Positions 1 through 44,541 of a DNA stretch of 44,541 nt are shown here, in pieces. This DNA is from Candidatus Gastranaerophilales bacterium (GTDB lineage: Bacteria > Cyanobacteriota > Vampirovibrionia > Gastranaerophilales > Gastranaerophilaceae). Both the position numbers and the translations under genes were made by a program. The first letter of the stretch is position 1, and the number at the start of each line of letters is the position of its first letter. The stretch covers positions 1-44,541 of the forward strand of contig CANRHZ010000012.1 in NCBI GenBank assembly GCA_947630535.1. Direction: 5' to 3'. The notes under the pieces are model-generated. The model was not told where the DNA came from and searched no databases. It worked only from the letters and a program-made list of their open reading frames with translations.

Positions 1-729
1 ACCGACCTCAAAGCATCAGCAGCAGAAAGCTTTATAGTTGATGGCTTATCCAAGGTTTATAGGGTTCAAAATGTATGCAACAAAAATAACTTAAAAGCAT
101 GCGGTATTCCACCCACAATAATAACTTTGAGCGGGAATAGTCTTGATTTTCCAAAAACAGTAAGCTTATTAAAAGCCGGTTTAACTAATGGCTACAATAA
201 AACAATGGATACGGATGCTGCCGCCTTTGAAACGGTAAACGGTGAATCAATCGCACTATTTTATAACCCAGTTTGCGAATCAGACCATCCTGAAACAAAC
301 CACTATGCAGGTCAAGTATTTTGTGTAAATATGATATATGATCTTAATGGTCTAAAAGGCCCGAATGAGGTCGGAAAAGATGTAGGATTTATTACGGTTC
401 TTTATAGAACAAATAGCGTTGTTGTAGCCCCAAATCCATTTTCAAGTGATGCTTCAACATCAACTGCACCATCTTATAGCGAGGATGGGTCTGATGCAGG
501 TTCTCTTTGTGCAAAACTGGGAGAAGATGCAAGGCTTCCTAATAGAGATGAACTTGCTTCAATGTCTGTTAACTGTAATATAGTTGGTATAACATCCGGT
601 AACTACTGGTCAGGCTCAGTCATTTCTTCAGGGGAAAAAGGCCTTGCATGGGGACAGAGCATAAACAGTGGGGTCCGCTACAGGGGCAAACGCTCGGAGT
701 CGGTCTCCGTTCGTTGCGTAAAAAAATAA
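1..729 (+). CDS. Pilin-like protein with DUF1566/lectin-like C-terminus (5' partial)
   Basis: The frame is open from base 1, so the gene enters from outside the window; the TTG at 127 lies inside it and is not the start. The visible 242 residues match the protein at the right edge almost throughout (FIVDGLSKVYRVQN, then MIYDLNGLKGPNEVGKD). The paralogue shows that the missing N-terminus is a type IV pilin/pseudopilin helix. The C-terminal part has the pattern LC...ARLP..DEL...GNYWSGS...GLAW...VRCVK, resembling DUF1566 or Fibrobacter-type paralogous domains of the C-type-lectin/FGE fold. Family knowledge suggests a surface or pilus-associated binding protein; the ligand is unknown. The last 23 residues before VRCVK are hypervariable relative to the paralogue and locally G+C rich (see the variable-region entry). 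An inverted repeat follows the stop. Confidence 0.75.
   Translation, partial: TDLKASAAESFIVDGLSKVYRVQNVCNKNNLKACGIPPTIITLSGNSLDFPKTVSLLKAGLTNGYNKTMDTDAAAFETVNGESIALFYNPVCESDHPETNHYAGQVFCVNMIYDLNGLKGPNEVGKDVGFITVLYRTNSVVVAPNPFSSDASTSTAPSYSEDGSDAGSLCAKLGEDARLPNRDELASMSVNCNIVGITSGNYWSGSVISSGEKGLAWGQSINSGVRYRGKRSESVSVRCVKK
652..708 (+). other. Candidate DGR-type variable region, copy 1
   Basis: This 19-codon stretch lies between the conserved block GGCCTTGCATGG (640-651) and the conserved end GTTCGYTGCGTAAAA. Compared with the copy at 43633-43689 it has 22 base differences in 13 codons; 11 codons change the amino acid and only two are silent. In 17 of the 22 positions one copy has A. Several variable codons keep a third-position C (AGC/GGC, GTC/ACC, GGC/TAC, GTC/AAC, TCC/TAC), as expected from AAC template codons. 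G+C is 35 of 57 bases, well above the AT-rich surroundings. The assignment is inference because no template repeat or reverse transcriptase is visible here. Confidence 0.5.
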
Positions 730-759
730 TTTTTTAAAAAAGATAGCTTTTCATTTTCA

Positions 760-816
760 AAACGATAAAATTTACCTTGCAATATCACTACAGTTGCGGG
801 GTTTATTTTATCGTTT
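760..816. terminator. Inverted repeat between convergent genes, possible two-way terminator
   Basis: A perfect 12-base inverted repeat (AAACGATAAAAT at 760-771 and its complement at 805-816) encloses a 33-base loop. It sits between the stop of the left pilin-like gene and the stop of the HAD gene, which converge. The loop is long for an intrinsic terminator. Repeats downstream of variable regions are also known in diversity-generating retroelement targets, so the role is open. Confidence 0.4.
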
Positions 817-823
817 CAAACAT

Positions 824-1783
824 CTAAGCAACCAAATCAAGTCTTTTGGCGCATTCAATAACCCCATCACTCAAAGCTCCCCTTGGAACTTGAATTACGT
901 TGTCTTTCCCCTCAAGAGCCTTTGCCAGAGTTTTATCATTACCTACCTGAATTGCAAGAATGTTGTCATCAGTCAACATCTCAATATCATTAGAATTGTC
1001 CCCTGCACGCACTTCATCCGTGTTGTCATCCATCTTGCTTTTTACATAATCGGCAGCGGTTCCTTTATTTATATCCGAACGCTCAAAATCGCTTACTATT
1101 GTTAATTCTTCTTTGGCATCAAGTTGTGTTTTGTATCCGTTTTTATCAAGCAGTTTTTTTATATCTTTATTTAAATCTGCAGCAAAATTCTTGAGTTCTT
1201 CTTTTTTATATTCTGTATTTCCTTTAATATTAACTCTTAATTGAATTCCCGGCGGAACAATTGATACTTCCCATCTTGAAAATTGAGAGGTTTCATCAAT
1301 CTTTTTTCTGGGCTTAGAATACACAATGGTTTCATCATTATTTTTCCTTAAAATAAACCCTTTTTCTTCCGTTAGGTATTTGCCTATAATTTCAAGCGGT
1401 TTTTTGTTATTTTTTGCCCAGTCACTATTTTCAAATTTAAGGTAATTTATATCTTTATTGAATAACTGTGCCATCCATTCTCTCGGGCTGAGGTTTTTTG
1501 GTCTTTCAAGAATTCTTTTCCCGTCTTGAAGCAATATCGCATCAATTGGCATTGTTGTTTCTTTTAATATGTCTTTTATTTCTTTTATTTCACTATAGTT
1601 TCTTCCAGTATTAAGAACAACGCTATCAAACTTTGCTTTTTGAATGGCATCTTCGGTTGCTTTAAATGAGGCCATGTTGTACTTTCTGTCCGGAAGGCTT
1701 TTTAAATCAGAACTCGTTGGAATTAACAGAGTTCCGTCAATATCACAAGTGAACATTCTTCCAAGAAATGATATCTGAGACAT
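824..1783 (-). CDS. HAD-superfamily phosphatase (Cof/sucrose-phosphatase-like)
   Basis: A 319-residue predicted phosphohydrolase. The nucleophile motif I FTCDIDGTLL is at residues 11-20, motif II VLNTGR near 56-61, a motif III lysine in NKGTAADY near 240, and motif IV GDNSNDIEML near 264-273. Together these give a complete HAD type IIB active site, so it is probably a magnesium-dependent phosphatase on a sugar phosphate or similar small substrate. The cap region is somewhat longer than in typical Cof proteins. The ATG at 1783 is preceded by GGAG at good spacing. It is transcribed alone, convergent with the pilin-like gene. The N-terminus MSQISFLG is loosely similar to the short N-terminal motif in the next two proteins. 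The exact substrate cannot be read from sequence. Confidence 0.8.
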   Translation of the reverse strand: MSQISFLGRMFTCDIDGTLLIPTSSDLKSLPDRKYNMASFKATEDAIQKAKFDSVVLNTGRNYSEIKEIKDILKETTMPIDAILLQDGKRILERPKNLSPREWMAQLFNKDINYLKFENSDWAKNNKKPLEIIGKYLTEEKGFILRKNNDETIVYSKPRKKIDETSQFSRWEVSIVPPGIQLRVNIKGNTEYKKEELKNFAADLNKDIKKLLDKNGYKTQLDAKEELTIVSDFERSDINKGTAADYVKSKMDDNTDEVRAGDNSNDIEMLTDDNILAIQVGNDKTLAKALEGKDNVIQVPRGALSDGVIECAKRLDLVA

Positions 1784-1949
1784 AATATTTCTCCATTTTT
1801 GCTTAAATAACCATCCTGAATAATTTTTATTTACACAATAAATTTTATTTGTTACAATACTTAATAATATAAATAATATGTATCAATTCTAAAAATTTTT
1901 AGGTTTTAATTCTGTACGTAATTCAGTTAGGTGTTAAATAAATATTATT

Positions 1950-2990
1950 ATGCTCAATGTTTGCACAAATTATGCAAAATATACCCCAAAAATAATTGCT
2001 TTTAAGGGAAGCAGCAAAATCAGTGCGCTTAATAATAATCCTAAAACAGAAGCATGCGCAATTTCTCAATCCTACCCGATTTCATATGAATTATACTCAA
2101 ACCGATTGAATACCCGAAGAAAAATTCTTGAAAATTTCAGACCTAATCTGCTTTCAAATACTAAAATAGATTACAGAAAATGGCTTGAACAGTTTGAAAC
2201 AAACGAGGAAAAATATCTTGCAGTGAGGATGCTTGAAAATTACTTTTACATAGATACGGATAACGCAAGATGTGCATTCAGAAAGCTTTATCTTGATTTA
2301 TCAGAAGAAACGGATATCTCAAAAACCAATTTTGCAACTTTCGGAACGGCAAAAAGCGGTTCTTATATGGGATATTTATTCAGACAAGCAAACAAGTTAC
2401 GCTCAAAAGGTACGGTTAGCCATGAATATAGCCCCAAAGACAAAATCCAAAAAGACAAATTTATTACATCTGACCAATTAGGAGATGTTGAATTTAATAA
2501 AGAACAAAAGAAAAAAGGCATGGAAAATATTGCTATTATTGACGATATTATAGGAGATGGCGACTCCTTTATCGAATATTTAACTCCCGAGATTTATAAT
2601 TCACTAAAACAGTATAAAAATGTTTATTACCTGACTTTAGTAAAAGATCCCGACGGTGAAAAAAGGGTAAAAGAAAGATTTCCCGACTTGAACATTAAAT
2701 TTAGAACGGCTCAGGAAGTTTATAAATACGATTCAAAAGAAAACAAAAATTTTAGCGACTACGAAAAAGCAAAAATTGACTATATGTTAAAAAAATACGG
2801 CGAGAAAATCAACCCTTCTCTTGTAGAGAAATATTCACGTTCAAAACTTTTTGTTTCTTTTGATTGGAATACTCCGGGTAACTCCCCTATGATATTTAAC
2901 GTAACAAATTCAAATTGGAATGGGCTTTTTCAAAGATATAACGGGCTTGAAGAAGGGGATGTCGGAGCAAAGTTTAATTTCTTGGGATAA
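1950..2990 (+). CDS. Phosphoribosyltransferase-like protein (PRTase-CE-like)
   Basis: A 346-residue protein. A PRPP-binding-like loop IAIIDDIIGDGDSF is at residues 194-207. An upstream GTAKSGSYMGYLFR segment lies near 132-145. The C-terminal segment FDWNTPGNSP...WNGLFQRY near 308-330 resembles the closing motif (TPNN...W..LFpR) of the PRTase-CE family described by Aravind and colleagues in biological-conflict systems. The helical region WLEQF...LAVRMLENY also fits that family. The N-terminus contains a stray IIAFKGSSK motif, shared in type with the neighbouring kinase-like protein. It ends 6 bases from the convergent kinase-like gene. The enzymatic role is not known and the family call is from motif resemblance only. 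Confidence 0.55.
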   Translation: MLNVCTNYAKYTPKIIAFKGSSKISALNNNPKTEACAISQSYPISYELYSNRLNTRRKILENFRPNLLSNTKIDYRKWLEQFETNEEKYLAVRMLENYFYIDTDNARCAFRKLYLDLSEETDISKTNFATFGTAKSGSYMGYLFRQANKLRSKGTVSHEYSPKDKIQKDKFITSDQLGDVEFNKEQKKKGMENIAIIDDIIGDGDSFIEYLTPEIYNSLKQYKNVYYLTLVKDPDGEKRVKERFPDLNIKFRTAQEVYKYDSKENKNFSDYEKAKIDYMLKKYGEKINPSLVEKYSRSKLFVSFDWNTPGNSPMIFNVTNSNWNGLFQRYNGLEEGDVGAKFNFLG

Positions 2991-2996
2991 ATCTTT

Positions 2997-4364
2997 TTAA
3001 TTAAAAAGTTCTCTATACTTTTCTTTTTCCGTTTCACTAAAAGTATCAATTACCTCTTTTGGACAGGGCTCAAATTTTGCTCCTAAGGCTATAAGGTATT
3101 CAATATCTTCCTTTTTAAATTTTGAAACGTAATCTGATGTCTGATACCTTGTAAACTCTTTGGTGGCTTCACTGTTATTTTGGCTTGGAATTCTATTCAT
3201 AAAGAAAAAATCGTTTATAAAGGTTAAAAATTCTTCTTTATCTTTATTTTTTTCTCTAAACTTTTTAACTTCATCAATTTTCCTTTTTTCAATTAAAGGG
3301 AATAAAAGTCTTGCATATTTTGCATCAGACCTGTTTTTAAATCTGTAACTAATTCCACCGTAATCTACAATTTTTTTCCCGAGTTTATTTCCTTTTGTAA
3401 TAACATCGGGGTTTATTACGTATTGTGTATTCCAAGGGTTGTTTGAATATATTTTTTCGTATTCTTCTATATCCGCTTTTAAATCGTAAGTGTCCTCATC
3501 TTCGCATAAGCCTGTTAACATATACCCTTTGTCAAAATCGGCGCAATAAAACCTTGAACACTTATCTTGTGGCAAGATTTCATTTAAATAAATTGCATTT
3601 ACGGATTCTGATATAATTCCGTTTTTAGATAACGCATTATAATAACCTCCGTTATTTTTTGGCACCTTCAGGACAAATTTTTCTTTGCCGCATTCAATTT
3701 TAAAAGTTATTCCAAAAGAACCTTCATATATATAACTTAATTTACATTTCTTTTTTGTATTTTCGGATAACTTTTCTTGAAGCCATTTTGTTAAATGTTT
3801 ATAATCGGCATTATAGTTTTTTTTGTATTCTTCTCTGACTTGTTCGCTGAATTTGCCTAAATCGTCGCATATATTTTTTGTTAATTCCCCTCTTTTGTTT
3901 TTGTCTTTTGAATCAATAAAAACTAAGGGCAGGGACCCTATCGCTCCATAATTTGTATAATGTCTTAAAACTTTATCTACAAGCATGTTTCCATCTAATG
4001 TATTTTTTTTAAAAAAATGGTACGGTTTTTTGGAAAAACTGTTTTCTTCTTCACCGTTTGTATAATTTATGTAGCCTTCTCTTGTATAAGCATATTTCTT
4101 TTTCGCCCTTCTGCCTGATGAAAGGTCAATTGTTCCGTATTCTTCCAGATTAGAAAGGTATGAAACCGCCTTATAGAAAAGACTTTTATCGCACACTGGC
4201 TCATAATTTTCACTGTCCCATCCGTCAATTTTGCCGTCACCATCAACAAAATAACTTTTTGCATAATTTATTTTGTCTTTATCTTTTATGCTTTTTTCAT
4301 CCGTGATAATTGTGCCGCTTTTAAAAGAAGGTTTAATATAAGAATTTATTTTGTATATTTTCAT
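2997..4364 (-). CDS. Kinase-like protein with EF-hand-like loop
   Basis: A 455-residue protein. Residues 211-236 look like a protein-kinase glycine loop plus the VAIK lysine (YIYEGSFGITFKI, then FVLKVPK with Lys233). Residues 331-337 (KIVDYGG) resemble the DFG magnesium loop. The usual HRD/HGD catalytic aspartate loop is not evident in the NPWNTQYVIN stretch before it, so it may be a divergent kinase or a pseudokinase. Residues 41-50 (DGDGKIDGWD) match positions 3-12 of an EF-hand or dockerin calcium loop, lacking the first acidic residue. The extreme N-terminus has IKPSFKSG, like the neighbour's IIAFKGSS. No signal peptide is evident. TATAAT lies 6 bases before the ATG, with AAGGA 13 bases before it. 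Confidence 0.5.
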   Translation of the reverse strand: MKIYKINSYIKPSFKSGTIITDEKSIKDKDKINYAKSYFVDGDGKIDGWDSENYEPVCDKSLFYKAVSYLSNLEEYGTIDLSSGRRAKKKYAYTREGYINYTNGEEENSFSKKPYHFFKKNTLDGNMLVDKVLRHYTNYGAIGSLPLVFIDSKDKNKRGELTKNICDDLGKFSEQVREEYKKNYNADYKHLTKWLQEKLSENTKKKCKLSYIYEGSFGITFKIECGKEKFVLKVPKNNGGYYNALSKNGIISESVNAIYLNEILPQDKCSRFYCADFDKGYMLTGLCEDEDTYDLKADIEEYEKIYSNNPWNTQYVINPDVITKGNKLGKKIVDYGGISYRFKNRSDAKYARLLFPLIEKRKIDEVKKFREKNKDKEEFLTFINDFFFMNRIPSQNNSEATKEFTRYQTSDYVSKFKKEDIEYLIALGAKFEPCPKEVIDTFSETEKEKYRELFN

Positions 4365-4370
4365 AATAAA

Positions 4371-4398
4371 ATTATAATCCTTGAAGTAGCTTTATAAA
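4371..4398 (-). promoter_or_regulatory. Possible promoter of kinase-like gene, near-leaderless
   Basis: On the minus strand TATAAT (4376-4371) lies 6 bases before the ATG at 4364, with TTTATA (4398-4393) 16 bases further upstream. If this is used, the mRNA would start at or next to the ATG. AAGGA partly overlaps the area, so a longer leader is also possible. Confidence 0.35.
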
Positions 4399-4428
4399 AA
4401 TGCTGAATGAAAATTGTTGCCATCTTAA

Positions 4429-4463
4429 ATAAAAAAATAACCCCGCAAATTGTATGCGAGGTT
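4429..4463 (-). terminator. Intrinsic terminator after rplT
   Basis: On the minus strand a 9-base-pair stem, AACCTCGCA with TGCGGGGTT (one G-T pair), and a 7-base loop are followed by a T-rich run. It lies 26 bases after the rplT stop and closes the rpmI-rplT unit. Confidence 0.8.
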
Positions 4464-4488
4464 AATTATTTTAAAATATAAGACAAAA

Positions 4489-4833
4489 TTAGGCGATAAC
4501 TTTATCTACAATTACTCTAAAAGCTTCAGAGTCGTTAACTGCAAGTTCAGCTAACATTTTTCTGTTAACTTGAATATTTGCTTTTTTAAGAAGGTTCATA
4601 AATTTTGAATATGTAAGACCGTATTCTCTAACGGCAGCGTTTATTCTTACAATCCATAACGACCTCATTTGTCTTTTTACAACCCTTCTGTCACGATAAG
4701 CATATTTAAGAGCTTTCATAACAGCTTGATTTGCCACTTTAAATATTCTTGAACGAGCTCCGATAAAGCCTTTTGCAAGTTTTAAAATCTTTTTATGTCT
4801 TTTTCTTGATACGTTTCCACGTTTAACTCTCAT
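4489..4833 (-). CDS. rplT: 50S ribosomal protein L20
   Basis: A 114-residue protein with the standard L20 N-terminus ([20 protein letters not shown]), the basic [13 protein letters not shown] segment and the C-terminal NRKMLAELA segment, at normal length for the family. L20 binds 23S rRNA early in 50S assembly and in many bacteria also represses its own operon by binding the mRNA leader. It lies 11 bases after rpmI and is followed by a clear intrinsic terminator. The usual upstream partner infC is not present, so the operon here is just rpmI-rplT. Confidence 0.97.
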
Positions 4834-4844
4834 TTTTCACCTTC

Positions 4845-5057
4845 CTATCTTGAATACTTTTTAATGTATGGTAACTCTTTTGTAATTAAGTCGAGGTTTC
4901 TGTCTGAAACTTCAACCATCCCCGTTATTCTGTTTTTTCTTGCGGGGGATTTATGTGCAAGAAGGTGTCCTTTTCCTGCCTGAGCTCTTAAAATTTTGCC
5001 GGAGGCAGTCACTTTGTAGCGTTTAGCCGCAGATCTGTGTGTTTTCATTTTAGGCAT
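4845..5057 (-). CDS. rpmI: 50S ribosomal protein L35
   Basis: A 70-residue protein beginning MPKMKTHRSAAKRYKVTASGK, the hallmark of L35, with the KSPARKNR basic stretch in the middle. The ATG is preceded by AAGGAG at ideal spacing. It is first gene of the rpmI-rplT unit. A leader of up to 150 bases separates it from the divergent SIMPL gene. Confidence 0.96.
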   Translation of the reverse strand: MPKMKTHRSAAKRYKVTASGKILRAQAGKGHLLAHKSPARKNRITGMVEVSDRNLDLITKELPYIKKYSR

Positions 5058-5082
5058 TTTATTTTCTCCTTTTAATTTCCTT

Positions 5083-5104
5083 GCGGTATACCTTAAAAAA
5101 CCGC
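5083..5104 (-). promoter_or_regulatory. Leader hairpin upstream of rpmI
   Basis: A 5-base-pair stem (GCGGT with ACCGC) and a 12-base loop lie 26 bases upstream of the rpmI start, just before its ribosome binding site. L20 autoregulation acts through leader structures in other bacteria; whether this short hairpin takes part is inference. Confidence 0.3.
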
Positions 5105-5161
5105 TTCAGATTGTATTTGCATGGCTAATTTTAACAAATAAAAATAAAAATACAAGAAGTA

Positions 5162-5190
5162 TTTGCAATAATCAAATCGGGGCTTATAAT
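5162..5190 (+). promoter_or_regulatory. Promoter of the SIMPL-domain gene
   Basis: TATAAT at 5185-5190 is preceded by a TTTGCA -35-like hexamer (5162-5167) with 17-base spacing. AAGGAG follows before the ATG at 5212, so the leader is short but has a normal ribosome binding site. Confidence 0.5.
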
Positions 5191-5211
5191 TATCTAAAAA
5201 GGAGATTTATT

Positions 5212-5958
5212 ATGTCAGAATTTAAAGAAATAAAAGATTATCAAATTATACTTTTCGGGGTAATTATTGCCCTTGGCGCCGTTTTTTCAACGGCAATTTT
5301 TACAAAAGGGGTTATTAAATTTCAAAAATTACAAAACCAGACAATTACGGTAACCGGTTCTGCAAGTCAAAATGTTACATCCGATTTTTCCGTTTTGAAT
5401 ATATCCTACAGAGCTTCTGCCCCAAGCCTTAAAGTCGGATATCAAAAAATGAATGAAGATAAAGAAAAAATTAAAGCTTTTCTTGTAAAATCAGGAATTG
5501 ACCCTAAGGATATAAACTTCGGACAAATTTCAAATTACGAAGTAAATAAAAGAGAAGGAAATTTTTATACAAATGAAGTTGATTTTTATAAGTTAGATTC
5601 AAACGTCAAAGTGTCATCAAATAATATCAACCTAATTAGCGATATTTCAAAAAGATTGGATGAACTTATAAATCAAAATGTAGAAATTAACTATTCAAAT
5701 GTTGAATATTTTGTTTCAAATATTGACGATATCAAAATTAAAATGGTTGGCGAAGCAACCAAAAACGCAAAACAAAGGGCAGAATCCATGGTAAAATCCA
5801 CAAACGATAAAATAGGAAGCCTTAATTCCGCCAAAATGGGAGTTTTTCAGATAGTTCCCGTTAATTCAACCGAAGTTTCCGATATGGGAATAAACGATAC
5901 AAATTCAATCGAAAAAAAGGTTGTTGCCGTTGTTAATGCAACTTTTACGGTTAAATAA
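5212..5958 (+). CDS. SIMPL (DUF541) domain membrane-anchored protein
   Basis: A 248-residue protein with one N-terminal membrane segment (about residues 11-33: IILFGVIIALGAVF...) followed by a SIMPL domain opening with ITVTGSASQNVTSDFSVLNISY. The rest alternates strands and helices typical of this family, with paired asparagine/serine-rich strands. Members are periplasmic or surface proteins of poorly defined role, some linked to stress or membrane integrity. A strong AAGGAG ribosome binding site and a TATAAT promoter precede it. It is a single gene whose 3' end overlaps the convergent nuclease gene by 8 bases. Confidence 0.85.
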   Translation: MSEFKEIKDYQIILFGVIIALGAVFSTAIFTKGVIKFQKLQNQTITVTGSASQNVTSDFSVLNISYRASAPSLKVGYQKMNEDKEKIKAFLVKSGIDPKDINFGQISNYEVNKREGNFYTNEVDFYKLDSNVKVSSNNINLISDISKRLDELINQNVEINYSNVEYFVSNIDDIKIKMVGEATKNAKQRAESMVKSTNDKIGSLNSAKMGVFQIVPVNSTEVSDMGINDTNSIEKKVVAVVNATFTVK

Positions 5959-6526
5959 CATTTGATACTATTTGATTGATTTTATCTAAATACCCGCCTT
6001 GATAGCTTGTTTTAGCATATTTTTTGCTTTCAAGAGAATAATAAACCATCTCAATATTTTTCGTATTAAAAAGTCTTGATAGCGAGTGCATATAAACAAC
6101 TGTCTGTATATCATCTTTTGGGTCTTTTGGGAGATTTTTTGTTTTCCAATCCGCTATGACATAGTTGTGGCCTGTATTAATAACGGCATCAAACCTTCCC
6201 GTTAAAAAATAAGGTTTATTATTCAAGCTCTCTTTTATAAAAAACGGGTATTCTATATATTTTTCATTACCGGATTTTATGAGTTTTATTATATCCGAAT
6301 TTTTAATATCGAGCCATAAAATGTAATCGTCTTTATCAAGCGAACTTTCGAATTTTTCTGTATTATACCCCTTAAGATAATAACAAATAAGCCCGTGAAG
6401 CAGGTTTCCCTTTTTTAATTCTTCACTATAAGGCATAATTTCAAGGTTATCTATATATTTATTTTTAAATTCTTCATAAGAACCGTTTATAACCTTAAGG
6501 GAATTTGCGCTGAATGTATTAATCAT
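5951..6526 (-). CDS. PD-(D/E)XK nuclease (RecB/AddB C-terminal type)
   Basis: A 191-residue protein with the core GRFDAVI...YVIADWKTK, i.e. the aspartate and D-x-K residues of the PD-(D/E)XK nuclease fold, followed by the DIQTVVYMHSL helix with the conserved Q..Y. RecB and AddA/AddB carry such a domain at their C-terminus. Here it is a separate small gene whose start overlaps the end of the two-motor helicase by 8 bases, so the two probably form one recombination/repair enzyme. The conserved upstream glutamate/histidine helix is plausible (GLICYYL). No iron-sulfur cysteines are seen. Confidence 0.75.
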   Translation of the reverse strand: MINTFSANSLKVINGSYEEFKNKYIDNLEIMPYSEELKKGNLLHGLICYYLKGYNTEKFESSLDKDDYILWLDIKNSDIIKLIKSGNEKYIEYPFFIKESLNNKPYFLTGRFDAVINTGHNYVIADWKTKNLPKDPKDDIQTVVYMHSLSRLFNTKNIEMVYYSLESKKYAKTSYQGGYLDKINQIVSNVI

Positions 6527-9500
6527 TTTTTTCTTCCTTTAAAAGATTAAAGCAATATGAAGGCTCTTGTTTTGTAATTTTATTAAAAATTTTATATTCA
6601 TCTGAAGTTGTAAGGTAAAGTTTCTTTTTTGCTCTTGTAATTCCGACATATAAAAGCCTTAAGTTTTCATCTATAATTTCTTGCTTTATCTCATCTTCGG
6701 TTTTTTTAGAGCCTTTTATTGAGTTTATTATTTTTGTGCCTTCATTTATTTTAATGCTTGATGGTATTAAGCTTAAATTTTTATCTGTAAGACGGGGAAT
6801 AAATACATAATCAAATTCATCCCCCTTTGATTTATGTATTGTCATTATCTTAACTACATTTTGACCTGTTTCTTTTTTATTATCTTCAAAAAGTTTTATG
6901 TTTCCCCCTCCCTTTTTTATGAGTTCGTTTAATTTAATTAAGGTATCTTCAAAGTTCCCTTCGCTTTTATAAACCTTTGAAATTAAAGAGGAAACGGGAG
7001 CAATATTTATTCTTTTTTTAGGGTTATTTATAAAATAGTATTCGCCGATTTTAAATCCGAGAACGTCCGCCCTTAAAGTACAAAGCCCGAGAAAATATCT
7101 TAAATCCCACCAGAGAGGATAGTTTTCATAATTTTCAAGAATAAAAGGTTTTTTAATATTTTTTATTTCATCAAAAAGCTCAACATCCGATAAATAAAAG
7201 CCGTTATCTGTCATATTGTTAAGAAAATCTATGATAAGACTGTTATTAAGAGGGTTTGATATAAAATTAAAGACGCAAAGAACCGTTTTAAATACGGGGT
7301 TGTTTGATAAAAGAGAGGTGTTGGATATTATTTTATGGTTTGTGTTTGATTTTAAATAAGATATGTAATCATCCGCCTCTTTATTTGTTCTTGTTAAAAT
7401 TCCTATATCGGACGATTTTTCATAAGAAAAAATCTCATTTATTTTATTTAAAATAAATTTTTTTTCTTCTTCCTCTTTATTAAAAAACTTGAATTCAAAA
7501 GCGTTTTTATTCACAATGTTTTTGCCTTCAACGGGCTTTGTTTCTATTATGCTAAATGCGTCTTTTGAATAGTTAGAGCCCTTTTTAATAAGAATATTTG
7601 CAAGGTCAATAATTCCCGTTGCATTTCTTAAGGTATAGTTCATTTTGCAATTCGGGTTATTTTCTATAAATTTTCTAAACCCTTTTATATCTGAATTTGT
7701 AAAAGTTGAGGTGATTGCTTGATTAATGTCACCCGAGCGGATTATGTTCCCGTATTTCTTTGCAATTATATTAATAATTTCCTGCTGAATTGAGCTTGAA
7801 TCTTGCGCTTCATCTTCAATTACATAGTGTGCCAAATTTTGATAATATTCTCTTATCTTTACATTAGAACATAAAAGTTCGTATGCCAGCCCCAAGAGAT
7901 CGTCATAATCAATCAAATTAAGACTTTTTAGAGTTTTTTGGTATTTTTCATAAATCCTTTTAAAAACGGGACTATAAGAATTTGTGTATTTATTTTTTGA
8001 ATTTTTATAAGAAGATATTGCCCTTTCATAAATGCTTGTTTTGGATGTGTCCATCCCTTCCGTGTAAACAATTTCATTTATTATTTTGAGCCTTTTTATT
8101 TCATCCGTTATATCAAAATCAGAATCCAACCCCAAATTTATAAAGTTGTCATTTTCCCTTAAAATTCTTAAACACAACCCGTGGATTGTTGAGATATTCG
8201 GGGTTTCTTTTATGTTCGGAATTATAAGTTTTATTCTTTCCTTAAAAGTTCTTGCGGCAGAATCCATATAGGTTAAAACAAAGATGTTTTCGGGTTTTAT
8301 ACCATCTTCAAGAAGTTTTACTATAAGAGCAAGCATTATTGTTGTTTTTCCTGCTCCTGCAACCGCCATAACGGCAAATTTGCCCTTTTTGTACTCTAAA
8401 ACGGGCATCTGGTCTTTTCTTGGAACAATATTAAATTTTGGTTTTATTTGAGTTTCTTTTTTTTCAAAGAAATGTTTTATTCCTTGAAAATTTTCATTCC
8501 CGATAAAGTTGTAGTCGGATGAATACATATAAATTTCACCCTTTGATAACAAAAATATTTTTCTTAGCATTCTTGCCGTTTTATCAAGGGTGCAATATAT
8601 ATTGTCCTCAAGTTCAAAACTGTTTTTTTTCCAGTTTTTTTGAAAAATCCATGCATTATATAAGGGGCCCACATCTTGTTTTACCCAGTTAGAATTTGTT
8701 GCATCATATATAAAAAGATGCTTATTTTCAATTTTTAAATCTATGGCCTTTTGAAGGGTTGATATATTAATACATTTTGGCTTTAATTTGTTATGTTCAA
8801 GCGGATTTTCAGATATAATAGTGTTTTCAAGTCCATATAAAAGCTCTTTATTTGAATATACGTCTTTAAAAATATTTTCAAAATCCCTTATCTGTTTTAA
8901 AAGCTGATTAATTTTTTGTATGGCTTCTTTATTTTCTTCTTTCTTTTCAATAAAAAGGGATGAGATTGAATACAAAATTTCGCTCAATTTTTTGTCTTTT
9001 AATTTGGTTTTTATTTCAATTAACTTTTCAATCCGTTTTTCATCTTTATAATTTTCAAATATACAAAAAAGGTTTTTTTCCCCGAAAGAGGCTTCAAAAT
9101 CTTTTACTATATTAATTGAAACATTCAAGTCAACATTTAAAATTGAACCTAAAAGCCCCCTTAATTTGTATGATGAAACTTTGTAACTTTCAGGTTCAAC
9201 AATTAATTTTAAAAGCGTAATTATATGAGAAACAACAATGTTGGCTTCAATTTTTTCTGAACCCGAAATGAAATTAACGGGTGCATCTAATTTATCTGTA
9301 CAAAATTTAAAAAACTCGTTATTTTCAGGAACTATAACCAAAATATCAAAAGGGTCTACCCCTTTATTTAAAAGAGAGTTTATCTTTTCTATAAGGGCAT
9401 CCGTCATATCAATTGCCCCTATAAAACTTTTTTCTTCCATATTTTCAATACTTATTTTTTCATTATTTACGATTTTTTCAAAAATCATATCGGCTTTTTC

Positions 9501-10286
9501 GTTCTTATCTAAAAGGATTGGGCTTTCATTTAAAAATAATTCAAAGTTGTTTTCCTGCGCACAAAGATATCCCTTTCTGGAGCTTCCTTTGGGGTCATAG
9601 GCTATAAAAAACTCTTTTGTATCATTTTTTATAAACTTTAAATATTCAAATAAAGACGGGCACATTTCATCTGCATCATCAACAAATACATATTTAAACG
9701 GGTTTTTTATTTTTTTATATAAATAAGAAAACAATTGAACCTGTCTTAAGTAATCAAATGCTCTTAATTCAAGGGTTTTTTGCATATATAGGGCAATTGC
9801 GTTTTTAATTTCCGTTGAATAAGATTCTTTAAGGATTTTTGTTTTTTGCTTAACTTCTTCTTCACTGAGCGAGTTTAGGGTTATTAAAGATTGCCTTCTT
9901 AAAAGCTGATGCAACAGATTTATTTTTGAATTGTAGCCTCTGAAATTAAATTTTTCTATTGCATTTTTAAAAATGTAATTTGAAGCCTCAAGCCCGCATA
10001 GATTGGGTATTACCTCACTTTTTCCAAACTCTATTTTTTCATCCAAAATCGGGTAATATTCTGAAACCATATTGTAGCAAAGCCCAAAATAGCTATACAC
10101 GTTGAACTTTGTTAAACAATTAATTTTTAAATTGTTTTTAACTTTTTCAATGAAATCTTCTTTTAGTTTTGAATTTTGAACAATAACAAGTATACTGTCC
10201 GAACTTATGTTTTGGTCTAAAAGTTCAAGATACTTGTTAATTAAAATTTCGGTTTTATTTGTTGAAATATCCCCGTATAAAAGCAT
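6519..10286 (-). CDS. UvrD/AddAB-type helicase with two motor modules
   Basis: A 1255-residue superfamily 1A helicase. The C-terminal half has all motifs: Walker A AVAGAGKTT near 640, Walker B VIEDEAQD near 820, GDINQAI, LRNATG near 885, TIHKSKGDEFDYVF near 1150 and LLYVGITRAKKKLY near 1215. The first about 620 residues look like a second, degraded motor: GDISTNKTE at 5-13 (Gly to Asn in the P-loop), VDDADEM near 204 and YDPKGSSRKGYL, then AddB-like text. This suggests an AddAB- or RecBCD-like machine fused into one chain, with the nuclease in the next gene. The ATG directly follows the priA stop. Double-strand break repair is the likely role (inference). Confidence 0.8.
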   Translation of the reverse strand: MLLYGDISTNKTEILINKYLELLDQNISSDSILVIVQNSKLKEDFIEKVKNNLKINCLTKFNVYSYFGLCYNMVSEYYPILDEKIEFGKSEVIPNLCGLEASNYIFKNAIEKFNFRGYNSKINLLHQLLRRQSLITLNSLSEEEVKQKTKILKESYSTEIKNAIALYMQKTLELRAFDYLRQVQLFSYLYKKIKNPFKYVFVDDADEMCPSLFEYLKFIKNDTKEFFIAYDPKGSSRKGYLCAQENNFELFLNESPILLDKNEKADMIFEKIVNNEKISIENMEEKSFIGAIDMTDALIEKINSLLNKGVDPFDILVIVPENNEFFKFCTDKLDAPVNFISGSEKIEANIVVSHIITLLKLIVEPESYKVSSYKLRGLLGSILNVDLNVSINIVKDFEASFGEKNLFCIFENYKDEKRIEKLIEIKTKLKDKKLSEILYSISSLFIEKKEENKEAIQKINQLLKQIRDFENIFKDVYSNKELLYGLENTIISENPLEHNKLKPKCINISTLQKAIDLKIENKHLFIYDATNSNWVKQDVGPLYNAWIFQKNWKKNSFELEDNIYCTLDKTARMLRKIFLLSKGEIYMYSSDYNFIGNENFQGIKHFFEKKETQIKPKFNIVPRKDQMPVLEYKKGKFAVMAVAGAGKTTIMLALIVKLLEDGIKPENIFVLTYMDSAARTFKERIKLIIPNIKETPNISTIHGLCLRILRENDNFINLGLDSDFDITDEIKRLKIINEIVYTEGMDTSKTSIYERAISSYKNSKNKYTNSYSPVFKRIYEKYQKTLKSLNLIDYDDLLGLAYELLCSNVKIREYYQNLAHYVIEDEAQDSSSIQQEIINIIAKKYGNIIRSGDINQAITSTFTNSDIKGFRKFIENNPNCKMNYTLRNATGIIDLANILIKKGSNYSKDAFSIIETKPVEGKNIVNKNAFEFKFFNKEEEEKKFILNKINEIFSYEKSSDIGILTRTNKEADDYISYLKSNTNHKIISNTSLLSNNPVFKTVLCVFNFISNPLNNSLIIDFLNNMTDNGFYLSDVELFDEIKNIKKPFILENYENYPLWWDLRYFLGLCTLRADVLGFKIGEYYFINNPKKRINIAPVSSLISKVYKSEGNFEDTLIKLNELIKKGGGNIKLFEDNKKETGQNVVKIMTIHKSKGDEFDYVFIPRLTDKNLSLIPSSIKINEGTKIINSIKGSKKTEDEIKQEIIDENLRLLYVGITRAKKKLYLTTSDEYKIFNKITKQEPSYCFNLLKEEKND

Positions 10287-12308
10287 TTATAATACATCCA
10301 TAGGATCAACATCCACTGTCATTTTTATATCATTAGGCAAAATCACCGTTCTTAAAAAACTCAGAATTGAAAAGTGCCCTTTTTGCTCCAATTTGTTTTT
10401 TACTATTATATTAAATCTGTATTCATTCTTCAATTTTTCTATTACGCAAGGAACAGGCCCGAGAACAATCAACCTTTCTTCAAGGTTTAATTTGTCCACC
10501 CAACTTCTTAGGGCATGGCTTATTTCTAAAGAGGCACGATTTGCCCTTATTACGTTTTTTGACTGAATAATAATTCTTATAATAGATGAAAATGGCGGAT
10601 AATCAAACATTTCACGCATTTCAATTTCATTTTCATAGAAGGTTTTATAATCTTGCTTTTTTGCGTTAATTAAAAAATCGTTTTGAGCATTGTAGGTTTG
10701 AAAAATAACTTCCCCGCTATTTTCTCCTCTGCCTGAACGCCCCGCAACTTGTGTTAGTATGGAAAAACCTCTTTCAGTGCTTCTAAAATCGGGAAGATTA
10801 AAACTTAAATCCGCATTTATAACCCCGACAAGAGTCACATTCGGATTATCAAGCCCCTTTGCAATCATCTGAGTGCCGACCAGAATATCCGTTTTGCCCG
10901 ACATAAAATCGTTCAGTATTTCAACATGTTCATTTTTTTTGCTTAAACTATCCGAATCCAGCCTTTGGATGGCTGCATCTTTAAATATTCTTCTTGCAAC
11001 TTCTTCCACTCTTTCGCTTCCCGTGCCAAAGTTTTGAAGGGCGTCTGCCTTACATTTAGGGCAAACATCAAGGTCTTTTATCTCAAAATTGCAATAGTGA
11101 CACTTATGAGAGTTTGAACCGGCGTGGTAAATCAGGGGGATTGCACATTTGGGGCACTCTATAACGCTTGCGCAAGACAGGCATTGGGTATAGGTTGAGA
11201 AACCTCTTCTATTTATTAAAAGTATGGTTTGTTCTTTTTTTTCAAGCCTGTTTTGTATTTTTTCAACAAGAAATTTTGAAAAGAGCCCGTTATTTTTAAA
11301 TGCCCGCTCTTGCCTCATATCAACTATTGTAACCTTTGGAAGGGAAGAATTATTGTACCTTTGCTTTAATTCAAAAAGCGAGTTTGAATTTATTGCCCTG
11401 TAATAGCTTGGAATGTCGGGTGTGGCTGAGCCCATAACTATTTTTGCGCCGTACAATTTTGCAAGTTTTTTTGCAACCTCAATTGCATGGTATCTGGGCT
11501 CTTTCATATCCTGTTTGTAGCTATCATCATGTTGCTCGTCAATTATTATGAGCCCTAAATTTTGAATAGGGGCAAAGACGCTTGAACGTGCCCCAAAAAG
11601 TATTTTTATCTCGTTGCATCTTAATTTTTGCCAAACTTTATACTTTTCGGCTTCCGTTATGGAGGAGTGCCAAATTGCAATTGAGTCTTTACCAAACCTT
11701 TTTATTGTTCTTATGGTAAGTTGTGATACAAGCGCAATTTCAGGAGCCATAAAAAGAACATTTTTGCCTTCTTTTATGGTGTCCTTCATAAGTTTAAAAT
11801 ATATTTCGGTTTTGCCCGAGCCCGTTATTCCATGGATTAGCGCAACTTCAGGCATAACATGTTTTATTTCATCATATACCTTTTTTTGTTCTTCATTTAG
11901 ATTGTGTGCTTCTTTTTCGTCTTTATTTTGTTCAAATATTTTTGGTTTTATCTTTGGTTTTCTGTAATTTTTTACGTTCTTTTCAAAAAATTTAGACGGA
12001 AGCGCCGTTTTTAGAACGGTCGGAAGGTCTGAATAGTAATAATTTGCAATCCATTCCAAGAGTTTTAAATATTCAAGATTAAACATAGGCGAATAATCAA
12101 GAATTTCATCAATATATTTAACCTTTATTCCATCTTCTACATAATCTGAAAATCCGACAATATATGCTTTTATTTTTCTTGATTTTCCGAAAGGCACCAT
12201 AACCGGTATTCCTATATGAACTTTATCTTTCATTTCATCAGGAATAAGGTAGCTAAAGGTTTTTGTTCCAAGCGTTTTTATATCTACAAGACATTGAGCA
12301 TATTTCAT
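10287..12308 (-). CDS. priA: Primosomal protein N' (replication restart helicase PriA)
   Basis: A 673-residue PriA. The N-terminal DNA-binding domain starts KYAQCLVDI with FSYLIP and PFGKSRKIKAYIVG. Helicase motifs follow: HGITGSGKTEIY (Walker A), IIIDEQHDDSYKQ (DEAH-type) and GSATPDIPSYY. The zinc-binding arm has four CxxC pairs (CLSC, CPKC, CHYC, CPKC), and motif V/VI (GTQMIAKGLDNPNVTLVG, QVAGRSGRG) follows. PriA reloads the replisome at stalled or repaired forks. It abuts both neighbours, the small exported protein gene upstream and the helicase downstream, with no spacer, so translation is probably coupled. Length is slightly below that of E. coli PriA (732). Confidence 0.95.
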   Translation of the reverse strand: MKYAQCLVDIKTLGTKTFSYLIPDEMKDKVHIGIPVMVPFGKSRKIKAYIVGFSDYVEDGIKVKYIDEILDYSPMFNLEYLKLLEWIANYYYSDLPTVLKTALPSKFFEKNVKNYRKPKIKPKIFEQNKDEKEAHNLNEEQKKVYDEIKHVMPEVALIHGITGSGKTEIYFKLMKDTIKEGKNVLFMAPEIALVSQLTIRTIKRFGKDSIAIWHSSITEAEKYKVWQKLRCNEIKILFGARSSVFAPIQNLGLIIIDEQHDDSYKQDMKEPRYHAIEVAKKLAKLYGAKIVMGSATPDIPSYYRAINSNSLFELKQRYNNSSLPKVTIVDMRQERAFKNNGLFSKFLVEKIQNRLEKKEQTILLINRRGFSTYTQCLSCASVIECPKCAIPLIYHAGSNSHKCHYCNFEIKDLDVCPKCKADALQNFGTGSERVEEVARRIFKDAAIQRLDSDSLSKKNEHVEILNDFMSGKTDILVGTQMIAKGLDNPNVTLVGVINADLSFNLPDFRSTERGFSILTQVAGRSGRGENSGEVIFQTYNAQNDFLINAKKQDYKTFYENEIEMREMFDYPPFSSIIRIIIQSKNVIRANRASLEISHALRSWVDKLNLEERLIVLGPVPCVIEKLKNEYRFNIIVKNKLEQKGHFSILSFLRTVILPNDIKMTVDVDPMDVL

Positions 12309-12659
12309 TTATTGAACCTTATTTGGAAGATTGTATAAACTGTTTGAAACTTCGCTAAAAACCGAATTTTGAATATCTGTTAGGGGAGAAGATTTTTTGA
12401 GTTTTTGTATTTTCATATTAGATGCGGTGCTTGATATCTCAGATATCATAACAAGGTATTCATCCAAACCTTTTGAAAAAAGTATATATCCGCTATCTGA
12501 TTGTATTTCAAGTATTTTATAGTTTAGAGAATTAATTGAACTTAATGTGACCATAAAAAGTTCATCGGAAGATACCGAAAAATTCTTTGAATCCATAGCC
12601 TTTGAATAGCTCATATTTAAGGTTAATATAAACAGTATAAAAATTATTATCTTTTTCAT
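12309..12659 (-). CDS. Small exported protein of unknown function
   Basis: A 116-residue protein starting MKKIIIFILFILTLNMSYSKA, a clear Sec signal peptide. The ATG at 12659 overlaps the polA stop (ATGA), which is preferred over an in-frame ATG 15 bases further upstream because it leaves a clean signal peptide and coupled translation. The mature part is about 95 residues, with alternating strands (SDELFMVTLSSINSLNYKILEIQ, YILFSKGLDEYLVMI) and no cysteines. No family is recognised. Its position between polA and priA is probably operon convenience rather than function. Confidence 0.7.
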   Translation of the reverse strand: MKKIIIFILFILTLNMSYSKAMDSKNFSVSSDELFMVTLSSINSLNYKILEIQSDSGYILFSKGLDEYLVMISEISSTASNMKIQKLKKSSPLTDIQNSVFSEVSNSLYNLPNKVQ

Positions 12660-15277
12660 TTGCTCTCCATCCAACTTTTTGACACCTTAACATCTACAAC
12701 AAGAGGAACTCTTAAAGGTTGATTTAATTCCATAGACTTTATTACAATCTCTTTAACTTTTTCAATCTCATCTTTATGAACTTCAAGAACAAGTTCATCA
12801 TGCACCTGAATAATAATGTTTGCTCTTAGGCCTTCCAAATTTTTATCAAGCTCAACCATTGCCATTTTGATTAAATCGGCGCTTGTTCCCTGCAAGGGAG
12901 CATTTATTGCGGCACGCTCCGCAAATTCTCTTATTTTGGCATTTCTTGAATTTAATTCTTCTTTTAAGTATCTTTTTCTTCCGAACATAGTTTCCACATA
13001 ACCGTTCTGGTGTGCATCCATAAGGGTATTTGTTATGTATGTATTTATTTTGGGATACTGTCTAAAGTATTTATCAATAAATGTTTGCGCTTCATAAGGT
13101 GTTATGTTTAATGCGCTTGCAAGCCCATACCTTGTTTGCCCGTATATAAGCCCAAAATTTACCGCCTTTGCTTTTCTTCTCATTTCTTTTGTAACATTTT
13201 TTTCGTCAACATTAAATATTTTTGATGCGGTATGCAAATGTACATCAAGCCCCGAATTAAAAGCTTCAATCAAAGCGTCGTCATTTGATATATGGGCTAA
13301 AAGCCTTAATTCAATTTGGGAATAATCGGCAGAAAGTATTGAATAATTTTCAATATCTGATGATATAAAAGCCGCTCTTATTCTGTTTGAAAATTCCGTT
13401 CTTATGGGAATGTTTTGCAAATTAGGGTCTGAACTTGACAATCTTCCCGTTGTTGTTGTGGTCTGGTTGTAGTGTGTGTGTAATTTATTATCTTCTTTCA
13501 GAAGGTTTGGAAGATTATCAACATAGGTGTTTTTTAATTTCATATAGGTTCTATGCTCTATAATATCTCTTGCAATTTCGTAATCCTCCGCAAGTTCTTC
13601 CAATATTTTTGCACTTGTTGAATATCCTGTCTTGGTCTTTTTTTTAGGCTTTATTTGAAGCACGTTAAATAAAATTTCCCCAACCTGTTTTGGCGAATTT
13701 ATATTAAACTTAACTCCCGCTTTTTCATATATTTTATCTTCAAGTTGTGTGATTTTTTCATCTATTTCTTTATTTAAAACTTTCAGATAATTGCAATCAA
13801 GACTTACTCCCGTTTTTTCCATTTTATAAAGAACCTTGGCAAGTTTTAATTCAAGAGAGGATAATTTTTTTTCTTTTTCATTTAATTTGTTATCGTAATA
13901 TTTTTTTAGCTCATAGATTGAAGCAGCCAAGACATAGGGGTTATTTTCTTCAGTAATATCAAGATGAACTTCAATCTGGCTTATTAAATCATGGTTTCTT
14001 GATGAATCAAAAACATAGCTATTTAGCATTACATCCGATATAACCCCTTTTATATTCGGATTTTTATAGAAGGAAGATTTTATATCATATCCAACCTTTT
14101 TAATCGTTTCATCTTCAAGATATTTAATTGAATTTTGATAGCTTAACTTTGTATAATTTATTGAATTTGCAAAATAAACCCCATCTTCTTCAATTAAAAA
14201 CGAAATAAAATCGTCCCTAAAATTAAATTCATTCTCATTAACTTCAACCCTTTTATTATAGGTTTGTTTTTTGTTTTGAATTTCCATGTTTGAAAAAAGC
14301 GAAGTTTGAGAAGGCTCTATATCAGAAAACTTCACAATCGGGGTTAATTCATCATCTTTTGTTTTGTTATCTTCTTTGCACATAAAAGGTTGTATGAGCT
14401 TATCTATGTTTTTTACAAAGCTATAAAATTGAAGTTTTTTAAAAAATTCTATTACATTATTTTTATCTTCAATCTCAAGGCATGTGTTATCAAAATTGAA
14501 GTCTATCTCTACGTCCTGTTTAATTGTTGCAAGAAATTGAGAAAGGTATGCCATCTTTTTTTCATCTTCAAGTTTTTGTACAACAGACTTTTTGGATATA
14601 TTCGAAATATTTTCATACACTTTATCAAGGGTGCCGAATTTTTCCAAAAGTTCTACTGCGGTTTTGGGGCCTATGCCTTTAACACCGGGGATATTATCCG
14701 AACTGTCTCCGCAAAGAGCTTTATAATCTATTACTTGATTTGGGTATATTCCCATTTTTTCATGGACATAATTCCAATCGTATTCAATAAGCTCACCCTT
14801 TTGCGGGATTAAAACTTTTATAAAACCATTCTTATCTACAAGCTGGAGAGAATCTCTGTCGCCTGTTAAAATGTAGGTTTTATGCCCGAGTTCTTTTGCT
14901 TTTTTTGAAATTGTCCCTATTATATCGTCCCCTTCAAACCCCTCTTTTGTATAAATCGGAATATTTAAAGCTTTAAGCCCTTCCATAATTAAAGAAAGCT
15001 GAGGTCTTAGAGAATCAGGCATGGTTTGTCTGTTTGCTTTATAATTTTCATACTTTTCAAGACGAAAAGTATGCCTTGAAACATCAAACGCAACGGCTAT
15101 GTTATCGGGCTTTATTAAGCCTTTGTTATTCAACATATCAAATATGGCTTTAAAAAACCCGTATATTGCCCAAGTCGGTGTATGGTCGGTTGTTTGCATA
15201 TTGGTTCTCTCAAGCGCAAAAAACATTCTAAAACAAAGAGCATGTCCGTCTATTAAAATTAAAGTTTTTGAATTCAT
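12656..15277 (-). CDS. polA: DNA polymerase I
   Basis: An 873-residue family A polymerase. The N-terminal 5' nuclease domain shows LIDGHALCFRMFFAL, GDRDSLQLV and GVKGIGPKTAVELL. The polymerase domain shows TTTTGRLSSSDPNLQNIP, ADYSQIELRLLAHIS, RRKAKAVNFGLIYG and QVHDELVLEV. The central 3'-5' exonuclease domain keeps its fold region but lacks the catalytic DxE pair (RDDFISFLIEEDGVYF), so proofreading is probably lost, as in Bacillus PolA. It acts in Okazaki fragment maturation and gap repair. The ATG has an AAGGAAAC ribosome binding site that overlaps the stop of the tadG-like gene. Confidence 0.96.
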   Translation of the reverse strand: MNSKTLILIDGHALCFRMFFALERTNMQTTDHTPTWAIYGFFKAIFDMLNNKGLIKPDNIAVAFDVSRHTFRLEKYENYKANRQTMPDSLRPQLSLIMEGLKALNIPIYTKEGFEGDDIIGTISKKAKELGHKTYILTGDRDSLQLVDKNGFIKVLIPQKGELIEYDWNYVHEKMGIYPNQVIDYKALCGDSSDNIPGVKGIGPKTAVELLEKFGTLDKVYENISNISKKSVVQKLEDEKKMAYLSQFLATIKQDVEIDFNFDNTCLEIEDKNNVIEFFKKLQFYSFVKNIDKLIQPFMCKEDNKTKDDELTPIVKFSDIEPSQTSLFSNMEIQNKKQTYNKRVEVNENEFNFRDDFISFLIEEDGVYFANSINYTKLSYQNSIKYLEDETIKKVGYDIKSSFYKNPNIKGVISDVMLNSYVFDSSRNHDLISQIEVHLDITEENNPYVLAASIYELKKYYDNKLNEKEKKLSSLELKLAKVLYKMEKTGVSLDCNYLKVLNKEIDEKITQLEDKIYEKAGVKFNINSPKQVGEILFNVLQIKPKKKTKTGYSTSAKILEELAEDYEIARDIIEHRTYMKLKNTYVDNLPNLLKEDNKLHTHYNQTTTTTGRLSSSDPNLQNIPIRTEFSNRIRAAFISSDIENYSILSADYSQIELRLLAHISNDDALIEAFNSGLDVHLHTASKIFNVDEKNVTKEMRRKAKAVNFGLIYGQTRYGLASALNITPYEAQTFIDKYFRQYPKINTYITNTLMDAHQNGYVETMFGRKRYLKEELNSRNAKIREFAERAAINAPLQGTSADLIKMAMVELDKNLEGLRANIIIQVHDELVLEVHKDEIEKVKEIVIKSMELNQPLRVPLVVDVKVSKSWMESK

Positions 15278-15289
15278 CCTGTTTCCTTT

Positions 15290-16486
15290 TTATATGGGGC
15301 AAGAGCCCTTATCTTCGCTTTCCGCTGATGATGCGGTTGGGATAAAATTATTATAATCCCATCTTTTAATTAAATACACATTGTTCAAAATTGTAAGCTT
15401 AACTTCAACTTCTCTGTTTACATAATCTCCGACAAGCATTGATGAGGGGTCAATCACAGGTGGCATTTTTGTAAATTCAATATCACAAGGGTCCTTATAT
15501 CCCCCTTCTGTATCTTCGCCCGAGCCTCCCGCTTTATAAACCGTAATTGCGCTTAATCTTCTTGTATCTCCGTCCCATTCTTCTCCTTCTTTTGAAAGGT
15601 CAAATGTAACTTTGTTATTTTTAGCGGAATTTATGCAATAAAAGCAGTTTGTATACTCATCCGTTGATAAACCGTTAAAGTAGTTTAATTCATTTCCCTT
15701 TAAACAAATTCTTTTAATATCGGCATCTTTTGCTTTGTATCCAATATCTGTATATTTTGGTTCAACCCCGCTATTTTTAAAGCCTTCATAGCTTCCAAAA
15801 ATGAAAAACCCGCCCCCTGACGTATTTAAAGTTGAATTTTTATATTTGAATTGAATTGCAAAATCTCCGTTTGCATTTTCTTTAGAAGATATTACATCCG
15901 TTTTTTTTGTTATCTCATCAAGGTCATTTTTTTCTTCAAATGGAGATAAAAATTCAGCCTTCATTCCGGATAAATTTGTATAGTATTCCCTGTAGGCATC
16001 AATATTTAGAGTATCGGGTTTTTCTCCCGCTTCAATAGTTTTTGTTATTTCAATTCTTTCGCTTTTTGCAAAAGAAACCCCGTGAATTAAAATTTCTTTA
16101 ACCCCGACAAACCTTAAAAAAGCGGGAAGTACCCTTGCGGTTGTATCAACTTTAACAACAAGCGTTTTATCGTCCGTATTTTCTTTATATTCCATATTGT
16201 TGATTTTAAAGACAAGAATACCTGAATTTTGTGAATTATAAATGCTTTGATAGACATCTTTTATAAAGGTGCACTTATTATTTTTTTCGGTTTGACTTAA
16301 AGGAGTTCCTTCAAGATTTCTTGCAAGGCTTGAGGCATATTCAAACGCAACGGCCTCGGTTATTTTTTGGAGCTTATATCTGGATAAAATTACATAACAT
16401 GCATCCGTTCCAAATGAGCACAACATAAGAAGGGAAAATGCAAATATAAAAGAAGCAAGAATTGAATTAGCCTTAAGTTTTTTCAT
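15290..16486 (-). CDS. TadG-like pseudopilin/membrane protein
   Basis: A 398-residue protein with a hydrophobic N-terminal segment SILASFIFAFSLLMLCSFGTDACYVI followed by LSRYKLQKITEAVAFEYASSLA, the pattern of TadE/TadG-type Flp pilus-associated proteins (D..Y....R..Lq...DaaA). The rest is a large exported domain with an FGSYEGFKNSG-type central region and three or more cysteines (CINS, CDIEF, CPI). The start is placed at 16486 because AAGGAG lies at good spacing before it and the upstream gene stops 2 bases earlier. A longer frame starting at 16663 would overlap that gene by 176 bases. No TadA ATPase, secretin or prepilin peptidase is in the window. Confidence 0.6.
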   Translation of the reverse strand: MKKLKANSILASFIFAFSLLMLCSFGTDACYVILSRYKLQKITEAVAFEYASSLARNLEGTPLSQTEKNNKCTFIKDVYQSIYNSQNSGILVFKINNMEYKENTDDKTLVVKVDTTARVLPAFLRFVGVKEILIHGVSFAKSERIEITKTIEAGEKPDTLNIDAYREYYTNLSGMKAEFLSPFEEKNDLDEITKKTDVISSKENANGDFAIQFKYKNSTLNTSGGGFFIFGSYEGFKNSGVEPKYTDIGYKAKDADIKRICLKGNELNYFNGLSTDEYTNCFYCINSAKNNKVTFDLSKEGEEWDGDTRRLSAITVYKAGGSGEDTEGGYKDPCDIEFTKMPPVIDPSSMLVGDYVNREVEVKLTILNNVYLIKRWDYNNFIPTASSAESEDKGSCPI

Positions 16487-16487
16487 T

Positions 16488-17126
16488 TTAAAGTGCTCCT
16501 TCCAACCCTTCATCATCTCCAATACCTTCAGTTTCTTTGCTTTCTGTGCCGGGTTCTTCAGGGGCGCTTTCATCCGGGCCCTTGGCGCTTGGATTTGAAA
16601 GGGTTTGTTCTTCATAATATCGCCCTGAATAGATATCAAAATAATCTTTAAAGTAATTTTCAATCTCCCCTTTGTTTTTGTTTAAAAAAGGTGCTTCAAC
16701 GTAGGCTCTGTTTATCGGAATAATGAAATAAAAATAACTCCCGTCGTTTTTTCCAAAGAAGGGCTTTGTGTTGTTATATTTAAAAGTGCCTATAAAAAAG
16801 TCTGTATTCGGGGTTATTATAGATTCTTTTGTATTTATGTTTATATAGGATGAATTAGCCCCCCCCATTGAATTTATAACGATATCTTCCGTTTCTTTTG
16901 CAAAATCGTATGAGTCTTTTTGTTCTTTGTTTTCAAATACAGGTTGGTTTACAACGGAATTTTTTACAGCTCCCGTAAATATATAGGAAAACTTGTATTT
17001 AACAAAGGTTTCAACCATAAGCTGAAAAGTAAAACCGAACAAAATTATAAAAACAGGCATTATCAAAGCAAGCTCAACTACATGTTGGGCTTGCTTTTTA
17101 TTTATTTTTGCATAACTTTTAATCAT
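16488..17126 (-). CDS. TadE-like membrane protein
   Basis: A 212-residue protein with the TadE hallmark QAQHVVELALIMPVFIILFGF at about residues 12-32, i.e. a single membrane helix after a short basic N-terminus, followed by a mixed extracytoplasmic domain and a low-complexity acidic C-terminus (EEPGTESKETEGIGDDEGLEGAL). TadE proteins are minor pseudopilins of Flp/Tad pili or related secretion machines. The gene overlaps the upstream lipoprotein by 8 bases and stops 1 base before the tadG-like start, so the three are probably co-expressed and act together at the envelope. Confidence 0.65.
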   Translation of the reverse strand: MIKSYAKINKKQAQHVVELALIMPVFIILFGFTFQLMVETFVKYKFSYIFTGAVKNSVVNQPVFENKEQKDSYDFAKETEDIVINSMGGANSSYININTKESIITPNTDFFIGTFKYNNTKPFFGKNDGSYFYFIIPINRAYVEAPFLNKNKGEIENYFKDYFDIYSGRYYEEQTLSNPSAKGPDESAPEEPGTESKETEGIGDDEGLEGAL

Positions 17127-17793
17127 TATTTCTTTTGCCGCCGAATTTATAAGTCAGGTCTTTATATTTAATAACCACAGGGTATTCTTCGGGCTTTCTT
17201 AAGAATATATAAAAGTATTCCTTTGAGTTGCCTTCAACAAACTTGTAGGATGTAATTGCATGTTTGTTAATACCTTGAATGGTTTTTTCAACCTGCATAA
17301 GCTCGGGGCTTGTAGCCTTTGTTTCAACAAAATTTTGATTGTTCAGGCTTGATTGTCTGTATTGGTTTTGTATGTTTGCAAAAGAGTTAAGTGCGGTTGA
17401 TGCGTTTGCCATACCCGCATAGTTTGTCGCTTCAAAGTTTTGATATGCATCAACATATAAAGACGGTGAAATAAACGAAATTTCTCCAATCGGTGAAGAT
17501 GCCATAACTTCGTTAACGTCAAACTTGTAGGAACTGTCGGTTTTGTTTTCTATTTCCATATAAAGAACAAGTGCATTGTCGAGCACTGTTCCTGATATTC
17601 CCGCTCTTACAATAATTCCGTCAGTTGTCTTTTTCTCAACCGTTTGGAGGCTGAATAATTCGCTTGTTTGGATTTGGGCTGTTTTTACGGTTTCATAGTC
17701 TGAGTCAACGTATGCTAACTGTGTGCAGCCCCCCAAAACAAGTGCAAGACTAAACACCGACAAGATTTTGGTTAAATACTGCCTTTTCTTCAT
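17119..17793 (-). CDS. Predicted lipoprotein
   Basis: A 224-residue protein with a signal peptide ending in the lipobox LGGC (Cys23), so it is probably a lipid-anchored envelope protein. The mature part has IVRAGISGTVLDNALVLYMEIENKT..., suggesting an immunoglobulin-like beta fold, then an NQ/S-rich linker and YKFVEGNSKEYFYIFLRKP. No named family is recognised. It starts inside the 3' end of pnp (44-base overlap) with GGGAG before its ATG, and overlaps the next gene, tadE-like, by 8 bases. The context suggests an accessory of the TadE/TadG pair. Confidence 0.65.
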   Translation of the reverse strand: MKKRQYLTKILSVFSLALVLGGCTQLAYVDSDYETVKTAQIQTSELFSLQTVEKKTTDGIIVRAGISGTVLDNALVLYMEIENKTDSSYKFDVNEVMASSPIGEISFISPSLYVDAYQNFEATNYAGMANASTALNSFANIQNQYRQSSLNNQNFVETKATSPELMQVEKTIQGINKHAITSYKFVEGNSKEYFYIFLRKPEEYPVVIKYKDLTYKFGGKRNND

Positions 17794-19909
17794 CGGTAAC
17801 TCCCTTAATTGTTAAGTTTACTCTGCCTTTATCGTCGATTTTTAATACCTTTACGATAACTTCCTGTCCGATTGAAAGGTGAGGTTCAATGTTTTCTATT
17901 CTTTCGTTGCATACCTGTGAAATGTGAACCATACCGTCTTTTCCAGGGGCTAATTCCACAAAAGCTCCGATAGGAATTATTCTTACAACCTTTCCTTTTA
18001 ATACCATGCCTGCTTCGGCTTTAAAGGTAAGGTCTTTAATCATTTTTATTGCAATATCTGCACCTTCCTTATCGTTTGATGTAATCGTAACCGTACCGTC
18101 ATCCTTAATATCAATTTCAGCACCTGATGCATCAATTATGCTTCTTATCATTTTGCCGCCGGGTCCGATTACTGTTCCGATATCATCAACAGGAATTTGC
18201 ATTGAGTATAATCTCGGTGCAAAAGGAGAAAGGTCGGCTCTCGGGCTTGAGATTGCTTCTCTCATTTTGCCCATAATGTGCAATCTGCCGTCTTTTGCCT
18301 GATATAAAGCTCGTCTTAGGGTTTCGTTTGAAATCCCTTTTATTTTCATATCCATTTGAAGGGCGGTTATACCGTAATCGTTACCCGTTACCTTAAAGTC
18401 CATATCTCCCAAGAAATCTTCTATTCCTTGAATATCCGTAAGGACAATATCGGTATCTCCTTCTTTAATAAGGCCCATTGCAACTCCGCCAATCATATAT
18501 TTAACGGGAACACCGGCATCCATTAATGCCATTGAGCTTGCGCAGGTTGAACCCATTGAAGTTGAACCGTTTGATTCCAATACATCAGATGTAACTCTTA
18601 TTGCGTAAGGAAATTCTTCTTCGCTTGGGAGCGCAGGAACATTAGCACGTTCCGCAAGGTTGCCGTGCCCTATTTCACGACGTCCGGGGCCTCTAAGTGC
18701 TTTAACTTCACCGACTGAAAAACCGGGGAAGATGTATTTGTGCATATAGCGTTTTGTTGTTATCGGGTCAACTCCGTCCAATTCTTGAGCCATATTGGGG
18801 CCTGCAAGAGTTGCAACGGATAAAATTTGAGTTTGTCCCCTTGTAAATACCGCTGAACCATGGGCTCTCGGGATAACTCCGACTTCGCACCAGATGGGAC
18901 GAACATCCGTAATCTTTCTTCCGTCTGCTCTAACCCCTTCATCTTTTATCATTGCACGCATTATTTTCTTTTCAAGTGCTTTAAATTCTTCTGCCACAAA
19001 GTCTATGCCCGTTTCTTCAATCATAACTTTGATGGGGTGAGTATCTTCAAGCGCCTCGATTTTTTCTTTAACCAGCTTTTTGGTTTCATCGAGTTTGTTT
19101 TGTCTGTATTCTCTGTCAAAATTGTGATAAGCATCCACAATGTCGTTATATGAGGTTTCTTTGATTATTTGTGCAAGTTCGCTTGTATCATAAGGGTTAA
19201 CAAATTCTTCTTTTTGAACTCCTGCTTCTTTTGCAAACTGAATTTGAGCTTCGCACTGTTTCTTTATTTCAACCTGTGCAAATTCAACCGCAGCCATAAT
19301 ATCATCTTCCGTTACAAACTTACAACCTGCTTCAACCATAATAACGGAATCCATGGTTCCTGCAATAACTATATCCATATCGGATTGAAGAACTTCTTGA
19401 TGGGTAGGATTTGCAATCATTCTTCCGTCTATTCTGCCTACTCTTATTGCGCCTACGGGCCCTTCAAAAGGAGCTCCCGTTAACATTAAAGCGGCAGATG
19501 CTCCCAATATGGAAAGAACGTCAGGCTGATTTTTTTGGTCGTAGCTGAATAACTGCGAAACAATTTGAACGTCGTTTCTGTATCCTTTAGGCCATAAAGG
19601 ACGTATCGGACGGTCAATCAATCTTGAAACAAGGATTGCCTTTTCGGAGGCTTTACCTTCCGTTCTTGTATATCCGCCGGGGATTTTTCCTATTGATGAC
19701 ATTCTTTCTTCGTAATCAATTAATAAAGGGAAGAAATCAATTCCTACCCTTGGTTCTTTACTAACAACGGCATGGATAAAAAGCATTGTATCTTCGCATC
19801 TGACTGTTACAGAACTTGTTGCCTGTTTTGCATATTTGCCTGTTTCAACACATACAAGCTTTCCGCCGATTTCAATTTCAAATTTCGTTGTTTTTGGTGT
19901 GTTTTCCAT
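17750..19909 (-). CDS. pnp: Polyribonucleotide nucleotidyltransferase (PNPase)
   Basis: A 719-residue PNPase. Two RNase PH-like domains are visible (IDFFPLLIDYEERMSSIGKIPGG..RTEG, and VIPRAHGSAVFTRGQTQILS with GPGRREIGHGNLAERA in the second). The KH domain follows (IGTVIGPGGKMIRSIIDASG near 560-580), then the S1 domain (VVRIIPIGAFVELAPGKDGMVHIS near 627-650). It degrades RNA 3' to 5' using phosphate and can form a degradosome. Length and order match the family. It is the first gene of a long minus-strand cluster ending at 5951. Confidence 0.97.
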   Translation of the reverse strand: MENTPKTTKFEIEIGGKLVCVETGKYAKQATSSVTVRCEDTMLFIHAVVSKEPRVGIDFFPLLIDYEERMSSIGKIPGGYTRTEGKASEKAILVSRLIDRPIRPLWPKGYRNDVQIVSQLFSYDQKNQPDVLSILGASAALMLTGAPFEGPVGAIRVGRIDGRMIANPTHQEVLQSDMDIVIAGTMDSVIMVEAGCKFVTEDDIMAAVEFAQVEIKKQCEAQIQFAKEAGVQKEEFVNPYDTSELAQIIKETSYNDIVDAYHNFDREYRQNKLDETKKLVKEKIEALEDTHPIKVMIEETGIDFVAEEFKALEKKIMRAMIKDEGVRADGRKITDVRPIWCEVGVIPRAHGSAVFTRGQTQILSVATLAGPNMAQELDGVDPITTKRYMHKYIFPGFSVGEVKALRGPGRREIGHGNLAERANVPALPSEEEFPYAIRVTSDVLESNGSTSMGSTCASSMALMDAGVPVKYMIGGVAMGLIKEGDTDIVLTDIQGIEDFLGDMDFKVTGNDYGITALQMDMKIKGISNETLRRALYQAKDGRLHIMGKMREAISSPRADLSPFAPRLYSMQIPVDDIGTVIGPGGKMIRSIIDASGAEIDIKDDGTVTITSNDKEGADIAIKMIKDLTFKAEAGMVLKGKVVRIIPIGAFVELAPGKDGMVHISQVCNERIENIEPHLSIGQEVIVKVLKIDDKGRVNLTIKGVTDEEKAVFNQNLVGV

Positions 19910-20013
19910 CTTTTCTTCTTTCTTTCATTCTATTCACTTATGTTTTTCAATCCAAATTTTACCTTAAATAAGGTTTAAAAGCAAAAAATAATTAAAAGAA
20001 AGAATAATTTTAT

Positions 20014-21468
20014 TTAAACAATTTTAATATTGAAATTGTCCCTTAAAGAATCAATTATATGAGGATTTATGTTTATAAAGTTTTCCTTTTTTAAATAAAT
20101 TTCTTTTATGTTTTTCTCTAACAGTGAAAAAACGGTGTTTAAAACGTAAATGTTTCCATAAGTAAAATAAACTTTTATGTTTTCATCCTTCACTTTATTT
20201 AAAACAAAGTGGAGCCCCTCTGTTTCATAAGGAAGAAGAAATTCTATTAATATATCGTCTCTAAATTTTTCTTTTTCGCTTTCTTCCATTTGTCCTAAAG
20301 AAATAAGAAAGTTTTTATCTTCGTTTTTTTCAATCAAATCTTGAATATTATCTAAATTAAAATCTATCTGATAACTTTTCCCCTTTTTATCTTCCATAAA
20401 CCCTTCAAGTTTTTTTATATCTTCAATAAGGGTTTTATAGTCACCATCTTTTATTTTTGCGGCTCTGTCGGGAGGTATAATTTTTGAAGTATAAAAATTT
20501 CCTCTGTAAATAGAATCAAGTCCTTGAATTGAATTTTTTGTAAGGTAAATTCCCCCCTTGAAATTTGAAAAATCCATATCAATAGTGCCCGTTTTATAAA
20601 GGCCTTTTAATTTTTCAAACTTTCTAAAAGCAGGATATGAAGGGGCAATAAGCATTGAGTGGGTAAGATAAATGTTTATATCTTCATATTTTAGAGCATT
20701 AAGTATATCATAAAGTTCTTCAATATCTCCCCCGCCAACAAGAAGGGATTTTCCTTTGTATATATCACATGAGAGGTTATATGAACTTCTTTTTGAGTAT
20801 TTTTTTGAATATTCAAAGTCTAAATCCGCCCTTATTTTATATATGACATTCGAAAACTCTTTTATTCTTCTTATGAGTTTATCTTCTCTTGTTGCAATAT
20901 TATTTGTAATGGATAAAAGCCTTAAAATTTCAAACAAATATTCTTCAATATCATCTTTAATTAAAGACAATTTGATTAAATCAACGGATGTTATTTTGCA
21001 CCCCAAAATAATTATATAAAATAACCCCTGTATGTTGTTTTTTACCTTGTTATAAAATTTTGAGATAATTTCTTCTCCGAATTTGGTTAAGGTTGTTATA
21101 TCAAGCTTTTTTTCATCAATTTCATAAATGGGAGAGATAACTTCATACGGAATATTCATTTTCTTACACTTTTGAAGGTAAAAATCTTTAACCTTGTTTT
21201 TTGTGTTTAAAATGTTTTTGAAAAAACCGATAAAAGAGTCTTTATTAAAATCCATATCATAAACGGATACACTTAAAGATAAAACTGACTCTTTCATTAA
21301 ATTTTTATTTGTTAAATTCAACTCTTTTAATTTAACAACATAAAAAGCTATTTGCCTTATTTCGTTAACAATTACCGCTTCAAGAGAATTTAATACGGGA
21401 TTTGTTGAACATATTCCGTTTTTTGAACACGGGGTTTTATCAAACAGGTTTTTAAATAAATCGTACAT
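20014..21468 (-). CDS. Hybrid-cluster-protein homologue lacking metal ligands
   Basis: A 484-residue relative of hybrid cluster protein (Hcp/prismane). [17 protein letters not shown] (240-256) aligns with the Hcp segment [39 protein letters not shown] (266-289) with [33 protein letters not shown] (305-314) with IVMTSNCI, and the C-terminal [19 protein letters not shown] with the Hcp end. In each the metal ligand is gone: His to Gly, Glu lost, Cys to Ser. The later Hcp cysteine segments are missing. Only CSKNGIC near 14-20 recalls the N-terminal four-cysteine motif. It is therefore unlikely to hold the hybrid cluster or reduce hydroxylamine/NO; a structural or regulatory role is possible. No Shine-Dalgarno sequence is clear. 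Confidence 0.7.
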   Translation of the reverse strand: [484 protein letters not shown]

Positions 21469-21526
21469 AATAGAATTAATTTTATTTTGTATTATGAATA
21501 AAATTAATTGCCTATGTGATGATACC

Positions 21527-21973
21527 TTAGTAGTTTTTTAAATTTCTCTTAATATCTTTTTTCTTTAGGGCTTCCCTTTTATCATAAAGCTTTTTACCTT
21601 TGCAAAGAGCTATTTCAAGTTTTAAAAAACCCTTATATAAGAAGGCATTCAGGGGGATTATTGTATAATTTTCCTGTTTTTGTTTGTTTATGATTTTTAA
21701 AATTTCTTTTTTATTTAAAAGCAGTTTTCTTACTCTTTTTGGGTCGTGGTTAAATCTGTTTCCGAAGTCATACGGGCTTATATGGCAATTGTAAAGATAT
21801 GCTTCAAAATTTTCTATTTTTATAAAGGAATCTTTAAGATTTATTGCGCCCAATCTGACGGATTTTATTTCGGTTCCAGTTAAAACAATTCCCGCAGTAT
21901 ATTTTTCAAAAACATTATAGTCAAAATACGCTTTTTTATTGGATGATATGATTTTTCCCGATATATTTTCCAT
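21527..21973 (-). CDS. smpB: SsrA-binding protein
   Basis: A 148-residue SmpB with the conserved AYFDYNVFEKYTAGIVLTGTE, KSVRLGAINLKDSF, HISPYDFGN..NHDPKR.RKLLL and the basic tail (KGKKLYDKREALKKKDIKRN). SmpB carries tmRNA to stalled ribosomes for trans-translation. Length is normal for the family. No tmRNA gene was seen beside it. A TATAAT ends 9 bases before the ATG and there is no ribosome binding site, so the transcript may be leaderless or nearly so. Confidence 0.95.
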   Translation of the reverse strand: MENISGKIISSNKKAYFDYNVFEKYTAGIVLTGTEIKSVRLGAINLKDSFIKIENFEAYLYNCHISPYDFGNRFNHDPKRVRKLLLNKKEILKIINKQKQENYTIIPLNAFLYKGFLKLEIALCKGKKLYDKREALKKKDIKRNLKNY

Positions 21974-21982
21974 AATGAAAAA

Positions 21983-21988
21983 ATTATA
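21983..21988 (-). promoter_or_regulatory. Possible -10 box close to the smpB start
   Basis: TATAAT on the minus strand ends 9 bases upstream of the smpB ATG, with no Shine-Dalgarno sequence between. The -35 match is weak. If used, the 5' leader would be about 2-3 bases long. Confidence 0.3.
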
Positions 21989-22134
21989 CCATAAAAAATT
22001 AATGAAACAATATAAATACTTGAGGGACGGTTGTTTTAGCCTTGCAAGTCATGCCCGTTACAATCTGAATTATAATTGTAAAGTAAACATTTTTTAATTT
22101 TTATATCTCAATATTAAACATAAATCTAAAGATT

Positions 22135-22164
22135 GTTGACATGACAACTTTAAAATTTTAAATT
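22135..22164 (+). promoter_or_regulatory. nrdDG promoter with overlapping palindrome
   Basis: A perfect -35 TTGACA (22136-22141) and a TAAATT -10-like hexamer (22159-22164) are spaced by 17 bases. The -35 sits inside an imperfect palindrome GTTGACATGACAAC (22135-22148, 12 of 14 symmetric), a layout typical of a repressor operator. The remainder of the 253-base gap 21974-22226 is AT rich, apart from a short G+C-richer patch at about 22022-22070 of unknown meaning. Confidence 0.45.
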
Positions 22165-22226
22165 AGAAATAATAGATATTTTAAAAATAAGTAAGCCATA
22201 GTTTAGGGAGTGAAAAGGGGCGAAAT

Positions 22227-24530
22227 ATGCAGAACTATTCGGATAACGGTCACACCGCATTTGAATTAAAAAGTGTAGTAAATACAAGCAATAAAAACGA
22301 AAAGAGCTTTAACAATCCTATGGAAATAACATCACCGATTAATTCAAAAAAAGCTTTTTTGGGGCAAGCGCAAAATAATGTTATAAATATGCCGTTTGTT
22401 AACCTTAAAGATACCGTGATTATTAAAAAAGACGGCACACAAGAAGAATATAACGTTCAAAAAGTCGTGAATGCCGTAAAAAAATCCGCTGCAAGAATGC
22501 TCGTTGAATTTACCGATAACGATATTAAAACAATATGCGCTATGGTTGATCAAAGGGTAGCTAACCTTAATTCAAAAGAAGTGCAAATAATGGATATGCA
22601 CAACATTGTTGAATCCGTACTTGAAACGGTTAACCCCAAAGTTGCTCAAAGCTACAGAAACTATAGAAACTATAAACAAGACTTTGTTTCCATGCTTGAT
22701 AAAGTTTATCAGGAATCTCAAAAAATTATGTACATAGGAGATAAAGAAAATTCAAATTCCGATTCTGCCCTTGTATCAACAAAAAGGTCGCTTGTTTTCA
22801 ATCAGTTAAATAAAGAACTTTATAAAAAGTTCTTCTTAACGGTTGAGGACCTGCAAGCAATCAGGGAAGGATATATATATATTCACGATATGTCCGCAAG
22901 AAGGGATACTATGAACTGTTGTCTGTTTGACGTTGCAAGCGTTTTAAAAGACGGTTTTGAAATGGGCAATCTCTGGTACAATGAACCAAAAACCTTAGAT
23001 GTTGCATTTGATGTTATAGGCGATATTGTTATGGCTGCTGCAAGTCAACAGTATGGCGGTTTTACGGTTCCTGAGGTTGATAAAATTCTTGCCCCATACG
23101 CCGAAAAAACTTATCAAAAACAGTTTGAAAAATATATAGGACTAGGTTTATCTCACGAAGTAGCCGATATAGAAGCTACTAAAGATGTTCAAAACAATAT
23201 GGAACAAGGGTTTCAGGGTTGGGAATACAAGTTTAATACCGTTGCTTCATCAAGAGGCGACTATCCCTTTATTACAATAACCTTTGGCCTCGGAACCGGC
23301 AAATATGAAAAAATGGCTTCATTTGCCGCTCTTAAAACAAGAGCAGGCGGTCAAGGCAAAAAGACCTGTAAAAAGCCTGTCTTATTCCCCAAAGTTGTAT
23401 TTTTATATGACGAAAATCTTCACGGCGAAGGTAAAGAGCTTCATGACCTTTTCGAAGCGGGAGTTGAATGTTCTAAAAAGGCAATGTACCCCGATTGGCT
23501 CTCATTATCAGGGGAAGGGTATATTGCTTCAATGTATAAAAAATACAAAAAAGTTATCTCTCCTATGGGATGTCGTGCATTTTTATCACCATGGTATGAA
23601 AGAGGCGGAATGAAACCCGCTGATGAAAACGATGTGCCCGTATTTGTCGGAAGATTTAATATAGGCGCAATAAGCCTTCATTTGCCCATGATTTATGCAA
23701 AAGCCAAGAAGGAATCCAAGAATTTTTATGAAGTATTGGATTATTACCTTGAATTAATCAGAAAAATTCACATAAGAACTTATGAATATCTTGGCGAATT
23801 GAAAGCTTCCATTAATCCTTTGGCATTTTGCGAAGGCGGTTTCTACGGCGGACATTTAAAATACAATGAAAAAATAAAACCTATTTTAAAATCCGCAACG
23901 GCATCTTTTGGTATAACCGCTCTAAACGAGCTACAAGAACTCCATAACGGCAAATCACTTGTTCAAGACGGCAAGTTTGCTCTTGAAGTTATGGAATATA
24001 TCAACAAAAAAATTAACGAATTTAAAGAACAAGACGGAAACCTTTATGCTATATACGGTACACCTGCCGAATCTCTTTGCGGTTTACAGGTTGAACAGTT
24101 CAGAAAAAAATACGGCATAGTAGAAAACGTATCTGACAGAGGATATATTTCAAACAGTTTCCACTGCCACGTTTCAGAAAAAATTACCCCGATTGAAAAA
24201 CAAGACCTCGAAAAAAGATTTTGGGATTTATTAAACGGCGGTAAAATTCAATATGTTAAATATCCTATTTCATACAACACAAAAGCAATTGAAACCCTTG
24301 TTAAAAGGGCTATGGATATGGGATTTTACGAAGGAGTAAACCTATCGCTTGCATACTGTGACGATTGCGGGCATCAGGAGTTGAATATGGATGTTTGTCC
24401 GAAATGCGGAAGCAGAAACTTAACCAAAATAGACAGAATGAACGGTTATCTTTCTTATTCAAGGGTAAAGGGCGACACCAGATTAAATGAAGCCAAAATG
24501 GAAGAAATCAAAGACAGAGTGAGCATGTAA
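22227..24530 (+). CDS. nrdD: Anaerobic ribonucleoside-triphosphate reductase (class III)
   Basis: A 767-residue NrdD. An ATP-cone regulatory domain (TVIIKKDGTQEEYNVQKVVNAV) starts near residue 62. The barrel follows with active-site cysteines in MNCCLFDV. The C-terminal zinc site is C711, C714, C724 and C727, and the glycyl-radical loop has Gly740 (RMNGYLSYSR). It reduces ribonucleoside triphosphates to deoxyribonucleotides without oxygen. The glycyl loop has NGYL where E. coli has CGYL. The extended N-terminal 60 residues before the ATP cone are low complexity. GGAG-like bases lie upstream of the ATG, and the stop overlaps the nrdG start (TAATG). Confidence 0.95.
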   Translation: MQNYSDNGHTAFELKSVVNTSNKNEKSFNNPMEITSPINSKKAFLGQAQNNVINMPFVNLKDTVIIKKDGTQEEYNVQKVVNAVKKSAARMLVEFTDNDIKTICAMVDQRVANLNSKEVQIMDMHNIVESVLETVNPKVAQSYRNYRNYKQDFVSMLDKVYQESQKIMYIGDKENSNSDSALVSTKRSLVFNQLNKELYKKFFLTVEDLQAIREGYIYIHDMSARRDTMNCCLFDVASVLKDGFEMGNLWYNEPKTLDVAFDVIGDIVMAAASQQYGGFTVPEVDKILAPYAEKTYQKQFEKYIGLGLSHEVADIEATKDVQNNMEQGFQGWEYKFNTVASSRGDYPFITITFGLGTGKYEKMASFAALKTRAGGQGKKTCKKPVLFPKVVFLYDENLHGEGKELHDLFEAGVECSKKAMYPDWLSLSGEGYIASMYKKYKKVISPMGCRAFLSPWYERGGMKPADENDVPVFVGRFNIGAISLHLPMIYAKAKKESKNFYEVLDYYLELIRKIHIRTYEYLGELKASINPLAFCEGGFYGGHLKYNEKIKPILKSATASFGITALNELQELHNGKSLVQDGKFALEVMEYINKKINEFKEQDGNLYAIYGTPAESLCGLQVEQFRKKYGIVENVSDRGYISNSFHCHVSEKITPIEKQDLEKRFWDLLNGGKIQYVKYPISYNTKAIETLVKRAMDMGFYEGVNLSLAYCDDCGHQELNMDVCPKCGSRNLTKIDRMNGYLSYSRVKGDTRLNEAKMEEIKDRVSM

Positions 24531-25051
24531 TGCGCTATCACAACATCACTAAAGACGATATGTTAAATGGCGAAGGATTAAGAACCGTCCTTTGGGTTTC
24601 AGGGTGCACTCACCAATGTAAAAACTGCCACAACCCGATAACATGGGATGTTGCAGGCGGATTAGAATTTGATGAAGCGGCGGAAAAAGAACTTTTTTTT
24701 GACCTTACAAAACCTCATTGCAGCGGCTTAACTTTTTCGGGGGGAGACCCCCTTCACCCTTTAAACAGGCAAGAAGTCGCAAGGCTTATAAAAAAGGCAA
24801 GAGAAGTTGCACCCGATAAAACCATTTGGTTATATACCGGCTACAATTTTGAAGAAATTAAAGATATAGACGGCATAAATCTTTTGGATGTTTTAATTGA
24901 CGGCGAATTTATAGAAGAATTAAAGGAAGAAAAGCTCCACTGGGTGGGTTCATCCAATCAAAGAATTATAGACATCAAAAAAACCTTTGAAACGGGCGAA
25001 ATTGTTCTGTATGATGACAATTCCCATGTTAAATTAAAAAGCCTTATTTAA
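24530..25051 (+). CDS. nrdG: Anaerobic ribonucleotide reductase activating protein
   Basis: A 173-residue radical SAM activase. The CxxxCxxC cluster motif is CTHQCKNC, followed by HNPITWDVAGG. The SAM-binding GGDP segment (TFSGGDPLHPLN) is also present. It generates the glycyl radical on NrdD. Start and upstream stop share a base (TAATG), implying translational coupling and a stoichiometric pair. The 3' end overlaps the convergent bioC stop by 4 bases. Confidence 0.96.
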   Translation: MRYHNITKDDMLNGEGLRTVLWVSGCTHQCKNCHNPITWDVAGGLEFDEAAEKELFFDLTKPHCSGLTFSGGDPLHPLNRQEVARLIKKAREVAPDKTIWLYTGYNFEEIKDIDGINLLDVLIDGEFIEELKEEKLHWVGSSNQRIIDIKKTFETGEIVLYDDNSHVKLKSLI

Positions 25052-25743
25052 GATTTTTTTAAAATGTAGTATACGGGATGATATGTAAGCTCTAAACCTA
25101 AATTGCTTTGATACTTTTGTTCATATTTTTCCCTGAAATTAAATAAATAAGACTTTGTCCAGACTTTATTTTCCGTTTTTACCCCCGTTAATTTTATATG
25201 GGATAAAATTTCATATATGTCTTTAAAACACATAGTTTTTAATTCTTCTTCAAAATATAAAATTTCAAAGCCGTTATTTTCTATATACTTATTTAAATCA
25301 GGATAATCAAGACCGATATTTGTTATTTCTTTTATTTGATAAAAGTTTTTTGAACCAAAATAAGAAAAACCGACAAAGCCCCCTTTTTTGATTGCTTTAT
25401 TTAATTTTGAAAATAAAAGATTATAATCTTTAATCCACTGAAAAACCGCATTTGATAAAATTAAATCAAGGTTATGGGGTATATCAATTCTTAAAATATC
25501 CCCCTTTATAAATTCATCCCTATATGCGGTATAGTTGTCATTAATATCGTTTAAAAAAAGTTTTTTATACTTTATATTTTTTTTAATTTCATCCGTTAAA
25601 AAACCTGTACCGACACCAATTTCAAAAGTTCTATCATAAGTATTCCCCTCTTTTTTAATAAGGAGAGAAATTAAATTTTTTGCCATCTGTTTTTGGATTA
25701 TTGCATTTTTTTTGTATGTGTCTTTTGCTTTTATAAAATCCAT
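25048..25743 (-). CDS. bioC: Malonyl-[acyl-carrier protein] O-methyltransferase
   Basis: A 231-residue SAM-dependent methyltransferase. Motif I is FEIGVGTGFLTDEI, followed by the acidic strand KLFLNDIN and the BioC-typical LDLILSNAVFQWIKD and HIKLTGV. The N-terminus has the AKDTYKKNAIIQKQMA pattern of BioC (Y...A..Q...A..L). BioC methylates malonyl-ACP to prime pimelate synthesis for biotin. It follows bioG by 3 bases. No bioF, A, D or B gene is in the window. Confidence 0.85.
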   Translation of the reverse strand: MDFIKAKDTYKKNAIIQKQMAKNLISLLIKKEGNTYDRTFEIGVGTGFLTDEIKKNIKYKKLFLNDINDNYTAYRDEFIKGDILRIDIPHNLDLILSNAVFQWIKDYNLLFSKLNKAIKKGGFVGFSYFGSKNFYQIKEITNIGLDYPDLNKYIENNGFEILYFEEELKTMCFKDIYEILSHIKLTGVKTENKVWTKSYLFNFREKYEQKYQSNLGLELTYHPVYYILKKS

Positions 25744-25746
25744 TAT

Positions 25747-26400
25747 CTATAGTTCCAAAATTTCATCAAAATTTTTAAATTCAAAAAAAGGAAAATGCCC
25801 CACATCAAGCACTACTTTATTTTTATGATTTATCCAATATTCATTTTGTGCGCTATACGGAATAATTCTGTCTTTTTTTGTTAAAATTACCGTATCAAAA
25901 TCAAAAGTTTTTTTTATTTCATTTTCTAAAACGTAGTTTTTTATATTCTTTAATTCCATATACAAATTCTCAAGGCTTCTTTTTGCTTCTTTGATTAAGC
26001 CGTTTGAATTTAGTTCCATCTTGCTTTTAAAATTATTTATTACATCCTCTGAAAATGCCCCGAGCATTAAATCATATACCTTTGGTTTTATTCCGTAGTT
26101 TTCATCAATCGGATAAATTGTTCCGGATATTGCAGTGGATTTATTTATTTCAAAAGGAAGATAACTGTGCGCAATATTGGCTGCAAAAACACCGTATGAA
26201 TAGGCTATTAAATTAATTTCAACATAAGGGGTAAAATCAAAATAAGATAATTCGCTAAAATCCGTATTTGAATAATCATAAACAAAAAGTATGTCGGATG
26301 TTTGATTATCAAACTCTAAAAAGCAGTTCTCATCCGTATAAAATCCGAGAAAAAATATTAAAAGTCTTGTTTTGTCGTGATTTATATGTAAAAGTTTCAT
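25747..26400 (-). CDS. bioG: Pimeloyl-ACP methyl ester esterase, BioG type
   Basis: A 217-residue protein of the DUF452/BioG family: an N-terminal LLIFFLGFYTDE, then FVYDYSNTDF, the nucleophile segment IAYSYGVFAANIA (Ser in Y-S-Y-G), and near the C-terminus VILTKKDRIIP..AQ (acid) and VGHFPFFEF (His). BioG cleaves the methyl ester that BioC adds, ending the pimeloyl chain. Pairing with bioC on one transcript supports the call. TATAAT on the minus strand (26433-26428) is a plausible -10 box. The gene is divergent from the TPR gene. Confidence 0.85.
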   Translation of the reverse strand: MKLLHINHDKTRLLIFFLGFYTDENCFLEFDNQTSDILFVYDYSNTDFSELSYFDFTPYVEINLIAYSYGVFAANIAHSYLPFEINKSTAISGTIYPIDENYGIKPKVYDLMLGAFSEDVINNFKSKMELNSNGLIKEAKRSLENLYMELKNIKNYVLENEIKKTFDFDTVILTKKDRIIPYSAQNEYWINHKNKVVLDVGHFPFFEFKNFDEILEL

Positions 26401-26451
26401 GGTCTTAATATTTTTATATTCTGTATAATTATACTATACCAACAATACAAT

Positions 26452-26480
26452 TTAAAAAATCATGCTTTTCATTGTATAAT
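26452..26480 (+). promoter_or_regulatory. Promoter of the TPR gene
   Basis: TATAAT (26475-26480) with a TTAAAA -35-like hexamer 17 bases upstream (26452-26457), followed by GGAG before the ATG at 26510. It is divergent from the bioG promoter region. Confidence 0.45.
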
Positions 26481-26509
26481 TTCTTTATTAACTTTTTATC
26501 GGAGAACAA

Positions 26510-28642
26510 ATGAAAAAATCATATCTTATACTTTTTTTATTTCTTATGTTTCAAATTCCTTGTCTTGCCGATATGTCAGAGAGGGTAAACATTTACTATA
26601 ACAACGGGGTTATGTATTTTAAAGACAAAAAATATACATCCGCCATATCCGAATTTAAAAAAGTTATAAGACAACGCCCCTACGATAAAACCGTCCTAAA
26701 TGCACTTGCAAGTGCATATCTTGCACGTGCCGAGTACTATGAAAAATCTCAGAAGGCATATAAAAATGCAATTAACGATTTAAGGTCCGCTATTTTCTAT
26801 CTTAAAGAATGGGACGGGGTAATTTTAGGAAAAGAAGGGGCAATAAGCGAAGCTGAAAATAAATTAAACTATTTAAAAAGAATGTATGCTCCCCTCAAAA
26901 CGGCTCAGGCGATAAATAATGAAGCAAAAGCGCTCAGAGAACAAGGAGAGCTTGCAGCTTCAATTTATGAATATTCTAACCTTTATTCAAATTCAAACTA
27001 CAATTTTTCTTCTTATATGACAGCTTCTGATATATACAAAAGTTTAAATAATGAAAAAATGGCCATAGATTGTATCAGGAATGCGGTTAACATAAACGCA
27101 AAAGACGGCATGGCACATTTTAAGTATGCAGTCATTCTTGATGATATCGGAAATGAAGATGCCGCAATGGATGAGTATTCAAAGGCATTAGAAAATTCAA
27201 GCGGCAACAATGAACTTTTAAGCTCGCTTGAAAACCTCTGGATGGCAAGAAGCGTTCAAAACGCTAACGACTCTCAAGCGCTAATTAATCTGGGTGCGGT
27301 TTTACAAAAACAAAATAAACTTGAACTTGCAAAAAATCAATACTTAAAAGCAAGACAAATAAACCCTAAAGACCCCGTAATTTTAATAAACCTTGCTTCC
27401 GTGTTAACGGAGCTTTCGGATTGGGATAATGCAATTAAAGTTTATGATGAAATTTTGAGCAAAAATCCGGGGGATTTGTCTGCAAGATATTATAAAGGAA
27501 AGCTTTATGAAAAAAAGGGGGATAAGTCATCCGCTATAAAGCAATACAGAGAAATACTCTCTCTTAAAAAAGATGATGCCAACGCTCAAAATGCCATTAA
27601 TTCAATATTGTCAGGCCTTAATGGTGAACAGTTATCGGGATATTTATATAACGAAGCCATAAACAACCCCACAGACTATGATGCCCAATTTAAATATGCC
27701 TATGAAATGCACAAAAACAAAGGGTACAATGCCGCTATTGAATTTTATAAAAAAGCAATAGCAATAAATCAAAATAAGCCCGAACCGTTTATCAATCTTG
27801 CCCAAATATTTATAACCCAAAACGATTACACAAAGGCCAAAAATGTCGTAGCTCACGGGCTTAGTGTAATGCCAAATAATAAAGACCTTCTTGAATTAAA
27901 AGATGCAATTGATAAAACAAATGCAAACAACCTTTATGCAAAGGGGGCGGAATTGTACAACAATAAACAGTATAAAGAAGCCCTGAATTACTATTTAAAA
28001 ATTGAATACATGACCCCTGAAATTCTTAATTTGATTGGGAATTGCTATTATGAATTAAGAGAGGGGGATAATGCAATAAAGTATTATAATATGGCGCTTG
28101 AAAAAAATCCGAATGATGAAAATGCCATGCTTATGATTGCAAACCTTTATATATCATCAAAAAGAGAGGAATTGGCAAGGGAGTATTTAAATAAAATATT
28201 AAAAATAAACCCGAATAATACCGAGGCTAAAAATACCCTTCAAGCTCTTAATGAAGGAGTGGAAGGCTCGCTTTTAGATTCGGCAATAAGCCTGTATGAA
28301 CAAAAAAGATTTGATGAAGCACTTGATGTATTAAATAAGCTAACTGCAAAAAACAACAACAATGCCTATGCTCACTACTATAAAGGCGCAATATATGAAG
28401 AAAAGAATTTGCTCGATAATGCTATTGCAGAATATAAAAAATCAATCCAATCGGATTCAAAGTTTGCTTTAGGATATTATATGCTTGCCGTTAATCTTGA
28501 TACAAAAGAAAATTATCAAGATGCAATCTACTATTACGATAAATACATAACCCTGAAGGCAGGCGAAGGGGTGGAAGATGAATATTCAAAATATGCAAAA
28601 ACAAGAACAAAAGAACTCAAAGAGTATCTGAGCCAAAAGTAA
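26510..28642 (+). CDS. Exported tetratricopeptide-repeat protein
   Basis: A 710-residue protein with a Sec signal peptide (MKKSYLILFLFLMFQIPCLA) and then many TPR units for nearly the whole length, for example YFKDKKYTSAISEFKKVIRQRP, LINLASVLTELSDWDNAIKVYDEIL, YYKGKLYEKKGDKSSAIKQYREIL and NCYYELREGDNAIKYYNMALEKNP. These are protein-protein scaffolds. The export signal places it in the periplasm or at the surface; its partner is unknown. GGAG precedes the ATG. Its stop is immediately followed by the dus start. Confidence 0.85.
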   Translation: MKKSYLILFLFLMFQIPCLADMSERVNIYYNNGVMYFKDKKYTSAISEFKKVIRQRPYDKTVLNALASAYLARAEYYEKSQKAYKNAINDLRSAIFYLKEWDGVILGKEGAISEAENKLNYLKRMYAPLKTAQAINNEAKALREQGELAASIYEYSNLYSNSNYNFSSYMTASDIYKSLNNEKMAIDCIRNAVNINAKDGMAHFKYAVILDDIGNEDAAMDEYSKALENSSGNNELLSSLENLWMARSVQNANDSQALINLGAVLQKQNKLELAKNQYLKARQINPKDPVILINLASVLTELSDWDNAIKVYDEILSKNPGDLSARYYKGKLYEKKGDKSSAIKQYREILSLKKDDANAQNAINSILSGLNGEQLSGYLYNEAINNPTDYDAQFKYAYEMHKNKGYNAAIEFYKKAIAINQNKPEPFINLAQIFITQNDYTKAKNVVAHGLSVMPNNKDLLELKDAIDKTNANNLYAKGAELYNNKQYKEALNYYLKIEYMTPEILNLIGNCYYELREGDNAIKYYNMALEKNPNDENAMLMIANLYISSKREELAREYLNKILKINPNNTEAKNTLQALNEGVEGSLLDSAISLYEQKRFDEALDVLNKLTAKNNNNAYAHYYKGAIYEEKNLLDNAIAEYKKSIQSDSKFALGYYMLAVNLDTKENYQDAIYYYDKYITLKAGEGVEDEYSKYAKTRTKELKEYLSQK

Positions 28643-29599
28643 ATGGACATAAAACAAATAAAAGTAATACAAGCCCCGCTTGCGGGAATTTCAGATATTG
28701 TATATAGGACCTTATTTAGAAAATACGGTGCAAAAGATACACTTTTGTCCACGGAAATGATATCATCCGAGGCAATTAATCAAGTAAAAGACTCTAACAT
28801 TGTAAAATTTGAGCCGATTGAATATCCTCTTTCCTTTCAAATAGCGGGTCATAAGCCCGACATTATGATGTCTGCCGCAAAAATCCTTGAAAATAGAGCA
28901 AGCGTGATTGATATAAATTGCGGTTGCCCCGTTAATAAAATTGTGAAAGGTCAAGACGGTGCCTCTTTAATGAGGAATATCCCGCTTGCAAAAGAAATCA
29001 TAAGCAAAGTAAGAAGCTCAATAAAAAAACCGCTCAGTGTTAAATTCAGGCTCGGTTGGAGTCAGGATGAAAAAAATTACATTGAATTTGCAAAAATGCT
29101 TGAAGATATAGGGGTTGACTTTATAACAATGCATGCAAGAACAAGAGCCCAGATGTATTCGGGTTCTGCCGATTGGGAGGCACTCAAAAATTTAAAAAAA
29201 TCGGTCGGTATTCCGGTTTTTGCAAACGGAGACATTAAAAAAATAGAAGATGTTATAAGGTGTATAGAATATACGGAATGTGACGGAGTATCCGTAGGCA
29301 GAGGCTTTATAGGGGATTTTAGCTTTCCGTATCGCATAGAAAAATATTTTTCAACGGGAGAAATTATTGATGAACCTGATTTGTATACAAAAATAAAAAT
29401 GCTCAAAGAACACATAAACGGCGAAATTCAATACAGGGGCGAAATTAATGCTATTAAATATATGAGAAAGTTTTACCCGTTTTATATTTCATCTTATAAA
29501 AATGCTTCAAAATTGCGCTCAAAATTGGTATTATTAAAAACAAAAGAAGAAGTTTTTGAGGTTTTGGATGGCATACTTTGTTTATATGCTTCTATGTGA
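28643..29599 (+). CDS. tRNA-dihydrouridine synthase (DusB-like)
   Basis: A 318-residue flavin enzyme. QAPLAGISDIVYRTLFRKYG, DINCGCPVNKIVKGQDGASLM (with the catalytic Cys), SVKFRLGW, MHARTRAQMYSG and PVFANGDI, then VSVGRGFIGD, are the standard Dus barrel motifs. It reduces uridine to dihydrouridine in tRNA D-loops. Its ATG starts directly after the TPR stop, and its 3' end overlaps the GIY-YIG gene. The subfamily (DusB) is by general resemblance. Confidence 0.93.
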   Translation: MDIKQIKVIQAPLAGISDIVYRTLFRKYGAKDTLLSTEMISSEAINQVKDSNIVKFEPIEYPLSFQIAGHKPDIMMSAAKILENRASVIDINCGCPVNKIVKGQDGASLMRNIPLAKEIISKVRSSIKKPLSVKFRLGWSQDEKNYIEFAKMLEDIGVDFITMHARTRAQMYSGSADWEALKNLKKSVGIPVFANGDIKKIEDVIRCIEYTECDGVSVGRGFIGDFSFPYRIEKYFSTGEIIDEPDLYTKIKMLKEHINGEIQYRGEINAIKYMRKFYPFYISSYKNASKLRSKLVLLKTKEEVFEVLDGILCLYASM

Positions 29600-29819
29600 G
29601 GGGGATAAGATATATACGGGAGTTGCAAAAGACGTTGAAAAGCGTTTTTTGGCGCACAAAAAAGGAATTAAATCGGGCGGAGCAAAGTTTACAAGCGCAA
29701 ATAAACCCATAAAGATTTTATATAAAAAAGAGTATGAAACAAAATCAATTGCCATGACTATGGAAGCAAAGATTAAAAAGCTTTCAAAAGAAGAAAAAAT
29801 TAACCTTATAAGTCAATAA
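29568..29819 (+). CDS. GIY-YIG nuclease-domain protein (UPF0213 type)
   Basis: An 83-residue protein: MAYFVYMLLC...KIYTGVAKDVEKRFLAHKKG...GAKFTS and the glutamate MTMEAKIKKLSKEEK, the compact GIY-YIG fold of YhbQ/UPF0213 proteins. The ATG at 29568 is preferred over a TTG at 29556 because the domain starts at MAYFVY. It overlaps the last 32 bases of dus. Family members have a putative DNA-repair or structure-specific nuclease role. Confidence 0.85.
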   Translation: MAYFVYMLLCEGDKIYTGVAKDVEKRFLAHKKGIKSGGAKFTSANKPIKILYKKEYETKSIAMTMEAKIKKLSKEEKINLISQ

Positions 29820-29866
29820 ATAACAGGGTAATAGAAAAAATAAAAAAACCGCTTAATAATTTTAGT

Positions 29867-30253
29867 ATGGATTTTATATGGTATCAAAACCTGAATAAAC
29901 CTTTTCTTACTCCTCCCGCATTTGTTTTTGGGATTGTCTGGAGTGTACTTTACCTTTTGATTACGATTTCATTCATTCTTTATATTCAAAAAGAGATAGA
30001 AAAAAAAGATATTCTTGCCATAGGAATATTTGTTGCAGGGCTTATTTTAAATTTTATGTGGACTTATGTGTTTTTCAATTTGCACCTGGTTTTTTTGTGC
30101 CTGCTTATGATTTTATTGATGATTGTTTTACTTATATATAATATTTTTCTTTTTTATAAAAAATCAAAAATGTCAGCTTACCTTTTAATCCCTTATTTAA
30201 TATGGCTTTTATTTGCATCTTATCTGAATTTTGAAATTTTAAGACTTAATTAA
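29867..30253 (+). CDS. TspO/MBR family membrane protein
   Basis: A 128-residue five-helix protein with the TspO signature WYQNLNKPFLTPPAFVFGIVWSVLYLL at the N-terminus, LNFMWTYVFF in helix 3 and PYLIWLLFASYLNFEI at the end. TspO proteins bind porphyrins and related tetrapyrroles and take part in stress or redox signalling. Its stop overlaps the ctfB stop by 4 bases (TTAATTAA). No clear ribosome binding site stands out. Confidence 0.9.
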   Translation: MDFIWYQNLNKPFLTPPAFVFGIVWSVLYLLITISFILYIQKEIEKKDILAIGIFVAGLILNFMWTYVFFNLHLVFLCLLMILLMIVLLIYNIFLFYKKSKMSAYLLIPYLIWLLFASYLNFEILRLN

Positions 30254-30939
30254 ATTTCCATAGTTTTGAGGTTGGGGCTGACTTTGAAGTTTGCAAGACA
30301 AGAGGTTCTTATATCTTCAATTGAATACATAGGGTTAATTTCTATTAAATACATTTTCCCCTCCGTAAATTCAAAAACGCATCTTTCCGTTACAACCATA
30401 TCAACTTCTCTGTATGCGGTCAAAGGCAAATTGCACTTTTTAACAAGTTTTATTGTTCCTTTTGATAAGTGTTCCATTGCAACTATGACTTTTTTTGCCC
30501 CTATGACTAAATCCATTGAGCCGCCAATTCCGGGGATAAATTTATCGGGTATTTGCCAGCTTGCAATGCTTCCTTCTTCATCAACCTGAAGTGCGCCTAA
30601 AACCGTAACATCAATGTGTCCGCCCCTCATCATTAAAAAAGCCATCTGGGTATCAAAAAAAGATGCGCCCTCATTAACATCAACAGGCATCCCCCCTGAA
30701 TTTATAATTCTTTTATCAAACATTTCATTGTCCATATCAAGCGGTTTACCTATACCCAATGCACCGTTTTCCGATTGAACGGTTATATGCTTATTTTTTG
30801 GAAGGTAGTTTAAAACTTCGTTTGGAAGCCCGATTCCAAGAGTAACAACATCTCCTTCTTTGAGTTCTTTTGCAACTCTTTTTCCTATTATTTCTTTTAT
30901 TTTTTCTTTGGACAATACGGTTTCAACAACTGGTGCCAT
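30250..30939 (-). CDS. Acetate/acetoacetate CoA-transferase subunit B
   Basis: A 229-residue CoA-transferase beta subunit. IGKRVAKELKEGDVVTLGIGLP is the usual N-terminus, SENGALG near 55-61 holds the catalytic glutamate, then GGMPVDVNEGASFFD, MRGGHIDVTVLGALQVDEEGSIASW and MDLVIGAKKVIVAM. This is the CtfB/AtoA/ScoB family. It joins the A subunit to move CoA between short-chain acyl groups, important in fermentation and ketone or butyrate metabolism. The ATG follows the partner's stop directly. Confidence 0.93.
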   Translation of the reverse strand: MAPVVETVLSKEKIKEIIGKRVAKELKEGDVVTLGIGLPNEVLNYLPKNKHITVQSENGALGIGKPLDMDNEMFDKRIINSGGMPVDVNEGASFFDTQMAFLMMRGGHIDVTVLGALQVDEEGSIASWQIPDKFIPGIGGSMDLVIGAKKVIVAMEHLSKGTIKLVKKCNLPLTAYREVDMVVTERCVFEFTEGKMYLIEINPMYSIEDIRTSCLANFKVSPNLKTMEI

Positions 30940-31602
30940 TTAATTTTCCTCACGTTTAACAATATAATCTATGAAAATTCCGGGTATTGCAACCTCGTTC
31001 GGGTTGAGTTTTTCCACAATTTCATCTGCCTGACAAACAACAATATCGGCTGCCGTTGCCATAACCTGATTAAAGTTTCTTGTTGTACCCACATAAGAAA
31101 TGTTTCCGAATTTATCCGCCTTTGTTCCGTATATAAATGCAATGTCAGCGCCTAAGGGTTCTTCAAAGATATATTTTTTAGAATTTATTGTGTAGGTATT
31201 TTTTCCTTCTTCAAGCAATGTGCCGACACCCGTCGGGGTTAAAATTCCGCCTAAGCCCGCACCATACGCTCTTATTTTTTCAACAAGCGTACCCATGGGA
31301 ACAATTTCAACTTCAAGTTCTTTATTCATCATCTTTCTGCCGGTTGTGGGATTTGTTCCTATATGAGTTGTTATAACCTTTTTTACTTTGTTTGTTTCGA
31401 TTAATTTGCCCTTATCTTTGTTGGGGTAGGATGTGTCGTTACATATAAGGGTTAAATTTTTTGATTTATTTTCAATCAAAGCATCAATTATTTTATCGGG
31501 AACACCGCAATCCAAAAAACCGCCAAGCATAATAACATAATCATCTTTTACAAGGTCAGAAGCTTCTTTTGATGAAATAATCTTTTTCAATTTTAAGTGC
31601 AT
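30940..31602 (-). CDS. Acetate/acetoacetate CoA-transferase subunit A
   Basis: A 220-residue CoA-transferase alpha subunit: IMLGGFLDCGVPDKIIDAL, the GLGGILTPTGVGT loop, PLGADIAFIYGTKADKFGNISYVG and ATAADIVVCQADEIVE. It belongs to the CtfA/AtoD/ScoA family. It is the first gene of the two-gene ctfAB operon and abuts ctfB. No strong ribosome binding site separates it from a TATGAT 9 bases upstream; AAGG directly precedes the ATG. Confidence 0.93.
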   Translation of the reverse strand: MHLKLKKIISSKEASDLVKDDYVIMLGGFLDCGVPDKIIDALIENKSKNLTLICNDTSYPNKDKGKLIETNKVKKVITTHIGTNPTTGRKMMNKELEVEIVPMGTLVEKIRAYGAGLGGILTPTGVGTLLEEGKNTYTINSKKYIFEEPLGADIAFIYGTKADKFGNISYVGTTRNFNQVMATAADIVVCQADEIVEKLNPNEVAIPGIFIDYIVKREEN

Positions 31603-31709
31603 CCTTTTTTAATCATATTATCACAAAATAAGAAATTTTATATTCAATAAATTATAAATTCCAAAATAAAACATTTCAAAACCATTGAAATTTAATATTG
31701 CCGATTTAT

Positions 31710-31750
31710 TCATCCCAAATGGGATGATGTGTGAGATTTCTTATAAGAAA
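31710..31750. promoter_or_regulatory. Two palindromes upstream of the MlaA-fusion gene
   Basis: TCATCCC-aaat-GGGATGA (31710-31727) is a perfect 7-base-pair inverted repeat, and TTTCTTATAAGAAA (31737-31750) is a perfect 14-base palindrome 10 bases later. They lie 35-75 bases before the ATG in a 182-base AT-rich gap. No T-run follows the first, so it does not look like a terminator; operators are a reasonable guess. The rest of the gap shows nothing clear. Confidence 0.35.
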
Positions 31751-31784
31751 AGAATAAAAAAGCAATTTTAAAAGGTTAATTAAA

Positions 31785-33881
31785 ATGAGGATTAAATTTA
31801 TACTGCTTTTTTTATTTTTTTTATTTGTTGAAAATTATATTTTTGCACAAAATATGGAATCCCCTTCAAAATATCCCGATTTTGCCTATGAATATTTAGG
31901 ATATGACAGGTTTGAAAATTTCAATCGTAAAATGTTTTTATTAAACGGGGCAATAAATAAATACGCTATAAGGCCCATAACCGTTATATGGTCGTCTGTT
32001 ATGCCAAAATACGGAATGGATAGAATAAAATATGCATATAATAACATTTTATACCCGAGGCAGCTTGTAAGTTCAATTTGTCAGGGCGACTTTAAGGGGG
32101 CTGTCCATGCAAGCGCAAGGTTTATTGTTAATTCAACCGTAGGGCTTGGCGGAATGTTTGACCCCGCAAAAAGGTTTTTAAAGATAAACCCCGTTAATGA
32201 AGATATGGAGCAAGCTCTTGCAAAATGGAAAATAAAACAGGGGCCCTACCTTGTAGTTCCCATTCTTTCATCTTCAACCCCGAGAGGTTTAATCGGAAGG
32301 GCATTTGATGCTGCGCTTGACCCTTCATCGTATGTGGGAAGCCCCGTTATTGCGGCGGTTAAAGCAGGTTTTACGGTTAATAATTTTACTATGCTTCAGC
32401 CTTTATCCAAAGTTGTTGAAAATAACTATATTGACCCTTATGACATTACAAAAAAACTTTACGGGCTTCAGATTGCAATTTTAAATTCTAACCTTGACAG
32501 AACCGATGTATTAAACTCTCAAGATGAAATTATAAACGATACAAAAAAAGACATTATGGAAGATATTACAAAAGAGGATAGCATAATTAATGTCAGCGAC
32601 GAGATAAAAATTCAAACCGTTAAAGATTCTATTCAAATTGTTGCCCCCGAAGAAGTCATTAAGGGCGGAACCTCAACGGATGAAATTATATATGACGATA
32701 TTTTAAAACCCGATATAATTTTAAAAAATTTTAATCCCCAAAATCCCGTTATAGATTCAATGAGAACGGCACTATTTGATGTAGAAGGGGTGGATAATTC
32801 AATCTGGGGAGATATGTCCCTTTGGAACAGAAGCTTTCAAAACAGAATTAAAACTTCATCAATTTCAATTGAACCTGACAGAGAAAAGTATAAATACAGA
32901 TATATTATGCAAAAAGACAAAAATTCCCCCCTTGCAATAATATTCCCTTCGGTCGGGGAGAGCATATATTCTCATCACTCCGACTTATTTGCAAAACTCT
33001 TTTATGATGAAGGGTATTCGGTTTTAATTCAGGGAAGTGCTTTTCACTATGATTTTGTAAAGAGCATGGAAAAGTCTTTTAAACCGGGCATTCCAAAGGA
33101 AGATGTTAAACACATTAAAACGGCAACCTTAAAAATAGTAAACGAGCTTGAAAATAAATATAATTGCAAGTTTTCAAATAAAGTTGTCCTCGGAACTTCA
33201 TACGGAGCAATGTCAACCCTTTTTCTTGCCGCAAACGAATCAGATGAAAATATGCTTAATATATCAAAGTATATCTCAATAAATCCGCCGATTGAGCTTT
33301 TATATGCGCTCAATCAAATAGATGCAAACAGTGAAGAATGGATAAAAGATTCAGATAACCTTAAAGATAAAACGGCACTCACTGCTGCAAAAATTCTTCA
33401 AACGGCAAATAAGAAGGAAGAAGAAAATATAAAAATTGAAACCCTTCCTTTCAATGAAAAAGAGGCTAAATTAATAACGGGGTTTGTGCTTCATCAAAAA
33501 CTTTCCGATTTACTTTTTGCAATTGAAGAAATCCCCCCTTCAAAAAAGACGGATTTTTATGAGAGAGTAAAAAATACAAACTATAAAGATTATGCACAAA
33601 AATATTTGGTAACAAATGAAAATCCCACAATTGAAGATTTTTCAAACTCCGCAAGCCTTCATTCAATTAAAAACTATCTTCAAAATAACAGTAATTACAC
33701 AATTTACCATTCTCTTGATGATTATCTTGTTAATGAAAATCAGCTCAGACAGCTTAAAAATTATGCAAAGAAAAATATGAAGTTGATAGATAAAGGAGCG
33801 CATTTAGGATTTTTATACAGAGAAGAATTTATTGACGATCTTAAAAAAGAAATTAATTTAAAACAAAAGGCAAGATTATAA
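31785..33881 (+). CDS. MlaA (VacJ) domain fused to an alpha/beta hydrolase
   Basis: A 698-residue exported protein with a Sec signal peptide (LLFLFFLFVENYIFAQ) but no lipobox cysteine, unusual for MlaA. Residues about 32-215 are an MlaA domain: YDRFENFNRKMFLLNGAINKYAIRP, then ARFIVNSTVGLGGMFDP, NEDMEQALAKW and GPYLVVPIL. MlaA removes phospholipids from the outer leaflet of the outer membrane. From about 380 on is a hydrolase with a full apparent triad: GTSYGA (Ser472), Asp645/646 in SLDDY, and His673 in GAHLGF. An acidic linker joins them. The combination suggests lipid extraction coupled to ester hydrolysis (inference). Confidence 0.8.
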   Translation: MRIKFILLFLFFLFVENYIFAQNMESPSKYPDFAYEYLGYDRFENFNRKMFLLNGAINKYAIRPITVIWSSVMPKYGMDRIKYAYNNILYPRQLVSSICQGDFKGAVHASARFIVNSTVGLGGMFDPAKRFLKINPVNEDMEQALAKWKIKQGPYLVVPILSSSTPRGLIGRAFDAALDPSSYVGSPVIAAVKAGFTVNNFTMLQPLSKVVENNYIDPYDITKKLYGLQIAILNSNLDRTDVLNSQDEIINDTKKDIMEDITKEDSIINVSDEIKIQTVKDSIQIVAPEEVIKGGTSTDEIIYDDILKPDIILKNFNPQNPVIDSMRTALFDVEGVDNSIWGDMSLWNRSFQNRIKTSSISIEPDREKYKYRYIMQKDKNSPLAIIFPSVGESIYSHHSDLFAKLFYDEGYSVLIQGSAFHYDFVKSMEKSFKPGIPKEDVKHIKTATLKIVNELENKYNCKFSNKVVLGTSYGAMSTLFLAANESDENMLNISKYISINPPIELLYALNQIDANSEEWIKDSDNLKDKTALTAAKILQTANKKEEENIKIETLPFNEKEAKLITGFVLHQKLSDLLFAIEEIPPSKKTDFYERVKNTNYKDYAQKYLVTNENPTIEDFSNSASLHSIKNYLQNNSNYTIYHSLDDYLVNENQLRQLKNYAKKNMKLIDKGAHLGFLYREEFIDDLKKEINLKQKARL

Positions 33882-33943
33882 AATTGTTTAATAAATAAAG
33901 TTTTGATAAAATAATATTCATTACTTTAAATAAGGAAAACTTT

Positions 33944-34975
33944 ATGAATAAGAAAATAATTTTGTCTTTGCTTTTTTTATTTTTATTTTTTCTTTTAAAC
34001 CCTTGTGTATCCTTTGCAAAAAAACCCGTCTTGCCCCCAAAAGCAGCGGTTTTTGTGCCTGTTAATAATATAGAAGAAAACAGAATATGGATAGGAACCT
34101 TTCAATTGGTTTGGAACGACTTAGCAAATGAAATTGTAAAAGGGGATATTCATTTTACGGGGGTAAAATCCGACCTTGCAGACAAACTAAACAAGCAAGG
34201 CTTTAATTCATCAATGTTATCATCAAATTCTTATTATAAAACTTACGGCAAAATTTCAAACAGATTAAAGTGGAAAATTGAAAGGGGAATTTGGCTGAAA
34301 TTCAGAGAAAAAAGCGACATTATAAATAACATTAACTGGGAGCAAGACGGCCTTTTAGTTTATGCAATGCTAAAAAAAGACTTTAAGTTTTTAAAAGAAT
34401 TTTGTGAACTTGATAAGGGTAAATTTTTAGATAGTGAAGTTAAATTCTTTGGCATAAGGAACAATACCGAAGATAAAGACTTATTAAATAACCTTGAAAT
34501 TATGTTTTATGAAAACAAAGATTCCTATGCCGTTAAAATATTTACAAAAGAAGGAGATGAACTTCTTTTATACAGAACGGATGACGAACTTGAACTTGAA
34601 GAATACTATAAAAATTTGAATACAAAATATGCAAACTATAATGGAACAAGAAAGTTTAGCAAAGATGATGTTCTTAAAATCCCCTATATTAAATTTGAAG
34701 ATATGTTTGAATATAAGGAATTATCCAATAAACCGATTGAAGGCACTGATTACGTTATAGACGGCGCCATTCAAACGGTTAAAATAAATATTAACAACAA
34801 AGGGGGCACTCTAAAAAGTGAAGCTGCGCTTATTATGAAAATGAGCCTGCCAAACCCTCAAATTACTCATAACTTTTATTACGATAAACCCTTCATTCTT
34901 TTCATCAAAGAGAAAAATAAGGAATTGCCCTATTTTATAGCTCACTTTAAAAATGCGGCACTGTTTGAAAAATAG
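33944..34975 (+). CDS. Exported protein, possibly a divergent serpin
   Basis: A 343-residue protein with a Sec signal peptide (ILSLLFLFLFFLLNPCVSFA). Several segments recall serpins: GTFQLVWNDLANEI near the start, LLVYAMLKKDFKFLKEF in the middle, IQTVKININNKGGTLKSEA like the serpin hinge, and YYDKPFILFIKEKNKELPYFIAHF like the C-terminal strand that follows the reactive loop. Canonical serpins are about 370-400 residues; the reactive loop here (ALIMKMSLPNPQITH) lacks the run of small residues and may not be inhibitory. If not a serpin, the function is unknown. AAGGA precedes the ATG and a two-way terminator follows. Confidence 0.45.
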   Translation: MNKKIILSLLFLFLFFLLNPCVSFAKKPVLPPKAAVFVPVNNIEENRIWIGTFQLVWNDLANEIVKGDIHFTGVKSDLADKLNKQGFNSSMLSSNSYYKTYGKISNRLKWKIERGIWLKFREKSDIINNINWEQDGLLVYAMLKKDFKFLKEFCELDKGKFLDSEVKFFGIRNNTEDKDLLNNLEIMFYENKDSYAVKIFTKEGDELLLYRTDDELELEEYYKNLNTKYANYNGTRKFSKDDVLKIPYIKFEDMFEYKELSNKPIEGTDYVIDGAIQTVKININNKGGTLKSEAALIMKMSLPNPQITHNFYYDKPFILFIKEKNKELPYFIAHFKNAALFEK

Positions 34976-34982
34976 ATATAAT

Positions 34983-35011
34983 AAAGCCCTTCTAAAATAT
35001 AGAAGGGCTTT
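34983..35011. terminator. Bidirectional terminator
   Basis: A perfect 11-base-pair stem (AAAGCCCTTCT, 34983-34993, with its complement 35001-35011) and a 7-base loop, with T-rich runs reachable from both sides, lie between the convergent serpin-like gene and gdhA. Confidence 0.85.
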
Positions 35012-35015
35012 AATT

Positions 35016-36392
<1,377 letters not shown>

Positions 36393-36438
36393 TTAAATCC
36401 CCTTTTTATTTAATTGTTTTATTGTACCACATATTTTG

Positions 36439-37509
36439 TTATTTGATTTTTTCCGATATTAAATCACCCATTTTCTTTGTTCCGACCAAATTTTTTCCTT
36501 CGGACATAATGTCTTTTGTTCTGTATCCTTCGGATAGAACTTCTTTTATTGCGCTTTCTATTTTTGTATAAGCTTCATCCATTTTAAAGGAATATTTTAA
36601 CATCATAGCGCCCGATAAGATTGTTGCAATAGGGTTAACAACATCAAGTCCCGTTAAATCGGGGGCGGAACCATGGATTGGTTCATAAAGCGAAACCCCT
36701 TTATCCGAAAGACTTGCAGAAGGTAACAATCCTAAAGAACCCGATAGCATTGATGCTTCATCCGATAAAATATCCCCGAATATATTGCCCGTTACAATGG
36801 TTGAGAACTGTTTCGGGGCCCTTATGAGCTGCATTGCCGCATTATCGACATACATATGCGATAATTCAACCATAGGATAATTTTTTGATTCGTCAATTAT
36901 TATCTCTCTCCAAAGTCTTGATACATCAAGAACATTTGCTTTATCGACCGAACAGAGTTTTTTATCTCTTACCATGGCGGTTTCAAAGGCTACTTTTGCA
37001 ATTCTTCTGACCTCATCTTCGTTATATATCATATTGTTGAAGCCCGTTTTTTTGCCGTTTCTGATTTCTATTCCTTTAGGTTCGCCAAAGTATACATCAC
37101 CCGTAAGCTCTCTTATTATCATAATATCTACACCCGACACGTTTTCTTTTTTCAAAGGAGAGCTTGAAACAAGTTCTTCCCAAACTATAGCGGGACGTAA
37201 ATTTGCAAACAAATCCAGTTCTTTCCTTATACCGAGAAGTGCTCTTTCGGGGCGAACTTCGGGGGGAAGGGTATCATACTTCCAATCACCTACCGCACCA
37301 AGCATAACGGCATCAGAATTTTTTGCCGCATTTATTGTTATATCGGGAAGCGGTTTGCCGTATTTTTCGTAAGCAATTCCGCCTATAAGGTAATCGTTAA
37401 ATTCAAGCTTAAAACCAAAAACGTCTGCGGTTTTATTTAAAACCTTTTTTGCTTCCGCCATTACCTCGGGGCCCGTGCCGTCCCCTGATACAACAGTTAT
37501 ATTATACAT
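36439..37509 (-). CDS. leuB: 3-isopropylmalate dehydrogenase
   Basis: A 356-residue enzyme beginning [19 protein letters not shown], with [39 protein letters not shown], the metal aspartates in [15 protein letters not shown] and [28 protein letters not shown]. It oxidises 3-isopropylmalate in leucine synthesis with NAD. It follows leuD after 1 base. leuA and leuC are not in the window. Confidence 0.95.
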
Positions 37510-37510
37510 T

Positions 37511-38011
37511 TTATACTCCTAACTTTTTCTTAGTATAGTTAACAAGGCCGCCCGCATCAATCAGTTCTTGAATTTCTTTGGGGAAAATTGTTATTGGGTA
37601 TTTTTTATTTGTTGTCAGATTTGTAACATACCCGTTTTCCATATCAAGTTCAAGCTTATCTCCCGTTTTTGTTTCGTCGGGCAATTTATCCGATTCAACA
37701 ATTACAAGCCCTATATTGATTGAGTTTCTGTAAAATATTCTTGCAAAACTCTTTGCTATGACGCAAGAAACACCCGACGCTTTTATTGATATCGGGGCAT
37801 GTTCTCTTGATGAACCACACCCGAAGTTATCTTTTGCAACAATAAAATCTCCCTTGGATACATTTTTTGCAAAATTAATATCAATATCTTCCATACAGTG
37901 CTTTTTTAATTCCTCAGGATCAGATGTGTTAAGATATCTTGCAGGAATAATAACATCCGTATCAACATCATCTCCGTAACAAAAAGCATATCCCGTGTTT
38001 TGATTTTTCAT
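37511..38011 (-). CDS. leuD: 3-isopropylmalate dehydratase small subunit
   Basis: A 166-residue small subunit: [31 protein letters not shown] (the swivel-domain motif), [15 protein letters not shown]. It works with LeuC to isomerise isopropylmalate. The start at 38011 has GGAG at good spacing and gives the usual length; a longer frame beginning at 38071 adds 20 atypical residues and is rejected. It is first gene of leuDB; leuC is absent here. Confidence 0.93.
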
Positions 38012-38047
38012 ACAATTGCTCCATTTACATTTTTGAATTCTTGTTTT

Positions 38048-38060
38048 ATTATAATACCAT
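38048..38060 (-). promoter_or_regulatory. Possible extended -10 promoter of leuDB
   Basis: On the minus strand TGGTATTATAAT contains an extended -10 (TG-N-TATTAT) or a plain TATAAT (38053-38048) about 37 bases before the leuD start. No convincing -35 is seen. Confidence 0.35.
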
Positions 38061-38123
38061 AAAGATAACAAAATATTTTTTTATTTACAGGTACTATGCA
38101 AAAGCATTAAAAGGAGAAAAATT

Positions 38124-38327
38124 ATGGAAATGCAAGAATCTATCGTAGAAGCAGCAGGCCAAATCTGGAATTATTTGAACGCTAACGGTGAAGTTACAAC
38201 TAAAAAAATGCAAAAAGATTTAAATTTAGAAGATAATATGGCATTTATGGGGCTTGGCTGGTTATCACGTGAAGATAAAATCAGCTATCAAAGAAAAGGT
38301 GCTCATACAAAAATCAGCCTCAGATAG
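38124..38327 (+). CDS. DUF2582 winged-helix protein
   Basis: A 67-residue protein, ESIVEAAGQIWNYLNANGEVTTKKMQKDLNL..., matching the small winged helix-turn-helix DUF2582 family: a helix-turn-helix near 25-40 and the C-terminal wing (ISYQRKGAHTKISL). DNA binding is inferred from the fold; its target is unknown. AAGGAG precedes the ATG. It is a monocistronic gene ending in a strong terminator and divergent from leuDB, so it could act there, but nothing in the sequence shows it. Confidence 0.85.
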   Translation: MEMQESIVEAAGQIWNYLNANGEVTTKKMQKDLNLEDNMAFMGLGWLSREDKISYQRKGAHTKISLR

Positions 38328-38344
38328 TTTAAAAACTTTTATAT

Positions 38345-38379
38345 AAAAGCCCTGTTTTTTAAGCAGGGCTTTTATTTTT
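38345..38379. terminator. Bidirectional terminator overlapping the MATE gene end
   Basis: A 10-base-pair stem AAAAGCCCTG (38345-38354) with CAGGGCTTTT (38364-38373) is followed by a T-run for the plus strand, ending the DUF2582 gene. The MATE stop codon (38359-38361) lies in the loop, so one arm of the stem is coding sequence for the last residues of that protein. Confidence 0.85.
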
Positions 38380-39714
38380 TAATTTTTTATAATTCTTAAT
38401 TAAACTTATTTTATATCCGACATATAAAACAATTGCGCCCGATATCCATGCTATTGGAGATGCAAGACAAATTCCTATATACCCAAGCGTCTTACCTAAA
38501 GTAAATGCGGCCAGAGCCCTTGTTATGAGTTCTGCAACCCCCGATAGTAAAGGTGCTATAACAGAACCCATTCCCTGAAGAATATTCCTGTATACAAGCA
38601 AAAGCCCAAGGAAGAAGAAGAAAACCATTATTATATTCAAATACTGTTTTGCAAGCTTAATTACTTCAAGGTTAATTTCATCCATAAAGAGCCTTACAAT
38701 ATTTTCCCCAAATAACGATAAAACAATAACACACATTAAGCTTATAAAAAGAACTATATAAACGGCTGATTTTGCACCTTCTTTTATTCTTGACATTTTT
38801 TTTGCGCCGAAATTCTGGGCGGTAAATGTTGCCATTGCCGCTCCCAAGGCAAGCAAAGATTGAGAAACCAACTGGTCAACCCTTACTGCGGTTGTAAAGC
38901 TTGCAACCGCAATTGAACCGAGTCCGTTTAAAACATATTGAACGGCAACTATACCAAGGCTTAACACCGACATCTGAAATCCCATGGGAATTCCTATTCT
39001 TAAGTGTTCATAATAAAAATCAAAAGGAATTTTAAAATCTTCCTTTTTAATTCTTACAACGGGAAATTTTAAAAACATAAAGGTTATACAAAAAATGCTT
39101 GATACCCCTTGAGATAATACGGTTGCAATGGCTGCCCCTTTTATCCCCATATTAAATTTTAAAATAAATAATAAATCTAAAAATATATTTAAAAATGATG
39201 CAAAAATAAGAAAATATAAAGGTGTCTTTGAATCTCCAAGCGCCCTTATAATATTGGAAGAAAGGTTATAAAATACCGTTGCAAAAATCCCTATAAACAT
39301 AATAAAAAGGTAACTTTCAGACATACTAAAAATGTCCTCGGGCGTTCTTAAGAGCGTAAGCACTGTTTTTGTAAACGGGGTTGAAATTGAAGTCATTATT
39401 GCAGTAAGAAAAAAGGAAAGAATAAAGCCTGCTACGACTGATTTTCTTAACATTTCAAAGTCTTTTGCGCCGAATTTTTGCGCCGTTACTATTGTGAAAC
39501 CTTGAGTAGATGCAAAAACAAAGCTTATGACAAGAAAAATCATCGGTTGTGTTGCGCCAACCGCTCCCAGGGCATCTATTCCTATGGTTCTTCCTACTAT
39601 GAGCGCATCAAAAAAACTGTATAACTGCTGAAAAACATTCCCTATAAGCATAGGAAGCATAAAAAGCAGTATTAATTTTAAGGGATTTCCCTTTGTTAAA
39701 TCTTTCTGCGCCAT
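38359..39714 (-). CDS. MATE family efflux transporter
   Basis: A 451-residue membrane protein with about 12 membrane segments in two similar halves. The start NPLKLILLFMLPMLIGNVFQQLYSFFDALIVGRTIG and GALGATQPMI-like text, then the second half beginning FDFYYEHLRIGIPMGFQMSV, are typical of DinF/NorM-type MATE exporters that use Na+ or H+ gradients. Substrate is unknown. It is divergent from cstA across a 71-base gap. Its C-terminus is encoded by the terminator stem. Confidence 0.92.
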   Translation of the reverse strand: MAQKDLTKGNPLKLILLFMLPMLIGNVFQQLYSFFDALIVGRTIGIDALGAVGATQPMIFLVISFVFASTQGFTIVTAQKFGAKDFEMLRKSVVAGFILSFFLTAIMTSISTPFTKTVLTLLRTPEDIFSMSESYLFIMFIGIFATVFYNLSSNIIRALGDSKTPLYFLIFASFLNIFLDLLFILKFNMGIKGAAIATVLSQGVSSIFCITFMFLKFPVVRIKKEDFKIPFDFYYEHLRIGIPMGFQMSVLSLGIVAVQYVLNGLGSIAVASFTTAVRVDQLVSQSLLALGAAMATFTAQNFGAKKMSRIKEGAKSAVYIVLFISLMCVIVLSLFGENIVRLFMDEINLEVIKLAKQYLNIIMVFFFFLGLLLVYRNILQGMGSVIAPLLSGVAELITRALAAFTLGKTLGYIGICLASPIAWISGAIVLYVGYKISLIKNYKKLKNKSPA

Positions 39715-39769
39715 ATAAAAACCGACTTTTTAAATTCAATATAAAGATACTAGCATAAAAAATAAAATG

Positions 39770-39778
39770 TGCTATCAT
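39770..39778 (+). promoter_or_regulatory. Extended -10 directly before cstA
   Basis: TGCTATCAT, an extended -10 form, ends 7 bases before the cstA ATG at 39786, with no ribosome binding site between. This points to a leaderless transcript or to a different start further in. Confidence 0.35.
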
Positions 39779-39785
39779 CATTATT

Positions 39786-41213
39786 ATGATAACTTTTATT
39801 GTCGGTTTAATAATACTTTTTGTTGGATACTTTGCATATTCAAAATATGTTGAGAGTAACTTTTCTATTGAAAATGAAATGCCCCCCTCAATTGAGATTA
39901 ATGACGGAGTTGATTTTGTTCCTTTATCTCTAAGGAAAAATGCCCTCATTCACCTTTTGAATATAGCAGGCTTAGGCCCTATTTTAGGTGCAATACAGGG
40001 AGTTTTATTCGGGCCGATTGCATTTTTATTAATACCCTTAGGTTGCGTTTTTATGGGGGGTGTTCATGATTACTTTAGCGGAATGCTCTCTATGAAAAAC
40101 AAAGGTGCCCAGATAACGGAGCTTATAAATAAATATTTGGGAAAAAACTATTACAGGTTTTTTATGGTAATAGTTTCCGTTTTACTTTTATTGCTTGCCT
40201 CCGTTTTTGTATATACGGCGGGGGACATCATAGCAGAGCGGTTTTTTCACCAGACAGATTTTTCACTTTTAAATCCTGTTATTTTGAGTGTTTACGGATG
40301 TATTTTTGTATATTATATCGTGGCATCTCTTTTTCCCATTGATAAAATTATAGGAAGGTTTTACCCCGTTTTTGGTTTTTTGTTAATATTTGGCACCTTG
40401 CTTATTTTAGCGGGATTTTTTATTAAGGGTGTGAACCTTGATGAATTTAATATTTTTTCTTTAAATAAAACCCTAAATTCCAAGCCGATAATCCCTTATT
40501 TTTTCTTAACCGTTAGCTGCGGGCTTTTATCGGGGTTCCATTCCACCCAGTCCACCATAGTTTCAAGAACCATAACAACATACAAAGACGGCAAAAAAAT
40601 ATTTTACGGTATGATGTGTCTTGAATCTTTAATTTGTATGATTTGGGCGGCAGCTGCAATGAGTGTTTATAATTCCCGCCTTGTACCCGATGAAATAATA
40701 GGCACTGCCAATGTAATAAATTCAATAGCAGACGTTTTTGTTCCTTATTTAGCCTTCATTGTTACTTTTGCGGTTGTTATTCTTCCCATAACCTCGGGCG
40801 ATACGGCACTTAGGGGCTTAAGAATGATACTTGGGGAGAGTTTTAATCTGAAACAAAAGCAAATTAAAAACAGGCTCATTATAATCATTCCTGTTATATT
40901 GATTATGATATCAACCATAATCTGGGCTAAAAGCGCCGAGGACAGTTTTTCTTCAATATGGAGATACTTCAATTTTGTAAATCAGCTCATTGCAATTCCA
41001 ACCTTTTTGTATGCAACAATTTACCTGTATAAAAGCAATAAAAACTTCTTAATCACTTTTATACCGGCACTTTTCTATATTTTTATAACTTCAGTCTTTA
41101 TTCTAAATTCTCAAATCGGATTTAATCTGGGCTATAAAATTTCACTACTTTTCGGCGCATTCATTGTATTTGTTTTTCTCATTTATTTTGTCTTTAAAAA
41201 ACTTAAAAATTAA
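39786..41213 (+). CDS. cstA: Carbon starvation protein CstA-type peptide/pyruvate transporter
   Basis: A 475-residue polytopic protein of the CstA family: LLNIAGLGPILGAIQGVLFG, GGVHDYFSGMLSMKNKG, IYVVASLFPIDKI-like text with GRFYPVFG, SCGLLSGFHSTQSTIVSRTI and PITSGDTALRGLRMILGES. Family members import peptides or pyruvate under nutrient limitation. It is a short form (E. coli CstA is about 700). It starts right after an extended -10 and is 25 bases upstream of the feoAB gene. Confidence 0.9.
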   Translation: MITFIVGLIILFVGYFAYSKYVESNFSIENEMPPSIEINDGVDFVPLSLRKNALIHLLNIAGLGPILGAIQGVLFGPIAFLLIPLGCVFMGGVHDYFSGMLSMKNKGAQITELINKYLGKNYYRFFMVIVSVLLLLLASVFVYTAGDIIAERFFHQTDFSLLNPVILSVYGCIFVYYIVASLFPIDKIIGRFYPVFGFLLIFGTLLILAGFFIKGVNLDEFNIFSLNKTLNSKPIIPYFFLTVSCGLLSGFHSTQSTIVSRTITTYKDGKKIFYGMMCLESLICMIWAAAAMSVYNSRLVPDEIIGTANVINSIADVFVPYLAFIVTFAVVILPITSGDTALRGLRMILGESFNLKQKQIKNRLIIIIPVILIMISTIIWAKSAEDSFSSIWRYFNFVNQLIAIPTFLYATIYLYKSNKNFLITFIPALFYIFITSVFILNSQIGFNLGYKISLLFGAFIVFVFLIYFVFKKLKN

Positions 41214-41223
41214 ATTTTCCTTA

Positions 41224-41232
41224 TGGTAGAAT
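41224..41232 (+). promoter_or_regulatory. Extended -10 directly before feoAB
   Basis: TGGTAGAAT (TG-N-TAGAAT) ends 6 bases before the ATG at 41239 within the 25-base cstA-feoB gap, and no Shine-Dalgarno sequence is seen. It may drive a leaderless transcript independent of cstA. Confidence 0.3.
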
Positions 41233-41238
41233 TTTACT

Positions 41239-43605
41239 ATGCAGACAAAATATGTTGTAACAACGCTTGATAAGTTAAAAGTCGGTCAAGATGCAATAAT
41301 AAAATCAATTGATTGCACCGATAATGCCTTAAGGCGCCATATTCTTGATATGGGATTAACCCCCGGGGTTGAAGTTACCCTTATTAAAGTTGCCCCTATG
41401 GGAAACCCGATTGAAATCAGGTTAAGAGGGTATGAGCTTACAATAAGAAAAGAGGACGCATCAAAGATTGCAATTGAAAACATCCACAATGCCCACGATA
41501 AAACAAGAAAAAACTTCCATTTTGAAGCAATAGACCATGCTAAAATCGGTGAAACTCCCACGGAAAAAAAGAACGAATTAAAAAACCCCAAAAAAGGAAC
41601 AATAAAATTTGCGCTTGCGGGAAACCAAAATTGCGGAAAAACAACTCTTTTTAATCAACTGACAGGATTAAACAGGCATGTGGGAAATTTCCCGGGTGTT
41701 ACGGTTGAAAAAACCGAAGGGGTTATGAAAAACTATAATGATGCTCTTATAACGGATTTACCGGGTATTTATTCTCTTTCGCCATACAGTAAAGAAGAAA
41801 TAGTTACAAGAAATTTTATTCTTGATGAAAAACCCGACGGAATAATTAATATCGTGGATGCTGCAAACATTGAAAGGAATATGTATTTAACATTGCAGCT
41901 TCTTGAATTGAATATCCCTATGGTAATAGCCCTTAATATGATGGATGAAGTCACGGAAGCGGGCGGGAACATTGACCTTAACGGACTTGAAGCAACGCTC
42001 GGGGTTCCTGTTATTCCTATTTCTGCACTTAAAAATGAAGGAATTGAAGAATTAATTGAGCATGCAATAAATGTTGCAAGGTACAAACAACTCCCTTCCA
42101 AGGTGGACTTTTGCAGTGCGGATAACCCGAATACGGAAGCCGTTCACAGATGCATCCACTCAATCATCCATTTAATTGACGACCATGCGCTATCATCGGG
42201 AATATCCGTTCGTTTTGCCGCAACAAAGCTGGCGGAAGGTGACCCTTTAATTGAGAATATGCTCTCTTTGGATGAAAATGAAAAAAATATTTGTAAAAAC
42301 ATAATAAGCGAAATGGAAGAAACAAGGGGGCTTGATAGAGAAGCTGCACTTGCAGATATGAGATTTTCTTTTATTGAAGAACTTTGCGGAAATTTTGTAA
42401 TAAAACCGAAAGAAACTATCGGGCACAAAATAACCCTCAGAGCAGATAAAATTTTAACGGGCAAATATACCGCACTTCCCTCGTTTTTTGTCATTATGGC
42501 TTTAATATTCTATTTAACTTTCGGGCCGATAGGTTCAAGCCTTTCCAAATTAATGGATATGGGAATTGATTTATTTACGGGTCTTGTAGATAATTTTTTA
42601 ACTCAATATGGGCTTAATCCCGTTGTGCATTCGCTTATAATAAAAGGTGTTTTTGTGGGTGTCGGAGCGGTTTTAAGCTTTCTTCCCATTATAGTCGTTT
42701 TGTTTTTCTTTTTATCCATACTGGAAGATTCGGGATATATGGCAAGAATAGCCTTTATCATGGATAAACTGTTAAGAAAGATAGGGCTCTCGGGCAGAAG
42801 CTTTGTGCCGATGCTTATGGGTTTCGGGTGTTCCGTGCCTGCAATTATGGCAACAAGAACCCTTCCTTCGGAGCGTGACCGTAAAATGACAATTATATTG
42901 ACTCCGTTTATGAGTTGTAGCGCAAAACTTCCTATTTATGCGCTTTTTACTGCCGCATTTTTTGCTCAAAACAGGGTACAAGTTATAATCGGCTTATATT
43001 TAATAGGCATTGCGGTCGGAATTTTATTTGCTTTAATCTTGAAAAAGTTTGTATTTAAGGGATCTCCCGTTCCTTTTGTTATGGAGCTTCCAAACTACAG
43101 GCTTCCTGCCATGCAAAATGTCTTAAGACTTATATATTCTAAGGCAAAAGACTTTGTCATGAAGGCATTTACGATTATATTCTTTGCCGTTATTGCAATA
43201 TGGTTTTTGGAAAATTTCGATTCAAGATTAAATCTTGTTTATGATTCTTCAAAAAGCCTTTTGAGCATAATAGGAAGTATGCTCTCCCCGCTTTTTAAAC
43301 CGCTCGGCATTTCCGATTGGAGAATTTCAACCGCTTTTATAACGGGCTTTATTGCAAAAGAAAGCGTTGTTTCAAGTCTTACCGTTTTAAGCGGGGGAGC
43401 CGATAAAATTCCTTATATGTTTACAAAATTGAGTGCGTTTGTGTTTTTAATATTTTCACTTTTATATACCCCCTGTGTTGCTTCAATTGCTACGGTAAGA
43501 AGGGAGCTCGGGCGAAGATGGGCCGTTTTTGTGGTTCTTTTTCAATGTTTAATTGCATGGATGGTTGCGCTCATAGTTTATAGAATAGGGCTTTTGTTTG
43601 TATAG
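41239..43605 (+). CDS. feoB: FeoA-FeoB fusion ferrous iron transporter
   Basis: A 788-residue protein. Residues about 5-85 are a FeoA domain (LKVGQDAIIKSIDC...LRRHILDMGLTPGVEV). Then comes the FeoB G domain: G1 GNQNCGKTTLFNQLTG near 127-142, FPGVTVEKTEG, G3 DLPGIYSLSPYS and G4 NMMD. The membrane part has the gate motifs (GFGCSVPAIMATR, FMSCSAKLPIYALF, GFIAKESVVSSL). It takes up Fe2+ under anaerobic conditions. A fused FeoA replaces the usual separate gene. The 3' end lies 6 bases from the convergent pilin-like gene. Confidence 0.96.
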   Translation: MQTKYVVTTLDKLKVGQDAIIKSIDCTDNALRRHILDMGLTPGVEVTLIKVAPMGNPIEIRLRGYELTIRKEDASKIAIENIHNAHDKTRKNFHFEAIDHAKIGETPTEKKNELKNPKKGTIKFALAGNQNCGKTTLFNQLTGLNRHVGNFPGVTVEKTEGVMKNYNDALITDLPGIYSLSPYSKEEIVTRNFILDEKPDGIINIVDAANIERNMYLTLQLLELNIPMVIALNMMDEVTEAGGNIDLNGLEATLGVPVIPISALKNEGIEELIEHAINVARYKQLPSKVDFCSADNPNTEAVHRCIHSIIHLIDDHALSSGISVRFAATKLAEGDPLIENMLSLDENEKNICKNIISEMEETRGLDREAALADMRFSFIEELCGNFVIKPKETIGHKITLRADKILTGKYTALPSFFVIMALIFYLTFGPIGSSLSKLMDMGIDLFTGLVDNFLTQYGLNPVVHSLIIKGVFVGVGAVLSFLPIIVVLFFFLSILEDSGYMARIAFIMDKLLRKIGLSGRSFVPMLMGFGCSVPAIMATRTLPSERDRKMTIILTPFMSCSAKLPIYALFTAAFFAQNRVQVIIGLYLIGIAVGILFALILKKFVFKGSPVPFVMELPNYRLPAMQNVLRLIYSKAKDFVMKAFTIIFFAVIAIWFLENFDSRLNLVYDSSKSLLSIIGSMLSPLFKPLGISDWRISTAFITGFIAKESVVSSLTVLSGGADKIPYMFTKLSAFVFLIFSLLYTPCVASIATVRRELGRRWAVFVVLFQCLIAWMVALIVYRIGLLFV

Positions 43606-43611
43606 TTTTAA

Positions 43612-44541
43612 CTACCTTTTTACGCAGCGAACGTAGTTTGAATTCGAACGGCCGTACCTGTAGCGGGTCCCCTCTATCATGCCCTGTTCCCATGCAAGGC
43701 CGCTTGCGCCTGACGAAATTACGGAACCTGACCAGTAGTTGCCGGAACCAAGCATTCCAAGCAGTTTAGCATTAATAAACATAGCACCTAATTCATCAAT
43801 ATCAGGTAACCTTGCATCATCTCCTTGTTGTGTGCATAAACTTGCAGCATCTTTACCGTCAGTACTATAAGATTTTGCAGTTGATGTTGAAGCGTTGCTT
43901 GGGAAAGGGTTTGGAGCAACAACAACACTATTGGTTCTATAAAGAACCGTAATAAATCCTAAATCTTTTCCGACTTCATTTGGGCCCTTTAGACCGTTTA
44001 GGTCATATATCATATTAACGCAAGTTTTTGTTTGAGCATGTGACCAAGTATTTGTATCATTTGAACTACAGTTTGGATTGTAAAAAAGTGCAACTGATTC
44101 ACCGTTTATCGTTTCAAATGCAGCCGCTTTAGTATCGGATGTTAGTTTGTAATCCTCATCTGAATAATCGTTATCAGGATATTGAGTAAAATAGGGGTTT
44201 AATTCATGAAGGCTTTTTGGAAAATTTAAAGTAGTTCCATCCAGTGCTATTATGCTTGACGGTATACCGCATGCAGATAAATTATTTGAATTACAGATAT
44301 TTTGTACTCTATAGACTTTTGATAGTCCATCAATTATAAAGGCTTCTGCGGCACCATCTTTAATTTCAGTTTCACTTTGCCCGTTTGATGAGCCAAATCC
44401 TGAAACACTATCCATCTCCCCTATTGCTTGGCTCATTCTTGCATAAAGTGCCTTACGTTGAGCGTTCCATGCTTTGTCATTGACATTAACTAATAATGAA
44501 GGTAGCGTTATCGCTGCAACGATACCTATTATCGTTAGTGT
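43612..44541 (-). CDS. Pilin-like protein with DUF1566/lectin-like C-terminus (5' partial)
   Basis: The frame is open to the right edge, so the true start is outside; the ATG at 44436 is internal. The visible N-terminus reads TLTIIGIVAAITLPSLLVNV, the end of a type IV pilin/pseudopilin helix, then WNAQRKALYARMSQAIG. The 309 visible residues run through a central region (VYRVQNIC...MIYDLNGLKGPNEVGKD) to a C-terminal domain LCTQQGDDARLPDIDELGAM...GNYWSGSV...GLAW...VRCVKR, similar to DUF1566/C-type-lectin-like folds. It is a paralogue of the left-edge gene in inverted orientation. Probably a pilus-borne or surface-bound binding protein. Confidence 0.8.
   Translation of the reverse strand, partial: TLTIIGIVAAITLPSLLVNVNDKAWNAQRKALYARMSQAIGEMDSVSGFGSSNGQSETEIKDGAAEAFIIDGLSKVYRVQNICNSNNLSACGIPSSIIALDGTTLNFPKSLHELNPYFTQYPDNDYSDEDYKLTSDTKAAAFETINGESVALFYNPNCSSNDTNTWSHAQTKTCVNMIYDLNGLKGPNEVGKDLGFITVLYRTNSVVVAPNPFPSNASTSTAKSYSTDGKDAASLCTQQGDDARLPDIDELGAMFINAKLLGMLGSGNYWSGSVISSGASGLAWEQGMIEGTRYRYGRSNSNYVRCVKR
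43633..43689 (-). other. Candidate DGR-type variable region, copy 2
   Basis: Counterpart of 652-708, read on the minus strand. It encodes EQGMIEG-TRYRYGRSNSNY where copy 1 encodes GQSINSG-VRYRGKRSESVS. The RYR and RS cores are unchanged at DNA level apart from one silent base. G+C is 31 of 57 bases, well above the surroundings. It is flanked by the same conserved blocks (GGCCTTGCATGG and GTTCGYTGCGTAAAA). It supports targeted codon changes rather than neutral drift. Confidence 0.5.

Follow-up and report, generated by a model that had tools for sequence, protein, structure and literature searches.

A predicted single-chain counterpart of the MlaZ-MlaY pair in Gastranaerophilales, combining an MlaA-family domain and an alpha/beta hydrolase

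The window, i.e. the whole stretch of 44,541 nucleotides analysed here (Candidatus Gastranaerophilales bacterium, contig CANRHZ010000012.1), contains a gene in which an MlaA-family domain is fused to an alpha/beta hydrolase with an intact catalytic triad. We think it likely that the product is a one-chain version of the MlaZ-MlaY pair of Pseudomonas aeruginosa, extracting misplaced phospholipid and then hydrolysing it, where we infer the location, the channel activity, the substrate and the direction. This reading follows from the fusion itself, the fold, the triad, the homology to MlaY, the lineage, the co-occurrence of MlaD, MlaE and LpxC, and the lack of detectable MlaC, LolA and PldA. That the fusion works like MlaZ-MlaY is well supported. 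The initial annotation had pictured a lipid extractor and a lipase or esterase in one chain as a route of outer-membrane lipid turnover; as a prediction this idea is supported, and it matches the published P. aeruginosa pair.

The two-protein MlaZ-MlaY system is known. What is new is the single chain, the lineage in which it is found and its lipobox-free form where Lol is missing. The literature searched, which did not extend to Guest et al. 2023 itself, contained no mention of a single chain, of such a chain in Cyanobacteriota, or of MlaA-type proteins in diderm Terrabacteria.

Domain layout, fold and signal peptide

The open reading frame is intact and begins with ATG (Table 1). Its N-terminal part matches the MlaA family of Pfam (PF04333) at 7.5e-46, with 156.7 bits vs a cut-off of 25. 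The C-terminal half is matched weakly by Abhydrolase_1 (2e-4, under the cut-off of that family), and searches of Pfam, NCBIfam and PDB sequences with the hydrolase part gave no informative match naming an enzyme or a substrate.

Table 1. Coordinates of the fusion gene, its parts and other genes in the window
Feature	Position	Strand	Basis or remark
Whole gene (698 aa), encoding an MlaA (MlaZ-like) domain, a linker and an MlaY-like alpha/beta hydrolase	31785..33881	+	
Signal peptide, residues 1-21 (...NYIFA|Q), no lipobox cysteine	31785..31847	+	signal-peptidase-I type and cleavage site inferred by eye
MlaA domain (PF04333), residues 40-226	31902..32462	+	Pfam; fold match 5nuo, 8i8r
Linker, residues 254-304	32544..32696	+	pLDDT <50; past the position at which E. 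coli MlaA has its MlaC-binding tail
MlaY-like alpha/beta-hydrolase domain, residues 305-698	32697..33878	+	profile and models
Ser472, nucleophile (G-T-S-[FY]-G), equivalent to MlaY S187	33198..33200	+	alignment; between strand and helix in the model
Mostly helical insertion, residues about 500-637, possible lid	33282..33695	+	modelled secondary structure; flanked by the strand that follows the Ser helix and the strand that precedes Asp
Asp646, acid, equivalent to MlaY D388	33720..33722	+	alignment
His673 (G-x-H-L-G), equivalent to MlaY H415	33801..33803	+	alignment
Secreted-looking protein, directly downstream of the fusion	33944..34975	+	weak Serpin match (87 residues, 2e-7)
PRTase-CE domain protein	1950..2990	+	PF24390, 1.4e-30
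455-aa product, adjoining the PRTase-CE gene	2997..4364	-	no Pfam match

The AlphaFold2 model of the full protein, built on an alignment of 49 rows, has a pLDDT of 85.6 and a pTM of 0.84, and the linker is its low-confidence region. The N-terminal part resembles the solved MlaA chains 5nuo, 5nur and 8i8r (Foldseek, TM-score on target 0.70-0.82), and the core residues of MlaA are conserved in it. The C-terminal part resembles esterases (Foldseek), among them the Pf2001 esterase with a Z-score of 20.6 in a second aligner. When this part was modelled alone, the pLDDT was 88.3 and the pTM 0.90, and the model matched Pf2001 with a Z-score of 19.8 (3.3 A over 243 residues), i.e. the alpha/beta-hydrolase fold expected for this half is present in the structure prediction. 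In the model the serine sits at a nucleophile elbow between a strand and a helix, Asp and His each follow directly after a strand, and the helical-rich insertion comprises about 135 residues. As modelled, the placement of the triad and the insertion is canonical for the alpha/beta-hydrolase fold.

S472 is invariant in the 53 aligned homologous ORFs, and D646 and H673 are the same in all 52 rows that cover them (the remaining row has no letter at these sites). The initial annotation had left the acid open between Asp645 and Asp646. Since D645 varies (it is kept in 46/52 homologues) and D646 does not, the catalytic acid is D646 and D645 is ruled out; the other two proposed triad residues stand. 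In other words, the fusion of MlaA to a hydrolase with an intact triad is confirmed by the Pfam match, the conserved residues and the model.

The lack of a lipobox is equally clear. The annotated ATG is the first start codon that follows the upstream stop, and the translation is free of cysteine up to about residue 99, so that no corrected start can provide a lipobox. A strict lipobox is also missing in 51 of the 52 homologues that have an N-terminus, the exception (L019) having a Cys within the hydrophobic stretch, just ahead of an ordinary cleavage motif. The absence itself was thus predicted correctly, but it is not a trait unique to this protein: P. aeruginosa MlaZ and an MlaA of Variovorax are likewise without a lipobox, and the MlaA family is therefore not defined by one.

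Distribution in Gastranaerophilales

The relatives matching the protein are titled Candidatus Gastranaerophilales or Melainabacteria. These are gut bacteria, related to cyanobacteria but not photosynthetic. In profile searches of 386 genomes from the phylum Cyanobacteriota, MlaA was found in 92, all of them in two families of Gastranaerophilales, and the hydrolase profile picked out the identical set of 92; neither part occurred alone in any of the 386 genomes. Wherever both parts lie on one contig they are fused, and in 91 of the 92 genomes they form a single frame of 650-827 aa. In the remaining genome (G294) the frame is short, and the missing half lies on another contig. We note that two neighbouring genes could in principle have been merged by a faulty gene model or assembly, and the only point in favour of this is that the two genes adjoin in other phyla. 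With one open frame in nearly every genome and the last copy split over two contigs, an artefact has a negligible probability and we consider it ruled out. Chance is excluded as well, because the fusion is conserved lineage-wide.

The question whether the fusion is lineage-wide has a divided answer, since it is limited to two families of the order and, within one of these, is patchy. In the genus of the window the gene is present in four genomes (G000, G004, G005 and G007) and absent from five others, and the fusion is dispensable in the lineage, as some family members do without it. One genome lacking the fusion (G002) still has the neighbouring GDH and serpin-like genes. One copy (L018, genome G029) has a stop codon within the matched span of the genome search, and several other copies have one stop inside the profile match.

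No fused copy was found in phage and plasmid collections, and a phage or plasmid origin is unsupported. Neither is there a conserved operon partner: the neighbours vary among the loci, and the idea of an operon partner was dropped for this reason. RND exporter genes and a pair of 4'-phosphopantetheinyl-transferase-like and serpin-like genes recur near some copies, but not most. In three loci (L030, L031, L057) the fusion is immediately followed by genes for an RND exporter adaptor and permease, which are also nearby in four more Gastranaerophilales loci. The transferase-like gene, named by eye, lies between the fusion and the serpin-like gene in G005 and G004.

MlaZ-MlaY counterparts in other phyla

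According to later papers, MlaZ and MlaY of P. aeruginosa are PA3239 and PA3238 (Guest et al. 2023 PNAS, via PMC11131202, PMC12569750, PMC11977310). MlaZ is proposed there to take misplaced outer-leaflet phospholipid and to hand it to the lipase MlaY (PMC11131202, PMC12569750, PMC10474453, PMC10925693), and phenotypes of MlaYZ mutants and of co-overexpression are reported (PMC11131202, PMC12569750, PMC11977310). The triad of MlaY, given as S187/D388/H415 in PMC11977310, aligns column by column with S472/D646/H673.

A tblastn search of plasmid records gave loci of P. aeruginosa and Fusobacterium in which both halves of the fusion have a match. In the P. aeruginosa locus (L103) a hydrolase gene at 7812-9173 is followed 3 bases on by an MlaA-family gene, with minCDE close by; by its sequence and the papers this gene pair is PA3238 (MlaY) and PA3239 (MlaZ). 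The homologous genes overlap in Fusobacterium vincentii, and in two Skermanella they are adjacent with tamB next. In both Skermanella loci (L115, L116) an RND adaptor and permease lie just upstream of the mlaY-mlaZ-tamB run. On the P. aeruginosa plasmid pPALO11 (L104) the mlaY copy is frameshifted and unannotated while mlaZ is intact, and an mlaA-like gene that is probably host DNA occurs in OQ658365.1 (L127), an entry deposited as Pseudomonas phage.

A profile made solely from the fused hydrolase domains was run on a tested set of ORFs. It matched the MlaY genes of the Pseudomonas, Fusobacterium and Skermanella loci (2e-27, 3e-27, 2.5e-16 and 3.4e-16) and nothing else in that set; the hydrolases it passed over include the BioG-like one of the window itself. 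On these sequence comparisons the fused hydrolase is a specific relative of P. aeruginosa MlaY and the kinship is well supported, at a sequence identity of only about 20%. In the tree of MlaA domains, the Gastranaerophilales domain lies on a long branch that joins the clade of paired MlaZ proteins at a support of 43/42 only. The tree does not reject other placements, and one beside E. coli-type MlaA is compatible with it (p-AU 0.41); the fused MlaA domain may or may not descend from MlaZ.

The two systems have several features in common: both couple an MlaA-family protein to an alpha/beta hydrolase, the hydrolases are homologous and have the same triad, and the P. aeruginosa pathway is also proposed not to need MlaC. 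There are also differences. There is one chain here and two proteins there, and the domain order is Z-Y whereas the gene order is Y-Z. The two-gene systems have a lipobox-like site on at least one partner (MlaZ in Fusobacterium, both proteins in Skermanella), and P. aeruginosa MlaY has been described as a lipoprotein (PMC10474453), whereas neither part of the fusion has a lipid anchor. Moreover, the host of the fusion belongs to a very distant lineage without detectable MlaC or LolA.

A rather different reading is that the MlaA domain merely anchors the protein in the outer membrane and that the hydrolase has other periplasmic or gut esters as its targets, such as lysophospholipids, diet or host lipids, or acylated sugars. 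The structural neighbours of the hydrolase are indeed generic (feruloyl, acetyl and other esterases, thioesterases, peptidases), and no Pfam, NCBIfam or PDB sequence family fixes its substrate. However, the specific relation to MlaY, the conserved MlaA core residues and the strict co-occurrence of both parts in 92 genomes make it unlikely that the MlaA domain is only an anchor.

Alpha/beta hydrolases with a Ser-His-Asp triad include acyltransferases. This, together with the presence of LPS synthesis (LpxC), leaves room for the suggestion that the enzyme transfers an acyl chain of the extracted phospholipid to a different acceptor, i.e. LPS, a lipoprotein or a polymer. MlaY, the relative that has been characterised, is described as a lipase, though, and we regard acyl transfer as a very remote prospect.

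Envelope genes and the proposed role

Genes of the Mla, Lpx, Lol and PldA groups were searched by profile in 58 relatives, and each search matched its E. coli control. MlaD and MlaE were found in 58/58, with or without the fusion, and the LPS enzyme LpxC likewise in 58/58. MlaC and LolA were found in none of the 58, although strongly diverged forms of either could escape a profile search. In other words, of the separate mlaB-F genes that had been proposed for checking, mlaD and mlaE are there in every relative and mlaC is not. MlaC was also not found in a chromosome-sized Fusobacterium record with mlaYZ. The absence of LolA fits a protein in which neither half appears, from its sequence, to have a lipobox.

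Compared with the canonical E. coli MlaABCDEF system, the fusion shares the MlaA fold and core residues, and its genome has MlaD and MlaE. The fusion differs in lacking the lipobox and in what follows the MlaA domain. In E. coli MlaA a C-terminal tail (residues 227-251) binds MlaC (PMC10245069); P. aeruginosa and Fusobacterium MlaZ stop short of this tail, whereas the Gastranaerophilales chain continues there into the linker and the enzyme. The proposed job, destroying misplaced outer-leaflet phospholipid, is that of PldA (OMPLA). PldA is, however, a beta-barrel with a Ser-His-Asn triad, and no homologue of it (PF02253) was found by profile search in the genome of the window or in any of the 58.

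In the genome of the window, contig 7 (L136:1634-5620) carries mlaE, mlaF and mlaD in a row, the MlaD being 453 aa long, and then an lpxK-like gene (mlaF and lpxK were named by eye). This resembles the MlaEFD with long MlaD of diderm Terrabacteria such as Veillonella, which was described without any MlaA, whereas an MlaA-type protein coexists with it here; the long MlaD has been proposed to bridge the envelope (PMC10665443). One could thus imagine that the fusion passes extracted phospholipid to MlaEFD through the long MlaD, with the hydrolase in an accessory or regulatory role. We find this improbable: MlaD and MlaE are present irrespective of the fusion and hence work without it, and the invariant triad suits catalysis.

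We favour the reading as a single-chain MlaZ-MlaY, in which the protein would be exported by its ordinary signal peptide and the MlaA/MlaZ-type domain would be located in the outer membrane. The central channel of E. coli MlaA passes phospholipid, and by analogy the channel of this domain may take up phospholipid misplaced in the LPS leaflet. At the site of the MlaC-recruiting tail of E. coli, the chain would run via the linker of about 50 residues into the Ser-Asp-His hydrolase, which, being tethered, would cleave the acyl esters of the phospholipid on the periplasmic side. The fusion would hold extractor and enzyme together so that a shuttle is unneeded, and, in bacteria that have no detectable LolA, it would spare the enzyme the need for a lipid anchor to stay at the membrane. 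Whether this amounts to a self-contained disposal of outer-leaflet phospholipid without MlaC, Lol and PldA, with the covalent tether replacing both shuttle and lipid anchor, is a further step to which we give even chances. If true, an MlaA-type extractor can function without Lol, contrary to the proposed linkage.

A 2023 survey reported that MlaABC is totally absent from diderm Terrabacteria and that MlaA is tied to the Lol pathway (PMC10665443). The MlaA-type protein in Cyanobacteriota is an exception to the former, and its lipobox-free form in genomes without detectable LolA speaks against the latter; it also suggests how MlaA could persist where lipoprotein sorting is missing. The direct transfer of lipid from MlaZ to MlaY in Pseudomonas is a proposal, and it gains independent support from a natural covalent fusion of the two parts that is kept across dozens of species. 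The fusion moreover offers a 1:1 complex ready for structural work.

Besides the run on contig 7, the genome of the window has another MlaD, of 236 aa, on contig 11 and another MlaE on contig 53.
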